This document shows, piece after piece, positions 1 to 64,000 of a stretch of 64,000 nucleotides of DNA (its first letter is position 1; each line of letters opens with the position of its first letter). The stretch covers positions 62,001-126,000 of the forward strand of contig JAJPIF010000004.1 of assembly GCA_021324885.1 (NCBI GenBank). The letters run 5' to 3'. The notes under the pieces are model-generated. The model was not told the DNA's origin. It saw only the letters and a program-made list of their open reading frames with translations, and did no database searches. Position numbers and translations under genes: made by a program. Source of the stretch: Pseudomonadota bacterium (GTDB lineage: Bacteria; Desulfobacterota; Binatia; Binatales; Binataceae).

Positions 1-628
1 CGTAAAGCCCGGTCCTACCCCCCGGCGCCATCGCCGCCACCCAGTAATCCATCTGCTTGAGCCGCTCCAGAAGCTGCGCGACGTTTCCGCATTGCGCAAC
101 GCGCAAATGGATCCAGGCACCGGCCGAGGTCTTGATCGCGGCGGGCGTAATCCCCGCCGTGCGATCCCGTGACAGGATCAACCCTCCCAGCCCGGCGCAT
201 TCGGCGCTGCGCAGGATCGCGCCCAGATTGCGCGGATCAGTCACGCCATCGATCACCAGCAGCGGGTCAAGCCCGGCCGACAGCAACTCGTCGAGTTCGA
301 CGTAACGGTAGGGGCGCACCAGCGCGACCATCCCCTGATGGCGCGCCTGCGACCCGGCCATCCGCGCCAGGTCCGGCTCGTCCACCGCAACCGCACGGCC
401 GCCGGCTCCGCGCACCCGTGCGATCTCGCCGGCAAACCGCGCCTGATCGCGCGCCCTGATATAAAGGGTGTGGACGGCAGACGGGTCGGCTGCCAGCATC
501 TCGCGCACCGGTTCGATCCCGAAGACGATCTGGCGCCGATCGTTCCCTTTGTGGGCCAGCGGCCCATGATGTGTGCGCGCCGCGCCCCCGTGCCGTGCCT
601 GCCGTCCGTCCGGTTGTCCTTTCATCAT
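1..628 (-). CDS. rlmB: TrmH/SpoU-family rRNA 2'-O-methyltransferase, partial at window edge
   Basis: SAM-dependent ribose methyltransferase, probably the enzyme that methylates G2251 of 23S rRNA. Reading leftward from the double ATG at 628/625, the frame gives a short basic N-terminus, then the GIEPVREML segment of the substrate-binding domain, then the SPOUT core motif DPRNLGAILRSAECAG at about residues 130-145, with the conserved Asn and Arg. The frame is open to position 1, so about 209 residues are present and roughly 40-50 C-terminal residues, including the knot-forming C-terminal motif, lie outside the window. The gene is divergent from lptF. Assignment to RlmB rather than another SpoU protein rests on the N-terminal GIEPVREM motif; the family call itself is firm. 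The ribosome binding site is weak. Confidence 0.8.
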   Translation of the reverse strand, partial: MMKGQPDGRQARHGGAARTHHGPLAHKGNDRRQIVFGIEPVREMLAADPSAVHTLYIRARDQARFAGEIARVRGAGGRAVAVDEPDLARMAGSQARHQGMVALVRPYRYVELDELLSAGLDPLLVIDGVTDPRNLGAILRSAECAGLGGLILSRDRTAGITPAAIKTSAGAWIHLRVAQCGNVAQLLERLKQMDYWVAAMAPGGRTGLY

Positions 629-765
629 CCAGTTCCAAATTTTGTCCGAGTGACGATGGATACAATAGCAAAGCGCGGGGCCGCCGCGCGTCTGCGCGGC
701 TTGATTTGTCCGGCGGCGTTCGACAAAGCTTAGGAATAGTGCGCGCCGCTGGTCAGGCGAAACCA

Positions 766-1944
766 GTGTATCGTTTCAAGACTCTGGATTCTTATGTGTT
801 TCGCGAAGTGCTCAACCCGCTTTGCATGGGGTTGCTGGTGCTGACCTTCGCCCTCGTGGTGGGACGCCTGCTCAAGCTGATCGAGATGATGGTCAATCAC
901 GGCGTCACCCCGCTGCAGATCCTGCAACTACTGGGCTACATCATTCCCGGTTTCCTGGAACTGACGCTACCGATGGCTATCCTGCTCGGCACGCTGCTGG
1001 GCTTTGGCCGCATGTCGGCCGACCACGAGCTGATTGCGGCGCGCGCCTGCGGTATCAGCCTCTATCGCCTTTCAATCCCGGTCATGGTACTGGCGACGCT
1101 GACCTACGCCCTGGCGAGCTGGATGGCATTCGAGGTGCGGCCGTGGGCCAACTCCAGTCTGCGCGCCCAGCTTTATCACCTGGTGCGTTCCAACGCGACG
1201 GCGGGACTGAGGGAAAAAATCTTCAATCGCAGCTTTTCCGGTCTGGTGATTTACGTGGATCGCATCAAACCGCCCGACACCCGTCTGGCCGGCATCCTCA
1301 TCTCCGACGAACGCAACCCGCACGAGCAGCAGACGATCATCGCGCGCAAGGGCCTGGTAATCCCCAATGAAAAGAGCGAAACCATCACCATCCGCCTGAC
1401 CGACGGCTCGATCTTCGGCACCGACGCCAACGGCGTCAACACCCACATTTCCCGCTTCGGCACCTATGACCTGACGATTCGCCCGGGCGAGGCCTTGGGT
1501 GTTATCCATCACGACCCCACCGAGATGAGCCTGAGCGAGCTGCGTCGCGTGATCGCGCACGGGCGGGCGACCGGCCATCGTGACTACGAGGCCGAGACCG
1601 AATTGGCGCAGAAGTTCACCGTGCCGGTGGCGACGATGCTGTTCGCGCTGCTCGGAATCACCCTGGGGCTGAAGCCGGCTCGCGGCGGTCAGTCCGAGCG
1701 CTTCGGCATCTGCCTGGTTTTCTTTTTTCTGTACTACGTCCTGATGAAGGCGGGCGAGGCGATGGCGCAGGCCGGGCGCATCAACGCTTTTATCGCCATG
1801 AGCATCCCGGATGTGTTCTTCGCCGTGATGGCGCTGTGGCTGTTCCATCGCAGCGCCACCGATCGCGCGGATCAGAGCCGCGGTCCGGGCGACGCCATCT
1901 GGGATTTCGTCGAGCGCATCGGCTCGCATCGCGAGGCCGCATGA
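766..1944 (+). CDS. lptF: LPS export ABC transporter permease LptF
   Basis: Inner-membrane permease of the Lpt machine that extracts lipopolysaccharide from the inner membrane and passes it to the periplasmic bridge (LptB2FG with LptC/A/DE). Predicted architecture: a cytoplasmic start (YRFKTLDSYVFREVL), three N-terminal membrane segments (around residues 15-110), a large beta-jellyroll periplasmic domain, and three C-terminal segments beginning TVPVATMLFALLGITLGL. About 392 residues, normal for the family. I chose the GTG at 766 because it puts the conserved amphipathic helix at the start and has an AGG upstream; GTG 739 is an in-frame alternative. A start at 571 would overlap rlmB and encodes a non-homologous leader. 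The stop overlaps the lptG start (ATGA). Confidence 0.92.
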   Translation: MYRFKTLDSYVFREVLNPLCMGLLVLTFALVVGRLLKLIEMMVNHGVTPLQILQLLGYIIPGFLELTLPMAILLGTLLGFGRMSADHELIAARACGISLYRLSIPVMVLATLTYALASWMAFEVRPWANSSLRAQLYHLVRSNATAGLREKIFNRSFSGLVIYVDRIKPPDTRLAGILISDERNPHEQQTIIARKGLVIPNEKSETITIRLTDGSIFGTDANGVNTHISRFGTYDLTIRPGEALGVIHHDPTEMSLSELRRVIAHGRATGHRDYEAETELAQKFTVPVATMLFALLGITLGLKPARGGQSERFGICLVFFFLYYVLMKAGEAMAQAGRINAFIAMSIPDVFFAVMALWLFHRSATDRADQSRGPGDAIWDFVERIGSHREAA

Positions 1945-3044
1945 ACGAGCGCCCGCGTCTGTCACCCACCGTCGATCGGTTCCTGGTGATGCGTTTCATG
2001 GAACCGTTCGTGTTTTCGCTGGGTGCGTTTACGGCGATTTACGTGCTGGGCGATTTCTTCGACCGCTTCGACGAGCTGGTGCAGTACCGGGGACTGAGCT
2101 GGGTCGGTATCGAGTACTTCCTGCTCAAGCTGCCGCTGTTCATCTCGCAGGTGCTGCCGATCGCGTCGCTGGTGGGCGTGCTGCTGGCCTTTGCGCTGCT
2201 CAACCGCAGCGGCGAGGTGCTGGCCTTCCAAGGTTTGGGTATCAGCCGCCTGGAGATGGCCGCGCCGGTTCTGGCAGTCGCCCTGCTGATCTCGCTGTTT
2301 GACTTCGGCTTCAGCGAAACCGTGGTGCCGGTTACCACGCGGCAGGCGCGCTACCTCTACACGGTGCAAATCAAGAAGGGAGTGGAGAAGGGGGTGTTTG
2401 CGTTTCGCCGCCTGTGGCTGCGCTCGCGCAACGGCTTTCTGACCGTATACGCCTACGACGGCCGCAACCCGCCGACCCTTTACGGCATCACGTTCTTCCA
2501 CCTGGGCCCGCAGGACAATCTGCTCGACGTGCACAAAGCTGACACCGCAGTGTGGGACGGCCATCGATGGCGCGTGAGCAACGCCCACGTCCTGCGCATC
2601 GCACCCGGTGGCTCTGTGACCGCGGTCAGCGAAGCGCCGTTTCCTATCGACTTCCGGCCCGCGGATTTCATCCTGGTGCGCCAGGACCCGGAGGAGTTCA
2701 GCCTGAGCGAGCTGAACCATTACATCCATTCGCTCAAACAAAAGGGGCTCGCTCCGGGCAGCTACGTGGTCGATCGCGACTTGAAATACTCCACACCCCT
2801 GGCCTGCCTGATAATGGTCGCGCTCGGCGTCTCATTGAGCATCGATCCGCTCCCGCGGCATCTGAGTCTCGGCCGCAGCTTTGGCCTGGGCCTGGTCATC
2901 GGCTTCGGTTATTGGGTAGTGCTGGGCTTCACGTCATCGTTCGGCCATTCCGGAGTTATCCCACCCTGGCTGGCCGCCTGGCTCCCCAACCTGGTATTCG
3001 CCACCCTGGCCCTGTCGATCTTCCTGTTCGGCGAAGAGCGCTGA
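1941..3044 (+). CDS. lptG: LPS export ABC transporter permease LptG
   Basis: Second permease of LptB2FG. The ATG at 1941 overlaps the lptF stop by four bases, so the two are translationally coupled. The 367-residue product begins RLSPTVDRFLVMRFMEPFVFSLGAFTAIYVLGDFF, shows three membrane helices, a periplasmic beta domain (about residues 125-265), and three C-terminal helices with the family signature TPLACLIMVALGVSLSI. Partner genes lptA, lptB and lptC are not in the window. A longer frame starting at 1836 lies inside lptF and is not the true start. Confidence 0.92.
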   Translation: MNERPRLSPTVDRFLVMRFMEPFVFSLGAFTAIYVLGDFFDRFDELVQYRGLSWVGIEYFLLKLPLFISQVLPIASLVGVLLAFALLNRSGEVLAFQGLGISRLEMAAPVLAVALLISLFDFGFSETVVPVTTRQARYLYTVQIKKGVEKGVFAFRRLWLRSRNGFLTVYAYDGRNPPTLYGITFFHLGPQDNLLDVHKADTAVWDGHRWRVSNAHVLRIAPGGSVTAVSEAPFPIDFRPADFILVRQDPEEFSLSELNHYIHSLKQKGLAPGSYVVDRDLKYSTPLACLIMVALGVSLSIDPLPRHLSLGRSFGLGLVIGFGYWVVLGFTSSFGHSGVIPPWLAAWLPNLVFATLALSIFLFGEER

Positions 3045-3060
3045 GCGGAGAGCTTTTTTT
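3036..3060 (+). terminator. Possible terminator after lptG
   Basis: A short imperfect stem (GCGCT against AGAGC, one mismatch) spans the lptG stop codon and is followed by seven consecutive T. The T-run is the better part of the evidence; the stem is weak. Confidence 0.3.
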
Positions 3061-3122
3061 GTATCAGCACGAATCCACTCGTTGACCGCGGAAATCGACC
3101 TCTGTCTCTCGACGAACTGGAG

Positions 3123-3389
3123 GTGGGATTCGAAATCCTCGCCCATGCACCGCCGATTGGCGGCCTAGTGTTCACAACTTGCACTTCGGCAAAACCTTCA
3201 CCAGGTGTCACGGTTGGGGAATCGCAACAGTTAGTTGGTTGGGGAGACTCATCGCAGGGCAAGACCAATCCGGAGATCGGGATCATCCTTGGCCTCAGCC
3301 GCCTGACCGTCAAAAAACATATCGAACACATCCTCGACGCTCTCGGCGTCGAAACGCGCACGGCCGCAGCGGCAATGGCTTTGGAATAG
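3123..3389 (+). pseudogene. Remnant of a LuxR-type response regulator DNA-binding domain
   Basis: The last 45 codons encode GKTNPEIGIILGLSRLTVKKHIEHILDALGVETRTAAA, with spacing and residues of a LuxR/GerE helix-turn-helix (scaffold helix, recognition helix SRLTVKKH, terminal ETRTAAA). The residues just before it (VTVGESQQLVGW) resemble a damaged LTPREREVLxW start of that domain. Upstream sequence matches nothing I know, there is no receiver domain and no convincing ribosome binding site. I read this as the decayed 3' end of a regulator left between lptG and the DUF1614 gene. A small free-standing HTH protein is possible but less likely. The remaining sequence between 3045 and 3415 shows nothing else. 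Confidence 0.55.
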
Positions 3390-3415
3390 GGGCTCGCGGC
3401 TTCCCTTAGCGAACG

Positions 3416-4090
3416 TCAGGCCAGCAGGACGGCGACGATGCCGGTCAGGAAGATGCCGTCGAAGGTCCCGGCGCCGCCGATGGAGGCTACCGGAGCGCCC
3501 AGATCCTTGAGGCGGCCGATGTTCATGATGTCGGCGCCGATTAGCGTCCCCAGCGTTCCACCAATGTATGCCACCGGGGCGGCATGGACAGGGCCGCCCA
3601 GGAGGTAGCCGGCCAACGCCGCGATTATCGGCGGGACAAATATCGGAGTCGCAATTCCCAATCCCCGGATCGGACGCGCCGATCGATTCACCACCAGCGT
3701 CACAATCAGCGTGGCGATCGCCGCGCGCAAGGCAATTTCAGGTTGATGGGCCAGCAGGTAGGCTGAAATCAGCACCGGCACGATCGCGCCGCCCAGATTG
3801 ACAGCTAGGATGGTGGAATCGTCCCACCTGGCCTGAGGCACCCGGTAGCGGACGCCGAAATGCGTAATGACCATCGTTGGATGCAGCTCGCCGCCTTCCA
3901 TGCGCTTGACCGGAATATTGATGTAGCTGCCAATCAGGCTCGCCAGCAGCGCTGCGAATGCCAGTTGCGGCGGCAATCCCGCCAGGGTGAAAGCGTAGTT
4001 GATCACGTGGATTTCGATCAGCGCGAACAAAAACGCCAGCGTCAGGAACGCCAGAAAGACATAGATGAACAGGAAGGGTCCGAAAATCAT
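3416..4090 (-). CDS. DUF1614 family membrane protein
   Basis: Predicted integral membrane protein of 224 residues with about six to seven hydrophobic segments. The family is recognised by the soluble insertion with INIPVKRMEGGELHP near residue 58, the NLGGAIVPVLIS helix, and the C-terminal IGGAGTFDGIFLTGIVAVLLA, which is typical of DUF1614 proteins found in archaea and bacteria. The function is unknown; charged and glycine-rich helices suggest a transporter or channel-like role, but that is inference. It is transcribed toward the LuxR remnant and divergent from pyrE, with only about 70 bases between the two starts. Confidence 0.75.
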   Translation of the reverse strand: MIFGPFLFIYVFLAFLTLAFLFALIEIHVINYAFTLAGLPPQLAFAALLASLIGSYINIPVKRMEGGELHPTMVITHFGVRYRVPQARWDDSTILAVNLGGAIVPVLISAYLLAHQPEIALRAAIATLIVTLVVNRSARPIRGLGIATPIFVPPIIAALAGYLLGGPVHAAPVAYIGGTLGTLIGADIMNIGRLKDLGAPVASIGGAGTFDGIFLTGIVAVLLA

Positions 4091-4162
4091 CGCCCGATGA
4101 TAGCAGATCCGGGGTCAGGCTCCATCCGGACAGGCTTGTCAGAAAACCCGATGCCGGCTTAG

Positions 4163-4753
4163 ATGGCGCTCAGGATGGATACCGACAAACGCAAAGCTCT
4201 GCTGCAATTGCTGGCGCAGCATTCCTACTTCTCACGTCACCTCACGCTCGCCTCGGGGCGGCCCTCGACCTACTACGTGGACTGCAAACGCACCCTGTAT
4301 CTGCCGATGGGCGCGCGGCTGGCCGGCGAATTGATGCTGGATCTGGTGGCGGCCAGCGGCGTGCGGCAATTGGGCGGGATGGCCGCGGGCGCGCTGCCAG
4401 TGACAGACGCGATCATTGTCGCGGCCAGCTATCGCAACGTCGATCTGCGCGGCTTTTTCGTGCGCAAGGAAACCAAGTCGCACGGCCTGCAACAGCAAAT
4501 CGAAGGCGCCTTCGATCCCAGGCTCGAAGCCGGCGTGATCGACGACACCATCACCACCGGGGGATCGACCTTGTCCGCGGTCCAGGCGCTGCGCGCAGCC
4601 GGCGCCAGGGTCACGCACGCATTCGCCCTGGTCGATCGCGGCGAAGGGGCCGCGCAGGCGTTCGCGCGCGAGGGATTGAAGTTCTCATGGCTGTTCACGG
4701 CCGAGGAAGTCCGCGCGGCGGCCAAGGAGATGGAAAAAGGAAACGCCAGGTGA
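4163..4753 (+). CDS. pyrE: Orotate phosphoribosyltransferase
   Basis: Converts orotate and PRPP to orotidine 5'-phosphate in de novo pyrimidine synthesis. The 196-residue protein has the type I PRTase fold: the LTLASGRPSTYYVDCKR entry segment, the flexible-loop basic region RKETKSHG around residue 108, and the PRPP-binding loop VIDDTITTGGSTLSAV around residues 128-143 with the paired acidic residues. Two starts are possible (4163 and 4175); neither has a good ribosome binding site. The 3' end forms part of a purine-rich arm that pairs with a pyrimidine-rich stretch upstream of aroE. Confidence 0.9.
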   Translation: MALRMDTDKRKALLQLLAQHSYFSRHLTLASGRPSTYYVDCKRTLYLPMGARLAGELMLDLVAASGVRQLGGMAAGALPVTDAIIVAASYRNVDLRGFFVRKETKSHGLQQQIEGAFDPRLEAGVIDDTITTGGSTLSAVQALRAAGARVTHAFALVDRGEGAAQAFAREGLKFSWLFTAEEVRAAAKEMEKGNAR

Positions 4754-4856
4754 GAAAACAGACCTGTAACGTACTGCCAACCTTTCACTGCTCCCCTCTC
4801 CTTTCTGAAGTCAGATCGCTTTTTTCTCTTTTCTGGTTTCTCTTTTTTCCATCCGC
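4728..4856. repeat. Purine/pyrimidine mirrored intergenic element, copy 1
   Basis: The purine-rich end of pyrE (around 4731-4757) is followed about 75 bases later by a run of almost pure C/T (4828-4851). The arm TGGAAAAAGGAAACGCCAG is nearly complementary to CTGGTTTCTCTTTTTTCCA, so transcripts could fold into a long hairpin. Similar purine-then-pyrimidine layouts occur at 23375-23482 and 57479-57660. The pyrimidine run abuts the aroE start and leaves that gene without a normal Shine-Dalgarno sequence. Confidence 0.45.
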
Positions 4857-5711
4857 ATGAGCGTGGAGCTCACAGGCAGCACGCTCCTGACGGGCATCTT
4901 CGGCGACCCGGTGGCCCACTCCGCGTCACCCGCGATGCACAATGCGGCCTATGCGAAACTGGGCATGGACCGCGTCTATGTGCCCTTTCACGTGAGGGCG
5001 GCGCAGCTACCGGCCGCCTTGCGCGCAATTCCCGCTCTGGGGATCCTGGGCGTCAACGTCACCGTGCCGCACAAGGAGCGGGTCGCGCGGCTGCTTAAGC
5101 GGCAAAGCGCGGAGGCCAGGTTGCTGGGCGCGGTCAATTGCGTGGTATCGCGGCGCGGCGAGCTGTTCGGCGACAACACCGATGCGCGCGGGCTGGCGCA
5201 GGATCTGGCGTCGCTGGATGTCGCCATCAAGGGTCAGACTGCAATTGTAGTCGGGGCGGGGGGCGGCGCCGCCGCGGCGGTCCTGGCGCTGCATCGGCTA
5301 AGTGCCCGGCAGATCGTCATGGTCAATCGCACGCGCCAGCGCGCGCTGAAGCTGGCGCAGCGCTTCAAGAGTGCCCGCATCGACGTCCAGGATCTGGACG
5401 AACTGAATAACCCCGGACTTATCGGCCGCGCCGCGCTGGTACTCAATGCGACTTCGGTCGGATTGAAAGCTGAGCCATTTCTTCCGCTGGCCTACGAGGC
5501 TGCTCGGCCTGACTGCTTTTTTTACGACCTGGTCTATGCCGCCGAACCCACCGGCTTCCTGCGCCCCGCGCGCGAGCGCGGCCTGCGCACCGCGGACGGC
5601 GCCGGGATGCTGCTGCATCAGGGAGCGCTGGCCTTTGAGTTGTTCAACGGCGTCAAGGCGCCAATCGAAGCGATGCGTAAGGCGCTCAACGCCCGCCTCG
5701 GCCGCGAATAG
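4857..5711 (+). CDS. aroE: Shikimate dehydrogenase (NADP+)
   Basis: Reduces 3-dehydroshikimate to shikimate in the aromatic amino acid pathway. The 284-residue product has the substrate-binding segment VAHSASPAMHNAA (SxS-P motif), the catalytic Lys in NVTVPHKE (about residue 71), the catalytic Asp in NTDARG (about residue 108), and a glycine-rich NADP loop VVGAGGGAAAAV around residue 132. The NRT segment after the second strand (MVNRTRQRA) is the usual NADP-phosphate-binding feature. Length and order are normal. Translation begins directly after a C/T tract rather than a purine-rich binding site. Confidence 0.93.
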   Translation: MSVELTGSTLLTGIFGDPVAHSASPAMHNAAYAKLGMDRVYVPFHVRAAQLPAALRAIPALGILGVNVTVPHKERVARLLKRQSAEARLLGAVNCVVSRRGELFGDNTDARGLAQDLASLDVAIKGQTAIVVGAGGGAAAAVLALHRLSARQIVMVNRTRQRALKLAQRFKSARIDVQDLDELNNPGLIGRAALVLNATSVGLKAEPFLPLAYEAARPDCFFYDLVYAAEPTGFLRPARERGLRTADGAGMLLHQGALAFELFNGVKAPIEAMRKALNARLGRE

Positions 5712-5715
5712 TTCT

Positions 5716-5760
5716 AAGGGTGTTCAGCTTTGTGCCTCAAGCGTTAAGGCACCCACCCTT
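5716..5760. terminator. Nested inverted repeat between convergent genes
   Basis: Outer arms AAGGGTG (5716-5722) and CACCCTT (5754-5760) enclose inner arms GTGCCT (5732-5737) and AGGCAC (5747-5752). It lies just after aroE and before the 3' end of the oppositely oriented BKACE gene, where a two-way terminator is expected. It is followed by a pyrimidine-rich stretch rather than a clean T-run. Confidence 0.45.
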
Positions 5761-5820
5761 CGCCCTTTTCACTTTTCTGCTCCCTCACTCCTCGCACTAC
5801 TGCCTCACGCCTTTCCCCCT

Positions 5821-6690
5821 CTACAGTTCCAGCATCCTGCGGGCGTCTTGCGGACTGGCCACTTCATGGCCCATCGCCCTTACGATCTGGACGGCGCGCT
5901 CGACCAGTTGCGGATTACTCAGCTTGCCCTCATTGGTGTACTGATAATCCTCCAGTCCGAGCCGGATGTGCCCGCCCATCGCTACCGCCACCGGCGCGAT
6001 TTGCAGGACGTCGCCGCCGAAACAAGATGCAAACCAGTAGGCGCGCACTCCCTTCAGCATCTGGTTGTACGCCTGGATGCTCTCGACCGTGGGCGGCAGT
6101 CCGAACGGCTGCTCGGGTCCGCCGAAGTAGTACTTGAGCAGCAGCGGTTCTTCGAGCAATCCCTGCTCCAGGAAAATCAGCGCGGTGCGTAGAAACGTGC
6201 CGTCGAAGATTTGCAAAGTCGGGCGCTTGAGGCCGCATTCCTTCATCAGCTTGAGCGTGTCGCGCAAGGTGTCAAAGGAGTTCACGTAGGTGCCGCCGCG
6301 CAGCTTTTTGCTGTCGGCGTTCCACACGGCCAGGTTGACCGAGCCCATGTCGGCGGCGCCCAGGTCAGGTTTGGTGGCGGGATCCTTCGACAGTTCGACG
6401 AAATGGCTATACCGCACCGGTGCATCGCCGCCGCCCGGGAAAGTCGGCCACATCAGCGGTGCATTGGCGCCCATCGCGGAGCGCGTCCGCTTGTAGACCT
6501 CTGCGTAGTAGGGCACGTCCTGGCACCATTCGCCGTCGGGCTTGCGCACGTGGAAATGGATCAGCGCGGCGCCCGCCTTGCAGGTCGCGATCGCGTCATT
6601 GGCGATTTCCTCCGGCGTGTAGCCGATATGGGGATTGGCGTCCTTGTTCGCGATGCCGTTGATCGCCGATTCGATCATTATTTTCGCCAT
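5821..6690 (-). CDS. BKACE family beta-keto acid cleavage enzyme (DUF849)
   Basis: Zinc-dependent C-C lyase of the family of 3-keto-5-aminohexanoate cleavage enzyme: a beta-keto acid and acetyl-CoA give acetoacetate and a new acyl-CoA. The 289-residue TIM-barrel protein shows the zinc ligands HFHVR at about residues 45-49, the segment GGHIRLGLEDY near residue 235 with the conserved Glu, and the Gly-rich ASCFGGDVLQIAP. The start has a GGAGG site six bases upstream. It diverges from the SDR at 6836; both genes carry the same CGGAGGATCC before the start. The substrate cannot be told from sequence, but the CoA-transferases nearby suggest a catabolic pathway. Confidence 0.85.
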   Translation of the reverse strand: MAKIMIESAINGIANKDANPHIGYTPEEIANDAIATCKAGAALIHFHVRKPDGEWCQDVPYYAEVYKRTRSAMGANAPLMWPTFPGGGDAPVRYSHFVELSKDPATKPDLGAADMGSVNLAVWNADSKKLRGGTYVNSFDTLRDTLKLMKECGLKRPTLQIFDGTFLRTALIFLEQGLLEEPLLLKYYFGGPEQPFGLPPTVESIQAYNQMLKGVRAYWFASCFGGDVLQIAPVAVAMGGHIRLGLEDYQYTNEGKLSNPQLVERAVQIVRAMGHEVASPQDARRMLEL

Positions 6691-6835
6691 GGGATCCTCC
6701 GCTGCGGATGGTTAATGCGTTGGCTAGCAAAGGCCGGTTCGAACATCAAGGCGCGCCAGCGCTGCGCGCCCGCTCTTCCCGCACCGCCCCGAATTGACTT
6801 ATCTATAACGCAGCAAATTAACGGAGGATCCGAAA

Positions 6836-7588
6836 ATGGCAGGACGGCTGGCAGGCAAGGTTGCGTTGATAACCGGCGGTGCGGCGGGGATGGGCGCTGC
6901 CTTCGTGCGCTTGTTTGCCGCCGAAGGCGCCAAGGTGGTCGCCGCCGATATCCAGGACGAACTGGGGCGCAAAGTCGCCGAAGACGTCAACCGCACCGGC
7001 GCACAGGCCCTTTACGTCCATCTCGACACCAGCCGGCAGCGCGACTGGACCAATGCCGTCGCCGAAACCGTGGCGCGTTTTGGCAAGCTCACTACGCTGT
7101 GCAATGTCGCCGGCATTTATCGCACCGAGGGTACCGAGGCCGAGACGGTGGAAGGATGGGATCAGCTTATCGCGATCAACCAGACCGGCGTATGGCTGGG
7201 GATGAAGACTGCGATTCCTGAAATGAAGAAGGCCGGCGGCGGCGCAATCGTAAACATCTCATCGGTGGCCGGACTGTCGGCGCGGCCGATGGCCATCGCA
7301 TATCATGCCGCCAAAGCCGCGGTTCATCTGATGAGCAAGGTCGCAGCGCTGGAGTACGCGGAGCATGGAATCCGCGTCAACTCGATCCATCCGGGGTTCA
7401 CCATGACCTCGACCGCCTCGATGCTGCCCGAGGAGATGAAGAAGGCGCTGGCCGAGCCCGTGCCGATGCGCCGCGCGGCCACACCCGAGGAAATCGCCTA
7501 TGGCGCGCTGTATTTATGCTCGGACGAGGCCGCGATCGTCACCGGTACCGAACTGGTGATCGACGGCGGCCTGTCGGCGCGCCATTAA
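6836..7588 (+). CDS. SDR family NAD(P)-dependent oxidoreductase
   Basis: Classical short-chain dehydrogenase of 250 residues, probably oxidising or reducing a secondary alcohol/ketone. Cofactor loop TGGAAGMGAAF at about residues 13-23, NVAG motif near residue 88, catalytic Ser in NISSVAG, and YHAAK (about residues 155-159) as the YxxxK pair; it ends with the family DGG near residue 244. An acidic residue at the end of the second strand (AADIQDE) favours NAD over NADP. A strong ribosome binding site (GGAGG) precedes the ATG. The stop overlaps the stop of the convergent amidohydrolase by four bases. Confidence 0.88.
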   Translation: MAGRLAGKVALITGGAAGMGAAFVRLFAAEGAKVVAADIQDELGRKVAEDVNRTGAQALYVHLDTSRQRDWTNAVAETVARFGKLTTLCNVAGIYRTEGTEAETVEGWDQLIAINQTGVWLGMKTAIPEMKKAGGGAIVNISSVAGLSARPMAIAYHAAKAAVHLMSKVAALEYAEHGIRVNSIHPGFTMTSTASMLPEEMKKALAEPVPMRRAATPEEIAYGALYLCSDEAAIVTGTELVIDGGLSARH

Positions 7589-9270
7589 GCCGCGCCGCGC
7601 AGGACGCGGCCTGGCATCGGACCGCCGGGGTCGAGCGTGTCCTTGCCGTGCTCGCGGATCGCCGTGCCGTTGACCATCACCATCTCGATTCCAACCGGCT
7701 CGGAGATCAGACGATCGGCGCCGCCGGGCAGATCGTTGACGCGGCGCAGCGGTCCCGCATTCACCGTGTTGGGATCGAACAGCACCAGGTCAGCAGGCGC
7801 GCCAACAGCGATCCGCCCGCGGTCGCGCAGGCCATAAACCGCGGCTGGCCGCGCCGTCATCATGCGTACCGCCTGCGGCAGCGTCAGCGTCCCTTTTTCG
7901 CGCACCCAATGACCCAATACATAGGTGTACGCGCAGGCATCGCAAAGCTGACTGGCGTGCGCGCCGGCGTCGCTCAGACCAAGCATCGCGTCGGGCTGAT
8001 TGAGCAGTTGCCCGACCTTTTCCTCGTCGTCGTTCAGGATCGTGATGCGGAACAGCGCGGTCAGCCGCGACGCGATCGACAGATCCAGCATCAGATCGAC
8101 CGGATGGACCCCGCGCTCACGGCTGACCTCCGCCACTGTTCGCTGCTCCAGTTGCGGCTCCGTGGGGCAGGTGTAGATCCAGGTCCGCTCCGGATTGAGC
8201 GCCCGGTTGATGGCGGCTTTGGGGCCGTCCACCAACTTTTTGTAGGCGAGGCGGAACTGCGGGTCGGCGTAAACGCGCATCTTTGAATCGACATCCAGCG
8301 CCTCGGAAACGGGCTTGAAGGTGCTGATATTCTCCAGCGGGAACGGTTCGCGGAAGTTGAACTCCATCACCAGCGGGCGGGCGGAAAACTGCGGCACCAG
8401 CGATACACCTTCGCGCTGCAGCTTCTCGATTCGCTCCAGATGGCCCAGCATCTTCGTCCAGTCTTCGCGTCCGGCCAGGAAGGAGAAGCTGATCGGGCGG
8501 CCGTTGCCGCGCGCGATCTGCTCGTACTCGTCATAAGAAAGCCCCTGGCCGGTGGCAACCTCGACCGTACCGCGGCGGCTTTCACCCAGCACCGAGGTCA
8601 GCGCCTTGATTTCCTCGATGGTGGCGACGCGGCTAGGCACCGGACGCCCCATGTAGCCGATATGGGCGAAGCCCTTGGAGGTGGCGAATCCCGCCGCGCC
8701 CGCCGCCATCGCCTCGCGCACCAGCTCGCGCATCGCCTTGATCTCGTCTTCGGTGGCCGTGCGATCGTACGCGTCCTCGCCCATCACGTACATCCGTATC
8801 GGAGTGTGCCCGACCAGCGCAGCGACGTTGATTCCGATGCCGCGTCGCTCTACCGCGTCGAGGTATTGCGGGAAGGTCTCGAACGGCCAGTCATATCCGA
8901 GTCCCAACTCCAGCGCCGTCAGGCTCATCCCTTCGACCTTCTCCAGCGTGCGCATGATCTGCCCGCGATGCTCGGGGCGGGTCGGCGCGACGCCGAAGCC
9001 GCAGTTGCCCATCACCACCGTGGTCACGCCATGCCAGGGCGAGACCGTGAGCATCCGATCCCACATCACCTGGGCGTCGTAATGGGTGTGGATATCGACG
9101 AAGCCGGGCGCGACGATCAGCCCGCTGGCGTCGATGGTGCGCGCAGCCGTGCCGTCGGCGTCGCCGACGGCAACCATGCGCCCGTCCTTGACCGCCACCG
9201 AGCCCTTGACGCCCGGACCTCCGCTGCCGTCGAGGATCAAGCCGCCTTCGATTTTTACGTCGTAGTCCAT
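7585..9270 (-). CDS. N-acyl-D-amino-acid deacylase-type amidohydrolase
   Basis: Metal-dependent hydrolase of the amidohydrolase-3 / D-aminoacylase family, 561 residues. It shows the N-terminal beta sandwich (IEGGLILDGSG), metal ligands HTHYD near residue 68, the GNCGFG Cys found in D-aminoacylases near residue 94, and SDAGAH near residue 440 with the conserved Asp, followed by the long PAAVYGLRDRGRI.VGAPADLVLFD closing segment. The ATG at 9270 has GGGAGG six bases upstream; a longer frame to 9438 has no support. The family also contains dihydropyrimidinase-like members, so the substrate is uncertain. It diverges from the fused CoA-transferase gene. Confidence 0.85.
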   Translation of the reverse strand: MDYDVKIEGGLILDGSGGPGVKGSVAVKDGRMVAVGDADGTAARTIDASGLIVAPGFVDIHTHYDAQVMWDRMLTVSPWHGVTTVVMGNCGFGVAPTRPEHRGQIMRTLEKVEGMSLTALELGLGYDWPFETFPQYLDAVERRGIGINVAALVGHTPIRMYVMGEDAYDRTATEDEIKAMRELVREAMAAGAAGFATSKGFAHIGYMGRPVPSRVATIEEIKALTSVLGESRRGTVEVATGQGLSYDEYEQIARGNGRPISFSFLAGREDWTKMLGHLERIEKLQREGVSLVPQFSARPLVMEFNFREPFPLENISTFKPVSEALDVDSKMRVYADPQFRLAYKKLVDGPKAAINRALNPERTWIYTCPTEPQLEQRTVAEVSRERGVHPVDLMLDLSIASRLTALFRITILNDDEEKVGQLLNQPDAMLGLSDAGAHASQLCDACAYTYVLGHWVREKGTLTLPQAVRMMTARPAAVYGLRDRGRIAVGAPADLVLFDPNTVNAGPLRRVNDLPGGADRLISEPVGIEMVMVNGTAIREHGKDTLDPGGPMPGRVLRGAA

Positions 9271-9458
9271 GATGTCCTCCCGCGACCGCGGTGAAAATCG
9301 CCCCGCCGTTGACCGGAATTTACACCGCTTGGCGGGCATATGCGCAAACGTTTTCGGACCCGTTTCGGATGATGAGCGAACGCTGGTATTGTCGCCGTTT
9401 TTTTGACAAAGAGAAACGACGGGGAGCGATCCCGGCAAAGCAACGCGTTTGAACAGAT

Positions 9459-11906
9459 ATGAAGCAGGACTCAGATTTGCTGGCGCTGCGTGGCGTTCGC
9501 GTCGTCGAATGCGGCGAAGGCGTTGCCGCGGCGTTCGCGGCTAAGCTGATGGCGCTGATGGGCGCCGACGTGATCAAGGTTGAGCCGCCGCAGGGTGACC
9601 TCGCGCGCCGGCGCGGTCCGTATTTCGGCGGCGTTACCGATCCCAACCTCAGCGGATTGTTCCTTTACCTCAACACCGACAAGCGCGGCGTCAGTCTGGA
9701 TTTGCGCGACGCTCGGCAACGCGCGCAGCTCGAGGGGCTGCTGGCGCGCGCGGACATCCTCGTCCACAACATCCCGCCTGCCGAGCGCGGCGCGACGGGC
9801 ATGGATAGCGCCGGCCTTTGCCAGGCGTATCCTCAGCTCGTCGTCGCGGCCATTTCGCCCTTCGGCGGCAGCGGTCCCTACGCGCAGCTCAAGGCATACG
9901 AAATCAACGCGGCGCACGCTTCCGCGATGCCTTCAACCGGACCGGGCGCGTCGCCTTTTCCCAACCGTCCGCCGCTCAAGCTGTTCGGCCATCAGGCGGA
10001 ATTCCAAACCGGCGTATATGCGGCGCTCACGGCGATGGCCGCGTACTTCCATCGAATCAGCAACGCAGCCGCAGGCCAGTCGATCGACATCTCGGAGCAG
10101 GAATGCCTGGCGGCGATGTCGGAATCGATCCTGATTCATTACACTTACACCGGCAAGCAGTCTTCGCGTCTGGGTAAGTACGGTTACGGTCCACGGGCGG
10201 TGCTCCCGTGCGCGGACGGCTGGATGCATATGAATTTTTTGGAAGACGCGCAGTGGGACCGCCTGATGGAACTGCTGGGCAATCCGGACTGGGGGCACGA
10301 AGAGATCTTCAAGGATCGCTATGCACGAGGCGCCCACGCCGACGCGATGGAACCGTTGCTGTCGGAGTTGACCCGTCAATGGAAAACCGCCGACCTGTTC
10401 ATGGCGGCTCAAGCCCGACGGATTCCGGTGGCGCCAATCCAGCGCGCGTCCGATGTCTATGGCGACCTCCAACTGCGCTCGCGCGAGTTCTTCGCGCCGA
10501 TGCCATTGCCGGCCGGGGTTACACGCGCCGTCGAAGCACCGACGATGCCCTTCAAGTCCAACGGCATGAGCTATCGGCTGCGGCGCGGCGCGCCGCGACT
10601 GGGCGAGCACAACCGGGAAGTCTTTTCAGAATCAAGTCCGGATCCTGCGCCGAACGCATCCGCAACCGCGCCTACAGCGCAGCCGTATGCAGGATCGGGA
10701 CCGTTAAGCGGCGTGCGCGTGCTTGATTTCAGTTGGGTCTGGGCAGGGCCGTTCTGCACTCTGCAACTCGCCTACCTGGGCGCCGAAGTGATTCGCATCG
10801 AGAGCTCCAAACGCCTGTGCGCCACCCGATGCCTGCCACCATACGTGGGCAATAAGCCGGGGCCCAATCGCGCCGGGCCCTACAATCAGTGGAATCAGAA
10901 CAAGCTGAGCATCGAGCTTAACCTGGCGCGCAGAGAGGCGGTCGAGATCGCCTGCGAGCTGGCGCGCCATTGCGATGTCGCAGTCGAAAACTTTGGCGTC
11001 GGCGTGATCGACCGGATGGGACTTGGGTATGACGTGCTGAGCCGCTACAAGCCCGACCTGATCATGATTTCGATGTCCGGCTACGGCCGCACCGGTCCGT
11101 ATTCGCGATTCGTCAATTACGGACCGCAACTGGGCGCGCAGGCAGGGCTGCTATCGGTGACGGGATACCCGGGCGATCGCCCGCGCGAAGCCGCGGTGGC
11201 TTACAGCGATCCGGCCAGCGGATTGTTCGCCGCCCACCTGATCGTCGCTGCCCTGATCCACAAGCGCCGCACCGGCCTTGGCCAATACATCGACCTGTCG
11301 ATGCTGGAAGTGCTTGAAATGTTTTTTCCTGAAATGCTGCTCCAGTACGCGATGACCGGACGCGACCCGGGCTTTGTGGGCAATCGCGACGCGCTGATGG
11401 CGCCCTGCAACTGCTACCAGGCGCTGGGCGGTCCCGAATCCTGGGTGACGATCGCGGTCGGCACCGAAGCCGAATGGCGCGCACTGTGCGAAGCGATGGG
11501 CCAGCCGGCCCTGGCGGATGACCCACGTTTCGCCGATGCCGCCGTCCGAAAACGCAACGAGGACGAACTGGACGCCATCATCTCCCAATGGACCTCGCGG
11601 CGCGATCGCTGGGAAATCACGCAATTACTGCAGCGCCACGGCGTTGCCGCCTTTCCCAGCTTCACCAGCAGGGATCTCGCCGACGATCCCCATCTGCGGG
11701 AGCGGGGCTTTCTGGTCGCCCTCGAGCACGCCGAAGGCGGGATGCTGACCGAACCCGGAATTCCCTGGCACATGTCCGGCACCCCCTGCCGGGTGCGCCG
11801 AGCCGCGCCGCCCCTTGGATGTGATACTGACGACGTATTAAGCCGGCTGCTCGGCTATTCGCCCGACAAGATAGCCGCTTTGCGCCGCGATGAAATAGTC
11901 ATTTGA
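9459..11906 (+). CDS. Tandem-fused CaiB/BaiF class III CoA-transferase
   Basis: Two full CoA-transferase domains in one 815-residue chain: residues about 10-400 (LRGVRVVECGEGVAAAFAAKLMALMGADVIKVE) and about 415-805 (SGVRVLDFSWVWAGPFCTLQLAYLGAEVIRIE). Single-domain members are about 400 residues and work as interlocked dimers, so this chain could fold as a pseudo-dimer. Class III enzymes move CoA between carboxylic acids using an active-site Asp. By hand alignment to formyl-CoA transferase, the equivalent position is Glu in both halves (Glu215 in GQSIDISEQE and Glu617 in GQYIDLSMLE). A linker rich in Pro/Ala/Ser joins the halves. It is followed 43 bases later by another CoA-transferase in the same direction. 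Confidence 0.9.
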   Translation: MKQDSDLLALRGVRVVECGEGVAAAFAAKLMALMGADVIKVEPPQGDLARRRGPYFGGVTDPNLSGLFLYLNTDKRGVSLDLRDARQRAQLEGLLARADILVHNIPPAERGATGMDSAGLCQAYPQLVVAAISPFGGSGPYAQLKAYEINAAHASAMPSTGPGASPFPNRPPLKLFGHQAEFQTGVYAALTAMAAYFHRISNAAAGQSIDISEQECLAAMSESILIHYTYTGKQSSRLGKYGYGPRAVLPCADGWMHMNFLEDAQWDRLMELLGNPDWGHEEIFKDRYARGAHADAMEPLLSELTRQWKTADLFMAAQARRIPVAPIQRASDVYGDLQLRSREFFAPMPLPAGVTRAVEAPTMPFKSNGMSYRLRRGAPRLGEHNREVFSESSPDPAPNASATAPTAQPYAGSGPLSGVRVLDFSWVWAGPFCTLQLAYLGAEVIRIESSKRLCATRCLPPYVGNKPGPNRAGPYNQWNQNKLSIELNLARREAVEIACELARHCDVAVENFGVGVIDRMGLGYDVLSRYKPDLIMISMSGYGRTGPYSRFVNYGPQLGAQAGLLSVTGYPGDRPREAAVAYSDPASGLFAAHLIVAALIHKRRTGLGQYIDLSMLEVLEMFFPEMLLQYAMTGRDPGFVGNRDALMAPCNCYQALGGPESWVTIAVGTEAEWRALCEAMGQPALADDPRFADAAVRKRNEDELDAIISQWTSRRDRWEITQLLQRHGVAAFPSFTSRDLADDPHLRERGFLVALEHAEGGMLTEPGIPWHMSGTPCRVRRAAPPLGCDTDDVLSRLLGYSPDKIAALRRDEIVI

Positions 11907-11949
11907 GCTGGTAGGCAACTTTGCGCTGGTGAGCAACAAGGAGAAACTC

Positions 11950-13194
11950 ATGCCCGAACAACAGCATATACTCAGTGGTTATAAAGTTCTGGACATGACC
12001 CAGTTTATCGCCGGACCTACGCTCACCCGGCTGCTGGCCCAGACCGGCGCCGAGGTAATCAAGGTCGAACAGACTCCTTATGGCGATCCGACCCGCGTCG
12101 CACCGATTTACAAGGACGGACACAGCACCTATTTCAGCCAGCACAACCGCGGCAAGAAGAGTTTGTGCGTCAATGCGAAAGATCCCGAAGGCAACAAGAT
12201 CATCAAGGAATTGATCCGGCACGTTGATATTCTGGCGGAGAATTTCACGCCCGGCGTGATGGCCAAGCTCGGGCTCGATTACGATCACGTCCGCGAAATC
12301 AACCCGCGCATTATAATGTGCTCGATTTCGACCTTCGGCCAGAGCGGCCCGCTGGCGTTCAAGCCGGGCTTCGATCCGATTGGTGGATGCTACGCAGGTA
12401 TCGTTTCGATGGTCGGTGAGCCCGACGGACCGCCATATCCGCTGCGCACCGCGATGGGTGACGTGATGACGGCGGTGCACGCGTATGGCGCGATCGGTTA
12501 CGCCTTGCTGCATCGCGAGCGCACCGGACGCGGCCAGTTCCTGGAGGTGACGCTGCTCGATTCCTATTTCCATTGCCATGAGGAAAGCGTGGTATTAGCC
12601 AGCTCCAGTCATGGCGAAATCAAGCCGCGCCGCGCCGGCCTCCATCATGAAACGCATTGTCCGGTTGGCATTTTCAAGGGCAGGGAACATTATATTTTTA
12701 TCATCGCGATAACGCTGGAGCAGTGGAAAGCGCTGTGCCGGGCGATGGGCAAGCCGGAACTGGGCGAGGACCCGCGCTTCAAAACCGAACCTGGCCGCGT
12801 CGCGCACAAGCAGTTGATCATCGACATGATCCAGGAGTGGCTGGCGTCGATGCCCAGCGACGAGGCGGCAATCGCCGCGATGGAAGCCAATCACGTGCCG
12901 GTGGCGCCGGTGCTGTCGGTGGAAGAGGCGATCGACCATCCGCATCTGCGCCAGCGCGGCACTGTGCGAACTATCTCCGATCCATTGTTGGGGGAATACC
13001 AGGTGCCTGGGTTTCCCTTCCGCTTCTCCGATTTCCCCAATGAGCTGACACTGGAAACACCAACGCTGGGACAGCACAACGCGGAGATCCTGCAGAGCTA
13101 CCTGGGCTACACCCCGGACAGGATTGCCGAACTGGAAAGGGCTGGTGTTTTGTGCCGGTACAGGCAGAAACAGGATTCTTATGCGCAGCGCTGA
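11950..13194 (+). CDS. CaiB/BaiF class III CoA-transferase
   Basis: Single-domain CoA-transferase of 414 residues. It begins with GYKVLDMTQFIAGPTLTRLLAQTGAEVIKVEQ, contains the GDPTR and HNRGKKSLCVN segments of the Rossmann-like domain, and keeps the catalytic Asp204 (GQFLEVTLLD). The C-terminus has the usual VPVAPVLSVEEAIDHPHLRQRG and GQHNAEIL.GY segments. The ATG at 11950 has AAGGAG seven bases upstream and is preferred to the GTG at 11929. Probably one transcript with the fused CoA-transferase before it. It differs from both halves of that protein, so it is not a recent copy. The acyl substrate is unknown. Confidence 0.9.
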   Translation: MPEQQHILSGYKVLDMTQFIAGPTLTRLLAQTGAEVIKVEQTPYGDPTRVAPIYKDGHSTYFSQHNRGKKSLCVNAKDPEGNKIIKELIRHVDILAENFTPGVMAKLGLDYDHVREINPRIIMCSISTFGQSGPLAFKPGFDPIGGCYAGIVSMVGEPDGPPYPLRTAMGDVMTAVHAYGAIGYALLHRERTGRGQFLEVTLLDSYFHCHEESVVLASSSHGEIKPRRAGLHHETHCPVGIFKGREHYIFIIAITLEQWKALCRAMGKPELGEDPRFKTEPGRVAHKQLIIDMIQEWLASMPSDEAAIAAMEANHVPVAPVLSVEEAIDHPHLRQRGTVRTISDPLLGEYQVPGFPFRFSDFPNELTLETPTLGQHNAEILQSYLGYTPDRIAELERAGVLCRYRQKQDSYAQR

Positions 13195-13231
13195 AAAAAC
13201 AGCGCCTGCGCGTTGAGGCCCATCACCTTAA

Positions 13232-13253
13232 TCATCCCCCGATCGGGGGATGA
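13232..13253. terminator. Perfect 22-base palindrome between convergent genes
   Basis: The arms TCATCCCCC and GGGGGATGA meet around a central GATC, making an uninterrupted palindrome. It lies 38 bases after the CoA-transferase stop and 80 bases from the stop of the opposing EthD gene. As RNA it would form a GC-rich hairpin in both directions; AAAA follows on the plus strand, giving a T-run for the minus-strand transcript. A protein-binding site is the alternative. Confidence 0.5.
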
Positions 13254-13333
13254 AAAGGCGGGGCTATTCTCCTGTTATTTATTTTTGGCGGAAATCGGCG
13301 ACTCTTTCTCAGAAGGAGAGATCGCAGCTGTTG

Positions 13334-14014
13334 TTACTTTGGCCGTTCTTCCACCGGCAGGATATGATGCTCCTGCACCCACATTTCGCAAAACGCCCCC
13401 ACGAACTTATCCACGTCCGGCATTGATTGGTTGATGAAGACGTCCGACACGGTGGCCTTTTCCGCGGCGGGACCGTCGTCGAAATAGATATGCGCGACGC
13501 CGTCCCATCGCGGCTCAGCCCACTCGTAGGCTTCATCTACCGTGGAACACTGAACATACCGGCGGAGTCCCGGAATTTTCAGCGCAATCGGCGCGTGGAC
13601 CTCTTTCCAGTAACGGCGGAAATCGTCGCGCAACAGCGTCGGCTTGCGCTTGATCAGAAAAACGCCCTTGACCATACCGCGCTTCTTCTCGCCGTCGAGG
13701 ATTACGTCATCGGTTGTGGTCAGGATGTCGATTCGTCGATGGTCGATAAATACAGCTTCGTCCTTGATCGCCAATTCATGGGTAAAATGGCGCCGCTGTT
13801 CGAGCATCCCTTCAAGGTTGTCGTACCAGGCTTCCGTCACGCCGTCGAAAGGCGCATTACCGCGGGGCACGGCCACTCGATGTCCCTGGATATAGCGGCG
13901 CAGATTCAGAATTGGCGTCGGGCTGGCTTTGACATGGCGCCGGCGCCAGTAGGTATAGAACTCTTCCAATGTCATGTGCGGTTGCTTGCACAGAAAATAA
14001 TGGTGATGAACCAT
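13334..14014 (-). CDS. EthD domain-containing protein (two repeats)
   Basis: Protein of 226 residues made of two dimeric alpha-beta-barrel (EthD) repeats: HYFLCKQPHMTLEEFYTYWRRRHV at the start and VFLIKRKPTLLRDDFRRYWKEVHAP near residue 118. EthD proteins are small accessory or enzymatic proteins first described with an ether-degrading P450 system, and many lie in catabolic operons; the exact function is unknown. The ATG at 14014 has AAAGGA eight bases upstream; a longer frame to 14080 lacks support. It diverges from the SDR and P450 genes, and two inverted repeats lie between, so all three may share a regulator. Confidence 0.8.
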   Translation of the reverse strand: MVHHHYFLCKQPHMTLEEFYTYWRRRHVKASPTPILNLRRYIQGHRVAVPRGNAPFDGVTEAWYDNLEGMLEQRRHFTHELAIKDEAVFIDHRRIDILTTTDDVILDGEKKRGMVKGVFLIKRKPTLLRDDFRRYWKEVHAPIALKIPGLRRYVQCSTVDEAYEWAEPRWDGVAHIYFDDGPAAEKATVSDVFINQSMPDVDKFVGAFCEMWVQEHHILPVEERPK

Positions 14015-14064
14015 CGAAGCGTCCTTTCCGTCAGCTTCAAGGCGCGGCGGCAGCCCGACCGGCG

Positions 14065-14081
14065 CTTGATCTTGTATCAAG
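14065..14081. promoter_or_regulatory. Inverted repeat, possible operator
   Basis: CTTGAT and ATCAAG arms separated by CTTGT form a perfect 6-base inverted repeat in the 216-base divergent region between the EthD gene and the SDR-P450 genes. Size and position suit a TetR- or MarR-type regulator; no regulator gene is adjacent. Confidence 0.35.
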
Positions 14082-14123
14082 GTCTTACATTCAACGCTGT
14101 GGGTGCAAGGCCGCGGGTTGCAC

Positions 14124-14138
14124 TTAACGGTACGTTAA
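14124..14138. promoter_or_regulatory. Inverted repeat TTAACG-GTA-CGTTAA, possible operator
   Basis: A perfect 6-base inverted repeat with a 3-base spacer, about 92 bases before the SDR start. The AT-rich ends and central ACG/CGT are typical of operators bound by TetR-family repressors in fatty-acid and xenobiotic catabolism. It stands out against the GC-rich surroundings. Confidence 0.4.
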
Positions 14139-14230
14139 TATCCGGCGGCGTACGCGCGTTCTTGGTCGCGGCGGCCCTTTCGTGGTAACGCTAAACTCGT
14201 AACTTTGAGTTCTCCAGGGAGAATTACCGG

Positions 14231-15016
14231 ATGGCGGAGCTTTTCTCGGTTCAAGGCAAAGTCGCACTGGTGACCGGCGCGAGCAAGGAGATGGGCCGCG
14301 AGGTCGCTTACACGCTGGCCCGATACGGCGCCGATGTCGCGCTGACCGCCCGCAATGTCCAGCAGTTGGAAGAAGGCGCAGAGCATATCAGGTCGATGGG
14401 CCGCAAGGCCGTGGCAATCGCCGCCGATCTCACCAGAATTTCCGAGATTCCCACCATCGTCAGCCGCACCGTGGAAGCATTGGGCGGCCTCGATATCCTG
14501 GTCAACGTTGCCGGCGGCGGCGATTACTCCAACTATGGCTGGGCGCTGCGGATGACCGAGCAGATGTGGGACAACATGTTCAATCTGAACCTCAAGGGCC
14601 CGATGTTCCTGTGTCAGGCAGCCGCCAGAGTGATGAAGGAGCGCGGGGGCGGCTCGATCATCAATATCTCCTCAGGTGCCGGCAGCGGTCCGTCCCCGCG
14701 CATGAGCAACTATGGCGCGGCCAAGGCGGGACTCGATAATCTATCGGAGACTCTGGCCCAGGAATGGGCGCAGTTCCGTATCCGCGTCAACGTCGTGGTC
14801 TCGGGTCTGGTCGATACCACCAATGCTCGAACCTCCACCTTCGCAACGCCCGAACGCGAGGCGATGCTGCTCAAGCAGATGCCGTTGGGACGTATCGGTC
14901 TGCCCAGGGACATCGCGGCGGCGGTGCTTTACCTGGCCTCACCGGCCGGCGAATGGGTGACCGGAATCAAGTTGCCGGTCAACGGCGGCGCCACCCGCCT
15001 GCGCCCCTTCGGCTAA
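14231..15016 (+). CDS. SDR family oxidoreductase with atypical GASKEMG cofactor loop
   Basis: Short-chain dehydrogenase of 261 residues. Catalytic Ser in NISSGAG, and YGAAK at about residues 158-162. The cofactor loop reads TGASKEMG instead of the usual TGxxxGIG, so the second glycine is replaced by Glu. ALTARN at the end of the second strand suggests NADP. The gene has a GGGAG site before the ATG. It is followed 43 bases later by a cytochrome P450 in the same direction, suggesting an alcohol made by the P450 is oxidised further. A paralogue with the same loop is at 23541. Confidence 0.87.
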   Translation: MAELFSVQGKVALVTGASKEMGREVAYTLARYGADVALTARNVQQLEEGAEHIRSMGRKAVAIAADLTRISEIPTIVSRTVEALGGLDILVNVAGGGDYSNYGWALRMTEQMWDNMFNLNLKGPMFLCQAAARVMKERGGGSIINISSGAGSGPSPRMSNYGAAKAGLDNLSETLAQEWAQFRIRVNVVVSGLVDTTNARTSTFATPEREAMLLKQMPLGRIGLPRDIAAAVLYLASPAGEWVTGIKLPVNGGATRLRPFG

Positions 15017-15059
15017 ACCCAATCGGAACGAACTTGTCCTTTCAATGGGGAGGCGCGCC

Positions 15060-16283
15060 ATGACCCTCGAAGAAATCGATCTCACCAACGCTGATTTCTT
15101 TCTCACCGGCGACCCGCATGAAGCCTGGACCGTCATGCGGGCGCAGGATCCCGTGCATTGGGACGAAAAGCGACCCGGCCGCGGATACTGGTCGCTGACC
15201 CGCTATAACGAAGCTCGCGCCGTCTATCTCGACGCTGAAACCTTCAGCAACGAGCATGGCCAGATTCTCACCTTCGGCGACGATGAATGGATCGGCAATC
15301 GCCAGATGATGCTGCTGCTCGATCCACCACAGCATACGCGGATGCGCCTGATAATCAGCAAACGCTTCACGCCGCGCGCGGTCGCTCCCGAGGAAGCCCA
15401 TATCCGGGAAATCGCGGCCAAAGTGATTGACGCGGTCGCGGAGAAGGGAGAGTGCGATTTCGTGACCGACGTTGCGGCCCGAATCCCTACCGCGATCATC
15501 TGCGAGATGATGGGGGTACCGCGCCAGGACCAGGACATGATGTTCGAACTGGGCAGTATGGCGATCGGCTCCAACGATCCGGAGTACCAGGTGGACGGCG
15601 ACCGCCAAAGGACCGGCGAAATGGCACAGGAGGGCGTGTTCGCCTATTTTGTCAAACTGCTCGAGGAGCGCCGGCGCAATCCTGGAACCGACCTGGTCAG
15701 CGCGCTGGTCCATGGCCAGATGGACGGCCGCAACCTCACCGACATGGAAGTGCTGTTCAACTGCTTTTTGCTGATCCTGGGCGGCCAGGAAACCACGCGT
15801 AACACGCTCTCGGGCGGGATGCTGGCCCTGATCGAGAACCCGGATCAATGGGAGCGGCTGGACCGCGCCAACGGAGACCCGGCATTGATGCGGACCACCG
15901 TCGAGGAGTTCCTGCGCTGGACCTCGCCGATCACTCATGTCATGCGCACGGCGATGCGCGACGCGGAGATTGGCGGACGCCGGATCAGGGCTGGAGACAA
16001 GGTCGTGATCTGGAATGCGTCGGCCAATCGTGACGAACAGGTGTTTCCCGATCCATTCAGGTTCGATATAGGGCGGTGGCCAAACGAGCACCTGGCCTTC
16101 GGCTACGGGGAGCATTTTTGCCTGGGAGCGCATCTGGCGCGTCTGGAGTTACGGGTGATGATCGGCGAGGTGACCCGGCGCATGCGCGACATGCGCCTGA
16201 CCGCCCCGATCCAGCGTCTGCGCTCCAACTCCCACGCCGGGATCAAGCACATGCCGGTGCGTTTCACGCCCCGCCCCGCCTGA
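15060..16283 (+). CDS. Cytochrome P450
   Basis: Soluble bacterial P450 monooxygenase of 407 residues. Motifs: I-helix oxygen-binding LGGQETTRN around residues 241-249, EEFLRW as the ExxR pair around residue 283, and the heme-binding loop FGYGEHFCLGAHLARLE around residues 345-361 with the Cys thiolate ligand. It has no membrane anchor and needs separate ferredoxin partners, which are not in the window. GGGGAGG lies six bases before the ATG at 15060. SDR and EthD neighbours fit hydroxylation of a hydrophobic substrate; the substrate is not identifiable by eye. Confidence 0.93.
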   Translation: MTLEEIDLTNADFFLTGDPHEAWTVMRAQDPVHWDEKRPGRGYWSLTRYNEARAVYLDAETFSNEHGQILTFGDDEWIGNRQMMLLLDPPQHTRMRLIISKRFTPRAVAPEEAHIREIAAKVIDAVAEKGECDFVTDVAARIPTAIICEMMGVPRQDQDMMFELGSMAIGSNDPEYQVDGDRQRTGEMAQEGVFAYFVKLLEERRRNPGTDLVSALVHGQMDGRNLTDMEVLFNCFLLILGGQETTRNTLSGGMLALIENPDQWERLDRANGDPALMRTTVEEFLRWTSPITHVMRTAMRDAEIGGRRIRAGDKVVIWNASANRDEQVFPDPFRFDIGRWPNEHLAFGYGEHFCLGAHLARLELRVMIGEVTRRMRDMRLTAPIQRLRSNSHAGIKHMPVRFTPRPA

Positions 16284-16362
16284 ACGCGCCGTAGGCCAGG
16301 CCGCGACCTGTTTTGCAGAAGTTCTGCCGGCATTGAGATCGGCCGCCGCCTTGAATTAATAA

Positions 16363-16391
16363 TTGACCTCGGCGCAGCACAGCCGTAGCTT
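16363..16391 (+). promoter_or_regulatory. Possible sigma-70 promoter for the SnoaL gene
   Basis: TTGACC and TAGCTT are separated by 17 bases and end 31 bases before the ATG at 16423. The -35 element is good, the -10 element only partly matches. It lies in an AT-richer patch after the P450 gene. Confidence 0.35.
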
Positions 16392-16422
16392 GAAAGCCAA
16401 ACCACGAGGGTGAGTTCAAGTC

Positions 16423-17151
16423 ATGAAAAAGGCGCAGCGCAAACCAGTTAAAACGGGTAAACAGACCTCCAGGAAGATGGCCAGACCGGTGGCCATGAAG
16501 GCGGCGGCCAAAGCAGCAAAAAAACGGGCCGTCCCCGCCAGCGCGAAGGCTCGGGCGCGCCAGGCTCCCCGCCCCACCAAAGCTCGCGCGCCGCGCCGGT
16601 CTCAGAACGGTCAGACCGCGGCTGAACTCGAGGCGCTGCGGGCGCGCCTTCAGAACCTGGAAGACATCATGGAGATTTCGCGCCTGAAGGCCGCCTACTG
16701 CGAAGCGGTTGATGGCGGATGGGATCGCCGCACCCATCGTGGTGAGGCAGTCGCCGACCTGTTTGTGGATGATGGCGTGTGGGACGCGGGAAAAATCGGC
16801 GGCCGCGGCGAAGGCCGCCAGGGCATCATCGATCGGATCAACTCGTTCCAGCACATGCCCTTTGCGCTGCATCGCGTGACCAACCCCGACATTCGCGTCA
16901 ACGGCGACGAGGCGGTCGGCAAATGGCACGTGATCGCCTATCTCAGCCAGCCTGACGGTACCCCGGTGATGTTCATGGGGACCTATCGCGACAAGTTCGT
17001 CCGCACTCCGCAGGGATGGAAGTTCAAGCATCTGGGCGGCAGCGCTGCCTACTTCGCCAGTCAGCGCGAAGGGTGGGGCGTCGGCTCATATTACAAGGAG
17101 AACCCGATCGCCGCTCGCGACAGTTCCGCACCAGCTTCGCAACCGCAGTAA
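16423..17151 (+). CDS. SnoaL-like (NTF2 fold) protein with basic histone-like N-terminal tail
   Basis: Residues about 68-225 form a SnoaL-type cone fold: LEDIMEISRLKAAYCEAVDGGWD, then FVDDGVWDAG, GRQGIIDRINSF, FALHRVTNPDIRVNGDEAVGKWHV. Such proteins are isomerases, cyclases or hydratases, or non-enzymatic. The first 65 residues are almost wholly Lys, Arg, Ala and Pro, like histone H1 or AlgP tails, so the protein may bind nucleic acid or another polyanion. The ATG has GAGGGTGAG upstream and a plausible promoter, so the tail is probably translated; a start inside the frame (for example before MEISRLK) would remove it. Confidence 0.75.
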   Translation: MKKAQRKPVKTGKQTSRKMARPVAMKAAAKAAKKRAVPASAKARARQAPRPTKARAPRRSQNGQTAAELEALRARLQNLEDIMEISRLKAAYCEAVDGGWDRRTHRGEAVADLFVDDGVWDAGKIGGRGEGRQGIIDRINSFQHMPFALHRVTNPDIRVNGDEAVGKWHVIAYLSQPDGTPVMFMGTYRDKFVRTPQGWKFKHLGGSAAYFASQREGWGVGSYYKENPIAARDSSAPASQPQ

Positions 17152-17180
17152 ATCGCCTCCCTTCAGCGCGCCGACTTCTT

Positions 17181-17212
17181 CTGAAGCCCCGCCCCTGCGG
17201 GCGAGGCTTCAG
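17181..17212. terminator. GC-rich hairpin after the SnoaL gene
   Basis: CTGAAGCC and GGCTTCAG arms, extended inward by CGCCC/GGGCG with one mismatch, enclose a CTGC loop. It lies 30 bases after the stop codon. No T-run follows, so it may stabilise the 3' end rather than end transcription on its own. Confidence 0.5.
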
Positions 17213-17405
17213 GCAGCCGCGCATTTTCATGACCGCTAAAGTTGCGCAACCCGTTCAACTAAATTGCCTGGTTGTCATCGCGCTCCGCTGACCTTTGGCC
17301 CGCGAGGTTTGAAGCGCTGCGGTGCCCATGTAAACTTTTAGCCTGCCTGTGCGGCTGATTTCGGCAGGCGGGCGAAGTTGCGCATCCGTTGGGTCCAGTT
17401 TTCTT

Positions 17406-18929
17406 ATGCAAGAAACCAGACAAGCATTCGCGGAAAGTCGAGCGGCGAAAACGCTGCGTGAGATCTTTCAATCCGGCCGTCCCTTGATTTACATCCGCTC
17501 CGCCGAAGAGCAACGCGTCGCCCTGGTGCTGCGCGCTGCCGCCCGCTCCTTCGCCGCCGAGCCCCTGCCGGTATTGACCTGGAGCCTCACCGAAGGGATG
17601 CGTCACGAGGACGGCGAACTGCAGGAAGGAATCGAAGGGCCGCGCGAAGCCCTGGATTTTATCGCGGCATTCCAGTCCCCCGCGATTTTCCATCTCAAGG
17701 ACTTCCATGATCCGTTGCGCGAATCCGCCGCGATCCGACGCCGCCTGCGCGATCTCTATGAGTCCTGTCTGGATCAGCAGAGATTCATCGTGATCACGTC
17801 GCCGGTGCGATTCGTGCCCGAGGAAATCGAACGCGACCTCGTCTATCTGGAATTGCAATTGCCCGACCTGGTCGAACTTTCGCATTTTCTGCGCGAAGAG
17901 ACGCGACAGCTTTCCGCGCGCGGTATCGAGGCCGATTCCAGCGAGGCCACACTGGCCCAACTCGCCCGCACCCTGCAGGGACTGACGCTCAACGAGTCGC
18001 GCCACGCCGTGCGCCGCGCCGTCTCCACCACCGGCCATCTCGGATCCGACTCCCTGCCCGCGCTGCTGGAGGAGAAGCGGCTGCTGGTCAATCGCAGCGG
18101 CGTCGTCGAATTCGTCACCGGCAACACTGAAATCTCCCAGATCGGAGGGCTAGAAGTACTCAAGCAGTGGCTCATCGAACGCAAGAAGCTGTTCCAACTG
18201 CGCGACAACCTCAGCACCGACATCGTTCCCAAGGGGGTGCTCGTTATGGGTATCCCCGGATGCGGCAAGAGCCTATGCGTCAAGGCGATCGGATCGTATT
18301 TCGATCTGCCGCTCTACCGTATCGACATGATCGAGGTCTTTTCCGGGCGCCATGGCCCGCCTGAAGGAGCTTTTGTGCAGGCCTGCAAGATGCTCGAGGA
18401 GATGGCGCCGGCGGTGGTGTGGTTCGATGAAATCGAGATGGGAATCACGTCGGCGGACACCGGCGGCGAGCAGGGCCGGATCTTCGCTTTCTTCCTAACC
18501 TGGATGCAGGAGAAGGCGCGCGGGTTGTTCGTCGCCGCCACCGCCAATCGAATCGACCTCCTGCCCGCCGAGATGATCCGGAAAGGACGCTTCGACGAGG
18601 TGTTTTTCGTCGATCTGCCGCTCGATGAAGAGCGGGCCGACATCTTCAAAGTCCATCTGAGCCGACGCGGAGTCGATCCGGCTCAGGTCAATATCGGGCG
18701 GCTGGTGGCGTTCGCCAACGGGTGGACCGGCGCCGAAATCGAGCAATGCGTGGTCTCGGCGATGACCAAGGCACGCCTGGAAGATCGCGACATGACCGAA
18801 CAGGACCTGGTGAATGTGGCCTCGGATATAGTCCCGCTGTCGCGCACGATGAAGGAGCAGATCAACCATATCCGGGGCTGGGCGTCGGAGCGCGCGCTGC
18901 GCGCTTCGCGCCGTCCGATCACGCGCTGA
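17406..18929 (+). CDS. Ycf46-type AAA+ ATPase
   Basis: AAA+ protein of 507 residues resembling chloroplast/cyanobacterial Ycf46. The N-terminal 220 residues form a non-catalytic domain (SGRPLIYIRSAEEQR, VITSPVRFVPEEIER); the ATPase core has Walker A MGIPGCGKS at about residues 281-289, Walker B VVWFDEIE near residue 341, sensor-1 ATANR and RKGRFDEVFF with the arginine finger. The C-terminal lid contains GWTGAEIEQCVVSAM. The family's job in non-photosynthetic bacteria is not established. The ATG at 17406 is chosen because the protein aligns from there; the ribosome binding site is weak. It stands alone, upstream of recQ. Confidence 0.85.
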   Translation: MQETRQAFAESRAAKTLREIFQSGRPLIYIRSAEEQRVALVLRAAARSFAAEPLPVLTWSLTEGMRHEDGELQEGIEGPREALDFIAAFQSPAIFHLKDFHDPLRESAAIRRRLRDLYESCLDQQRFIVITSPVRFVPEEIERDLVYLELQLPDLVELSHFLREETRQLSARGIEADSSEATLAQLARTLQGLTLNESRHAVRRAVSTTGHLGSDSLPALLEEKRLLVNRSGVVEFVTGNTEISQIGGLEVLKQWLIERKKLFQLRDNLSTDIVPKGVLVMGIPGCGKSLCVKAIGSYFDLPLYRIDMIEVFSGRHGPPEGAFVQACKMLEEMAPAVVWFDEIEMGITSADTGGEQGRIFAFFLTWMQEKARGLFVAATANRIDLLPAEMIRKGRFDEVFFVDLPLDEERADIFKVHLSRRGVDPAQVNIGRLVAFANGWTGAEIEQCVVSAMTKARLEDRDMTEQDLVNVASDIVPLSRTMKEQINHIRGWASERALRASRRPITR

Positions 18930-19155
18930 AGTCAGCGCACCCCGGCCGTCTGCCGATCTGAATGTTCCTTGTTATCAGGGCAGGCCGCCATGCCCGCTGT
19001 TGGCCAAACGCCGTGCCCGCCGAACCGTGTCAGCTGGGCAACCGTCCTTAAAGGCGTTTTAACTACTGTTCACGGGCAGGATGTCGGGTCAAAATAAACC
19101 CCACGGCTGTGTCCTTGAGGCAGACGGCACAAACCAATGGCACGAATCGGCGATC

Positions 19156-21024
19156 ATGTCGGACGGCGCAAAGGGTTCTGACGAAATCCTCGCCACGGTG
19201 CGCCGGTTCTGGGGTTTCGACAGTCTCCGGCCGTTGCAGGAACAGGCGATCCACGCCGGCCTCGATCGGCGCGACTCGCTCGTCGTAATGCCCACTGGCG
19301 GCGGAAAATCGCTCTGCTACCAGGTCCCGCCCGCCGTCGCCAAACGCACCGATATTGTGATCTCGCCGCTCATCGCCCTGATGAAGGATCAGGTCGACGC
19401 CCTGCGCGCCTGCGGCTACCCGGCGGCAGCGCTGCACAGCGCCATGGACCCGGCGGAGATCCGTGCGGCCGAGCACGAGATCGCGGTGGGAAACCATCAC
19501 CTGATCTTTGTCGCGCCCGAACGGATGCTGACGCCGCGCTTCCTGGAACTGGCGGAGCGTCTGCGCGTTAGCACGTTCGCGATCGACGAGGCCCACTGCA
19601 TCAGCCATTGGGGCCATGACTTCCGACCCGAGTATCGCCAGCTGGCGGAACTCAAGACGCGCTTCCCCAAAGCCAGCGTTCACGCCTATACCGCGACGGC
19701 GACGGAGCGCGTGCGCACCGATATCGTCGAGCAACTGAGACTTGAAAATCCCGCCGTGCTGGTCGGATCGTTCGATCGACCCAATCTTCTCTACCGCGTC
19801 ATTCCAAAGGTGCGAGTGGATGAGCAGGTGCGTGCGGCCCTGGAACGCCATCGGGGGGAGGCCGCAATCGTCTATTGCATCAGCCGCAAGGACACGGAAT
19901 CGATGGCCCGTTATCTCGCATCCTGCGGTATCCGCGCCGCCCACTATCACGCCGGGATGGAAGCGGAGGAGCGCCGCCGCACCCAGGATCGCTTCGCCGC
20001 CGAAGAAATAGATGTGGTCGTGGCCACCGTCGCTTTCGGCATGGGGATCGACCGCAGCGATATCCGATGCGTAATCCATGCGGCGATTCCCAAGACGATT
20101 GAACATTATCAGCAGGAAACCGGACGCGCCGGTCGCGACGGGCTTGCGGCCGAATGCGTGCTGCTTTACTCGGCCGGCGATGTGCTGCGCTGGAAAGACC
20201 TGATCGAGCGCAGCGCGGCGCAGGCCAATGCCCCGCCCGAGGTGGCGGAGAACGGCCGGCGGATGCTCGAGGAGATCCGCCGTTTCGCCACGGTCGCGCG
20301 ATGCCGTCACGCCGCGCTCTCCGCTTACTTTGGCGAATCGTATCCAAAACCCAACTGCGGCGCCTGCGACCTTTGTCTGGACGAAGAGGAAGGCGTGGGC
20401 GACGCTACCGTGATCGCGCAAAAGGTGCTTTCATGCGTGGCGCGCGTCGAGCAGCGCTTCGGCGTCGAGCATGTGGTGGACGTGCTGACCGGGGTGGGTA
20501 ATGAACGGGTCCGCCGATGGCGCCATCACGAGCTATCGACTTTTGGCCTGCTCCAGGAAATGCCGCGCAAGAACCTCACCAGTGTGATCTATCAACTGAT
20601 TGACGCCGAAGTGCTCGAACGCACGCCCGGTGACCGTCCGGTGCTCAAGCTCAACGCCGCCTCATGGGAAGTGATGCGCGGCCAACGCCAGGTGAAGCTG
20701 CTGGAGCCCAAAAAGCTCAAGGCGGCGCGAACCGCGATGGAAGAGGACACCTGGCGCGGAGTGGACGCGGAGTTGTTTGAAAAACTGCGGGCGCTGCGCC
20801 GCGAGCTCGCCGTCGCACGCAGGGTCGCGGCATTCGTGATCCTGCATGACTCCGCCCTGCGCGAACTCGCCCGCCGTCAACCCGTGTCGCTGGCGGAGCT
20901 GCGCAAACTGCGCGGGATAGGAGAAAAGAAAATCGCGGATTTCGGCAAGCGACTCGTCGAGCAAATCGCGTCGCATCAGGCGAACAAACCAGCGCCCGCG
21001 CAGAATTCCGAGAAGCCCGGCTAA
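19156..21024 (+). CDS. recQ: ATP-dependent DNA helicase RecQ
   Basis: 3'-5' DNA helicase for recombination and fork repair. Motifs in order: FDSLRPLQEQAI (motif 0), Walker A MPTGGGKSLCY, DEAHCISHWGHDFRPEY (motif II and the aromatic-rich loop), TATATER (motif III), ATVAFGMGIDRSDIR and QETGRAGRDG (motifs V-VI), zinc ligands in CRHAAL...NCGACDLC, a winged helix, and a C-terminal HRDC domain (ALRRELAVARRVAAFVILHDSALRELAR). About 622 residues from the ATG at 19156; an in-frame ATG at 19081 would add 25 residues without homology. It is convergent with the cupin gene, with 16 bases between stops. Confidence 0.92.
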   Translation: MSDGAKGSDEILATVRRFWGFDSLRPLQEQAIHAGLDRRDSLVVMPTGGGKSLCYQVPPAVAKRTDIVISPLIALMKDQVDALRACGYPAAALHSAMDPAEIRAAEHEIAVGNHHLIFVAPERMLTPRFLELAERLRVSTFAIDEAHCISHWGHDFRPEYRQLAELKTRFPKASVHAYTATATERVRTDIVEQLRLENPAVLVGSFDRPNLLYRVIPKVRVDEQVRAALERHRGEAAIVYCISRKDTESMARYLASCGIRAAHYHAGMEAEERRRTQDRFAAEEIDVVVATVAFGMGIDRSDIRCVIHAAIPKTIEHYQQETGRAGRDGLAAECVLLYSAGDVLRWKDLIERSAAQANAPPEVAENGRRMLEEIRRFATVARCRHAALSAYFGESYPKPNCGACDLCLDEEEGVGDATVIAQKVLSCVARVEQRFGVEHVVDVLTGVGNERVRRWRHHELSTFGLLQEMPRKNLTSVIYQLIDAEVLERTPGDRPVLKLNAASWEVMRGQRQVKLLEPKKLKAARTAMEEDTWRGVDAELFEKLRALRRELAVARRVAAFVILHDSALRELARRQPVSLAELRKLRGIGEKKIADFGKRLVEQIASHQANKPAPAQNSEKPG

Positions 21025-21040
21025 ACCCACGCCGCTGCGA

Positions 21041-21343
21041 CTATTTCTCCGGCGGCGCCATGATCGTCAGCGCAAACAGCGATTGCCCTTCGGTGCGCAG
21101 CGTGTGCGGGGTGCCGGCGGGAATAATCACCAGGTCGCCCGCTTTCACCCGCCGCTCCTCACCCGCGACTCGCGCTACCGCGCTGCCCTCGATTACGTAG
21201 ATAATCTGGTCACCCTTATGGGTCGCCTCATGACCCGGATCATGGCCCGGCTCCAGCGTAAAAACATCCACCGTGCTCTGAAAAGTTTTGGACAGGGCCT
21301 TAAATGGCTGTCCACGGTACTCAAAAAGATTGACTGTGCCCAT
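21041..21343 (-). CDS. Small cupin protein
   Basis: Single cupin barrel of 100 residues. Cupin motif 1 is seen as GHDPGHEATHKGDQIIYVIEGSA (about residues 33-55) with two His and a Gln in place of the usual Glu, and motif 2 as GDLVIIPAGTPHTLRT with its His. Small cupins of this type bind a metal and are either sugar-modifying enzymes or sensors; none can be singled out here. GGAGGG lies just before the ATG. It is downstream of nudC on the same strand, 58 bases apart, so they may share a transcript. Confidence 0.8.
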   Translation of the reverse strand: MGTVNLFEYRGQPFKALSKTFQSTVDVFTLEPGHDPGHEATHKGDQIIYVIEGSAVARVAGEERRVKAGDLVIIPAGTPHTLRTEGQSLFALTIMAPPEK

Positions 21344-21401
21344 CGTGCCCTCCGTTTCCGATCCGTTGGGGAAACCGATTTCTGCGCTCAGGCGGTTTTT
21401 A

Positions 21402-22325
21402 TCAACTCCCGGCCAGAGCCCAGGCTTTGATCAAATGATGGGCGATCGCGATGGGCGGCGGCAGATGAATCCCATCGGTCTTCTTCCCTTCGATCAGCTC
21501 GAGCGCCAGACCGCGCTCGAGCCAGCGCGCTTCCGCCAGTTCGTTTTCGTCCACTTTAAGCTGGCGGCTTTGCGCCCTGGCGAAGCATCCGATCATCAAA
21601 GAGGAGGGAAACGGCCACGGCTGGGTCGCATGATAAGTGACGTCGGTGACTTTCACACCGGCCTCTTCAAACACTTCGCGCCGCACCGCCTCCTCGATCG
21701 TCTCGCCCGGCTCCATGAAACCGGCCAGCGCCGAGAACATCCCTGGCGGGAATATCTTGCCCCGCCCCACCAGGCAGGCGTCGCCGTGCGTCGCCAGCAT
21801 GATCACCACCGGATCCACGCGCGGGAAATGCTCGGAGTTGCATTGGTCGCACAGCCGCCGGTAGCCCGCGTCCATTAACTTCGTTGGCGAGCCGCAGCGC
21901 GGACAGAAGCCGTGGCGCTGATGCCAATCGATCATCGCCTTGGCCTGCCCGATGATCGCGGCGTCTTTGATGGAAACGATTTGAGCCGCCGTTCTGGCGT
22001 CGCGAAAATGACCTAAACCCGCCAGCGGTTCGACTTCCGCGGGATTGCCCGCCGTCACCACATCCTGGGCGAACAAAGCCGTATTGCCGTCGAGTCCCAA
22101 AAGAATACATGGCCCGCTGGCGCCAGGAATCGCATCCACGACCTCGGGGCGGAGCAGACCCAAGCGCAGCGGAGGCGGGGTCTTTTCTCCTCCAAGAACA
22201 AAGGGCTCCAGGCGCCACAAGGGCAGTACGAGCGAAGACGGATCGCGGCGTTTGGCCTCGATCCACGCCGGATCGGTGCGTTTCTCGCTCGCCCGATTAA
22301 GCGGACTACCAGCAAAAGGAATCAC
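21402..22325 (-). CDS. nudC: NAD(+) diphosphatase / RNA decapping Nudix hydrolase NudC
   Basis: Hydrolyses NAD(H) to NMN(H) and AMP and removes NAD caps from RNA. The 307-residue protein has an N-terminal domain, a zinc ribbon with two CxxC pairs (CPRC near residue 140, CDQC near residue 159), the Nudix box GFMEPGETIEEAVRREVFEEAGV around residues 194-216 with all catalytic Glu residues, and the NudC-specific TQPWPFPSS motif (Thr for the usual Ser). I chose the GTG at 22325 because GGAGG lies four bases upstream; a longer frame begins at 22463 without support. Confidence 0.9.
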   Translation of the reverse strand: MIPFAGSPLNRASEKRTDPAWIEAKRRDPSSLVLPLWRLEPFVLGGEKTPPPLRLGLLRPEVVDAIPGASGPCILLGLDGNTALFAQDVVTAGNPAEVEPLAGLGHFRDARTAAQIVSIKDAAIIGQAKAMIDWHQRHGFCPRCGSPTKLMDAGYRRLCDQCNSEHFPRVDPVVIMLATHGDACLVGRGKIFPPGMFSALAGFMEPGETIEEAVRREVFEEAGVKVTDVTYHATQPWPFPSSLMIGCFARAQSRQLKVDENELAEARWLERGLALELIEGKKTDGIHLPPPIAIAHHLIKAWALAGS

Positions 22326-22615
22326 GGCACCTCCATAGAATGAGCCTGAAAGGCGTCCCTTAAAACAATTTTCAAGCTGTTTCCTCCTCAAACTCGGCCC
22401 AGTCCGCCTGCGCACTTTTGTGGCGGCATGCTCGGGGCCAACAGCGCAAGGACGCAACCCCAACCGCGGTTTGATACTAGCACGGTTTTGATCCGGCCGT
22501 CGCTTGCAAAACCCGATTCAAGGCGAAATGCTCGGCGCAGGGGCGAGGTTCGCCAAATCGAGAAAATGAAACCGTAGGATCTCGGCGTTACATTCCAGCA
22601 ATGGTTGAAAACGAT

Positions 22616-23374
22616 ATGAACAGTAAAGTTGCGCTTGTCACCGGCGCGGCGCGACCCTGGGGTATGGGCCGCGAGATCGCCTTGGGATTGGCGCGCAAGG
22701 GACACGATATCGCGGTCGTGGACGTGCGCGATGATTGGGGCAGTGAGGCTGCCGAAACCATCCAAAAGGAGACCGGGCGAAGGGCAATCTATGTCAAGAC
22801 CGACATCGCACGCCGCGCCGACGTCGAGGCGATGGTTCGAGCGGTGCTGAAGGAGCTGGGCCGCATCGACGTTCTGGTCAATAACGCCGCAATTGTGCAG
22901 ACGCAGCCAATCGAGCGGATGACCGACGAACTGCTCGATCGCATGTTCGCGATCAATTTCCGCGGCACCGCGCTCTGCTGCCAGGCCGTGATCGAACCGA
23001 TGCGCCGTCAAAAGGGCGGACGCATCGTTAATATCGGCTCCGCGATCACCGCAGGACCGACCCCGCCGCTTAGAGGTCTCGGCCTTTACGCTGCGACCAA
23101 GGGCGCCGCGATGGCATTGACCAAGGTCCTCGCCCTCGAGCTGGCGCCCGACAATATCATGGTCACGATGGTCGCTCCGGGCTTCATGCATACGGCGCAG
23201 GGCTCCGAATCCCCGCCTACCGAGCAGGATTTCAAACGCGGAAGAAAACAACTGATGGGACGTCCGCTATACCCGGCCGAAGTCGCTGACGTGGTAGTGT
23301 ACGCGGCAACCTGCCCCAGCCACGCGCTCACCGGCCAGACTATTCATGCCAACGGCGGCGTTATCCTGGTCTGA
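22616..23374 (+). CDS. SDR family oxidoreductase
   Basis: Short-chain dehydrogenase of 252 residues. The cofactor loop is TGAARPWGMGRE, with two extra residues compared with the usual TGxxxGxG. VDVRDD at the end of strand two favours NAD. NNAA is intact near residue 87, the catalytic Ser is in NIGSAIT, and YAATK is at about residues 157-161. An in-frame ATG at 22601 would add five residues; neither has a strong ribosome binding site. A second SDR of a different subgroup follows at 23541 on the same strand, separated by a purine/pyrimidine element. Confidence 0.86.
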   Translation: MNSKVALVTGAARPWGMGREIALGLARKGHDIAVVDVRDDWGSEAAETIQKETGRRAIYVKTDIARRADVEAMVRAVLKELGRIDVLVNNAAIVQTQPIERMTDELLDRMFAINFRGTALCCQAVIEPMRRQKGGRIVNIGSAITAGPTPPLRGLGLYAATKGAAMALTKVLALELAPDNIMVTMVAPGFMHTAQGSESPPTEQDFKRGRKQLMGRPLYPAEVADVVVYAATCPSHALTGQTIHANGGVILV

Positions 23375-23482
23375 GAAAATTAGAAAAGAGAAGTGAGAAA
23401 ACAGAGATCGAAAAAAGGAGTGAGCTCAGCCGCGTTCTTCTTTCTGCCTTTCTTTTTTCCCGTTTCTCTTTTCTCGTCGCAA
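23375..23482. repeat. Purine/pyrimidine mirrored intergenic element, copy 2
   Basis: Right after the SDR stop, about 50 bases of almost pure A/G (GAGAAAATTAGAAAAGAGAA and onward) are followed by about 45 bases of almost pure C/T ending GTTTCTCTTTTCTC. The two halves are partly complementary and could fold into a long AU-rich hairpin. The layout matches the elements at 4728-4856 and 57479-57660. Confidence 0.5.
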
Positions 23483-23540
23483 TGAGCACGCATGATACCC
23501 GGGTCGTCCCCAACCCAACGAGCGAGGGAGTAATTAATCG

Positions 23541-24335
23541 ATGTCGGATCTGTTCTCTTTGAAAGGTAAAGTGGCCTTCATTGCCGGAGCGAGCAAGGAA
23601 ATGGGTAGTGCGGTGGCGCGGATGCTGGCGGCGCATGGCGCTGACGTGGCAGTCTCGGCGCGCAGTGGCGACAAGCTGGAAGCGGTGGCAGCGGATATTC
23701 GCGCGATAGGGCAGCGCTCCGTGCCGATCGTGGCCGACCTTACGAATCTTGCGCAAATTTCCACGGCAATCCAGCGGACGGTCGCCGAACTCGGCGGTCT
23801 CGATATCCTCGTAAATATATTGGGCGGCAGCAATATCGGAGCGGCATGGGCGCTGCGGATGACCGAGGCGATGTGGGATGACGTGTTTGCGCTGAATGTG
23901 AAGGCGCCGATGTTCCTGTCGGTCGCCGCGGCAAAAATAATGAAGGAAAGCGGCGGCGGCAGCATCATCAATATATCGACGTCCGCGGCTTCCGGCGCGG
24001 CGCCGCGGCTTACCAACTACGGCGCGGCCAAAGCCGGGCTCGAGCACCTGACCGAGACGCTGGCGGCGGAATGGGGCCGCTTCAGGATCCGCGTCAACGT
24101 GGTCGTCTCGGGAAATATATACACTTCAAACCTGCGCCGCGTGCTTAAACCCGATATCGAGCAACAATTGATCGAGCGCACGCCGCTGGGCCGGATCGGC
24201 GAGCCGGATGATATCGCGGCGGCCGTGCTCTATTTCGCCTCGCCCGCCGCCTCGTGGGTCACCGGCGCCAAACTGGTGGTTGACGGCGGGCTGGGCAACA
24301 TCAGGCCCTTCGAAATGCGGGAACGCAAAAGCTAG
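23541..24335 (+). CDS. SDR family oxidoreductase, paralogue of the gene at 14231
   Basis: Short-chain dehydrogenase of 264 residues with the same atypical loop, GASKEMG, as the SDR at 14231, and the same WALRMTE, NYGAAKAG, FRIRVNVVVSG, PLGRIG.P.DIAAAVLY.ASPA..WVTG segments. Catalytic residues YGAAK are present near residue 158; the Ser is in NISTSAA. Despite clear kinship with 14231 the two differ at many positions, so the copy is old. Spacing suggests a unit with the SDR at 22616. Confidence 0.86.
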   Translation: MSDLFSLKGKVAFIAGASKEMGSAVARMLAAHGADVAVSARSGDKLEAVAADIRAIGQRSVPIVADLTNLAQISTAIQRTVAELGGLDILVNILGGSNIGAAWALRMTEAMWDDVFALNVKAPMFLSVAAAKIMKESGGGSIINISTSAASGAAPRLTNYGAAKAGLEHLTETLAAEWGRFRIRVNVVVSGNIYTSNLRRVLKPDIEQQLIERTPLGRIGEPDDIAAAVLYFASPAASWVTGAKLVVDGGLGNIRPFEMRERKS

Positions 24336-24403
24336 ACACCAGTACCGCCGCACCAGAGGCGTGCGCTGGCTGCGGCTGTGGCCGGTCATGGCGCCCGAGG
24401 ATT

Positions 24404-25441
24404 TTACCGCTCAACCGGAAATCCCGCTTCGTTCCATTCGAGCATCCCGCCCTTCAGATTGGTCACATGCTCAAAACCCAGCGCGGTCAGGATCGCGGCC
24501 GCCGTGCTGCTGCGAACCCCAGCGCGGCACACAGCGACGATTTCGCTGTGCTTGAGACCCTCGATTTCTGCCGCGCGGGCCGTCAGCAGCTTGAGCGGGA
24601 TCAGGCGGCTGGCTTCAATGTGTCCGAGTTCGTCGCAGTATTCTTCCGGCTCGCGGACATCGATGATCGCCGGCGGATTGCCGCCCAAAAGCCGCTGACG
24701 CAGTTCGCTGACGCTGATCTGGCGGACCGCGTTGAGCTGCGTCATATCCGGAAATTTAACCGAGTCATCCTCGATAGCGGACTGATTGGCCTGCAGTGCT
24801 TCCTGGATCTTGTCGGGCAGGGGCAGGCCAAGATTGTTCATCAGCTTGACGTAATCCTCGCGCGAGCGCCCGGCCAGACGCGGATTGGAAGCTTTCTCCT
24901 TCCCGATGGTCGAGCAGTGATTGCCGCGGTAGTCGTGGGCGGGATAAACCAGGGTTTCATCCGGCAGCGCAAACAACAATCCGACGATCGCGTCGTACTG
25001 CTGGCCGGCGTCGCCGCCCGCGAAATCCGCCCGTCCGGTGCCGCCGATCAGCAAGGTGTCGCCGGTAAACACCGCGCCGCAGACATAAAGGCTGATTGCG
25101 TCCGGCGTATGCCCGGGCGTGGAAAGAATCTTAAAACGCAGGCCGCCAACTTCCAGGATGTCGCCGTGGTTGAGATGAAGGTTGATATGCGGCGCCGGCG
25201 CATTGCGGCTCATCGCAACCTTCGCATCGGTGAGTTCGGCCAGGTCCCACGTGCCGCTGCGATGGTCCGCATGGGTATGGGTGTCGATTACATATTCGAG
25301 ATGAAAACCATGATAGGCCGCCGCCGCCAGGTAACGCGCGGTGTTGTCCTTCAACGGATCGATCAAAACGGCGCGCCGCGTACGTTCACAGCCAACCATG
25401 TAGGTCTTGCATTTCCCACGATTAAGTTCGCGGCAGAACAT
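24404..25441 (-). CDS. Persulfide dioxygenase-rhodanese fusion
   Basis: Fused sulfur-oxidation enzyme of 345 residues. Residues 1-235 are a metallo-beta-lactamase-fold ETHE1-type persulfide dioxygenase: THTHADHRSG near residue 53, GHTPDAISLYV near residue 110, TGDTLLIGGTGRADF near residue 128, and the VYPAHDYRG motif near residue 164. Residues about 245-345 are a rhodanese domain with active-site loop CRAGVRS. The first oxidises glutathione persulfide to sulfite; the second moves sulfane sulfur. Such fusions are known in proteobacteria and firmicutes (PRF and CstB types). CAGGAGG lies five bases before the ATG at 25441; the longer frame upstream is not real. Confidence 0.88.
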   Translation of the reverse strand: MFCRELNRGKCKTYMVGCERTRRAVLIDPLKDNTARYLAAAAYHGFHLEYVIDTHTHADHRSGTWDLAELTDAKVAMSRNAPAPHINLHLNHGDILEVGGLRFKILSTPGHTPDAISLYVCGAVFTGDTLLIGGTGRADFAGGDAGQQYDAIVGLLFALPDETLVYPAHDYRGNHCSTIGKEKASNPRLAGRSREDYVKLMNNLGLPLPDKIQEALQANQSAIEDDSVKFPDMTQLNAVRQISVSELRQRLLGGNPPAIIDVREPEEYCDELGHIEASRLIPLKLLTARAAEIEGLKHSEIVAVCRAGVRSSTAAAILTALGFEHVTNLKGGMLEWNEAGFPVER

Positions 25442-25603
25442 GATCGCCTCCTGACCGGGGCACCGCACAATCTCTCTTGATCTTCTATACGCTGCAAGCC
25501 GTGAGCGAAAGAACGCGCTATGAGAACCACCGGGACACGCTTGACCACGCTTTTCGAAATGTCCGATGCTGGCGGCAATCCGCAATTCGAGTTGAGGCAG
25601 CTT

Positions 25604-26068
25604 ATGAACAGCGCAGTCGAGATCACCAATCTGCTTTATCGCTACGCCGAACTGATTGATGCGGGCGACCTGGACGGGGCGGCCGCCCTTTTCGAGCATG
25701 CGAAGCTCAAGGTCAATACATCCGACGAGCTTCAGGACAGCCGCGGAGTGCTTTCGATCTGGCGCAACTACATGAAGATCTATCCGTGCGGCACACCGCG
25801 CACCAAACACGTCATCACCAATCCGATAGTTGAAATCGACGAGGCCGCGGGGACGGCAACCTGCCGGTCTTATTATACGGTGCTTCAGGCGACCGACGAT
25901 CTGCCGCTCCAGGTAATCGCCGCCGGCCGCTATCACGACACTTTCGAACGGGTGGACGGCGCCTGGCGTTTCAAATACCGGGATTACTCACTGCTCGATC
26001 TGAAGGGCGATCTCAGCGGCCATCTGCAAGCCTCTCTGCTGGGCTCGCTCGGCCCAGGCGCTCGTTAA
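25604..26068 (+). CDS. SnoaL-like (NTF2 fold) protein
   Basis: About 154 residues with a SnoaL_4-type pattern: ITNLLYRYAELIDAGDLDGAAALFEHAKL at the start, TKHVITNPIVEIDEAAGTATCRSYYTVLQ in the middle and GRYHDTFERVDGAWRFKYRDYSLL near the end. Members act as small isomerases or hydratases or have no known activity. ATG 25604 has GAGG six bases upstream; an in-frame ATG at 25520 would add 28 residues without homology or a binding site. It diverges from the persulfide dioxygenase gene and precedes the ETF fusion gene by 311 bases. Confidence 0.75.
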   Translation: MNSAVEITNLLYRYAELIDAGDLDGAAALFEHAKLKVNTSDELQDSRGVLSIWRNYMKIYPCGTPRTKHVITNPIVEIDEAAGTATCRSYYTVLQATDDLPLQVIAAGRYHDTFERVDGAWRFKYRDYSLLDLKGDLSGHLQASLLGSLGPGAR

Positions 26069-26379
26069 ATCCTGCGTGGCGACCTACCGCGATTCAAACG
26101 CCTCGACCCAGCCGTAATCAGTCTCTTTGCTGGCGGAACGAACGGATAAATCGCACTTGTCAACGAGCCGCCGAACGAATGGCCATCGTACGCATAGGTC
26201 GTGAGACAGCGGTTGAAGCCGGCAGAGTTGCAACATAACTCCGGTCGGAACTCGGCCACCCGGCCCCGGCACTTTCGCCCTCGGTTGCATCCTCATTCGC
26301 AGGTCGAGTACCCTTGGTTGGCTCTGAGCTGGACCCTGGTTGCGGCCGGAGCGATTTTCGTGGAACTGAAAATCCGGCC
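26069..26379. other. Gap of 311 bases before the ETF operon
   Basis: No convincing gene on either strand; the open frames here are short and lack family resemblance. I see no clear promoter boxes or hairpin. It presumably holds the promoter of the ETF/Sdh operon. Confidence 0.4.
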
Positions 26380-28236
26380 ATGCCTTTGCGCAAGATCGCC
26401 GTCTGCGTCAAGCAGATTCCTCTGATCGAAGACGCCAGCTTCGACCCGGTGACCAAAACCATCCGTCGCGACGGTCCTGCCGTGATCGGCTCATTTGACC
26501 TCAACGCCGTCATTTACGCGGTCGAACTGGCCCAAAAAACCGGCGCCGAGACCGTTGCGATTACCATGGGTCCGCCGCAGGCGCAAAGTTCGCTGCTCGA
26601 AACGCTGGCGATGGGGATCGATCGCGCCGTCCATCTTCAGGACCGCGCCTTCGCCGGTTCCGACACCTTGGCCACCGCACGGGCCCTGGCCCTGTGGCTT
26701 AAGCGGGAAGCCTGTGACCTGATCCTGCTGGGCAAGTATTCGCTGGACGCCGAAACCGGCCAGGTTGGACCGGAAATCGCGGAACTGCTGGGAATCCCGC
26801 AGATCACCGGCATCCGCAATCTGTCGGTCAACGGCGACATCGTGCGGGCCGAGCGTGAAAGCGACGAAGGCACGGAGGATATCGAATGCCCGATGCCGGC
26901 TTTGCTCACCTGTGCGGAGCGCGCCAAACGCCCGCCGCCGCTGCGTCCCGCGGCGCTGGAAGCGGCCAAAAGCAAGCCGCTTGCCACCGTCAGCGCAGCA
27001 CAACTGAGTGACAACCCGAGCCAATTCGGGTTCGCCGGCTCGCCGACCTGGGTGCAGGAAGTCCAGGCGCAGCAGGCGCCCACAGTCCAATGCAAACTGA
27101 TCGACGCCGCTGATGCGCAAAACGCCGCCAGTCAGGCGGTTGCGGAATTGGAAAGGCTCGGAGCGCTGGACGCCACCGTGCGCCATCGCCGGCGCATCGC
27201 GGCCCGCGTGCGCAAACCCGTTCGGGGCAAGGACGTCTGGGTCGTTTGCGAAGAAAACCTCGAGCATGAAATCACGCGCGGCAGTCTCGAATTGCTCTCA
27301 GCCGGCGATGAACTGGCGAGCAGGCTCAGCAGTGCTTTGGTGGCGATTGGATTTCCCGCCGCGATGGGGCGCCATGCGCGGCTGCTCGCCGGTTATGGAG
27401 CCGATCGCATCGTGATTCTCGACCACGACGCCCTTGCGGCGCGCCGTCCCGAATCGATCGCCGAAGCGATAGCCCAACTGGTCGCCGAACGACAGCCCTG
27501 GGGACTGCTGCTGTGCGCGAGCGAGCTTGGCCGCGACTGGGGTCCGCGGCTCGCCGCCAGGCTGGGATTGGGTTTGACCGGTGACGCGATCGGACTGGAA
27601 TTGGACACCGAAAGCAGGCTGGTCGCCCTCAAGCCGGCCTTCGGCGGCAATATCGTGGCTCCGATCCTGTCCAAAACGTATCCGCAGATGGCTACGGTGC
27701 GGTCCGGGGTTTTGGAACTCGCCCAGCCCGAGCCCGCGCGCGAGGCCGGGATCGAAACGATTCGGCCAATCCTGTCAGCACCGCGCAGCCGCCTGATTGA
27801 CGCCAAATCGCTCCTCGATCCGTCCATCGTCCCCCTGGAAGGGTCCGCGGTCGTGGTGGGGATCGGGGCGGGAGTGGGCAAGGACGGAGTAGAACGGGTA
27901 AAACAATTTGCACGCACGATTGGCGCCGCGATTTGCGCGACCCGTCGGGTTACGGATATGGGATGGTTGCCGCGGCAGTTGCAGGTCGGGTTGACCGGCA
28001 AAGCGATTGAGCCGCAACTATACTTTGCAATCGGTATTCGCGGCGCGCCCAATCATGTGATTGGAATCAAGCGGGCGCGCACGGTAGTGGCTATAAATAA
28101 TGATCCGGAAGCACCGATTTTCGAACGCGCCGACCTCGGAATGGTCGCGGATTGGGAACAGATTTTACCCGCTCTGGAAGACGCCTTGCGGATGCGCCAG
28201 GCCGGTTTGCAATCGGCCGATCCGGAGCGCGCATAA
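26380..28236 (+). CDS. Fused electron transfer flavoprotein, EtfB-EtfA in one chain
   Basis: Single 618-residue chain in the order beta then alpha. Residues 1-255 are EtfB-like: KIAVCVKQIP, FDLNAVIYAVELA, GKYSLDAETGQVGPEIAELLG and ESDEGTEDIECPMPALL. Residues about 290-615 are EtfA-like, ending in the FAD domain: GAAICATRRVTDMGWLPRQLQVGLTGK, LYFAIGIRGAPNHVIGIK and VVAINNDPEAPIFERADLGMVADW. The FAD domain departs from typical EtfA (GISGAxQH reads GIRGAPNH; QxGQTG reads QVGLTG). ETFs carry electrons from acyl-CoA dehydrogenases to a quinone reductase. The next three genes are close on the same strand and probably receive or donate those electrons. The ATG is taken from alignment; the ribosome binding site is weak. 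Confidence 0.9.
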   Translation: MPLRKIAVCVKQIPLIEDASFDPVTKTIRRDGPAVIGSFDLNAVIYAVELAQKTGAETVAITMGPPQAQSSLLETLAMGIDRAVHLQDRAFAGSDTLATARALALWLKREACDLILLGKYSLDAETGQVGPEIAELLGIPQITGIRNLSVNGDIVRAERESDEGTEDIECPMPALLTCAERAKRPPPLRPAALEAAKSKPLATVSAAQLSDNPSQFGFAGSPTWVQEVQAQQAPTVQCKLIDAADAQNAASQAVAELERLGALDATVRHRRRIAARVRKPVRGKDVWVVCEENLEHEITRGSLELLSAGDELASRLSSALVAIGFPAAMGRHARLLAGYGADRIVILDHDALAARRPESIAEAIAQLVAERQPWGLLLCASELGRDWGPRLAARLGLGLTGDAIGLELDTESRLVALKPAFGGNIVAPILSKTYPQMATVRSGVLELAQPEPAREAGIETIRPILSAPRSRLIDAKSLLDPSIVPLEGSAVVVGIGAGVGKDGVERVKQFARTIGAAICATRRVTDMGWLPRQLQVGLTGKAIEPQLYFAIGIRGAPNHVIGIKRARTVVAINNDPEAPIFERADLGMVADWEQILPALEDALRMRQAGLQSADPERA

Positions 28237-28251
28237 GGAGTTTTAACTGAC

Positions 28252-29874
28252 GTGCAGGAATTCGACGTTGTGGTTGTTGGCGCCGGCGCCGCAGGACTGC
28301 GCGCGGCCATCGCCGCCAAACAGGCCGGCGCCAAAGTTGCACTGCTCACCAAAGTTCATCCGCTCAGAACCAACAGCGGGCTAGCGCAAGCGGGAATCAA
28401 TGCGCCGCTGGGCCCCGATGACTCCCCCGAGGCCTACGCCGGCGACATCCTTCAGGCCGGCGACGGACTGTGCGACCCCGCGGTGGTGCAGAATTTCACC
28501 CATCAGGCGGGCGACGCGGTGATGTGGCTGGAGCGCGCGGGAACGCCATTTAACCGCGCGGCGGGCGGCAGATTTGACCGGCGCAGGATCGGCTCCAACA
28601 GCCGCGCCCGCAGTCTTTACGTTGACGACCGCACCGGTCATGTCGTGATGCAGGTGCTGTACGAGCAGTTCCAGCGCGAGCGTATCCCGCTGTTCGCCGA
28701 CTGGTTCGTTACCTCGCTGGCGCTTGAGGCCAACCGATGCGTCGGAGTAAACGCGCTGGGCCTGCGCTCGGGTTCGATGGACAGCTTTGCCGCCAAAGCC
28801 GTGATCCTGGCCACCGGCGGCTTTACGCGGATGTATCTGCCGTCGACGGTTTCGATGGGCACAACCGGCGACGGCCAGAACCTCGCCTATCAGGCGGGCG
28901 TGTCGCTGATTGACCTCGAGATGGTGCAGTTCCATCCGCTGGCCTGTCCTGGCGGCAAAGGCCTGATGATTACCGAGGCGGCGCTGGCTGAAGGCGGGCA
29001 AATCGTCGTCGCGGGCGGCCAGCCGATTGCCGGTCTGCAAGGGGCGACGCGCGACAAGATCTGCCTGGCTATTGCGCAGGCAAGCCGCAATGGAGCGGGT
29101 GGTGTCTGGCTCGACCTCACCATGATCGGCCGCCAGAAGCTGCATCAGCGCCTCCCGCAAACGCTCGATCTGATTGCCAAAGTCGCGGGACTCGATCCGG
29201 CCAAGGACCTCATACCGATTGGTCCCGTAGCCCATCGCCCGGTCGGCGGTATTGAGGCCGGCACATCCGGGCAGACCTCGATCGGCGGACTGTATGCCTG
29301 CGGCGAATGCGCCTGCACCGGACTCAACGGTGGTGGGCGGCTGGCTGGCAATATCCTGACTGAAATGGTGGTGTTTGGCGCGCGCACCGGCGAAGCCGCG
29401 GCCGCCTATGCGAAATCGGCGCCTGCCGCGGCATTCCCCGCCGGGCGGCTGGATGAAGAAAAAAAACGCCTCGACGCATTGATCTCGGCGGAGAAGACCG
29501 AGTACACAGCCGGCCGAATTCACGCTGAGTTAGGCGCCCTGATGGACGCGAAGGCGGGACTCCTGCGCGACGCGGCCGGCTTGCAGGCGGCCCGCGATCA
29601 GATTCATGCTCTCAAGGATAAATACGCGAGGCTGCGGGTAAAAAATCAATCCCCGATCTACAATTACGAGCTGGTTTCGTATCTTGAGTTGGGCGCGATG
29701 CTCAACGTCGCCGAGGCGCTGGTGGCGGCGGCGGCGGCGCGCAAGGAAAGCCGCGGCGCCCATCGGCGCTCCGATTTTCCGGCCCGCGACGACCGCATCG
29801 GCATCAGCCACACGGTGGTCCGGCTGGTGCAGGGCGAGCCGCAGGTCGATACCAGACCGGTCGTTGCCTTGTAG
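28252..29874 (+). CDS. SdhA/FrdA-like FAD-binding oxidoreductase subunit
   Basis: Flavoprotein of 540 residues from the succinate dehydrogenase/fumarate reductase/aspartate oxidase family. FAD loop VVVVGAGAAGLRAAIAAKQAGA at the start; FHPLACPGGKGLMITEAALAEGG near residue 226; IPIGPVAHRPVGGIEA near residue 322 with the conserved His; GGLYACGECACTGLNGGGRLAGN near residue 344 with the conserved Arg; a C-terminal helical domain (SPIYNYELVSYLELGAMLNVAEAL). The covalent-FAD His of true SdhA is replaced (Asn41 in RTNSGLAQAG) and the Arg of TEGxRGEGG is Leu245. GTG start with AAGGAG 11 bases upstream. The operon context implies a complex with the next two proteins. Confidence 0.88.
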   Translation: MQEFDVVVVGAGAAGLRAAIAAKQAGAKVALLTKVHPLRTNSGLAQAGINAPLGPDDSPEAYAGDILQAGDGLCDPAVVQNFTHQAGDAVMWLERAGTPFNRAAGGRFDRRRIGSNSRARSLYVDDRTGHVVMQVLYEQFQRERIPLFADWFVTSLALEANRCVGVNALGLRSGSMDSFAAKAVILATGGFTRMYLPSTVSMGTTGDGQNLAYQAGVSLIDLEMVQFHPLACPGGKGLMITEAALAEGGQIVVAGGQPIAGLQGATRDKICLAIAQASRNGAGGVWLDLTMIGRQKLHQRLPQTLDLIAKVAGLDPAKDLIPIGPVAHRPVGGIEAGTSGQTSIGGLYACGECACTGLNGGGRLAGNILTEMVVFGARTGEAAAAYAKSAPAAAFPAGRLDEEKKRLDALISAEKTEYTAGRIHAELGALMDAKAGLLRDAAGLQAARDQIHALKDKYARLRVKNQSPIYNYELVSYLELGAMLNVAEALVAAAAARKESRGAHRRSDFPARDDRIGISHTVVRLVQGEPQVDTRPVVAL

Positions 29875-29898
29875 CCAAGAGCGGGATAGGAGTTGAAC

Positions 29899-30861
29899 AT
29901 GCAAGCTAATTTCAGCGTGTATCGTAAAGAGCCCGGTGCGGGGAGCAAGGCCGGGCGTTCCACCTACACCGTGGAGCTGCCTGAAGACGCCACGGTGATT
30001 GACGCGCTCCTTAAGATTCGCGACGAGCAGGACCCAACTCTGGGGTTTCGCGGCTCCTGCCTGCACGGCTATTGCGGGGATTGCACCGTGCGAATCAACG
30101 GCAAGGCAGGATTCAGTTGCGCCGTCAAAGTGGCGCCGCTGGCCGCCAAGGGCGGTGAGATCGCGGTCGAACCCATCCGCAACATGCCGGTCATCAAGGA
30201 TCTGATCTCCGACTGGGACACGTTCCTGTGGGATAAGATCGACGTGATCAAGCCCTGGCTGGAACCAAACGGCGCGGCCTCATTGGACGGCGAAGAGCTC
30301 ATTGACGACAAGGTGATGGCCAAAGTCCGCCAGGCCATGAGCTGCTTTTACTGCGGGTTGTGCGACGAGGGTTGCACCGTTTTGCCGGTGGACTTCAAGT
30401 TTGTCGGTCCGGCGGCGTTGACCAAGGCGTCGCGTTTTCTGTGCGACCCGCGCGACCATGCGACGGCTGAGCGGCTGCGGATCCTCGAGCGCCCCAAGGG
30501 CATGTGGGATTGCGTCCATTGCTTCGAGGCCAGCGAGCACTGTCCACGTGAAATCGCGCCGACCGAGCGCATCATAGAGATGCGCGATATGGCGTTCAAG
30601 CATGGCATCACCAATGAAAAGGTTGCCCGCCACCATCACAGCTTTGCCAATTCAGTGCGGAATTCGGGATGGCTTGACGAGGGTCGGCTGGCGATCGAGA
30701 GCGAAGGTCTGACCAATATCAAGGGGCTGATGAAGCTGTTGCCGACGGCGGCCAAAGCGGTGGCGCGCGGCAAGGCTCCCATCCCGTTTCTGCATCACAA
30801 GCGTCCCGGCGCCGACAAGATCGCGCGTATCATCGAAAAGGCGGAGGCAAAGGAAAAATGA
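29899..30861 (+). CDS. SdhB/FrdB-like iron-sulfur subunit
   Basis: Iron-sulfur protein of 320 residues. A plant-type [2Fe-2S] site is formed by CLHGYCGDC plus the later Cys in GFSCAV (about residues 53-74). A ferredoxin domain follows with CFYCGLCDEGC near residue 150 and CVHCFEASEHCP near residue 202. The order matches SdhB/FrdB. It has a long C-terminal extension (residues 235-320) without membrane helices. AGGAG lies seven bases before the ATG at 29899. The stop overlaps the start of the CCG-domain gene (ATGA), so the two are coupled. It likely wires electrons between the flavoprotein and the CCG subunit. Confidence 0.9.
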   Translation: MQANFSVYRKEPGAGSKAGRSTYTVELPEDATVIDALLKIRDEQDPTLGFRGSCLHGYCGDCTVRINGKAGFSCAVKVAPLAAKGGEIAVEPIRNMPVIKDLISDWDTFLWDKIDVIKPWLEPNGAASLDGEELIDDKVMAKVRQAMSCFYCGLCDEGCTVLPVDFKFVGPAALTKASRFLCDPRDHATAERLRILERPKGMWDCVHCFEASEHCPREIAPTERIIEMRDMAFKHGITNEKVARHHHSFANSVRNSGWLDEGRLAIESEGLTNIKGLMKLLPTAAKAVARGKAPIPFLHHKRPGADKIARIIEKAEAKEK

Positions 30862-31736
30862 AGTACGCGTTTTATCCCGGATGTGTGTCCAGGGGCGGAT
30901 GTCCCGAGCTCTATCCCGCCGCCGTGCGCGTTGCCGGCAAGCTCGGAATCGAACTGGAAGAAATGAAAGACGTCGCCTGCACCGGAGCCGGCGTCCTGCC
31001 TCAATACATCACTGACCCAATCAACGCGCGCACCTTCGCCAAGGCGGAGCGGATGGGTCTGCCAATCATGACGATTTGCAGCACCTGCCAGGGCGTGTTC
31101 GGGCAGGCCAATCTGCGGCTTCAGGATCCGGAGTACCGCGCCAGGATCAATCGCGAATATCTGGCCGACGAGGGGCTTGAATACGGCGGCACGGTCGAAA
31201 TCAAGCATCTGCTGTGGGTCGTGATGGAAGATTACGGCGCCGATCACCTAAAGGCGATGATCTCGCGGCCGCTCAAGGGACTTAAGGTGTCGCCCTTCTA
31301 CGGATGCTTCCTGCGCCGTCCGCCGGAGGTTATCACTCCGACCAAGGAAACCAATGCGCGCAAGTCCTACCTGGAAAAGCTGATCGATATCGTCGGCGCT
31401 GAGCTCGCCGATTTTGGCGGCAAGGGCAAGTGCTGCGGTTTCCCGGTGCTGACCGCGAACGAGGAAAGCTCGCTGAGCATGACCGCGAAGCATACCAGTG
31501 AGGCCAAAAGCAAAGGCGCGGATTGCATGGTCACACCCTGCCCCCTCTGCCACCTGAGTCTTGATGGCAATCAGCCACGCGCCGAGCAGCAGGAAGGCAC
31601 ATCGATCGGCTTGCCGATCCTGCATATGCCGCAATTCCTGGGCCTGGCGCTGGGTTTCAGCCCGGCCGAGATGTACCTCAAGCGCCACATCGTGTCCACG
31701 ATGGCGGTCGAGTCCAAGGTAAACATGATGACGTGA
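30858..31736 (+). CDS. CCG-domain protein, SdhE/HdrB-like
   Basis: Cysteine-rich protein of 292 residues with two CCG-type domains, as in heterodisulfide reductase subunit B and the SdhE subunit of type E succinate dehydrogenases and MfrE. The C-terminal domain is complete: FYGCFLRRP, CCGFP (Cys192-Cys193), CPLC. The N-terminal domain has YPGCVSRGG and CSTC, but its CCG reads Cys41-Thr42-Gly. Intact CCG domains bind a non-cubane [4Fe-4S] cluster; the altered one may bind a zinc or another cluster. There is no membrane helix. It closes the four-gene redox operon. Residue 42 is the main oddity. Confidence 0.88.
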   Translation: MKYAFYPGCVSRGGCPELYPAAVRVAGKLGIELEEMKDVACTGAGVLPQYITDPINARTFAKAERMGLPIMTICSTCQGVFGQANLRLQDPEYRARINREYLADEGLEYGGTVEIKHLLWVVMEDYGADHLKAMISRPLKGLKVSPFYGCFLRRPPEVITPTKETNARKSYLEKLIDIVGAELADFGGKGKCCGFPVLTANEESSLSMTAKHTSEAKSKGADCMVTPCPLCHLSLDGNQPRAEQQEGTSIGLPILHMPQFLGLALGFSPAEMYLKRHIVSTMAVESKVNMMT

Positions 31737-31917
31737 GGCGCAATTTTCGTTTCGTTTCAATCGTACAGGCCTCGGAGCGCCCAGAGCACGAATCCGCGCT
31801 TCGTCGCTTTAATTGGAGATGCCCGGCCCTTCATTGCGTTACTCCGCGTTTCCGACAAGGGGCCTCGAGGGAGCACGCAATTGGTAAGCTGAAGTCACGT
31901 CAGCGTCCTTTACTATC

Positions 31918-32124
31918 ATGAGTGACGATCAAGGCAAGCCCAACCCAATCGCTCTGGCGCGGGAAATTTTCAACTTTCGCAAACAGAAGCATCCCTTCGG
32001 CTACAACTACGCCGTGCGTGTTCGATTGGGGCATGCAGAAATTCAGGATCTCACAGCGATAGCCGATATCGTTTTCGCGCTCGAGGAACTGGGCTACGAG
32101 GTCAGGAAGTTCAGGAGCGATTGA
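31918..32124 (+). CDS. Small hypothetical protein
   Basis: Open frame of 68 codons encoding a soluble, charged product (FNFRKQKHPFGYNYAVRVRL... IVFALEELGYEVRKFRSD). The strand-helix-strand pattern and tidy codon use look real, but I recognise no family and there is no clear ribosome binding site. It sits alone between the redox operon and the DUF992 gene. Confidence 0.45.
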   Translation: MSDDQGKPNPIALAREIFNFRKQKHPFGYNYAVRVRLGHAEIQDLTAIADIVFALEELGYEVRKFRSD

Positions 32125-32219
32125 ACCACCGGCGCCGATGGGCGCGTGGTCGCGCCTCAAGCTGCTGGTAAATCAATTTAATCCGTTTGGAGCTTGCGTT
32201 GGAGCGCGGCAGTTTTCCC

Positions 32220-32248
32220 TTGCAGGATTTGACTTCTTAATGATAAAT
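32220..32248 (+). promoter_or_regulatory. Possible promoter for the DUF992 gene
   Basis: TTGCAG and ATAAAT lie 17 bases apart in an AT-rich patch that ends 58 bases before the ATG at 32307. The match is partial. Confidence 0.3.
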
Positions 32249-32306
32249 CCAAATTTGCCGTGAGTCTGTACGGACGACCCTAAAAAGAAACAAGGAGAAA
32301 AACTGG

Positions 32307-32819
32307 ATGTCTAGGATTCACAAGATGGTGGTAGCTGTTGCGATAGTGTTTGCGGTAGCCTCGCTGGTGCCGGCGGCGCATGCGGCCGAGCAGAAGGCGA
32401 CGGTGAGGGCCGGTTATCTTACCTGCCATGTGTCCAGCGGTTGGGGCTTCATCTTCGGGTCTTCACGTTCGATGAAGTGCGCTTACTCGATGCAAAACGG
32501 CTACACCGAATACTATACCGGCACCATCAACAAGTTCGGTGCCGACATCGGATACCTCTCTTCCGCAGTCATGATCTGGGCAGTGCTGGCGCCGACCACT
32601 AATCTTGGCCAGGGTGCACTTGCGGGTCATTATGCCGGGGCCACGGCTAGCGCGGCGGTGGGAATCGGTGCGGGCGCCAACGTCCTGGTTGGCGGATTCA
32701 AGAATTCCATAGCGCTGCAGCCAATCTCGATTGAGGGTCAGAACGGCCTGAATATCGCAGCCGGTGTTGCGGAATTGAGCCTGCACTTCGACAAGGCCAA
32801 GCCGGCCAAGGTGAGCTGA
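32307..32819 (+). CDS. DUF992 family exported protein
   Basis: Exported protein of 170 residues. A signal peptide is evident (KMVVAVAIVFAVASLVPAAHAAE, cleavage after AHA near residue 26). The mature part carries the DUF992 pattern: VRAGYLTCHVSSGWGFIFGSSR, YTEYYTGTINKFGADIGYLSSAVMIWAVLAPT, GVGIGAGANVLVGG-like Gly/Ala segment and NSIALQPISIEGQNGLNIAAGV. DUF992 proteins are periplasmic or outer-membrane associated and of unknown role. A strong AAGGAG site precedes the ATG and a strong terminator follows, so it is a single-gene transcript. Confidence 0.85.
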   Translation: MSRIHKMVVAVAIVFAVASLVPAAHAAEQKATVRAGYLTCHVSSGWGFIFGSSRSMKCAYSMQNGYTEYYTGTINKFGADIGYLSSAVMIWAVLAPTTNLGQGALAGHYAGATASAAVGIGAGANVLVGGFKNSIALQPISIEGQNGLNIAAGVAELSLHFDKAKPAKVS

Positions 32820-32855
32820 AAACGCCGAGCAGCGCAACTTTTGTTCAAGTGTCAA

Positions 32856-32893
32856 ACGGTGGGCGGCCATCGCCGCTCACCGTTTTCATTTTT
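32856..32893 (+). terminator. Rho-independent terminator of the DUF992 gene
   Basis: ACGGTG-G-GCGGC pairs with GCCGC-T-CACCGT around a CATC loop, with only a G-T pair in the middle, followed by TTTTCATTTTT. It starts 37 bases after the stop codon. Confidence 0.85.
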
Positions 32894-32996
32894 CGCCGCC
32901 TCAGTCGCGCGGGCCGTCGAACACCGAAACCCGGCCGGTTCGTTCAGCGTCCGAATAAAGTCTTAAAGTGAATTTAGCTGCGCTGGGGCCGGAGGG

Positions 32997-33027
32997 CTGC
33001 GAGGACCGCTGAACGCGATCCTCGCAG
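32997..33027. terminator. Hairpin downstream of the minus-strand methyltransferase
   Basis: CTGCGAGGA (32997-33005) and TCCTCGCAG (33019-33027) form a perfect 9-base stem with a 13-base loop, 39 bases past the stop of the methyltransferase on the minus strand. Confidence 0.5.
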
Positions 33028-33065
33028 TGCCAGCCTGGGTGGCGGTGTCTTGGCGAGTGCAATCA

Positions 33066-34121
33066 TCAGCGCCGCACGTCGAAGATCATGTTTACGGGCG
33101 TCTCGGCTACGCGTTGAAAGCGGCTGAACCCTGCCGCCATAACCACCTCGCGCAATCTTTTCTCCCCCGCCTGCGCGCCCAGCGCCGCGCCGATTTCCTG
33201 GGCCTTGGATGCAGGCGTGCAAATCATGGTGGAGGCCGCGAAGAAGATTCGCCCGATCGGGTTGAAGTTATCTTCGACGCGATCATGGGCGAACGGTTCC
33301 ACCAGCATCCAGACGCCGCCGGGAGCAAGCGAGTCAAACACGTGGCGCGCCGCGCCAACCGGATCACCCATATCGTGCAGGCAGTCGAAAAAAGTGATGA
33401 AGTCGTAATTGCCGGGGTAGCTTTTCGCGCTTGCCACCTCGAATTTGACCCGGTCCGAAACTCCCGCCTCCTGCGCCAGCGCACGCGCCCGCTCGATCGA
33501 AGCCGGATGATAGTCAAATCCGACGAAGCTTGAATTGGGAAACGCCTGCGCCATCACCAGCGTCGATGTGCCATGGCCGCATCCCACGTCGGCGACGCGC
33601 GCGCCGCGCCGGAGCATCTCGCCGACTCCGTCAACCGCCGGGATCCATTCCTTGACGAGGTGCGCGGCGTAACCCGGCCTGAAGAACCGCTCGGTGCCGC
33701 TAAACAGCAGCGGATCGTGCTGATGCCATCCGACGCCCTTGCCGGTGCGAAACGCCTCAGCGACCTTGTCCCAATCGCGGAAAACTGCGGCGACGAGCTG
33801 GAATCCGCCGGGCATGAAAGCTGGACTGGATTCATCGGCAAACACCGTGGCCTGCTCGCTGCTGAGCCAGTAGCGCTGGGTGGACGGATCGTGCATCACG
33901 AATCCTGCGGCGGCCTGACCGGCGAGCCATTCCCGGACGTAGCGTTCGCTGGTGCCGGTTCGTTGCGCCAATCCGGCCGAATCGATCGGACCCGCCTCAA
34001 CCATCGCTTTGTAGAGACCGAGCCGATCGCCGATCAAAACCAGAGCCGCGCTCAGGGCGACGCCGAGCTCCCCGATCATTCTCTCGACCATTTGTTCGAG
34101 GTTGCTTTTCTCCACAGCCAT
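33066..34121 (-). CDS. Class I SAM-dependent methyltransferase with N-terminal winged helix
   Basis: Protein of 351 residues. The N-terminal 85 residues look like the dimerisation/winged-helix domain of small-molecule O-methyltransferases (ALVLIGDRLGLYKAMVEAGPIDSAGLAQRTGTSERYVREWLAGQAAAGFV). The Rossmann core has VADVGCGHGTSTLVMAQAFP near residue 180, FVGFDYHPASIERAR near residue 205 and FDCLHDMGDPVGAARHVFDSLAPGG near residue 250. The substrate is unknown. Double ATG at 34124/34121; the second is better spaced from GGGAG. It diverges from the BtuF-like gene. Confidence 0.85.
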   Translation of the reverse strand: MAVEKSNLEQMVERMIGELGVALSAALVLIGDRLGLYKAMVEAGPIDSAGLAQRTGTSERYVREWLAGQAAAGFVMHDPSTQRYWLSSEQATVFADESSPAFMPGGFQLVAAVFRDWDKVAEAFRTGKGVGWHQHDPLLFSGTERFFRPGYAAHLVKEWIPAVDGVGEMLRRGARVADVGCGHGTSTLVMAQAFPNSSFVGFDYHPASIERARALAQEAGVSDRVKFEVASAKSYPGNYDFITFFDCLHDMGDPVGAARHVFDSLAPGGVWMLVEPFAHDRVEDNFNPIGRIFFAASTMICTPASKAQEIGAALGAQAGEKRLREVVMAAGFSRFQRVAETPVNMIFDVRR

Positions 34122-34329
34122 CATAATCTCCCAAAAAAATACAGCCCAGTCCGATATTATTGAGACAATGAAAGTAAATTTCAAATATCTCAAGAGGCCT
34201 AAGAAGAATGTGGTCAAAATCCGCGGGCCGGCTTTGCACGCTTCTTCGAGAATGACGCATTTCTCCACAGATCGGGAACCGGTACTCTGATTAAGGTCGG
34301 CGCTGGACGCCGGTTCAGGTTGATTCTTC

Positions 34330-35241
34330 ATGTCCGGGCTGAAGACTTCGATAGTTTCGGCGCGCTCAATGGCAGCGGCTGGCGCTGCGTTGCTGGTTTT
34401 GGTCATAGCCGCCAATGTCTGGGCGGGTCAGCGTATTGTCTCGCTGGCGCCGTCGATTACTGAAACTCTTTTCGCGATCGGGGCGGGACCGGATGTGGTG
34501 GGAGTGTCGCAATACTGCGACTACCCGCCCCAGGCACTCAAGCTGCCCAAGGTGGGCTCATTTTTGACTCCGAATCTGGAAGCTATCGTCGGATTGCGGC
34601 CGGCATTGATCGTTGGACTGGATACTTCATCCAATGATCGGGAGATCCGCGCCTTGCAGAGGATGGGATACCGGGTTTTGCTGGTTCATGACGATTCGCT
34701 CGACGGTATCTATGCAGGTATTCGGAGGATCGGCGAGACGACCGGCCATGCAGCGCAGGCGGATCAACTGCTTGGCTCGATACATGGCCGGATGCGCGCG
34801 ATACGCCAGCAGCTGATCGGCGTGCCGCCGCGCAAGGTTCTGATGGTGGTTGGTCACGACCCGTTGGTGGCGGTAGGCGGCGGTTATCTTGATCAGCTTT
34901 TGCGGATGGCCGATTGCATCGACATCGGCGCCGGCCTGGGCGTGGAATGGCCGCGGCTGAGCATGGAGTACATTATCGCGACGGCGCCCGACGTAATTCT
35001 GGATGGCCAGATGGGAACCGATCCGCAGACTCCGGGCGGATTCTGGAGCCGTTATCCGAACATTCCAGCCGTCCGCAACCATCGGGTCTTCAGCTACCCC
35101 CAGAACCCGGTGCTGCACCCGGGCCCGCGCGTCGGACAAACTCTGGAGATTCTCGCCTCACTGACCCATCCCGAAGCCTTTGGACCGGCCAACAAGCGCT
35201 CCAGCACGCATCCACTATCTGATGGTTCAGGCGGATCATGA
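34330..35241 (+). CDS. ABC importer substrate-binding protein, BtuF/FepB-like
   Basis: Periplasmic binding protein of 303 residues for vitamin B12, heme or a ferric siderophore. A signal peptide covers about residues 13-32 (SMAAAGAALLVLVIAANVWA). The mature part has the family pattern RIVSLAPSITETLFAIGAGPDVVGVSQYCDYPPQA, LKLPKVGSFLTPNLEAIVGLRPALIV and the later PDVILDGQ. It overlaps the permease gene by four bases (ATGA), so all three ABC genes are coupled. No TonB receptor or cobalamin riboswitch is visible, so the ligand stays open. Confidence 0.87.
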   Translation: MSGLKTSIVSARSMAAAGAALLVLVIAANVWAGQRIVSLAPSITETLFAIGAGPDVVGVSQYCDYPPQALKLPKVGSFLTPNLEAIVGLRPALIVGLDTSSNDREIRALQRMGYRVLLVHDDSLDGIYAGIRRIGETTGHAAQADQLLGSIHGRMRAIRQQLIGVPPRKVLMVVGHDPLVAVGGGYLDQLLRMADCIDIGAGLGVEWPRLSMEYIIATAPDVILDGQMGTDPQTPGGFWSRYPNIPAVRNHRVFSYPQNPVLHPGPRVGQTLEILASLTHPEAFGPANKRSSTHPLSDGSGGS

Positions 35242-36326
35242 CATCGCAATCGGCGCCCATCAGACTGCCGCCGCCCGATGCCACAGGTCAGCGGCCGGCC
35301 AGTGCCACCCCGGCGGCGCAGCCGTATCTGACCCGGGGACGGATGATTACGGTGCTTGGCGCGCTGACGGCAGTGCTGGCGGCCATATCCGTGCTGAGCC
35401 TGCTGTTTGGTTCCGTGAAGATTGACATGCTGCGGGCGCTTACCACGCCGGCTAGCCCCGATCACGCGATCCTGTTCGTGGCGCGGATGCCGCGCGTGCT
35501 GATGGGCGCGGTAGTGGGCGCGATTTTGGCGGCCGTCGGCGCGGCGTTGCAAGCGCTGGTGCGCAATCCGTTGGCGGAAGGCGGGACCCTGGGGATTTCC
35601 AGTGGCGCCGCCTTCGGCGCCGTCGTCGCACTGGTCCTGAGCTATCGCCTGGGCCTCGGACCCGGGGCGGTGCCGGTCGCGGGGTTCGTCGCCGCCCTGG
35701 TCTCGACCCTGGCGGTGTACCGGCTGGGCCAGATGCACGGCCGGGTTGAGCCGTTCAGTCTGCTGCTGGTCGGCGTAATCTTCAACACATTGTGGTCCGC
35801 GCTCATTCTGCTGATTAACAGCGTGGCGACTCTGTATCAGACCCGCAGCATCCTGTTCTGGCTGATTGGCAGTTTGGAAGCCCCAACCTACCGCGAGGTG
35901 ATTGCCGTGGGCGCTCTGGGTCTGGCCGGATTTACGTGGCTGATGTGGCACGCGCGCGATATGAATTTGTTGAGTCTCGGCGACGAGCCCGCACACGATT
36001 TAGGAGTCGAGGTCGATGCGGTGCGCCGCGCGATTTTCATCGCCACGTCGCTGATGATCGGGGCCGCGGTCTCGGTCAGCGGGATGATTGGTTTCGTGGG
36101 CCTGATCGTTCCTCATATTGTGCGGCTGGCCTTCGGTGCCGACCACCGTTTGCTGCTGCCCGCCTCCTTCCTGGGCGGCGCTGCTTTCCTGGTCGCCGCC
36201 GATCTGCTGGCCCGAATCGTAATTGCACCGGCCGAGCTGCCCGTCGGCGTCATCACGGCGCTGTGCGGCGGACCCTTCTTCATCTACCTGCTGCGCCGCG
36301 CGGGCCATCAGGGCATCGCCGTATGA
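35238..36326 (+). CDS. FecCD/BtuC-family ABC permease
   Basis: Inner-membrane permease of 362 residues with about ten predicted helices, forming a homodimer in this transporter class. Seen motifs: LFVARMPRVLMGAVVGAILAAVGAALQALVRNPLAEGGTLGISSGAAFGA (the RxPR and NPLAxPxxLG region), SLGDEPAHDLGV, the ATPase-coupling loop, and GMIGFVGLIVPHIVRLAFGADHR. The 35 residues before the first helix are Pro/Ala-rich and longer than usual. Both ends overlap neighbours by four bases. Confidence 0.9.
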   Translation: MTSQSAPIRLPPPDATGQRPASATPAAQPYLTRGRMITVLGALTAVLAAISVLSLLFGSVKIDMLRALTTPASPDHAILFVARMPRVLMGAVVGAILAAVGAALQALVRNPLAEGGTLGISSGAAFGAVVALVLSYRLGLGPGAVPVAGFVAALVSTLAVYRLGQMHGRVEPFSLLLVGVIFNTLWSALILLINSVATLYQTRSILFWLIGSLEAPTYREVIAVGALGLAGFTWLMWHARDMNLLSLGDEPAHDLGVEVDAVRRAIFIATSLMIGAAVSVSGMIGFVGLIVPHIVRLAFGADHRLLLPASFLGGAAFLVAADLLARIVIAPAELPVGVITALCGGPFFIYLLRRAGHQGIAV

Positions 36327-37114
36327 GCGGAAAGCAACCGGTGCTGGCGGCGCGCGGCGTGGTCGCCGGCTACCACCGACGCGCCGTCCTCAATGACGTC
36401 TCGATCGGGGTGGCACCCGGCGAACTGCTGGCGGTGGTCGGCCCCAACGGCGCCGGCAAGTCCACGCTGCTGAAGGTGCTCGGCGGCGCCATCAATCCTT
36501 ACAGCGGTGTGGTCGAACTCGAAGGCCGCCGGTTGAGCGATTTCGATCGGCGTACGGTTGCGCGGCGGGTGGCGTCACTGGGGCAGGAAAGCAACTGTGC
36601 TTTCGCGTTCACCGTGATGGAGATGGTGCTGATGGGGCGCGCTCCCTATCTCGGCGCGTTACGCCTGGAGGGAGAAGGCGACGTAAAGATCGCCCGCGAA
36701 GCGCTGGAACATTTCGATCTGCTGCCGCTGGCCGCGCGCGCCATCAACGAGCTTTCCGGCGGCGAGCGCCGCCGCGTTTTTCTCGCCCGCGTGCTTGCCC
36801 AACAGCCAAAGGTGGCCCTGCTCGACGAGCCGACGGCGTTTTTGGATCTCAAGCACGTTGCCGACATTTTTGCGCGGCTTGCACAGATGCGCCATGAGCG
36901 CGAAATGGCGGTGATAGCCACCTTGCATGACCTCAATGCCGCCGCCCAGTATGCTGACCGGATTGCGCTGCTAAAGGAGGGCAAGGTTGTTGGTTGCGGC
37001 CGTCCGGAGGAGGTCCTGACCCGGGAAAATCTGCGGCTGGTCTACGAAACCGAGATCTATGTCGGGCGCAATCCGGCCAGCGGCGCCCTCGCGATTCTCT
37101 CGGCCGCGCATTGA
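36323..37114 (+). CDS. ABC transporter ATP-binding protein, BtuD/FecE-like
   Basis: ATPase of 263 residues powering the importer above. Walker A VVGPNGAGKSTLLK at about residues 38-51, Q-loop SLGQES, signature LSGGERRRV near residue 146, Walker B KVALLDEPTAFLD near residue 168, and switch His in ATLHDLNAAA. The ATG overlaps the permease stop. An apparent longer frame beginning at 35936 runs through the permease gene and is not the real start. Confidence 0.92.
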   Translation: MSGKQPVLAARGVVAGYHRRAVLNDVSIGVAPGELLAVVGPNGAGKSTLLKVLGGAINPYSGVVELEGRRLSDFDRRTVARRVASLGQESNCAFAFTVMEMVLMGRAPYLGALRLEGEGDVKIAREALEHFDLLPLAARAINELSGGERRRVFLARVLAQQPKVALLDEPTAFLDLKHVADIFARLAQMRHEREMAVIATLHDLNAAAQYADRIALLKEGKVVGCGRPEEVLTRENLRLVYETEIYVGRNPASGALAILSAAH

Positions 37115-37124
37115 AATGGATAGT

Positions 37125-37180
37125 GCCCGCCTTTGAAGGCGGGCCCTTCATCCTTTCAGCGGCGGTCGGTAGCCGCCGCT
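37125..37180. terminator. Two adjacent hairpins between convergent genes
   Basis: GCCCGCCTT and AAGGCGGGC (37125-37144) form a perfect 9-base stem with a 2-base gap. AGCGGCGG (37158-37165) and CCGCCGCT (37173-37180) form a second 8-base stem. They lie between the ABC ATPase and the opposing Hsp20 gene and can serve both strands; CCTTCATCCTTTC follows the first. Confidence 0.65.
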
Positions 37181-37209
37181 TCAGAGTGCAACGGCTCTAT
37201 GCGACTTGC

Positions 37210-37704
37210 TTATGCGTTCTTCGATTCCAGGCGTTTGGTTTCATCCGCGACCTGGACCGGAATCTTCCTCTCGGTCAGCTCGGGTGGTAGCGGCGCCGAC
37301 AACTCCAGCACGCCGTTGCGATAACTGGCTTTAATCTGGTCGGGCTGGATTCCCTTGGGCAGCGTCATGGACCGCTCGTAAAGCACGCTATGCTCGGCCT
37401 GACCATTGCGGTGCCGCTCGCGCGACGCCTTAATCGTAAGGGTGTCTCCCGCAAACGAGACATCGATTTGATTGGGATCGACACCGGGCAGGTCGAAGCG
37501 CATCACCAGTTTGCCGTCCTCGATATTGGATTCGCCGTGCGGCCATATCGGCGCGCTACTCTCCTGCATATCCTGGCCGAAGAACCGTTCGAACAGCCGG
37601 TCCATCTCCTGACGGAACCGATTCATTTCCTGAAACACCGACCATCCGGAACTCCAAGGTTCCCACGACCATCCAGAGGACCAAGGCTGAAGTTCACCCA
37701 GCAT
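37210..37704 (-). CDS. Small heat shock protein, Hsp20/alpha-crystallin family
   Basis: ATP-independent chaperone of 164 residues. The N-terminal arm is Trp/Ser rich (WSSGWSWEPWSSGWSVFQEMNRFRQEMDRLFERFFG); the alpha-crystallin domain spans about residues 55-150 with KLVMRFDLPGVDPNQIDVSFAGDTLTIKASRE, then RSMTLPKGIQPDQIKASYRNGVLELSAPLP; a short IPVQV tail supplies the I-x-V-type oligomerisation motif. A very strong ribosome binding site (AAAGGAGGTGA) precedes the ATG at 37704; a longer frame to 37821 is unlikely. Confidence 0.93.
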   Translation of the reverse strand: MLGELQPWSSGWSWEPWSSGWSVFQEMNRFRQEMDRLFERFFGQDMQESSAPIWPHGESNIEDGKLVMRFDLPGVDPNQIDVSFAGDTLTIKASRERHRNGQAEHSVLYERSMTLPKGIQPDQIKASYRNGVLELSAPLPPELTERKIPVQVADETKRLESKNA

Positions 37705-37906
37705 CTCAGATTCACCTCCTTTCGTTCTGCTCAGGTGTATCAAGCCTTCCAAGCGAAAAAATAAATCGGTTGGCGCCGCCGTCAAGAGGGTCGGAATTAA
37801 AAACCGCAACCGCATCAGCAAAAGGCCGTCGATCTGCGCGTGATCCAGGCATGTTGCAGATCACCGAGCGCTGAACTCTTCGCCCAGCACATCGGCGCGC
37901 CCGTCG

Positions 37907-40255
<2,349 letters not shown>

Positions 40256-40313
40256 GACCTTTATTTTAGCCGCGGCGCGTCCACAATGCGCGCTCCCGGA
40301 AGACCGGCGCCAA

Positions 40314-40763
40314 TCAGGCCCGGTGTCCGCGGCTTGCGATTGCCCGATCGATCGAAAGCGCGCCGGCTCCATTAATGACCAGCGCGATACAGATCGCAAT
40401 TACCAGCAGATGGTACTCGAAGCCCTCGCCCTTTTTGTTGCCAAACCAGTTCATGAACAGGCCGAATTTCCAATGCACCAGGTAAACAGCGCCGATCATG
40501 TCTGCGGCGATGCCTAAGGCCGCGATTCGCGTCAGAAAACCGACGATCAAGCCGAGGCCGCCTAGAAACTCCGCGGCGAACACACAACCAGCCAGCGGCG
40601 CCGGGATGTGCATCTGATGCGTGAACATGTGGAAGCTTTGAAGCAGCGTCATCCCCCCGAACCATCCCAACACCTTTTGCGAACCATGCAGAAACATGAT
40701 GACGCCCAGGACCAGCCGGAGAACCAGAGATGACACTCCGCCATTGGTTCTGAACAGAGCCAT
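40314..40763 (-). CDS. DoxX family membrane protein
   Basis: Four-helix membrane protein of 149 residues with the DoxX pattern: [93 protein letters not shown]. DoxX-like proteins take part in thiol or quinone redox and oxidative stress, but the role of this one is not known. GGAGG lies six bases before the ATG. It is 58 bases upstream of the copper ATPase on the same strand. Confidence 0.87.
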
Positions 40764-40822
40764 ATAGAGCCTCCTGCAAAATTTCGCCGGCCGGCAGCGC
40801 GGTGCTCGGCCCGAATTTATGT

Positions 40823-42724
40823 TTAGCCCAGTTCAGCGCGCATCTGCCGCCATGCGGCGCGGATTTCCTCCACGGATCCCTCATCTTCGATGGTCGAGAT
40901 GTCGCCCGGGTCGCGTTCGAGAATCACCGCCTTGAGCACGCGCCGCATGATTTTGCCGCTGCGAGTTTTGGGCAAAGAACTGACAAAGTTGATGTCGCCG
41001 ATGACCGCGACCGGACCCAGTTGACGGCGCACCACGTCGCGGCATTCCTGGGCCAACTGGGGCGAAGCCTGATAGCCGGGTTTGAGCGCGACGAACGCCA
41101 CCAGCACCTCGCCCCGCAGTTCGTCGGGACGCCCAGTGACGCCGGACTCGGCAACGGCAGGATGCTCCAAAAAGGCTGTCTCGACCTCGACGGTTCCAAT
41201 CCGATGGCCGGCGATCTTGATAATGTCATCGGCGCGCCCGCTGAACCAGATATAGCCGTCTTCATCCAGATGAGCGGCGTCGCCGGTGAAGTAAACCCCC
41301 GGTATCTGTGACCAGTAATCGCGCTCGTAGCGCTTGGCGTCATTCCAGATGGTTGGCGTCAGACCGGGGAACGGCCGCGTGATGACCAGCAGCCCTTTTT
41401 CGCCGGGCTCGCAGCGTTTGCCGTCCAGGGTACGTATTTCGACTTCGAATCCGGGCATCGCCACGCCTGCCGAGCCGGGTTTGATCGGGAGCATGTGGAT
41501 GCCGTACGGGTTGCCCATCACGGGACCGCCGGTTTCGGTCTGCCACCAATGGTCCATCACTGGAACGCGGTCATGGAATAGGTCCTTCTGAAGCCATTTC
41601 CAGGCTGGCGCGTTCAGCGCCTCGCCCGCGCAGAATACGCGCTCGACGCTATCCAGATTGAAACCGCGGGCCGGTTCCGTCCCCGACTTCATCAGCATCC
41701 GTACGGCGGTTGGTGCCGTGAATACCCCCGTAACGCGATTTTCCGCCACAATCCGGTAGAAAGTTTCGGGGCCCGGATGGTCCAATGCGCCCTCATAGGC
41801 GATAGTGGTGCATCCGACGAGCAGCGGCGCGTAAACGATATAACTGTGGCCGACTACCCATCCGATGTCTGAAGTGGACCACCAAACGTCGTTTTGTTTC
41901 ATCCCGAAGCACCATGACGCTGTCGAGCGGATTCCGACCTGGTATCCGCCATGGCTGTGAACGGCGATCTTGGGGCTCGCGGTAGTGCCCGAAGTCGCCA
42001 ACAGATAGGCGGGCTCGTTAGCTTCCATCGGCTCGAAGCCGTCAGGATGGCCCTCACCCGCCCGCACAAAATCCTCCCACAGAATGTCCCTGCCGGGCTT
42101 GAGGTCGGGCGGTGGATTGCCGCGCGCCAGCATCACCACCTTTTCGATCGGCGATCCGCGCTCTGCGAGCGCCGATTTGGCCAGTTTCCAAAGGTCTACG
42201 TGGTTGCCTTTGCGTGTGGTGTGATCGGCCGTGATCAGCACGCGCGCGCCCGCCAGACGGCATCGCTCGGCCAGCGCGCCACTGCCGAAGCCAGCGAACA
42301 CCACCAGATGGCTGGCGCCGATGCGGGTGGTCGCGAGCATCATCATGATCGCCTCGGGCATCGTGGGCATGTAGATCGCGACGCGGTCTCCGCGGTTTAC
42401 ACCCAACGCCCGCAGGGCGGCGGCCAATCGCTTCACCTCGGCCAGCATTTGGGCATAGGTGAAGACGCGGCGAGCACCGTTCTCGTGCTCGGCAATAAGC
42501 GCGGTGCGGCCGCCGTTGCCGCGCTCGACCTGAAGATCGAGGCAGTTGTAGCTGATGTTGGTAGTCGCGCCGCTAAACCATCGAAAGGTCGGCGGTTCCC
42601 ATTCCAGCACCCGATCCCAGGTACGGAACCAGAACACCTCGCGCGCCGCCCTGGCCCAGAAGGCTTCAGGGTCATTGCGTGCTTCGTGCTGCCAGCGTTT
42701 ATAGATAGCGCTTACTACTTCCAT
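40823..42724 (-). CDS. AMP-forming acetyl/propionyl-CoA synthetase
   Basis: Activates a short carboxylic acid to acyl-CoA through an acyl-AMP. 633 residues. The ATP loop is LLATSGTTASPKIAVHSHG near residue 241; WWQTETGG near residue 393 contains the Trp that limits acyl-chain length in acetyl-CoA synthetases; GDAAHLDEDGYIWFSGRADDIIKIAGHRIG covers the hinge; LPKTRSGKIMRR holds the catalytic Lys near residue 590. The KPGSAGVAMPGFEVEI and NPYGIHMLPI segments look more like propionyl-CoA synthetases. GGAGGG lies five bases before the ATG at 42724. Confidence 0.9.
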   Translation of the reverse strand: MEVVSAIYKRWQHEARNDPEAFWARAAREVFWFRTWDRVLEWEPPTFRWFSGATTNISYNCLDLQVERGNGGRTALIAEHENGARRVFTYAQMLAEVKRLAAALRALGVNRGDRVAIYMPTMPEAIMMMLATTRIGASHLVVFAGFGSGALAERCRLAGARVLITADHTTRKGNHVDLWKLAKSALAERGSPIEKVVMLARGNPPPDLKPGRDILWEDFVRAGEGHPDGFEPMEANEPAYLLATSGTTASPKIAVHSHGGYQVGIRSTASWCFGMKQNDVWWSTSDIGWVVGHSYIVYAPLLVGCTTIAYEGALDHPGPETFYRIVAENRVTGVFTAPTAVRMLMKSGTEPARGFNLDSVERVFCAGEALNAPAWKWLQKDLFHDRVPVMDHWWQTETGGPVMGNPYGIHMLPIKPGSAGVAMPGFEVEIRTLDGKRCEPGEKGLLVITRPFPGLTPTIWNDAKRYERDYWSQIPGVYFTGDAAHLDEDGYIWFSGRADDIIKIAGHRIGTVEVETAFLEHPAVAESGVTGRPDELRGEVLVAFVALKPGYQASPQLAQECRDVVRRQLGPVAVIGDINFVSSLPKTRSGKIMRRVLKAVILERDPGDISTIEDEGSVEEIRAAWRQMRAELG

Positions 42725-43087
42725 CTCGACCCTCCATCTCTGCGCATGAGAATAGTGCGGGAACCGGGATTCGCAACAGAGTGCCGGTTTGCCGCCAAGG
42801 TGCTTGCGTCGATTGATCGGCGTAACTTCGGATGCGGTTTGTGCGATCTGTTTTCGGTGAAAAACCCATGTCGGCATGGAACCGGGTGGCGTGGGAGCCG
42901 TGGTCGCCAAGCCGCGGACCGCCTATCTCCACCTGTTTTCTATCCGTGTCGGTCAATCAAACCTGAAATGGCAGCGATGCAGGCAGGCCGCCATGACTTC
43001 TAAAGTCGCGTTGCAGGCCGCCCCAATCTCGCGCGACGCCTACCCTACCCTGCGATCGGACGATATGATGCGAGCTGCTATCTCGCG
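42725..43087. other. Divergent intergenic region of 363 bases
   Basis: Lies between the acyl-CoA synthetase and the heptosyltransferase, which point away from each other, so it should carry both promoters. No open frame here has family resemblance. I see no confident promoter boxes or inverted repeats. Confidence 0.4.
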
Positions 43088-44137
43088 ATGAACGATGGTA
43101 AGAGCGCCAGCGGCGCACCGCGCCGAATCCTGATCGTGCTGATGGGATCGATCGGCGATGTGGTGCGCGCCCTGCCCCTGCTCGGACGACTGCGCAAAGC
43201 CTATCCGCACGCGTATATCGCATGGGCGGTCGAGCCCAAATCCGCGCCGATTCTCGAGGATCATCCGTGGCTGGACGACATGATCATTTATGACCGCACG
43301 CGCGCGCCGTGGAGTTTTCCTTCTTTTTTGCGCCGTTTGCGAGCGGGACGCTTCGATTTGGTGCTGGACCTGCAAAGACATCTCAAGAGCGGGCTGGCCG
43401 GATGGATTTCAGGGGCGCCCGATCGCGTTGGCTTTTCCACCGCCAATAGCAAGGAATTCAATCACTGGTTTTCCACTCGCCAGGTGCCGGCACAACCCAA
43501 CCTGCGGCTGAAGCTGCTACAGTACCAGAGCTTTGGCGATGCTCTGGGAATAAATGCGGCGCCCATTGAATTCGGCCTCGAGCCCGCCGATCATAAGCTG
43601 CGGCACGCGGCGGAACTGATCGGCGATACCTCGCGTCCGCTGCTGGGCGTGATCCTGGGCTCATCGTGGGAGAGCCGGATTTATTTTCCGCAATCCATCG
43701 CCGAAGTTATCCGCCAACTGCATCAACGTCATGGTCTGACGCCGGTGTTGATCGGCGGACCAGAGGATCGGGCGCTGGCAGACGCTGTGCGGCGTCATTT
43801 CGACAATGCGGATGTCATCGACCTGGCGGGACGAACCCGCTTGAAAGATCTCCCCGCCATCTTTCGCCTTTGCCGCGTCGCCTTCGGGCCCGATTGCGGC
43901 CCGATGCATATCGCCGCGGCAGTGGGATGTTCAATCGTGTCCCTGTGGGGCTCGACCGCGCCGCAGCGCTCGGCGCCATGGGGCTTTGCCGATCTCGCAA
44001 TCAAGGCCGAAATACCGTGCCATCCATGCTACCTGCGCCGATGCCCCATCGATCGCGAATGCATGCGGCGGATTCAACCCGCCGCGGTAGTCGCGGCGGT
44101 GGAGAGGGCGCTGGCGGCCTCGGCTTTGGCCACTTGA
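43088..44137 (+). CDS. Glycosyltransferase family 9 (heptosyltransferase-like)
   Basis: Adds a heptose (or similar sugar) to the LPS inner core. 349 residues, GT-B fold: RRILIVLMGSIGDVVRALPLLGRLRKAYP at the N-terminus; GVILGSSWESRIYFPQSIAEVI, PVLIGGPEDRALA and VAFGPDCGPMHIAAAVGCSIVSLWGSTAPQRSAPWG in the C-terminal nucleotide-sugar domain. Closest in appearance to WaaC/WaaF. Its stop overlaps the start of the kinase gene by one base (TGATG). Confidence 0.88.
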   Translation: MNDGKSASGAPRRILIVLMGSIGDVVRALPLLGRLRKAYPHAYIAWAVEPKSAPILEDHPWLDDMIIYDRTRAPWSFPSFLRRLRAGRFDLVLDLQRHLKSGLAGWISGAPDRVGFSTANSKEFNHWFSTRQVPAQPNLRLKLLQYQSFGDALGINAAPIEFGLEPADHKLRHAAELIGDTSRPLLGVILGSSWESRIYFPQSIAEVIRQLHQRHGLTPVLIGGPEDRALADAVRRHFDNADVIDLAGRTRLKDLPAIFRLCRVAFGPDCGPMHIAAAVGCSIVSLWGSTAPQRSAPWGFADLAIKAEIPCHPCYLRRCPIDRECMRRIQPAAVVAAVERALAASALAT

Positions 44138-44940
44138 TGGGTGCCGATCCAATCACGATCCACGGCTGGCGCATCGATGCCGTCGGCCAATGGTTGACCA
44201 ACGATCGGCAGTTGTTTGAGGCCGCTGCAAGCCAGGCAGTGCGCACGATTGAAGGCACTGAGGGCTGCCTGTACCATCGCTCACGGCACGCGATGACTTA
44301 TTTGACGCAAATTTCCGGTCCAGATGGCAATCCGGTGGAAGTGTACATCAAAGCCTATAATGCTCCGGGGCGAGCTGCAGCATTGAAGGAGATGATGCGG
44401 GGCGGGCGCGCCGGTAACGTGATGCGCATGACCGCGGCGCTGCGTCGCGCGGGATTTTCGACCCCGGCCTTGCTGCTGGCCGGAACCCATCGGAGCAGCA
44501 AAATGACGATGGTGGCAGCCGCGCGCGCAGACGGGATCTCCCTGCCTCAACTGCTCGCTGATTGTCAGTCCGCGGCGTCGCCGATGCGCAAACGCAGGTT
44601 GCTGGGTGCGCTCGGCAGCGAAGTCGCCCGGCTCCATCGCTGCGGTTTTATCCACGGCGACCTGACCCCGTTCAATATCTTCGTCGTGTCGGGCGAGCCG
44701 CCGCGTTTTATCTTCCTGGACCACGACCGCACGCGCCGCGCATTTCCGGCGGGACGGCGCTATCGGCAACTGCGCAACCTCGTGCAGTTGGGACGGTTTG
44801 ACCTGGCTGGGATTTCCAACACGGACCGTCTGCGGGTTTTCCACGCGTATGCAGCCGCAATGCAGCTTAGGCGGGCGCGCGCGATAGGACGCCGGGTCGG
44901 ATCGATGCTGGCCCGGCGCAGGCGGCGTGACGCCAGCTGA
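44137..44940 (+). CDS. LPS core (Kdo/WaaP-type) kinase
   Basis: Predicted protein-kinase-fold enzyme of 267 residues that phosphorylates an LPS core sugar. The catalytic loop is seen as GFIHGDLTPFNIFV near residue 170 (HGDLxxxN) and the metal-binding loop as FLDHDRTRR near residue 190. The N-lobe contains VEVYIKAYN, whose Lys should bind ATP. The pattern fits the Kdo kinase/WaaP/InaA group. The true start is the ATG at 44137, overlapping the glycosyltransferase stop; an apparent frame from 43666 runs through the preceding gene. Confidence 0.83.
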   Translation: MGADPITIHGWRIDAVGQWLTNDRQLFEAAASQAVRTIEGTEGCLYHRSRHAMTYLTQISGPDGNPVEVYIKAYNAPGRAAALKEMMRGGRAGNVMRMTAALRRAGFSTPALLLAGTHRSSKMTMVAAARADGISLPQLLADCQSAASPMRKRRLLGALGSEVARLHRCGFIHGDLTPFNIFVVSGEPPRFIFLDHDRTRRAFPAGRRYRQLRNLVQLGRFDLAGISNTDRLRVFHAYAAAMQLRRARAIGRRVGSMLARRRRRDAS

Positions 44941-44957
44941 AAGGATTTTCTTGGTCT

Positions 44958-45650
44958 ATGGCGGAGCAGGTTAAAATTTCCGTCGTGATGCCGGTCTATA
45001 ATGAGGCCGCCACTCTCACCCAGGCCATCCAGCGCGTGCTCAACTGCGGCTTTGACTGCGAGGTAATCGCCGTCGATGACGGTTCGACCGACGGCACCCG
45101 CGAGCTGCTCAAGAACTACCACGACCCGCGCGTGCGATGCTTCTTTCAGGCCGTCAATCGTGGCAAGGGCGCGGCGCTGCGGCTGGGTTTCGCCGCGGCG
45201 CACAATGATATCGTGGTGGTGCAGGACGCCGACCTCGAATACGACCCCCGCGACTATCACGCCCTGCTGCAGCCGCTGATCGACGGCCGCGCCGATATGG
45301 TGTATGGATCGCGCTTCCTGGGCGGACCCCATCGCGTGCTGTTTTTCTGGCATTACGTGATCAACCAGGGGCTAACGCTGCTGGCCGACGCGCTTTGTAA
45401 TTTGAACCTCAATGACATGGAAACGGGGATGAAGGCGTTCCGGCGCGACAAGCTCGCCACCCTGACGCTTACCGCCAACCGTTTCACCTTCGAACCCGAA
45501 ATCACGGTCAAGGCCGCGCGCGCCGGATGGCGAATTTACGAAGTACCGATTTCATACTCGGGGCGCACCTACGCCGAAGGAAAAAAAATCGGCTGGCGCG
45601 ACGGTCTCGCCACCATCGCCGCGCTGCTGTACTACCGGATTTTCGATTGA
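44958..45650 (+). CDS. Glycosyltransferase family 2
   Basis: Inverting GT-A enzyme of 230 residues resembling dolichyl-phosphate mannosyl/glucosyl transferases. SVVMPVYNEAATL at the start, VDDGSTDGTRELL near residue 41, NRGKGAALRLGFAAA near residue 68, the metal-binding QDADLEYDP near residue 90 (DAD), and GSRFLGG near residue 116. It has no C-terminal membrane helices, so it is cytoplasmic or peripheral. It lies 17 bases after the LPS kinase and probably loads a lipid carrier or modifies the core. Confidence 0.88.
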   Translation: MAEQVKISVVMPVYNEAATLTQAIQRVLNCGFDCEVIAVDDGSTDGTRELLKNYHDPRVRCFFQAVNRGKGAALRLGFAAAHNDIVVVQDADLEYDPRDYHALLQPLIDGRADMVYGSRFLGGPHRVLFFWHYVINQGLTLLADALCNLNLNDMETGMKAFRRDKLATLTLTANRFTFEPEITVKAARAGWRIYEVPISYSGRTYAEGKKIGWRDGLATIAALLYYRIFD

Positions 45651-45690
45651 ACCACTGCCTGCGGACCAAGCAGTCAGTCGGGATTGGTCT

Positions 45691-46824
45691 ATGAGAACGG
45701 CCGCCCAAGACCATCCTCTGCGTATTATCGGCGTCGATCCGGAGCGCCGGTTTGCGGGTGGCGAGAGCCAAGTGCTGGGGCTTTCGTTGGAATTGCTCAA
45801 GCTGGGGCACGACGCGCGGTTGCTTTGCGACCCTGAAGGTCTGCTATGGCAGCGCGCACGCGGGGCCGGTGTGGTCTGCCATCCATTAAAGATTCGCAAC
45901 GCGCTGGATTGCGTCGCCGGCATGAAACTGCGCGGCTTTCTTTCGCGCAATCGCTTCGACGTGGTCCATTTCCACACCTCGCGAGCCCATTCGATGGCGC
46001 CGTTCGCCGCCGGGATGGCCGGCGCCCTGATCGTTACGCGGCGAATGGATTACGTGCCCAACCGCCTGTTCGCGCCCTTGCTGTATAACCACGCGGTTGA
46101 TGGGGTAGCAGCGATTTCCCGGGAAGTGGCGAGGGCGCTGGTCAGCGGCGGCGTCTCCTCCGAGCGCATCACCCTGATTCCCAGCGGGGTTGATTGCGAC
46201 CGGTTCCATCCGCCGACCGCGGAGCAAAGTGCCGCGGCACGCACCCAGCTGGGTTTGGCTCCCGGCGATGTAGCGATCGGGGCGATTGGAGCCTTGGAAC
46301 CGCGCAAAGGCCATCGGTATCTGCTCGATGCGCTGGGGCGGTTGTCTCAACACCGCGCAATTCGGGCATATATCGCGGGCGATGGCTCTCAGCGCGCGGC
46401 GCTGCAGGAGCAGGTCCATTGCCTCGGATTCACTAATTCGGTGGTTTTTTTGGGTAGCATCGCGGATCCGCTCACGCTATTTTGGGCCATCGACATCTTC
46501 GTTCAGCCTTCGGTCATGGAAGGGCTGGGCGTGGCGTTGTTGGAGGGGATGGCCTGTGGGCTGCCGGTGGTGGCAAGCCGCGCAGGCGGGATGACGGAAG
46601 TGATCGAAGATCGACACGACGGGCTGTTGGTCCCAGCGGCGGACGCGGCCGCATTGGCGCAAGCTCTGGCGGAATTGGCCCGCTCGCCCGACCTGCGCTC
46701 CGCTTTGGGTTCGCAAGCCCGCGTCAAGGCGGTACGGGACTTCAGTCTGAGCACGATGGCAAACAGGACCCTGGCGCTGTATCAATCCGTTCTGGCAAGG
46801 AAGCGGGGCAAATGCGCAGCATGA
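45691..46824 (+). CDS. Glycosyltransferase family 4
   Basis: Retaining GT-B glycosyltransferase of 377 residues. The N-terminal domain has RFAGGESQVLGLSLELLKLGHDARLLCDPEG and VVHFHTSRAHSMAPFAAGMA. The C-terminal domain has IPSGVDCDRFHPP, GAIGALEPRKGHRYLLDAL, and the sugar-nucleotide signature FVQPSVMEGLGVALLEGMACGLPVVASRAGGMTEVI with the E-x7-E pair. Likely adds a sugar to LPS core or O-chain. Its last 13 bases overlap yicC. Confidence 0.9.
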   Translation: MRTAAQDHPLRIIGVDPERRFAGGESQVLGLSLELLKLGHDARLLCDPEGLLWQRARGAGVVCHPLKIRNALDCVAGMKLRGFLSRNRFDVVHFHTSRAHSMAPFAAGMAGALIVTRRMDYVPNRLFAPLLYNHAVDGVAAISREVARALVSGGVSSERITLIPSGVDCDRFHPPTAEQSAAARTQLGLAPGDVAIGAIGALEPRKGHRYLLDALGRLSQHRAIRAYIAGDGSQRAALQEQVHCLGFTNSVVFLGSIADPLTLFWAIDIFVQPSVMEGLGVALLEGMACGLPVVASRAGGMTEVIEDRHDGLLVPAADAAALAQALAELARSPDLRSALGSQARVKAVRDFSLSTMANRTLALYQSVLARKRGKCAA

Positions 46825-47702
46825 CCGGCTTTGGCCGCGCCCGGCTGGAGCGCGGAGATTTCCAGGTACAGGCCGAGGTGCGTTCACTGAATCAGCGCTT
46901 TTTGGAGGTCAAGTTCAACCTGCCGCGCGGATGGAATGAGCGGGAGAGCGAGTTTCGCAAGCTGATTGGCGCCGTCGCCGAGCGCGGACGAATCGAAGTC
47001 AGTATCCGCAGCACCGGACCCAAAGCCGCCGGGCGGCTGATTGTCAACGACAGACTGGCCCGCTCCTATATCGAGGAACTGCGCGCACTCAAAAAACGCC
47101 TCGCGCTCGATGGCGAGCCCGGCCTCGATGCGCTGCTTAGCCGCCCGGAGATTTTCCAGGTCGTCGAGCAGGAGACCGATCTCGGTTCCGAGATTGCCCT
47201 GGGGCGCAAAGCGCTGCAGTTGGCACTCAAGGCGATGGACGCGGAGCGCGTGCGGGAGGGCAAAAGCCTCAAACGCGACCTGTCCTCCCGCCTGGCAAAG
47301 ATCCAGGCCCATACCAAACAGATCGGGCGGATAGCCGAAGAGTCGCGCCAGGCGATCGTCGCCGGCTTTCAAAAACGCGTCCGCGAGCTTTTGGCGCAGA
47401 CGAACAGCGATGACTTGAAGCTGGTGGAGGAAAAGCGCCTGTACGAGGACGCCGCCTTTGCCGCCCAGCGCGCCGATATCAGCGAGGAACTCGCCCGCCT
47501 CAAGGCTCATTTGCAGGCACTGGGTGAGCTGTTCTCGCGCGAGGGCGCGGTCGGCAAGGAGATCGAATTCTGGCTCCAGGAGGTGGGACGCGAAGTCAAT
47601 ACGGTTGGCTCCAAATCGCAGCACCCGGCGCTGTCGCGTCTGACGGTGGCAATCAAGGGAGAGTTGGAAAAAATGCGCGAACAGGTACAGAACATCGAAT
47701 GA
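46812..47702 (+). CDS. yicC: YicC family endoribonuclease
   Basis: Protein of 296 residues that starts MRSMTGFGRARLERGDFQVQAEVRSLNQRFLEV, the clear YicC N-terminal signature, and ends with the DUF1732 C-terminal domain (EEKRLYEDAAFAAQRADISEELARLKAHL, EIEFWLQEVGREVNTVGSKSQ). YicC proteins are RNases shown to cleave a small RNA in E. coli. The ATG at 46812 overlaps the upstream glycosyltransferase; a longer frame from 46482 is a shadow of that gene. It is followed by gmk, a common arrangement. Confidence 0.92.
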   Translation: MRSMTGFGRARLERGDFQVQAEVRSLNQRFLEVKFNLPRGWNERESEFRKLIGAVAERGRIEVSIRSTGPKAAGRLIVNDRLARSYIEELRALKKRLALDGEPGLDALLSRPEIFQVVEQETDLGSEIALGRKALQLALKAMDAERVREGKSLKRDLSSRLAKIQAHTKQIGRIAEESRQAIVAGFQKRVRELLAQTNSDDLKLVEEKRLYEDAAFAAQRADISEELARLKAHLQALGELFSREGAVGKEIEFWLQEVGREVNTVGSKSQHPALSRLTVAIKGELEKMREQVQNIE

Positions 47703-47817
47703 GTCCGTGGTTGAACATGGGCCGCCGGCCATCCCCGGCAAGCGGATTCCCTGTTTTCGCCGACTGTCCATGCCAGGAGGCTCTTTCGAGCACGAGCCGT
47801 GTTCGATAGACTTTAAG

Positions 47818-48441
47818 ATGAATTTGGTATTACCTCTGCGGCGTGGAATTATCTTTATAGTTTCGGCGCCGTCAGGCGCGGGTAAGACGACGCTTTCGCG
47901 TGCCGCAGTACGGGAAATCGGTGGGTTGACGCCGTCGGTTTCACTCACGACCAGACGCCCCAGGAACGGCGAAGTCGAAGGGATAGATTATCGTTTTGTG
48001 AGCGAGGAGGACTTTCAACGACGGGTTGACGCCGGCCAATTGGCCGAATGGGCGCGCGTGTTCGACGCCTGCTATGGCACTCCGCGCCAGCCCTTGGACG
48101 AGGCTATCCGCGAGGGCCGCGACATGCTGCTGGACATCGACGTCCAGGGCGCGCGCAGCCTGACCGCGCGCTATCCCGACGACACCGTTACTATCTTCGT
48201 CTTGCCGCCCAGCTTCGAGGAACTGGAAGAGCGCCTGCGCGGGCGCGGCACCGAAAGCGAGCAGGCGATCGCCGGCCGCCTCAAACGCGCTCGCGACGAG
48301 TTCCGCGCCTATCCCCAATACGACTACCTGATCGTTAACGCCGACCTGGCCGACTCGCTGCGCCAGTTGGACGCCATTGTGAAAGCTGAACGCTTGCGGG
48401 TTGCGCGCCTGCGCGAGGAGATCGCGCCGTGGAAGAGTTAG
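47818..48441 (+). CDS. gmk: Guanylate kinase
   Basis: Phosphorylates GMP to GDP. 207 residues: P-loop SAPSGAGKTTL near residue 15, GMP-binding SLTTRRPRNGEVEGIDYRFV near residue 43, FDACYGTPRQP near residue 80, DIDVQGARSLTARYPDD near residue 104, and the lid with RLRGRGTESEQAIAGRLKRAR. The ATG at 47818 is favoured because only nine residues precede the first core strand; in-frame starts at 47707 and 47770 would add unrelated sequence. The last 13 bases overlap spoT. Confidence 0.93.
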   Translation: MNLVLPLRRGIIFIVSAPSGAGKTTLSRAAVREIGGLTPSVSLTTRRPRNGEVEGIDYRFVSEEDFQRRVDAGQLAEWARVFDACYGTPRQPLDEAIREGRDMLLDIDVQGARSLTARYPDDTVTIFVLPPSFEELEERLRGRGTESEQAIAGRLKRARDEFRAYPQYDYLIVNADLADSLRQLDAIVKAERLRVARLREEIAPWKS

Positions 48442-50642
48442 CGGAACCCGCCAGACACAACGACCAGCTCGAGGAACTAGTCAGTCGGGTGCGCTCGTAC
48501 AATCCGCACGCCGACGAAGCCCTGATCCGCCGCGCCTACGAATATTCCGCCCGGATGCATCGCGGCCAGAAACGCATGTCGGGCGAGCCTTACGTCATCC
48601 ACCCGCTCAACGTCGCGCTGATCATCGCGCAACTCAAACTGGATGTTCCCTCGATCGTCACCGGATTGCTCCACGACGTGGTCGAGGATACCAGCGTTTC
48701 GCTGGCCGAAATTCAGGCGTTGTTCGGCGACGAGATCGCCACGCTGGTGGACGGCGTAACCAAGGTTTCGAAAATCACGTTTCAGAGCCGCGAGGAGAAG
48801 CAGGCCGAGAATTTCCGCAAGATGATCATCGCGATGGCGCAGGATATCCGCGTCGTGCTGATCAAGCTGGCCGACCGCCTCCATAACATGCGCACGCTCG
48901 ACCATCTGGCCCCCGACCGCCAGATCGAGATCTCGCGCGAGACCATCGAAATCTATGCGCCGCTGGCCCATCGCCTGGGCATCTACTGGCTGAAATCGGA
49001 ACTGGAAGACGCCGCGCTGCGCTACGTCGATCCCGCCGGCTACCAGATGCTCAAAGCCTTCGTCGCCAAGACCAGGGTCGAGCGCGAGCAATATATCAAG
49101 GCGGTGATCGAGATCCTCGGCCAGCGTCTGGCCGATTCAGGCGTCAAGGCTCAGGTTACCGGGCGTCCCAAACACTTCTATTCGATTTACGCCAAGATGC
49201 AGAGCGAGGGACTGGCCTTCGAGGAGATTTATGACGTGGTCGCCTTCCGCATCCTGGTCGATTCGGTGCGCGAATGCTACGAGGCGCTCGGCGTGGTGCA
49301 CGCCAACTGGAAGCCGGTGCCGGGCCGCTTCAAGGATTACATCGCGCTGCCCAAAATCAACATGTACCAGTCGCTGCACACCACCGTAATCGGCCCGCGC
49401 GGGCAGCGCATGGAAGTGCAGATCCGCACCCATGAGATGCATCGGGTGGCCGAGGAAGGAATCGCAGCGCACTGGAGCTACAAGGAAGGCAACGGCCATC
49501 TGTCGCAGCAACAGACCGAGCGCTTCGCCTGGCTGCGACGGCTGATCGAATGGCAGCAGAATGTCAAGGACCCCCAGGAGTTCCTCTCCACCGTCAAGGA
49601 AGACCTGTTCCCCGAAGAGGTTTTCGTCTTCACGCCCAAGGGCGACGTGCTCGACTTTCCACGCGGCGCCACGATCGTCGATTTCGCCTACCGCATCCAT
49701 TCCCAGGTCGGCAACCATCTGGTTGGAGCGCGAGTTAACGGGCGGATGGTCCCGTTGCGCTACAAGCTGGCGTCGGGCGACACCGTTGAAGTGCTGACCT
49801 CGGACAAGCAGGTACCGGGCAAGGACTGGCTCAACTGGGCCGCCACCGCGCGCGCCAAAAGCCGCATCCGCCAGTGGCTGCGCGCGCAGGAATCGCAGCG
49901 CTCCATCCAGGTCGCGACCGCGATGCTGGACCATGAACTGCAGCAGTTGGGGCTCTCGCTCAACCAGTTAAAGCGCGAGGGCCGGCTCGATCAGGCGGTC
50001 AGGGAATTTTCGACCAGGGATGTCGATACGCTGCTGGCGCAGGTCGGTTACGGCATCATCTCAGCCGGGCAGCTGCTGACCAAAATTCTGTCGCCCGATG
50101 AACTCAAGGCCTATCGCGGTGAAAAGCCGCTCCAGGTTCCCACCGAGCGGCCCGCGCGGGAAGCGCGCAAGGCCGTCGGCGGCGGCGTCGTGGTGTCGGG
50201 ACTGGGCGACGTGATGGTGCGCTTCGCCCATTGCTGCAACCCGCTGCCCGGCGAGCGCATCACCGGATTCATCACCCGCGGGCGCGGCGTCACGATCCAT
50301 CTGGTCGGATGCCCGCGCGCGCTGGAGACCGACCCGCAACGGCGTATTCCCGTGGTATGGAAAGACGGCGAAGAGAGCCCCCATCCGATCCGGCTCGAGG
50401 TGCTGTGCGTGGACAAGCCCGGTGTGCTCGCCGCGATCACGAAGAACATCGCCGCTGCCGGCATCAACATCACCTCTGCGCAGGTGAAAAGCACCGACGT
50501 CAACCGCCGTTCCTCCTCGCTGTTCGAACTCAACGTCACCAGCGCACGCCAACTGAACAACCTGATGCATTCCATCGCCGCGATCGACGGTGTGCTGAAG
50601 GTTACGCGCATCGGCCAACACAATGGCAATCGTTCGGGCTGA
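48429..50642 (+). CDS. spoT: Bifunctional (p)ppGpp synthetase/hydrolase
   Basis: Makes and degrades the alarmone (p)ppGpp. 737 residues with the full Rel/SpoT order: HD hydrolase domain (YVIHPLNVA, LLHDVVEDT, KLADRLHNMRTL; residues about 45-150), synthetase domain (GRPKHFYSIYAKM, DVVAFRILV, PGRFKDYIALPKINMYQSLHTTVIGP; about 240-330), TGS (VFVFTPKGDVLDFPRGATIVDFAYRIHS), zinc-finger-like region with HCCNPLPG, and ACT domain. The hydrolase His/HD motifs are intact, and RFKD in the synthetase is the RxKD form of bifunctional enzymes. GTG start overlaps gmk by 13 bases. No rpoZ lies between gmk and this gene. Confidence 0.95.
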   Translation: MEELAEPARHNDQLEELVSRVRSYNPHADEALIRRAYEYSARMHRGQKRMSGEPYVIHPLNVALIIAQLKLDVPSIVTGLLHDVVEDTSVSLAEIQALFGDEIATLVDGVTKVSKITFQSREEKQAENFRKMIIAMAQDIRVVLIKLADRLHNMRTLDHLAPDRQIEISRETIEIYAPLAHRLGIYWLKSELEDAALRYVDPAGYQMLKAFVAKTRVEREQYIKAVIEILGQRLADSGVKAQVTGRPKHFYSIYAKMQSEGLAFEEIYDVVAFRILVDSVRECYEALGVVHANWKPVPGRFKDYIALPKINMYQSLHTTVIGPRGQRMEVQIRTHEMHRVAEEGIAAHWSYKEGNGHLSQQQTERFAWLRRLIEWQQNVKDPQEFLSTVKEDLFPEEVFVFTPKGDVLDFPRGATIVDFAYRIHSQVGNHLVGARVNGRMVPLRYKLASGDTVEVLTSDKQVPGKDWLNWAATARAKSRIRQWLRAQESQRSIQVATAMLDHELQQLGLSLNQLKREGRLDQAVREFSTRDVDTLLAQVGYGIISAGQLLTKILSPDELKAYRGEKPLQVPTERPAREARKAVGGGVVVSGLGDVMVRFAHCCNPLPGERITGFITRGRGVTIHLVGCPRALETDPQRRIPVVWKDGEESPHPIRLEVLCVDKPGVLAAITKNIAAAGINITSAQVKSTDVNRRSSSLFELNVTSARQLNNLMHSIAAIDGVLKVTRIGQHNGNRSG

Positions 50643-50660
50643 CCCGGTACAATCGTTGTC

Positions 50661-51053
50661 ATGAAGCGGGCGATCCAAACCCATGCGGCGCCGGCCGCCG
50701 TCGGACCGTACTCCCAGGCAATCGAGCAGGACGGCTGGATTTTCTGTTCCGGGCAGATCGCGCTGGAACCGGGATCGGGCAGGATGGTCGAGGGTGGCAT
50801 CGAGGCGCAGACGCGACGCGTGATGGAGAATCTGCGCGAGGTGCTGATCGCCGCCGGGGCCAGCCTGCGCGACGTCGTGAAAACGACGATCTTCCTGACC
50901 GATCTGGCCGACTTCGAAACCGTCAATCGCATCTACAGCGAGCATTTCGAGCAGCCCTACCCAGCCCGCTCGACGGTGCAGGTCCCCGCATTACCCAGAG
51001 GCGCCCGCGTCGAGATCGAAGCGATCGCGCGCAAAGCTGACACCTCTGCCTGA
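50661..51053 (+). CDS. ridA: RidA family reactive intermediate deaminase
   Basis: Hydrolyses reactive enamine/imine intermediates from PLP enzymes to ketoacids and ammonia. 130 residues: AAPAAVGPYSQAIEQDGWIFCSGQIALEP at the start, QTRRVMENLREVLIAAGASLRDVVKTTIFLTD in the middle, and ARSTVQVPALPRGARVEIEAIA near the end with the active-site Arg. It follows spoT by 18 bases and likely shares its transcript. Confidence 0.93.
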   Translation: MKRAIQTHAAPAAVGPYSQAIEQDGWIFCSGQIALEPGSGRMVEGGIEAQTRRVMENLREVLIAAGASLRDVVKTTIFLTDLADFETVNRIYSEHFEQPYPARSTVQVPALPRGARVEIEAIARKADTSA

Positions 51054-51063
51054 TGTCTGTTTG

Positions 51064-51100
51064 GTCCGCGGCTTCGCATGTTTATGGCGAAGCCGCGGAC
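51064..51100. terminator. Strong two-way hairpin between ridA and the dehydrogenase
   Basis: GTCCGCGGCTTCGC (51064-51077) and its exact complement (51087-51100) form a perfect 14-base stem with a 9-base loop. It lies 10 bases after ridA and 42 bases past the end of the opposing gene. No long T-run follows on the plus strand. Confidence 0.75.
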
Positions 51101-51142
51101 ATCGAAATTAGACCCAAAAAGTCGTTTTGGCGGTGCCCGCCG

Positions 51143-52177
51143 CTAATATCCGCGCTTGGCGTCAACCACGTTGAGCAGTTGCTGCCCATTGGCGAAACGG
51201 CGCAGGTTTTCCGCAAACACCCGGCAGCAATCTTCCTGGTAACTGACGCTGGGGCCGGAGGAATGGGGAGTCAGGATCACCTGTTCCATGTTCCATAAAG
51301 GATGATCGGGCGGCAGCGGTTCGGGCACCATCACGTCGAGCGCGGCGGCGGCCAGCCGCTTGTTGTTCAGGGCGTCGATCAGCGCGTCCTGATCGATTAC
51401 TTCGCCGCGCCCGACGTTGACCAGGCACGCGGTAGGTTTGGCGGCGGCAAACTCGCGCGCGCCGAGAAAGTTGCGAGTCTGCGGAGTCAGGGGCAGCGTC
51501 ACCACTATAAAATCGCTCAGCCCGACAATCTCGGCGCGCTGATCCGGACCGAACCAGCGGCTGGGGATACGCCCTTGCGGGTCGCCGACGCCGGGGAATC
51601 CGAAACGTGGATCGGCGTGCGCGTTCGGGTCGCGCTTGAGCGCCATCACTTCCATCCCGAAGGCTTGCGCCAGCCGCGCCGCCTCGCGCGCGATCGGCCC
51701 GTATCCAATCATGCCCGCGACCTTGCCGCGCAGGCTGTCGGCATTGCCGAAGTAGTAGCCCAACCCGATCCATTCGCGCCGCGTCTGCGCCCGAATCGAC
51801 GCATGGTACCGATGCGAGTACGCCAGCATCGCCATCAGGATGTACTCGCCGATCATGGACGCCTGGGCGCCGCTGGTATTGGTCAGCACGATCGGGCTGT
51901 CGTCGAACATGCCGGTGCGCAGCACGTAATCCAGTCCGGCCGCCATGCAATGGAGCCACTTAAGCCGCGGCGCGCGGGCGATCAGATCCTTGGGGATCGT
52001 ATAGGTGAGCATCACGTCGCAATCGTGCAGATGCGGCGCCATCACCTCGGAGTCGAACATGGACTTGGCTTTGCGCTCCGGCACCTGGGTGGGATCGACC
52101 AGATCGGCGCCGGGGCAGGCCTCCATGATCAGCTTGCGTTGCGACGCGGTAAGCACGAAAGTCGATACAATTTTCAT
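51143..52177 (-). CDS. D-isomer-specific 2-hydroxyacid dehydrogenase
   Basis: NAD(P)-dependent dehydrogenase of 344 residues. Nucleotide loop VAGMIGYGPIAREAARLAQAFGMEVMALKR near residue 155; here the last residue of the GxGxxG motif is Ala. The catalytic set is present: Arg in LVNVGRGEVID, Glu in VPEPLPPDHPLW, His in LTPHSSG. A KR pair after strand two suggests possible NADP use. The substrate cannot be assigned. ATG at 52177; a TTG two codons upstream is the alternative. It diverges from a CoA-transferase. Confidence 0.88.
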   Translation of the reverse strand: MKIVSTFVLTASQRKLIMEACPGADLVDPTQVPERKAKSMFDSEVMAPHLHDCDVMLTYTIPKDLIARAPRLKWLHCMAAGLDYVLRTGMFDDSPIVLTNTSGAQASMIGEYILMAMLAYSHRYHASIRAQTRREWIGLGYYFGNADSLRGKVAGMIGYGPIAREAARLAQAFGMEVMALKRDPNAHADPRFGFPGVGDPQGRIPSRWFGPDQRAEIVGLSDFIVVTLPLTPQTRNFLGAREFAAAKPTACLVNVGRGEVIDQDALIDALNNKRLAAAALDVMVPEPLPPDHPLWNMEQVILTPHSSGPSVSYQEDCCRVFAENLRRFANGQQLLNVVDAKRGY

Positions 52178-52229
52178 AGCCAAATGATCGCCACCATGGA
52201 CGCGGCGTCAAGCTGATGAGGAAACCGAG

Positions 52230-53444
52230 ATGGCCAAACCGCTTGAGGGAATCAAAGTTCTGGAAATCGGGCAGGAAATCCAGGGACCGTTTGCGGCCTT
52301 GTTCCTCGCCGACCTGGGAGCCAGCGTAACCAAGATCGAGAAGCGCCGCACCGGGGATCCAAGCCGCTGGATGTTTCCCAAAATGATCGGCGGCGCCGAG
52401 GCGAAAAATCCCAAGGTCTCGCACTACTTCATCGCGATGAACCGCGGCAAACGCAGCGTCACGCTGAACCTGAGAAAGCCCGAGGCGATCGAGATCATCA
52501 AGCGGCTGACCGCCGCCTACGACGTCCTGCTCACCAACTATCGTCCGGGCGTGCTGGACCGCCGCGGACTGGGTTTCGAGGAACTGCGGAAAGTAAATCC
52601 CAGAATCATTTTCGGTCAGGCCAGTTCATGGGGACCAAAAGGACCGTGGACGACGCGCCCCAGCCGCGACATCCTGGCGCAGGCGGCGGCCGGTCTGATG
52701 GCCAAGACGGGGATGCCGGATGATCCGCCAATTCCGGCCGGCGCCTTTATCGCCGATCATTCCGGGGGGCTTAGCCTGGCGGCGGGAATCATGGCCGCGC
52801 TGTTCGCCCGCGAGCGCACCGGGCAGGGCCAGCGCGTGGATGCGTCGATTTACGGCACGCTCATCGCGATGCAGAGCCTGGAGATCAACTATACTTCCGT
52901 CAGTGGGCTGGAGACGCAGCGCGCCGCCCGCGGCCATCAGTTCATGCGCGGCGGCATGTACAGCGCGTTCCGCACCAAAGACGGATACATCTGTATCGCG
53001 GGCGTGCACGACAAGCTGTGGCATTCGTTCTGCCGCATCACGGGAATCGAGCACCTCGAACACGACCAGGAAATTTCGGCCAACGTGGTGCGCAATTTCC
53101 AGGGCTATCGCATCCAGAAAATCATGGATGAGATTTTCCCCACGCGCACGACCCGCGAATGGCTGGACGATTTCGTCAAGGCCGACATCCTCGCCACCGA
53201 GGTAGCCGATTATAAGCAGCTCCTGCAAAGCGAGCAGGCGCACGTCAACGGCTATCTGCGCCACATGGACCATCCCGAAGCCGGCCCGATCACGGTCGTG
53301 GGCTGCCCGGTGTCCGTCGGCGGCGAACCCGATCTGCACGCCGCCCCGCCGCCCGAACTCGGCCAGCATACGGAAGAGGTGCTGCTCGAAGCCGGCTACG
53401 GATGGGAGGAGATTGATAAGCTGCGCGAATCGGAAGTTATCTAG
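52230..53444 (+). CDS. CaiB/BaiF CoA-transferase family protein with Gly at the catalytic position
   Basis: CoA-transferase fold protein of 404 residues: GIKVLEIGQEIQGPFAALFLADLGASVTKIE, NRGKRSVTLNLRKPEAIEIIKRL, DVLLTNYRPGVLDRRGLGFEELRKVNPRIIFGQASSWG, and the C-terminal GQHTEEVLLEAGYGWEEIDKL. At the position of the active-site Asp of formyl-CoA transferase this protein has Gly209 (GQRVDASIYG). It therefore may use another nucleophile, work as a racemase-like or decarboxylase-like enzyme, or be inactive as a transferase. GAGG lies eight bases before the ATG. The selenoprotein-like GST follows 249 bases later. Confidence 0.88.
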   Translation: MAKPLEGIKVLEIGQEIQGPFAALFLADLGASVTKIEKRRTGDPSRWMFPKMIGGAEAKNPKVSHYFIAMNRGKRSVTLNLRKPEAIEIIKRLTAAYDVLLTNYRPGVLDRRGLGFEELRKVNPRIIFGQASSWGPKGPWTTRPSRDILAQAAAGLMAKTGMPDDPPIPAGAFIADHSGGLSLAAGIMAALFARERTGQGQRVDASIYGTLIAMQSLEINYTSVSGLETQRAARGHQFMRGGMYSAFRTKDGYICIAGVHDKLWHSFCRITGIEHLEHDQEISANVVRNFQGYRIQKIMDEIFPTRTTREWLDDFVKADILATEVADYKQLLQSEQAHVNGYLRHMDHPEAGPITVVGCPVSVGGEPDLHAAPPPELGQHTEEVLLEAGYGWEEIDKLRESEVI

Positions 53445-53693
53445 CGTGGCACGAAGCTGGCTTACGGCGCTGGTTTCCCCAAACAAAACCCCCGCACGTC
53501 GACGATGCAGATGCATTGCCATCGCCTGATTCACATCTACAAAGCCGAGGTCAAGTAAGACCGCATGACCGCCGACGAGTACCGCCATATGGCGAAAAAG
53601 GCGGGAAAGTCCGGCTAGCGCGAGAAGCCTCGGGCCGATTCGCGTTGACCTATGGCGGCGCGGGCGCGTAGAGTCGGATTGGGAGGAACGGCG

Positions 53694-54305
53694 ATGCTGC
53701 GACTCTTTGACTACAAGCTTTGACCCTATGTGCGCAAAACGCGCATCGCCCTTTTGGAAAAAGGGCTTCAATGGGAAACCACGTGGCTCGATCTCGCCAA
53801 GGGCGAGCAGAAAAAGCCCGAGTACCTGAAGATCAATCCGGTCGGCAAGGTGCCGGCGCTGATCGACGATGGAGTCGTGGTCCACGACTCGACCATCATC
53901 AATGAGTACCTCGAAGACAAATATCCGTCACCGCCGCTGCTGCCCAAGGATCCGGCCATGCGCGCCCGCGCGCGCTCGTTCGAGGACTACGCCGACGCTT
54001 ACCTGGCGCCTTCGCTGTTCAAGATCCTGATGAACCTGCGCAAGCCGGAAGCCGAGCGCGACCAGGAGAAAATCAGGGAGGGCGAGCGCGAGATGCGCGA
54101 CCATTTCGCCTTCCTCGATCGCGAACTCAACGGCCGCCAGTTCTTTGCCGGGATGCTGAGCCTGGGCGACATCTCCTTCGCGCCGCCCCTGGCCAACTAC
54201 GAGCGCGCGGGATATAAAATCGGACCCGAATTTCCCCACCTGAGGGCGTGGTGGGAGCGGATGAAGTCGCGGCCGAGTTTTGCCCGCAGCCTGCCGCCCG
54301 ACTGA
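53694..54305 (+). CDS. Glutathione S-transferase, omega-like, with in-frame TGA (selenocysteine candidate) at catalytic position
   Basis: The ATG at 53694 has GGGAGGA six bases upstream. The frame reads MLRLFDYKL, then TGA at 53721 (codon 10), then continues without a break as PYVRKTRIALLEKGLQWETTW to a stop at 54303-54305 (203 residues). Omega-class and related GSTs have CPFxxRxRLxLxxKGI or SPYVRKVRI here, so the TGA replaces the catalytic Cys/Ser. The rest is intact: NPVGKVPALIDDG with cis-Pro, HDSTIINEYL glutathione-binding motif, and a helical C-terminal domain to RPSFARSLPPD. A GGA-loop hairpin follows (53748-53766). I favour selenocysteine insertion; a nonsense mutation or restart at GTG 53730 are alternatives. 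Confidence 0.7.
53748..53766 (+). promoter_or_regulatory. SECIS-like hairpin downstream of the in-frame TGA
   Basis: GCCCTTTT pairs perfectly with AAAAGGGC around a GGA loop. The loop G lies 32 bases after the TGA, within the range accepted for bacterial SECIS elements (about 16-37), and the loop begins with G as required. The stem is built with the leucine codons CTT and TTG, which are rare beside the CTG/CTC used in neighbouring genes. A shorter 5-base stem (TGCGC/GCGCA, 53731-53745) lies between. Confidence 0.5.
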
Positions 54306-54343
54306 AGCTTTACGCCGCCCCGCAACCGCAGTAATGGAGAGGG

Positions 54344-55747
54344 ATGGCGAAGCAACCGCTGGGCAGGCTTGATCATATCGGGATCGCGGTCAGGAGCATC
54401 GATCAGGCGCGCAAGTTCTTCGAAGAAATCCTCGGCGCGCGCTTTCTGCATGAATCCGCGCGCCCCGAGGACGGCTTTCGCGTCGTCAACTTCGAACTGA
54501 ACAACGTCATCATCGAATTGATCGAGCCCGTCGGCGAAGATTCCTTCGTCCGGAAATTCATCGACAAACGCGGCGAGGGGATGCATCATCTCACCTTCAA
54601 CGTCCCCGACGCGCGCGAGCGGGTAGCGCAACTGAAAGCTCAGGGAGTGCGGATCGTGGACGAGCGCGAATGGCCCGATTCGTTCGAGGCCTTCATCTCG
54701 CCACGCTCTTCACATGGAGTGCTGATCCAGATCGGGTCGGGCTTTCCGACTCTGTCCGACCATCCGCAATGGTACGCCAAACGCGACCAAGCATCCGATG
54801 GCGCAAACGGAGGCGATTCAATGAATACCGCCGAGGAAATTGAACAGCTCAGACTGGTGGCCGAAATTTCAGGACTCAAACCGCCGAAGGTCGTTCTGCC
54901 GGACGAAGGCGACGTCATCGTCGAGCACTTCCGATTGCATTACCTGGATTGGGGCCGTCCCGGACCCGGAGCGGGCGACGTCCTGTTTCTGCACGGCGGC
55001 GGGCTGAACGCACACACGTGGGACGTGGTCAGCCTGATGCTGCGGACGCGCTACCGTTGCGTCGCGCTGGACCAGCGCGGGCACGGCAACAGCGAATGGT
55101 CGCCCGGCTGCGACTATGCCATGGCCAGCCATCTGCGCGACATCGAAGGCTTTGTCGCCCAGATGAAACTGCGCCGTCCGGTGCTGGTCGGGCAGTCGAT
55201 GGGCGGGATCAACGCGATCAACTACGCGTCGCGCCATAGCGAGGAGATGGCGGGTCTGGTGGTGGTCGATGTCGGACCGGAGATCATCGCGGCCGGCGGC
55301 GCGCGCATCCGCGACTTTATCGCCGCACCGCAACTGGACTCGCCCGAGGAGTTCCTCCAACGGGCGACCAAATTTAACCCGCTGCGCGACCCGCGCATCC
55401 TGCGCCGCAGCCTCTATTACAATCTGCGCCAGCTTCCCAACGGCAAATGGACCTGGAAACATGACACGCGACGCACGGTCGAGAGCCAGGGTGAAGACAT
55501 GGCGCGCGCCGCGGCCCACCGCGCCGAGGAATTGTGGCAGGCGGTGCCGCGCATCAAGTGTCCCACGATGGTGGTACGCGGGGCGCTAAGCGACGTGATT
55601 TCCGACACGCAAGCGGAGAAATTCGCCAAGGCGCTGCCCAACGGGCGATTTGTGCGCGTCGAGAAAGCCGGGCACAACGTTCAGGGCGACAATCCCGCCG
55701 GACTGCTCGCCGTGCTCGAGCCGTTTTTGGAAGAAGTAACCGCGTAG
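54344..55747 (+). CDS. VOC (glyoxalase/epimerase) - alpha/beta hydrolase fusion
   Basis: Two domains in one 467-residue chain. Residues 1-150 are a vicinal-oxygen-chelate domain like methylmalonyl-CoA epimerase: LDHIGIAVRSIDQARKFFEEILGA with the first His ligand, NNVIIELIEPV with Glu, GMHHLTFNV with the second His, and SSHGVLIQIG. Residues about 185-465 are an alpha/beta hydrolase: VLFLHGGGLNAHTWD, DQRGHGNSEWS, nucleophile elbow GQSMGG (Ser near residue 286), and KAGHNV with the catalytic His. The linker contains DSMNTAEE, where an internal start may exist. The fusion suggests successive steps on one substrate. It lies 38 bases after the GST. Confidence 0.87.
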   Translation: MAKQPLGRLDHIGIAVRSIDQARKFFEEILGARFLHESARPEDGFRVVNFELNNVIIELIEPVGEDSFVRKFIDKRGEGMHHLTFNVPDARERVAQLKAQGVRIVDEREWPDSFEAFISPRSSHGVLIQIGSGFPTLSDHPQWYAKRDQASDGANGGDSMNTAEEIEQLRLVAEISGLKPPKVVLPDEGDVIVEHFRLHYLDWGRPGPGAGDVLFLHGGGLNAHTWDVVSLMLRTRYRCVALDQRGHGNSEWSPGCDYAMASHLRDIEGFVAQMKLRRPVLVGQSMGGINAINYASRHSEEMAGLVVVDVGPEIIAAGGARIRDFIAAPQLDSPEEFLQRATKFNPLRDPRILRRSLYYNLRQLPNGKWTWKHDTRRTVESQGEDMARAAAHRAEELWQAVPRIKCPTMVVRGALSDVISDTQAEKFAKALPNGRFVRVEKAGHNVQGDNPAGLLAVLEPFLEEVTA

Positions 55748-55772
55748 ACGACGACTGCGGCGAGGATTCCAA

Positions 55773-56497
55773 ATGGATATCGGCAAAGAACTCCTGCTGG
55801 AAATGTATCGCCGGATGCAGCGCATCCGGCAGTTCGAACTCAAGCTCAAGGACCTCAGCATCGGCAGCGAAATTCCCGGCTTCATCCATCTTTCGATCGG
55901 CGAGGAGGCCAGCGCCGTCGGTATCTGCACGGCCTTGCGCGCCACCGACCGCATCACCTCGACCCATCGCGGCCACGGCCATCTGATCGCCAAAGGCGGA
56001 GAACTCAAGCGGATGCTCGCGGAGATCTTCGGCAAGCGCACAGGCTACTGCAAGGGCAAGGGCGGCTCGATGCATATCGTGGACTATTCGCTGGGAATCC
56101 TTGGTGCCAACGGCATCGTCGGCGGCGGCATCCCGATCGCGACCGGATCGGCGCTCGCCGCCAAAGTGACCAAGCGTCGGAGGCGGTGGCGCGCGCACGC
56201 AACGGCGAAGGGCCGACGCTGCTGGAATGCCGCACCTACCGATGGGAAGGGCACGTCGTCGGCGAGGGCGCATTCGGCGGCAGGCCGTACCGCAGCGAAG
56301 AGGAACTCAACGCCTGGAAGGCGCGATGCCCGATCCTGCAATTTGAAAAGCGGATGCTCCAATCCGGCCGCATCAGCCGCGAGGAGATGGATCGGATCGC
56401 CGCGCAGACCCAGATCGAACTGGAGGCGGCGGTCGAATTCGCGCGCACCAGCCCGCTGCCCGACCCCGCCGAGGCCGCGGCGGACGTTTACGCATAA
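55773..56497 (+). pseudogene. Dehydrogenase E1 alpha subunit with internal deletion and frameshift
   Basis: Thiamine-diphosphate E1 alpha of a pyruvate/acetoin-type 2-oxoacid dehydrogenase. The first 134 codons are normal: MYRRMQRIRQFELKLKD, GFIHLSIGEEASAVGICTAL, TSTHRGHGHLIAKG, GKGGSMHI, GGGIPIATGSALAAK. At about 56175 the sequence jumps into another frame at EAVARARNGEGPTLLECRTYRWEGHVVGEG, which belongs about 100 residues later in the family, and then runs to a normal C-terminus at 56497. The lost part contains the GDG...N thiamine diphosphate site, so the product cannot work as drawn. It is either a real deletion or a misassembly. Confidence 0.85.
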
Positions 56498-56509
56498 GGA
56501 GCGACCGTC

Positions 56510-57478
56510 GTGGCGAGAATCACTTTTATCCAGGCGATCTTCGACGGGCTCATCGAAGAGATGGAGCGCGACCCGCTGACCTTCGTGCTGGGTCTGGACG
56601 TGACGCGCGGCACCTTCGGACGCGCTGCCGGATTCTTCGAGCGCTTCGGCCCCGAACGGATCCTCGACATGCCATTGTCGGAGGCGGGATTCGTCGGCGC
56701 GGCAGTTGGCGCCGCGATGGCGGGGACGCGTCCGATCTGCGAGGTCCAGTTCGCGTCGTTCTTCTATTGCGCCTTCGACCAGCTGTGCAATCAGGCGGCC
56801 AAACTGCGCTACATGTCCGGCGGGCAGGTGCGCCTGCCGATCACGTTCCGCACGCGCTGCGGCGCAGTCGGTGGAGCAGCGGCGCAGCATTCAGAAACCG
56901 TTTACCCGCAGCTCCTCAGCGTTCCCGGTCTCAAGCTGGTGATGCCTTCGGGACCGGCCGACGCCAAGGGCCTGCTCAAAAGCGCGATTCGCGACGACAA
57001 TCCCGTGGTGGTGTTCGAGCATCTGGCGCTGGGCGGCGCGCGCGAAGAAGTGCCCGAAGGCGAACATCTGGTGCCGCTGGGCAAGGCGGCGGTCAAGCGC
57101 GAGGGCAAGGACGCCACCGTAATCGCGATCGGCGCGATGGTGCCCAAGGCGATCGCGCTGGCACAGCGCCTGGAGGCGGAGGGAATCAGCCTTGAAGTGA
57201 TCGATCCGCGCACGCTCATCCCGCTGGACGAAGAGGCGATTCTTGCTTCGGTGGCGAAAACCAATCGCGTCGTGATCGCCGACGAAGCGCATCTGCACGG
57301 CAGCGCGGCATCCGACATTGGCTGCATGATCGCGGAGAAGGGCTTCGACTACCTCGACGCGCCAATCAAAAGAGCGACGGCAATCGACGCGCCCGTACCC
57401 TTCAGTCCGCCGCTGGAAAAGGCGGTAATCCCCGGAGAAGCCGCAATCGAGCGGGCGCTGCGCGAAATTTTAGGGTAG
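56510..57478 (+). CDS. Dehydrogenase E1 component beta subunit
   Basis: Beta subunit of a pyruvate/acetoin-type E1, 322 residues. RITFIQAIFDGLIEEMERDP, GRAAGFFERFGPERILDMPLSEAGFVGAAVGAAMAGTRPICEVQFASFFYCAFDQLCNQAAKLRYMSGGQ carries the thiamine-activating Glu in LSEAG; the C-terminal transketolase domain has VEVIDPRTLIPLD-like segment LEVIDPRTLIPLDEEAIL. Frame and length are intact, unlike the alpha gene before it. GTG start with AAGGAG eight bases upstream. No E2 or E3 gene is in the window. Confidence 0.9.
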   Translation: MARITFIQAIFDGLIEEMERDPLTFVLGLDVTRGTFGRAAGFFERFGPERILDMPLSEAGFVGAAVGAAMAGTRPICEVQFASFFYCAFDQLCNQAAKLRYMSGGQVRLPITFRTRCGAVGGAAAQHSETVYPQLLSVPGLKLVMPSGPADAKGLLKSAIRDDNPVVVFEHLALGGAREEVPEGEHLVPLGKAAVKREGKDATVIAIGAMVPKAIALAQRLEAEGISLEVIDPRTLIPLDEEAILASVAKTNRVVIADEAHLHGSAASDIGCMIAEKGFDYLDAPIKRATAIDAPVPFSPPLEKAVIPGEAAIERALREILG

Positions 57479-57862
57479 TGAAAGAAGTGGGGAAAAGAGA
57501 ATTGAGAAGAGGGGAGACAGATAGAAAAGCCCCTGCCCGGCGCATTTCCTGATTCAAATCCGGGCAGCGTTAATCTGGCAACGTCCCCGGCTGAACCATT
57601 TTTTCAACCTCGTTGCGATCTTCCTTTTCCGACTTCCCATCCGCTTTCTCGTTTCTCCGTCCTGCGCGGAAGCCGCGTCGGCAGGGGCGGCATTTTCCCC
57701 TGAGTTCTTCAATCTTGTTTTCTTGTCGGCAAAAAAATTGCAGAATCGGTTAAATTTCATTGGCTTTCGTGGACTTCAGACCGATCAAAAATCGGTGTAC
57801 AAAATGGACTCGTTTGGTTTTTTTCCTTAAAGTGGCCTGACCCGCTCATCCAGGAGGGAAAA
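57479..57862. repeat. Long gap with purine/pyrimidine mirrored element, copy 3
   Basis: A purine-rich run follows the E1 beta stop (57479-57530, e.g. GGGGAAAAGAGAATTGAGAA), and a pyrimidine-rich run lies at 57606-57660 (e.g. CTTCCTTTTCCGACTTCCC). Between them CTGCCCGG (57533-57540) pairs with CCGGGCAG (57560-57567). The same layout is seen at 4728-4856 and 23375-23482. The remaining AT-rich 150 bases precede the DUF1329 gene and probably hold its promoter. No gene is supported here. Confidence 0.5.
57780..57796. promoter_or_regulatory. Inverted repeat upstream of the DUF1329 gene
   Basis: ACCGAT and ATCGGT flank CAAAA, 67 bases before the ATG at 57863. The size suits a dimeric repressor or activator. 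Confidence 0.35.
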
Positions 57863-59224
57863 ATGAGGGTAGTGAAAAATGGGGAATTTGTAACGGGACT
57901 GGTGATTGCTTTTGCACTTATGATTTTCGCGCCGGTTGCAGTTTTTGCGCAGCAGGCCGCCACCGAGAGTTTCAACCGGGCCGCCTACAACACTTTGGCG
58001 GATGCCACCTCCACGCAAACCATCCCGGACGGAACGCGCATCACTGCGCAAAATTGGCAGCAGTACCAGCAGTATCTGTCGCTGGCGATGAGGGCGTTTT
58101 TCAGCGGCAAGTATTTCTGGCACGCCGAACCGGATTTCTATATCGAGGTCGGACCCACGCGGCCGCTGGCGCCCCCGCTTGAGTACCGCCAGGATACCGA
58201 GAAGTACAGCCAGTCCGCCAAACTGGTACCGGTGGGCGAGGGCGCCTACACGGTCCAGGGCTACGTCGCGGGCCAGCCTTTCCCGGATGTGGAGGGGCCG
58301 AACAAGGCCGAGAAAATTCTCTACAATGCGTATTATCAGTACGCGCCGGCGGTTTTATGGAACACCTGGCCCGGATTCCAGATCGACAAATACATGGACA
58401 TTAACCCGGCCGTGAGCCAGATCATTTATTTCAATTTGGCGCATAACAGCGACCCCGGTTACCCTCGCGCCAATCCGGCGGGCCACGGATATTTTTACAG
58501 CGAATGGGTTCAACAATTACTGCCCGAGCAGTCGAAATACCAGACGGCGTTGATCCTGCTGCCTGACAATCCCGCCCGCGGCCAGGAGCTTTATGTCTTT
58601 CTGCCCTCGCTGCGCCGCTCGCTGCGTTTGTCCGCGTCGGCCCGATGCGCCCCGATTGCCGGCACCGACTGGGCCAACGACGACTCCAAGGACGGCATGA
58701 ACCGCATCCCCACCGAGTTTAATGCCGACCTGATCGGCGAGAAGAAAATCCTCGCCCTGGTCCATGAAAACGGCAAGCTGCGCGGCGATCCGGCCAACTT
58801 CTACACCGGACATTCCGCGCCCTTTCACAAGGCGGTAACCGGCAAATGGGAACTGCGCGACGTCTGGGTGATCGACGAAGTGCCGAAGCCCTCGATGGTC
58901 AACGGATATTGCTATTCGCACGACGTGTTTTATATCGACAAGGAACTGTACGCGGTCCTGCAGAACGAATACTACGATCGTTCGGGCAAGTTGTGGAAAA
59001 TCCAGATCAGCAACCGCACTCAGGATCCGGTGCGGGGATTTAAGGAAAGCAGCATCACGATTCCCGCCGGAGATGAGCCGGTCTGGATTTACGACCTCCA
59101 GAATTCGCACCTGAGCTACGCTTATCCGCGCGGATTCACCAAGGTTGACGACGAAGTCCCGGCGCAATTGCGCGACATCTCGGTCTATGCGCTGCCCAGC
59201 GGATTGACGCAGATAATGCGCTGA
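57863..59224 (+). CDS. DUF1329 family exported protein
   Basis: Exported protein of 453 residues. A signal peptide covers about residues 1-31 (FVTGLVIAFALMIFAPVAVFAQQ). The mature part shows DUF1329 features: VFLPSLRRSLRLSASARCAPIAGTDWANDDSKDGMN near residue 247, ALVHENGKLRG, WELRDVWVIDEVPK and YCYSHDVFYIDKELYAVLQNEYYDRSGKLWKI. These proteins are related to outer-membrane lipoprotein carriers and often lie with RND exporters and DUF1302 proteins in steroid or hydrocarbon-using bacteria; the molecular role is unproven. GGAGGG lies five bases before the ATG. A strong terminator follows. Confidence 0.83.
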   Translation: MRVVKNGEFVTGLVIAFALMIFAPVAVFAQQAATESFNRAAYNTLADATSTQTIPDGTRITAQNWQQYQQYLSLAMRAFFSGKYFWHAEPDFYIEVGPTRPLAPPLEYRQDTEKYSQSAKLVPVGEGAYTVQGYVAGQPFPDVEGPNKAEKILYNAYYQYAPAVLWNTWPGFQIDKYMDINPAVSQIIYFNLAHNSDPGYPRANPAGHGYFYSEWVQQLLPEQSKYQTALILLPDNPARGQELYVFLPSLRRSLRLSASARCAPIAGTDWANDDSKDGMNRIPTEFNADLIGEKKILALVHENGKLRGDPANFYTGHSAPFHKAVTGKWELRDVWVIDEVPKPSMVNGYCYSHDVFYIDKELYAVLQNEYYDRSGKLWKIQISNRTQDPVRGFKESSITIPAGDEPVWIYDLQNSHLSYAYPRGFTKVDDEVPAQLRDISVYALPSGLTQIMR

Positions 59225-59249
59225 CGCGACGCGCCGCTTCGGCGCTTGT

Positions 59250-59290
59250 CCCCTCCATCGCCGCATTGGTGATGGAGGGGACCTTTTTTT
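59250..59290 (+). terminator. Rho-independent terminator of the DUF1329 gene
   Basis: CCCCTCCATC (59250-59259) pairs perfectly with GATGGAGGGG (59271-59280) around an 11-base loop and is followed by ACC and seven T. Confidence 0.9.
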
Positions 59291-59463
59291 AAACCGGCCG
59301 GGCGGCTGTATTTAGCCCTGGCCGGCGTTGTCAGACCGTGTTGCACTGCGTGCGGTACCGGCTTATGTTGGCGGAGGTCCCGGGGCGTGCGTTGCGGACT
59401 GTTCGCCGGCGCCGCCGCGCAACCACAAGCCCACCGTAAATCGTGGCCACGGAGGATTTCACA

Positions 59464-59925
59464 TTGCGTAACACCGGACATTACGCGACGCTCGAGACTG
59501 AACGCGGAGCGATCGTGATCGAACTCTATCCTGAAACCGCGCCCAAAACCGTTGCCAACTTCGAAAAACTGGTTAACCAGGGTTTTTACAACAACCTGAC
59601 TTTCCATCGCGTGGTGCCAGGTTTCGTGGTCCAGGGCGGCGATCCGCAGGGCAACGGCACCGGTGGTCCCGGCTATGACGTGGAGGGCGAGATCAAGCCC
59701 GGCGAGAAACATCTGCGCGGCACCGTCGCCACCGCGCGCACCGGCGATGAGGTCAATCCGCAGCGCCGCAGCAGCGGCAGCCAGTTCTATATCTGCCTCG
59801 AGCCGCAGCCTGGACTTGACGGCCAGTACACCATCTTCGGACAGGTCATCCACGGGATGGAAGTGGTGGACAAGATCCGGCGCGGCGACCGCATGAACAA
59901 GGTTTCGCTGTCGGACAAGGCGTAA
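59464..59925 (+). CDS. Cytoplasmic cyclophilin-type peptidyl-prolyl isomerase
   Basis: Catalyses cis-trans isomerisation of Xaa-Pro bonds. The 153-residue protein has the bacterial cyclophilin core: ETERGAIVIELYPETAPKTVANFEKLVNQGFYNNLTFHRVVPGFVVQGGDP with the catalytic Arg in FHR, GTVATAR and SSGSQFYICLEPQPGLDGQYTIFGQV. The start is taken as TTG 59464 because GGAGG lies eight bases upstream and the paralogue at 59987 begins its domain at the matching residue; GTG 59443 is the alternative. No signal peptide, so cytoplasmic. Confidence 0.9.
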   Translation: MRNTGHYATLETERGAIVIELYPETAPKTVANFEKLVNQGFYNNLTFHRVVPGFVVQGGDPQGNGTGGPGYDVEGEIKPGEKHLRGTVATARTGDEVNPQRRSSGSQFYICLEPQPGLDGQYTIFGQVIHGMEVVDKIRRGDRMNKVSLSDKA

Positions 59926-59986
59926 ACCCTCAAACAGGCTCTCCGCCTGTCACGCCCGAGCGGCTCAAACCCGAAAGAAGACAAGG

Positions 59987-60547
59987 ATGAGGAACAAAGG
60001 TTGGCTGGTTTTGGTATTCGTGCTGGTGGCGCTGGCGGCGGCCGCCCCGGTATTGGCGCAGTCGAGCAATTCCGACGGCTTGCCGATGCGCCATACGGGT
60101 CACTACGCGATCGTCCAGACCGAACGCGGCACATTCGTGATTGAATTGTATCCGCAGGTCGCGCCAAAAACGGTCGCGAATTTCGAAAAACTGGTTAACC
60201 AGGGTTTTTACAACAACCTGACTTTCCATCGCGTGGTGCCGGGTTTCGTGGTCCAGGGCGGCGATCCGAGGGGCGACGGCACCGGTGGTCCGGGTTACGA
60301 GATTCCGGCCGAGATCAACCCCAACGAGAAACATCTGCGCGGCACCGTGGCGACCGCGCGCACCAGCGACCGAGTCAATCCCGAGCGCAGGAGCAGCGGC
60401 AGCCAGTTTTACATCTGCCTGGAGCCGCAGCCCGAACTGAACGGCAAGTACACGATTTTCGGGGGAGTGGTTAAAGGCATGAACGTGGTCGACCAGATCA
60501 AGGTCGGCGATCACATGGAAAAGATTACGCTCTCCAACAAGGCCTGA
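59987..60547 (+). CDS. Exported cyclophilin-type peptidyl-prolyl isomerase
   Basis: Paralogue of the gene before it with an added signal peptide (MRNKGWLVLVFVLVALAAAAPVLAQ, cleavage near residue 25), so periplasmic. 186 residues; same core with FHRVVPGFVVQGGDP and SSGSQFYICLEPQPELNGKYTIFGG. A stretch of 87 bases is identical to the first copy except for one base, while flanking parts differ, which suggests gene conversion. It lies 61 bases downstream of the first copy. Confidence 0.92.
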   Translation: MRNKGWLVLVFVLVALAAAAPVLAQSSNSDGLPMRHTGHYAIVQTERGTFVIELYPQVAPKTVANFEKLVNQGFYNNLTFHRVVPGFVVQGGDPRGDGTGGPGYEIPAEINPNEKHLRGTVATARTSDRVNPERRSSGSQFYICLEPQPELNGKYTIFGGVVKGMNVVDQIKVGDHMEKITLSNKA

Positions 60548-60560
60548 GGGACAAATTATA

Positions 60561-61289
60561 ATGGCGACATTCGGAAGCGGGCACCGCAACGGGCCCCACT
60601 TCACCATCGACCTTCATCTCCACACCAGCCGCGGCAGTTCCGATTCCAACGTGTCACCGCAACAGGTGATCGAGCGGGCGCGCGAAATCGGAATCAGCGC
60701 GGTCTGTATCACCGAACACGATCACATCTGGGATGTGCAGGAGGTCATGGACCTCGCCGCGCAGGCCGGGGTGGTGTTGCTGCGCGGGATGGAGGTCACG
60801 ACCGAAATCGGCCACGTGGGGGCCTTCGGCCTCGATCGCTACGTTGGCGGAATTTACCGGCTCAAGGAGCTGCGCCGCGTCGCCGACGAATGCGGCGGCT
60901 TGCTGATTGCCAATCATCCGTTCCGCTACAAACTCGACCCCAAGCTCACCTTCTTCAACAACCATGACGAGCCCTTCGACGCCAATGACGTGAACACGGC
61001 GGCGGAGCAGATGGTTTTCTCGATGGTGGACGCGGTCGAAGTGCTCAACGGTTGTTGTTCGGAAGAGGAAAATCGATTTGCGCTGCAGGTGGCGCGCGCG
61101 CTGGGTCTGGCCGAGGTCGGCGGCTCGGACTCCCATTCGGTCGATTCCGTTGGTTGCGTCTGCACCGTGCTGGATGCGCCGGCGCTGACCGAGCGGGCGC
61201 TGATCGATGCGATCAAGGCGCGCCGCAGCCGCGCCGGCCGCGGTCTGCTGGAGGACGGCAACATCGTGTTGTTCGGCGCCGCGGCTTAG
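60561..61289 (+). CDS. PHP domain phosphoesterase
   Basis: Metal-dependent hydrolase of 242 residues with the PHP motifs: DLHLHTSRGSSDSN near residue 17 (HxH), ITEHDHIWD near residue 49 (EHD), GMEVTTEIGHVGAFGL near residue 75, IANHPFR near residue 114 and GGSDSH near residue 191. The substrate is not known; relatives hydrolyse nucleotides or phosphorylated sugars. It follows the exported cyclophilin by 13 bases, so may be co-transcribed. Confidence 0.85.
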   Translation: MATFGSGHRNGPHFTIDLHLHTSRGSSDSNVSPQQVIERAREIGISAVCITEHDHIWDVQEVMDLAAQAGVVLLRGMEVTTEIGHVGAFGLDRYVGGIYRLKELRRVADECGGLLIANHPFRYKLDPKLTFFNNHDEPFDANDVNTAAEQMVFSMVDAVEVLNGCCSEEENRFALQVARALGLAEVGGSDSHSVDSVGCVCTVLDAPALTERALIDAIKARRSRAGRGLLEDGNIVLFGAAA

Positions 61290-61335
61290 AGTACTGCGCC
61301 AGGCTGCGTCCTGGTTGAGGCCTTTTCATCACGGT

Positions 61336-61364
61336 TTGTTACAATGGGAAGGTTGCGATAAGAT
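61336..61364 (+). promoter_or_regulatory. Possible promoter for ptsP
   Basis: TTGTTA and TAAGAT are spaced by 17 bases. The -10 element ends nine bases before the GTG start at 61374, so transcription from it would give a nearly leaderless mRNA; this agrees with the absence of a ribosome binding site. Confidence 0.4.
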
Positions 61365-61373
61365 AGCCCTGCC

Positions 61374-63746
61374 GTGGCAGGAACCGACGGGCGCCTAGAA
61401 TTAATCGAAAATATTTCGCTGCTTGCCGGGACCACTTCGGATCTCCGGGAAGCGCTGGACGGGTTCGTAAAAGCGATCGCGTCGGGAATGGAGACGGAAG
61501 TCTGCTCGTTGTATCTGTTCGACCCCACGCAGCAGCGGCTGGTTCTGCGCGCCACCGTCGGCTTGGATCGCGACTCGGTCGGCAAGGTCTCGATGAAGAT
61601 CAACGAGGGGCTGGTCGGGTTGGTGATCGAGACGATGCAGCCGGTGGTGGTGGCCGACGCGATCAGCCATCCGCGCTACAAATACTTCCCCGAAACCGGC
61701 GAGGAACGCTATCACTCGTTCCTCGGCGTTCCGATCCAGAGCAATCACGGCGAACCGATTGGCGTGCTGGTCACCCAAACCCTGCGCAAACGGAAATTCA
61801 GCGCGAGCGAAGTCCGGCTGCTGCGCGCGGCCAGCAACCAGTTGGCGCAGATGCTCAACCATTTCCGCCTGCGCCAGACCCTGGCGACCAAGGAAAAAGA
61901 GCGCGACGAATATCGCCGCCGGATGATCGAAGCCAACCGTCAACTCAAGGATTACGAGAAAGTCGGCGGCAAGACGCGGCTGGCGGCGCCGGTCAAAATC
62001 CGCCGCCCGCGCCTGGTCGGACTCGGCGCGGCGCCCGGATTCGGCCATGGTATCGCGCACCTGGTCGGCACCTTCCTTAACACCATCGACATGAACCTGC
62101 GCGCCGACGATCAGGTCGAGGAACTGCGCCGGCTCAACGAAAGCGTCATCAAGGCCCAGGCGGAGCTGAGCGCGCTCAAGGCCCGGATGGCGGCGCTGAT
62201 GCCCGAAAACGAACTCAAGATTTTCGACGCGCACCGCCTGATTCTGGAAGACGAGGAGTTCATCGGGCGTATTCGAACCGCGATTGAATCGGGTTACGCG
62301 GCGGAAAGCGCGCTGTTTCGCGTGATCGACGAGGTGAGCGCCTCGATGCTGGCGATGGCGGACGGTTACCTGCGGGAGCGGGCAAGCGATTTCCGCGACG
62401 TCGGCCATCGCCTGCTGCGCCATCTGCGGCGCGAGGACAGCCGCAGCCCGTTCGTCCATCCGACCATCCTGGTCGCCGAGGAGCTGACACTGTCACAATT
62501 GACGTTGCTGTCGCACGAAAATCTGGCCGGAATCGCGCTGCAATCGGGCGGTGTCACCTCGCACGCCGCGATCCTGGCGCGTTCCTTCGAAATTCCGACG
62601 GTGGTGGGGATTGAACACCTGATGGAATCGGTGAGCGAGGGCGACGATCTGATCCTCGACGGCAATTCGGGCATCCTCTACATCAAGCCGAGCGCGGACG
62701 TGCAGCGCGAATACGACCGGCTGTCGCGCCAATACAACGCTTTCCGGCGCGAGCTGATGGCCCATCCGACGGAGGGCGCGATCACCCACGACGGCCATCG
62801 GATCCATCTGCTGGCCAATATCGCACTGCAAAACGATATCGAGATCGCGCTCAAGTACGGCGCCGAAGGGGTCGGCTTGTTCCGCTCCGAGTTTTCTTTT
62901 CTGACCTACGAGGACTTTCCCGACGAGAACGAGCAGGTCGCGCTTTACAATCGCCTGCTCAAGCCGATGGGCAATCGGACGGTGACCTTTCGCACGCTCG
63001 ACATCGGCGCCGACAAGTATCCCTCTTACATGCGGGTGCCGCGCGAGGACAATCCGTTCCTGGGATGGCGCTCGATCCGGGTTTCGCTGGAGATGCCGTC
63101 GCTGTTCAAGGCGCAACTGCGGGCAATCCTGCGTTCGGCAGCGCGCCACAACGTTCGCCTGCTGTTTCCGATGATCTCCAACATGGAGGAACTGCGCAAT
63201 GCGCGCGAACTGCTCGCCGAGGCGCAGGCCGAGCTTTACCGCGAGGGGCTGGAGCACAACCCCGCGATTGCGGTCGGCGCCATGATCGAAGTGCCGGCGG
63301 CGGTCTGGCTGGCGCCCCGGCTGGTCAAGGAAGTGGACTTTTTTTCGATCGGCACCAACGACTTGATCCAGTTTCTGCTGGCGGTGGACCGCAACAATCC
63401 CAAGGTGGCGGCGCTTTACGAGCCGCTCCATCCCGCCGTTCTGGCCGCTATTTCGCAGGTTTTCACCGTCGCGAAGGAAGCGGGCAAGCCGGTTTGCATT
63501 TGCGGCGAGATGGCCAGTGATCCGATGGCGACACTGGTGCTGATTGGAATCGGCCTGACAGAATTGAGCCTGAGTCCGCTTTTCATCCCGGTCGTGCGCG
63601 AGGTGGTGCGCCACGTCAATTACGCAACCGCACGCTTGATCGCCAAAGATGTGCTTGAAATGAGCACGGTCCAGCAGATCAAGGGGTACCTGGTTGAGCG
63701 TTACCGGGACCTCGGTTTAATCAACCTGGTCGAAATGTACCGTTGA
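61374..63746 (+). CDS. ptsP: PTS enzyme I-Ntr (GAF domain phosphoenolpyruvate-protein phosphotransferase)
   Basis: First enzyme of the nitrogen-type phosphotransferase relay; takes phosphate from PEP and passes it to NPr/HPr. 790 residues: GAF sensor domain (residues about 10-165; EVCSLYLFDPTQQRLVLRATVGL, SFLGVPIQSNHGEPIGVL), a short coiled-coil linker, enzyme I N-terminal domain with active His in GGVTSHAAILARS (about residue 403), and PEP-binding barrel with FRSEFSFLTYEDFPDENEQ, FRTLDIGADK, SIGTNDLIQFLLAVDRNN and Cys in ICGEMASD. Length is normal. No HPr or EIIA-Ntr gene is in the window. GTG start without a ribosome binding site. Confidence 0.93.
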   Translation: MAGTDGRLELIENISLLAGTTSDLREALDGFVKAIASGMETEVCSLYLFDPTQQRLVLRATVGLDRDSVGKVSMKINEGLVGLVIETMQPVVVADAISHPRYKYFPETGEERYHSFLGVPIQSNHGEPIGVLVTQTLRKRKFSASEVRLLRAASNQLAQMLNHFRLRQTLATKEKERDEYRRRMIEANRQLKDYEKVGGKTRLAAPVKIRRPRLVGLGAAPGFGHGIAHLVGTFLNTIDMNLRADDQVEELRRLNESVIKAQAELSALKARMAALMPENELKIFDAHRLILEDEEFIGRIRTAIESGYAAESALFRVIDEVSASMLAMADGYLRERASDFRDVGHRLLRHLRREDSRSPFVHPTILVAEELTLSQLTLLSHENLAGIALQSGGVTSHAAILARSFEIPTVVGIEHLMESVSEGDDLILDGNSGILYIKPSADVQREYDRLSRQYNAFRRELMAHPTEGAITHDGHRIHLLANIALQNDIEIALKYGAEGVGLFRSEFSFLTYEDFPDENEQVALYNRLLKPMGNRTVTFRTLDIGADKYPSYMRVPREDNPFLGWRSIRVSLEMPSLFKAQLRAILRSAARHNVRLLFPMISNMEELRNARELLAEAQAELYREGLEHNPAIAVGAMIEVPAAVWLAPRLVKEVDFFSIGTNDLIQFLLAVDRNNPKVAALYEPLHPAVLAAISQVFTVAKEAGKPVCICGEMASDPMATLVLIGIGLTELSLSPLFIPVVREVVRHVNYATARLIAKDVLEMSTVQQIKGYLVERYRDLGLINLVEMYR

Positions 63747-63820
63747 GTTGCCGGTTTCTGGACACGAATTCTATTCCAGAAAAAGGTTGACTCGAATACC
63801 GTATATCTTGTAGGAAATAC

Positions 63821-63837
63821 CCGACTTGACCAGTCGG
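63821..63837. promoter_or_regulatory. Inverted repeat before the last gene
   Basis: CCGACT and AGTCGG flank TGACC, 62 bases before the ATG at 63899, in a 152-base gap after ptsP. It could be an operator or a weak hairpin. Confidence 0.3.
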
Positions 63838-63898
63838 TTAGGAATGCCTCCCTCGGCGAAGTCCGTGGTCTCGGAGAGAGGTTGAAGAGGTTTTTTCG

Positions 63899-64000
63899 AT
63901 GGTTGTTTTACTTGTACTTGCAGGCCTGCTATTAGCCGCGGTTGGCCTCTTTTACCTGATTCTTGGCCGCAACCGCTATGGTTCGATAACGCGTTCGCAG
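63899..64000 (+). CDS. N-terminus of a membrane-anchored protein, cut by window edge
   Basis: Only 34 codons are present: a hydrophobic segment (VVLLVLAGLLLAAVGLFYLIL) followed by basic GRNRYGSITRSQ, as in a single-pass membrane anchor with a cytoplasmic tail. AGAGG lies eight bases before the ATG. The family cannot be named from this fragment. Confidence 0.55.
   Translation, partial: MVVLLVLAGLLLAAVGLFYLILGRNRYGSITRSQ

What the first reader, a model, noticed from the sequence alone, without database searches (positions are those of the whole stretch)
53694..54305. Glutathione S-transferase with TGA at the catalytic residue: likely selenoprotein
Seen: a strong ribosome binding site and ATG open a frame that hits TGA at codon 10 and then continues intact for 193 codons. 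The TGA falls where omega-like GSTs have the catalytic Cys (CPFxxR) and related GSTs have Ser (SPYVRK). A perfect 8-base stem with a GGA loop starts 24 bases after the TGA, with the loop 32 bases away, as in bacterial SECIS elements, and it uses leucine codons (CTT, TTG) that are unusual here. Known: GST-like selenoproteins have, to my recollection, been reported from marine metagenomes, but are not characterised. Inference: Sec at this site would make a very reactive thiol-transferase or peroxidase, beside CoA-thioester and VOC enzymes.
Basis: partly seen in the sequence, partly recalled or inferred. Interest (0 to 1): 0.88.

Follow-up and report, generated by a model that had tools for sequence, protein, structure and literature searches.

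The report
Selenium-containing glutathione transferase in soil bacteria
This gene makes a glutathione-transferase-like enzyme in which the reactive amino acid is selenocysteine, written with a codon that normally means stop; such genes had been predicted from ocean DNA, and here they prove common in a class of uncultured bacteria, where their function can now be tested.

Summary
In detail: ATG 53694, in-frame TGA 53721-53723 (codon 10), 193 further sense codons, stop at 54305, and an 8-bp GGA-loop hairpin (53748-53766) with its loop 32 nt after the TGA.

The selenoprotein reading is strongly supported. The genome has selA, selB, selD and tRNA-Sec(UCA). All 12 of 148 class genomes that hold this clade keep the TGA; relatives carry Cys or Ser there. 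Six codons over the hairpin are almost free of synonymous change (1 of 100,000 random codon sets as low).

Two further TGA clades turned up: 15 genomes, and 31 genomes with 39 genes. Their hairpins keep the GG loop start but have another stem, 13 nt nearer the TGA. The 12 distinct clade-1 proteins have no Cys. I infer a monoselenol, glutathione-dependent peroxidase or thioltransferase; activity is untested.

GST-like selenoproteins were already predicted from the Sargasso Sea and GOS (PMC1088965, PMC2398784; passages). So this is a new, abundant group of a known, uncharacterised kind. Independent gain of Sec is suggested, not proven (AU p 0.121).

The parts
53694..54305 (+). Sec-GST coding sequence, 203 residues with Sec at position 10, own stop TGA 54303-54305
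53721..53723 (+). UGA codon read as selenocysteine, at the column where relatives have Cys or Ser; N-cap of helix 1 in the model
53748..53766 (+). SECIS hairpin GCCCTTTT[GGA]AAAAGGGC, loop 32 nt after the UGA
53730..53744 (+). second small hairpin between UGA and SECIS (5 bp in the consensus), present in the 9 aligned clade-1 genes; role unknown
53681..53687 (+). Shine-Dalgarno-like GGGAGGA
   Evidence: SD-like motif in 11 of 12 distinct clade-1 genes
53645..53674 (+). promoter-like TTGACC-18-TAGAGT, weak consensus match only
   Evidence: 1 found, 0.3 expected
53730..53732 (+). GTG that a gene finder would take as start of a 191-aa protein without the UGA; GTG in 3 of 12 and GCG (no start) in 9 of 12 distinct clade-1 genes
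54344..55747 (+). ORF with a VOC/glyoxalase-like domain (about 54344-54793; methylmalonyl-CoA-epimerase-like, just under the TIGR03081 cut-off) and an alpha/beta hydrolase in the same frame; conserved neighbour of clade-1 Sec-GSTs

Best explanation
A genuine bacterial selenoprotein: a cytosolic-type GST whose catalytic residue is selenocysteine. SelB with Sec-tRNA(UCA), guided by the GGA-loop hairpin after the codon, decodes UGA 53721 as Sec (inferred from sequence evidence; decoding itself not shown). Sec10 caps helix 1 of the thioredoxin-like domain beside a conserved glutathione-site pattern. As the protein has no Cys, I infer a one-selenol cycle: the selenolate attacks a peroxide or a mixed disulfide, the resulting E-Se-OH or E-Se-S-R is resolved by glutathione to E-Se-SG, and a second glutathione frees the selenolate. 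It would thus work as a glutathione-dependent peroxidase or deglutathionylase rather than mainly as a conjugating transferase. Confidence given is for the selenoprotein identity together with GST scaffold (about 0.93) and the redox mechanism (about 0.55), weighted.
For: Sec machinery in the same 4.53-Mb assembly: tRNA-Sec 70 bits, UCA anticodon; selB 374.5 bits, selA 567.6 bits, selD 376.4 bits, all over cut-off; SelD itself carries an in-frame TGA. TGA at codon 10 with the hairpin in 12 of 12 clade-1 genomes; in the 62 fetched non-TGA homologues that reach the column the residue is Cys (21), Ser (40) or Met (1), and 61 of 62 lack a stem of 6 or more at either SECIS place. Codons +10 to +14 show no synonymous change in 12 distinct genes. 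bSECIS limits met: 3-nt loop, 8-bp stem, GG at the loop start, 32 nt, -8.9 kcal/mol (limits from PMC13188914, passage). Clade 2 shows compensating synonymous changes in its stem: Watson-Crick pairs 105 of 112, above all 2,000 shuffles. Model pLDDT 96.2 with helix 11-22 right after Sec10; GST structures at Z up to 26.9. Glutathione-site pattern VPxL...[DE]S in 12 of 12, 15 of 15 and 20 of 20 distinct proteins of clades 1-3. Glutathione synthetase in the genome (388.5 bits). No Cys in 12 of 12 distinct clade-1 proteins. Man-made Ser-to-Sec GSTs gain strong GPX activity (PMC10812501, abstract passage; PMC9944854, passages).
Against: No protein, 75Se or read-level evidence. The clade-1 hairpin alone is not improbable (7.05% and 3.6% of redraws), and it shows no compensatory pairs (0 of 24 predicted pairs in 9 sequences; shuffles uninformative). 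In clade 2 the hairpin codons are not significantly low in synonymous change (5,633 of 100,000). In clade 3, 3 of 19 distinct stretches have a T-T mismatch at stem pair 2, and 44 of 2,000 shuffles reach the observed pairing. In 4 of the 58 Sec-GST genomes no selA was found; of these G442 has tRNA-Sec and selB, G519 has tRNA-Sec only, and G198 and G507 show none of the three. selA is so common in the class (123 of 148) that its presence discriminates little: 54 of 58 with and 69 of 90 without a Sec-GST. Lack of Cys is not special to clade 1: 10 of 61 non-Sec homologues also have none. Nine clade-3 genomes (family f117) have no glutathione synthetase hit, which does not fit a strict glutathione enzyme in that group.
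Confidence: 0.8

Rival explanations
1. Pseudogene or assembly error: TGA is a nonsense mutation or miscalled TGC/TCA.
For: Window is from a metagenome assembly (30 contigs); one TGA only; reads are not held.
Against: Same TGA in 12 of 12 clade-1 genomes, 15 of 15 clade-2 genomes and all 39 clade-3 genes in 31 genomes, several of them one-contig assemblies (G400, G401, G496). The frame before the TGA is conserved as protein.
Confidence: 0.02
2. Translation starts at GTG 53730, giving a 191-residue protein; the upstream ATG-TGA is a 9-codon leader or noise.
For: ORF callers choose this start.
Against: In 9 of 12 distinct clade-1 genes that codon is GCG, no start; a Shine-Dalgarno-like motif precedes the ATG in 11 of 12; the first nine codons encode a conserved MLxxFDYKx, and such a product would lack strand 1 and the catalytic position.
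Confidence: 0.02
3. UGA is read as another amino acid, by a reassigned code or plain read-through.
For: None direct; translation under TGA=Trp would also be open.
Against: The gene itself ends in TGA, as do 6 of 12 distinct clade-1 genes; 25 of 43 non-overlapping ORFs of 200 or more codons in the window end in TGA (mechanical ORFs). The column is Cys or Ser in relatives and a SECIS-like hairpin follows.
Confidence: 0.02
4. It is a selenoprotein but its job is conjugation or isomerisation (classical GST or maleylacetoacetate-isomerase-like chemistry), with Sec only as a better nucleophile or a hydrogen-bond partner of glutathione thiolate.
For: GST fold throughout; a glyoxalase/epimerase-like VOC gene is a conserved neighbour in 10 of 12 distinct clade-1 loci; weak maleylacetoacetate isomerase similarity (89 bits, cut-off 171).
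Against: Selenium is generally used for redox steps (PMC9312934, abstract in search listing); several Cys-type structural neighbours are disulfide oxidoreductases (3gx0); seleno-GSTs made by design are peroxidases. None of this tests the native enzyme.
Confidence: 0.3

Closest known systems
GST-like selenoprotein of the Sargasso Sea and GOS metagenomes (COG0625 / PF13409; PMC1088965, PMC2398784; listed in reviews PMC9312934 and PMC13188914)
   Same: GST-superfamily protein with predicted Sec and a bacterial SECIS; no CxxU or UxxC motif is given for it in those tables.
   Different: Known cases come from marine metagenomes (4 sequences in 2005; the figure 12 in the 2008 table). Here whole genomes of one class of uncultured bacteria, three clades, two SECIS places, and the Sec machinery found. 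Their sequences are not held here, so whether any clade equals the marine family is untested.
Nu-class / YfcG-type GSTs (PDB 6tah, 4eci, 3gx0) and phi-class GSTs (6f05, 4ri7)
   Same: Same two-domain fold, Z about 25.7 to 26.9 over 195-201 residues for these entries.
   Different: Sec in place of the catalytic residue; 25-30% identity.
Semisynthetic seleno-GSTs (GmGSTU4 shuffled variant Sh14, rat T2-2, human zeta 1-1; PMC10812501, PMC9944854, passages)
   Same: Sec placed at the active-site Ser of a GST; they become glutathione peroxidases.
   Different: Man-made by chemistry or auxotrophic expression; here the genetic code does it.
SspA (PDB 6v91, 4qq7)
   Same: Best sequence matches in the PDB; their Cys of CPF aligns with Sec10.
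   Different: Bit scores 92 only; the NCBIfam SspA equivalog cut-off is far from met (66.6 against 314).

Membership tests
Bacterial selenoprotein (SelB/SECIS-dependent) | In-frame UGA at a site where homologues have Cys | tested here: met
   Cys in 21, Ser in 40, Met in 1 of 62 non-TGA homologues with that column
Bacterial selenoprotein (SelB/SECIS-dependent) | bSECIS: loop 3-9 nt, stem 4-16 bp, G in first two loop positions, 16-37 nt from UGA, MFE <= -7.5 kcal/mol (PMC13188914, passage) | tested here: met
   for the window; for the clades
Bacterial selenoprotein (SelB/SECIS-dependent) | selA, selB, selC, selD in the genome | tested here: met
Bacterial selenoprotein (SelB/SECIS-dependent) | Sec shown in the protein (75Se or mass spectrometry) | not testable with these tools
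Cytosolic GST superfamily | GST_N and GST_C domains over Pfam cut-offs and GST fold | tested here: met
Cytosolic GST superfamily | Glutathione-site pattern (VP loop, [DE]S) | tested here: met
   12 of 12 distinct clade-1 proteins (pattern recalled, not from a call)
Cytosolic GST superfamily | Glutathione binding and catalysis | not testable with these tools
   -
GST-like selenoprotein of marine metagenomes | GST (COG0625 / PF13409) with Sec | tested here: met
   PF13409 79.3 bits; family definition
GST-like selenoprotein of marine metagenomes | Sequence clade shared with the marine members | not tested
   their sequences were not at hand
Glutathione peroxidase (GPx family) | GPx domain | tested here: not met
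   no GPx family among Pfam hits at E <= 0.001; it may work like one, but is not a member
Uxx-star glutaredoxin-like selenoproteins (NF041212, NF047338) | Curated score cut-off | tested here: not met
   12.6 against 66 and 13.3 against 97 bits
SspA, FzlA, MaiA equivalogs | Curated score cut-off | tested here: not met
   66.6/314, 100.7/300, 89/171.05 bits

The most novel reading that the evidence does not exclude
Selenocysteine arose at least twice at the GST active site within one bacterial class, once from a Cys/Ser-type lineage with a SECIS placed 32 nt downstream (clade 1), and once in the ancestor of clades 2 and 3 with another SECIS at 19 nt. It gave a natural, Cys-free selenoperoxidase on a GST scaffold in clade 1, while clade 3 in family f117 works with a thiol other than glutathione.
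Probability: 0.25. Interest if true: 0.75.

Novelty: new member of a known kind. Interest (0 to 1): 0.57.

Why it matters
GST-like selenoproteins have stood in tables since 2005 without known function (the 2026 review says that nearly all selenoproteins in its list that includes GST remain largely uncharacterised; PMC13188914, passage). Here 58 of 148 genomes of one class carry one, in three clades with 67-100% identical members in clade 1, whole genomes, synteny and Cys and Ser relatives side by side, own genome included (Cys paralogue L077, Ser paralogue L087). That allows a direct test of what selenium adds to a GST, and of how a SECIS moves or re-arises inside a coding frame. Such genes are cut at the UGA or started late by gene finders, so they are easily missed.

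Tried and rejected
Pseudogene, assembly error, late GTG start and code reassignment were tested and set aside. Hairpin-only significance for clade 1 was tried and is weak. RNAalifold on 9 clade-1 genes gave no compensatory pairs. One origin of Sec for all three clades: the best tree of 78 rows needs two changes, but the AU test does not reject one clade (p 0.121); 15 long-branch or remote rows of the 93 were dropped, and clades 2 and 3 were sampled (9 of 15 and 14 of 20 distinct genes). One extra TGA hit, L079, has Ser at the column; its TGA lies elsewhere in the match and I did not follow it. A plasmid search gave 1,515 records, best place under 60% identity in each; 8 were listed and none was checked for TGA. 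Eleven of the fetched homologues did not reach codon 10 in the local alignment and were left out of the codon counts. One search was a mistaken alignment and is not used. Papers: PMC1088965, PMC2398784, PMC9312934, PMC13188914, PMC10812501, PMC9944854, PMC9999580 and PMC12013277 were seen as passages; others only as listings. No paper holding both 'Binatota' and 'selenoprotein' was found; with 'selenocysteine' only PMC9999580, where the word is in a reference title. The library covers open-licence papers only, so this is not proof of absence. Searches for Sec-containing native GSTs by phrase listed no paper whose title or abstract start describes a characterised native one.

Full report
What is there. 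The window lies in a 4,533,256-base assembly in 30 contigs (96.04% complete, 1.78% contaminated). At 53694-54305 a GST frame opens with ATG behind GGGAGGA, meets TGA at codon 10 (53721-53723) and runs on for 193 codons to its own TGA. Read through, it matches GST_N_2, GST_N_3, GST_N, GST_C and others over their Pfam cut-offs. An 8-bp stem with loop GGA (53748-53766) has its loop 32 nt after the TGA and folds at -8.9 kcal/mol.

Sec machinery. tRNA-Sec scores 70 bits at G000:C25:71369-71460, and ARAGORN names it tRNA-SeC with anticodon UCA. selB (374.5 bits), selA (567.6) and selD (376.4) all pass their cut-offs. The selD frame itself carries an in-frame TGA in ...KAAGUAGKL...; that this is the usual Sec/Cys site of SelD is recalled, not from a call.

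Relatives. A scan of genome contigs gave 43 related loci. Thirteen have TGA at codon 10: L009-L016 at 67-89% identity and L021-L025 at 40-42%. A search of the 148 class genomes held found the first clade in 12, all in the window's family f1, each with TGA and the hairpin loop at 32 nt; L097 has a G-U pair in the stem. A second clade is in 15 of 148 genomes, all f108. A third is in 31 of 148 (39 genes; f5, f116, f117). Every listed match of clades 2 and 3 is reported with one TGA; I read the codon itself in 20 clade-2 and 21 clade-3 loci, and all had TGA at the site. Of the 62 fetched homologues without TGA that reach the column, 21 have Cys, 40 Ser and 1 Met. The window's genome has both a Cys paralogue (L077) and a Ser paralogue (L087). 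Record titles of co-clustering loci (Candidatus Binataceae, Candidatus Binatia, Candidatus Binatus) suggest class Binatia, family Binataceae; this is an inference, as the genomes of the genome search are unnamed.

SECIS evidence. In clade 1 (12 distinct genes) the six hairpin codons have a mean synonymous difference of 0.028 against 0.464 for 140 other codons; 1 of 100,000 random codon sets and 1 of 141 contiguous windows are as low. Clade 3 gives 0.131 against 0.526, 0 of 100,000. Clade 2 is not significant by this measure (5,633 of 100,000), but its changes compensate each other: stem pair 2 is G-C in 8 and A-T in 6 of 14 distinct stretches, and 105 of 112 Watson-Crick pairs exceed all 2,000 shuffles. 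For clade 3, 44 of 2,000 shuffles reach the observed pairing, and 3 of 19 stretches have a T-T mismatch at pair 2. Redraws of synonymous codons reach the observed stem in 1,410 and 715 of 20,000 (clade 1), 1 and 0 (clade 2), 48 and 189 (clade 3) for two genes each, so for clade 1 the hairpin alone is weak evidence. The loop starts with GG throughout (GGA in clades 1 and 2; GGA 15, GGC 4 in clade 3), at +32 in clade 1 and +19 in clades 2 and 3. The 13-nt shift is not a multiple of three, so the element sits in another phase of the frame. In 61 of 62 non-Sec homologues no stem of six or more stands at either place. The published limits of bacterial SECIS elements (PMC13188914, passage) are met by the window.

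Machinery across the class. selA is in 123 of 148 genomes: 11 of 12, 15 of 15 and 28 of 31 genomes of clades 1, 2 and 3, and 69 of the 90 without one. Of the four Sec-GST genomes without selA, G442 has tRNA-Sec and selB, G519 tRNA-Sec only, G198 and G507 neither over cut-off. These are draft assemblies of 210 to 670 contigs; missing pieces are likely but not shown.

Origin. In a tree of 93 rows, Sec site masked, each Sec clade is one side of a branch. In a second tree of 78 rows clades 2 and 3 join (97/86) and clade 1 stands apart, two changes for Sec against not Sec; holding all Sec rows together costs 13.9 log units, p 0.121, not rejected. With the different SECIS places, two gains or one gain with a displaced SECIS both remain open; I favour two.

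Structure and mechanism. AlphaFold2 gives pLDDT 96.2 with strand 2-6 and helix 11-22, so residue 10 caps helix 1, the catalytic place of thioredoxin-fold proteins (established knowledge). GST structures match at Z up to 26.9. The pattern VPxL..[DE]S is in all 47 distinct Sec-GSTs of the three clades. The 12 distinct clade-1 proteins have no Cys, though 10 of 61 non-Sec homologues lack Cys too. With no resolving Cys, a selenenyl intermediate would have to be resolved by an outside thiol. Glutathione synthetase is in the genome (388.5 bits) and in 12 of 12, 14 of 15 and 19 of 31 genomes of clades 1, 2 and 3 (partial hits in G432, G505, G512 counted). It is absent from all nine f117 genomes, two of which have 1 and 4 contigs. 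Man-made Ser-to-Sec GSTs gain peroxidase activity: kcat 177-fold in PMC10812501 (abstract passage), and others in PMC9944854 (passages). From this I infer a glutathione-dependent peroxidase or thioltransferase for clade 1; the step from anatomy to activity is inference.

Neighbours. A VOC gene (methylmalonyl-CoA-epimerase-like, 105.2 bits against a cut-off of 114.95) lies next to the Sec-GST in 10 of 12 distinct clade-1 loci, 9 in the same direction and 1 (L094) facing it; in L062 and L097 it was not found in the short flank held. Clade 2 has an Rrf2-type regulator upstream in 9 of 15 loci and a metallo-beta-lactamase-fold gene downstream in 10 of 15; clade 3 an ABC permease upstream in 11 of 20 (one member of each group identified by Pfam). 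Clade 2 next to Rrf2 hints at redox or nitrosative control.

What is known. GST is among the new selenoprotein families of the Sargasso Sea paper (4 sequences) and in the GOS table (figure 12), and stands in the 2022 and 2026 reviews with one accession each. So the kind is known and uncharacterised. New here are the taxon, the number (58 of 148 genomes), three clades, two SECIS places and the machinery in the same genomes. First, weakest link: no experiment shows Sec in the protein.

Noticed in passing
window 55773-56579 (+): Pyruvate dehydrogenase E1 alpha-like frame matches TIGR03182 only over positions 2-132 of 315; an E1-alpha-like C-terminal stretch continues in another frame (ORF 56186-56497). 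It looks internally deleted or misassembled, next to an intact E1 beta (56510-57478).
   Followed up: partly
window 54344-55747 (+): VOC domain and alpha/beta hydrolase form one 467-aa frame here, but two separate ORFs in the close relative L009 (5652-6101 and 6281-7207).
   Followed up: no
L138, L145, L147 genomes (G512, G508, G505) and others: Several family f5 genomes hold two or three clade-3 Sec-GST genes each (G512 three; G504, G505, G506, G508, G509, G520 two).
   Followed up: no
genomes G489-G497 (family f117): All nine carry a clade-3 Sec-GST but give no glutathione synthetase hit; the thiol partner may differ.
   Followed up: no
L023 (CAMBFS010000013.1): A record titled Klebsiella pneumoniae MAG carries a clade-2 gene identical in protein to that of class member G405 (100%); the label looks wrong.
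   Followed up: no
window 53730-53744: A second small conserved hairpin between UGA and SECIS in the 9 aligned clade-1 genes; role unknown, it may just follow from Arg codons.
   Followed up: partly
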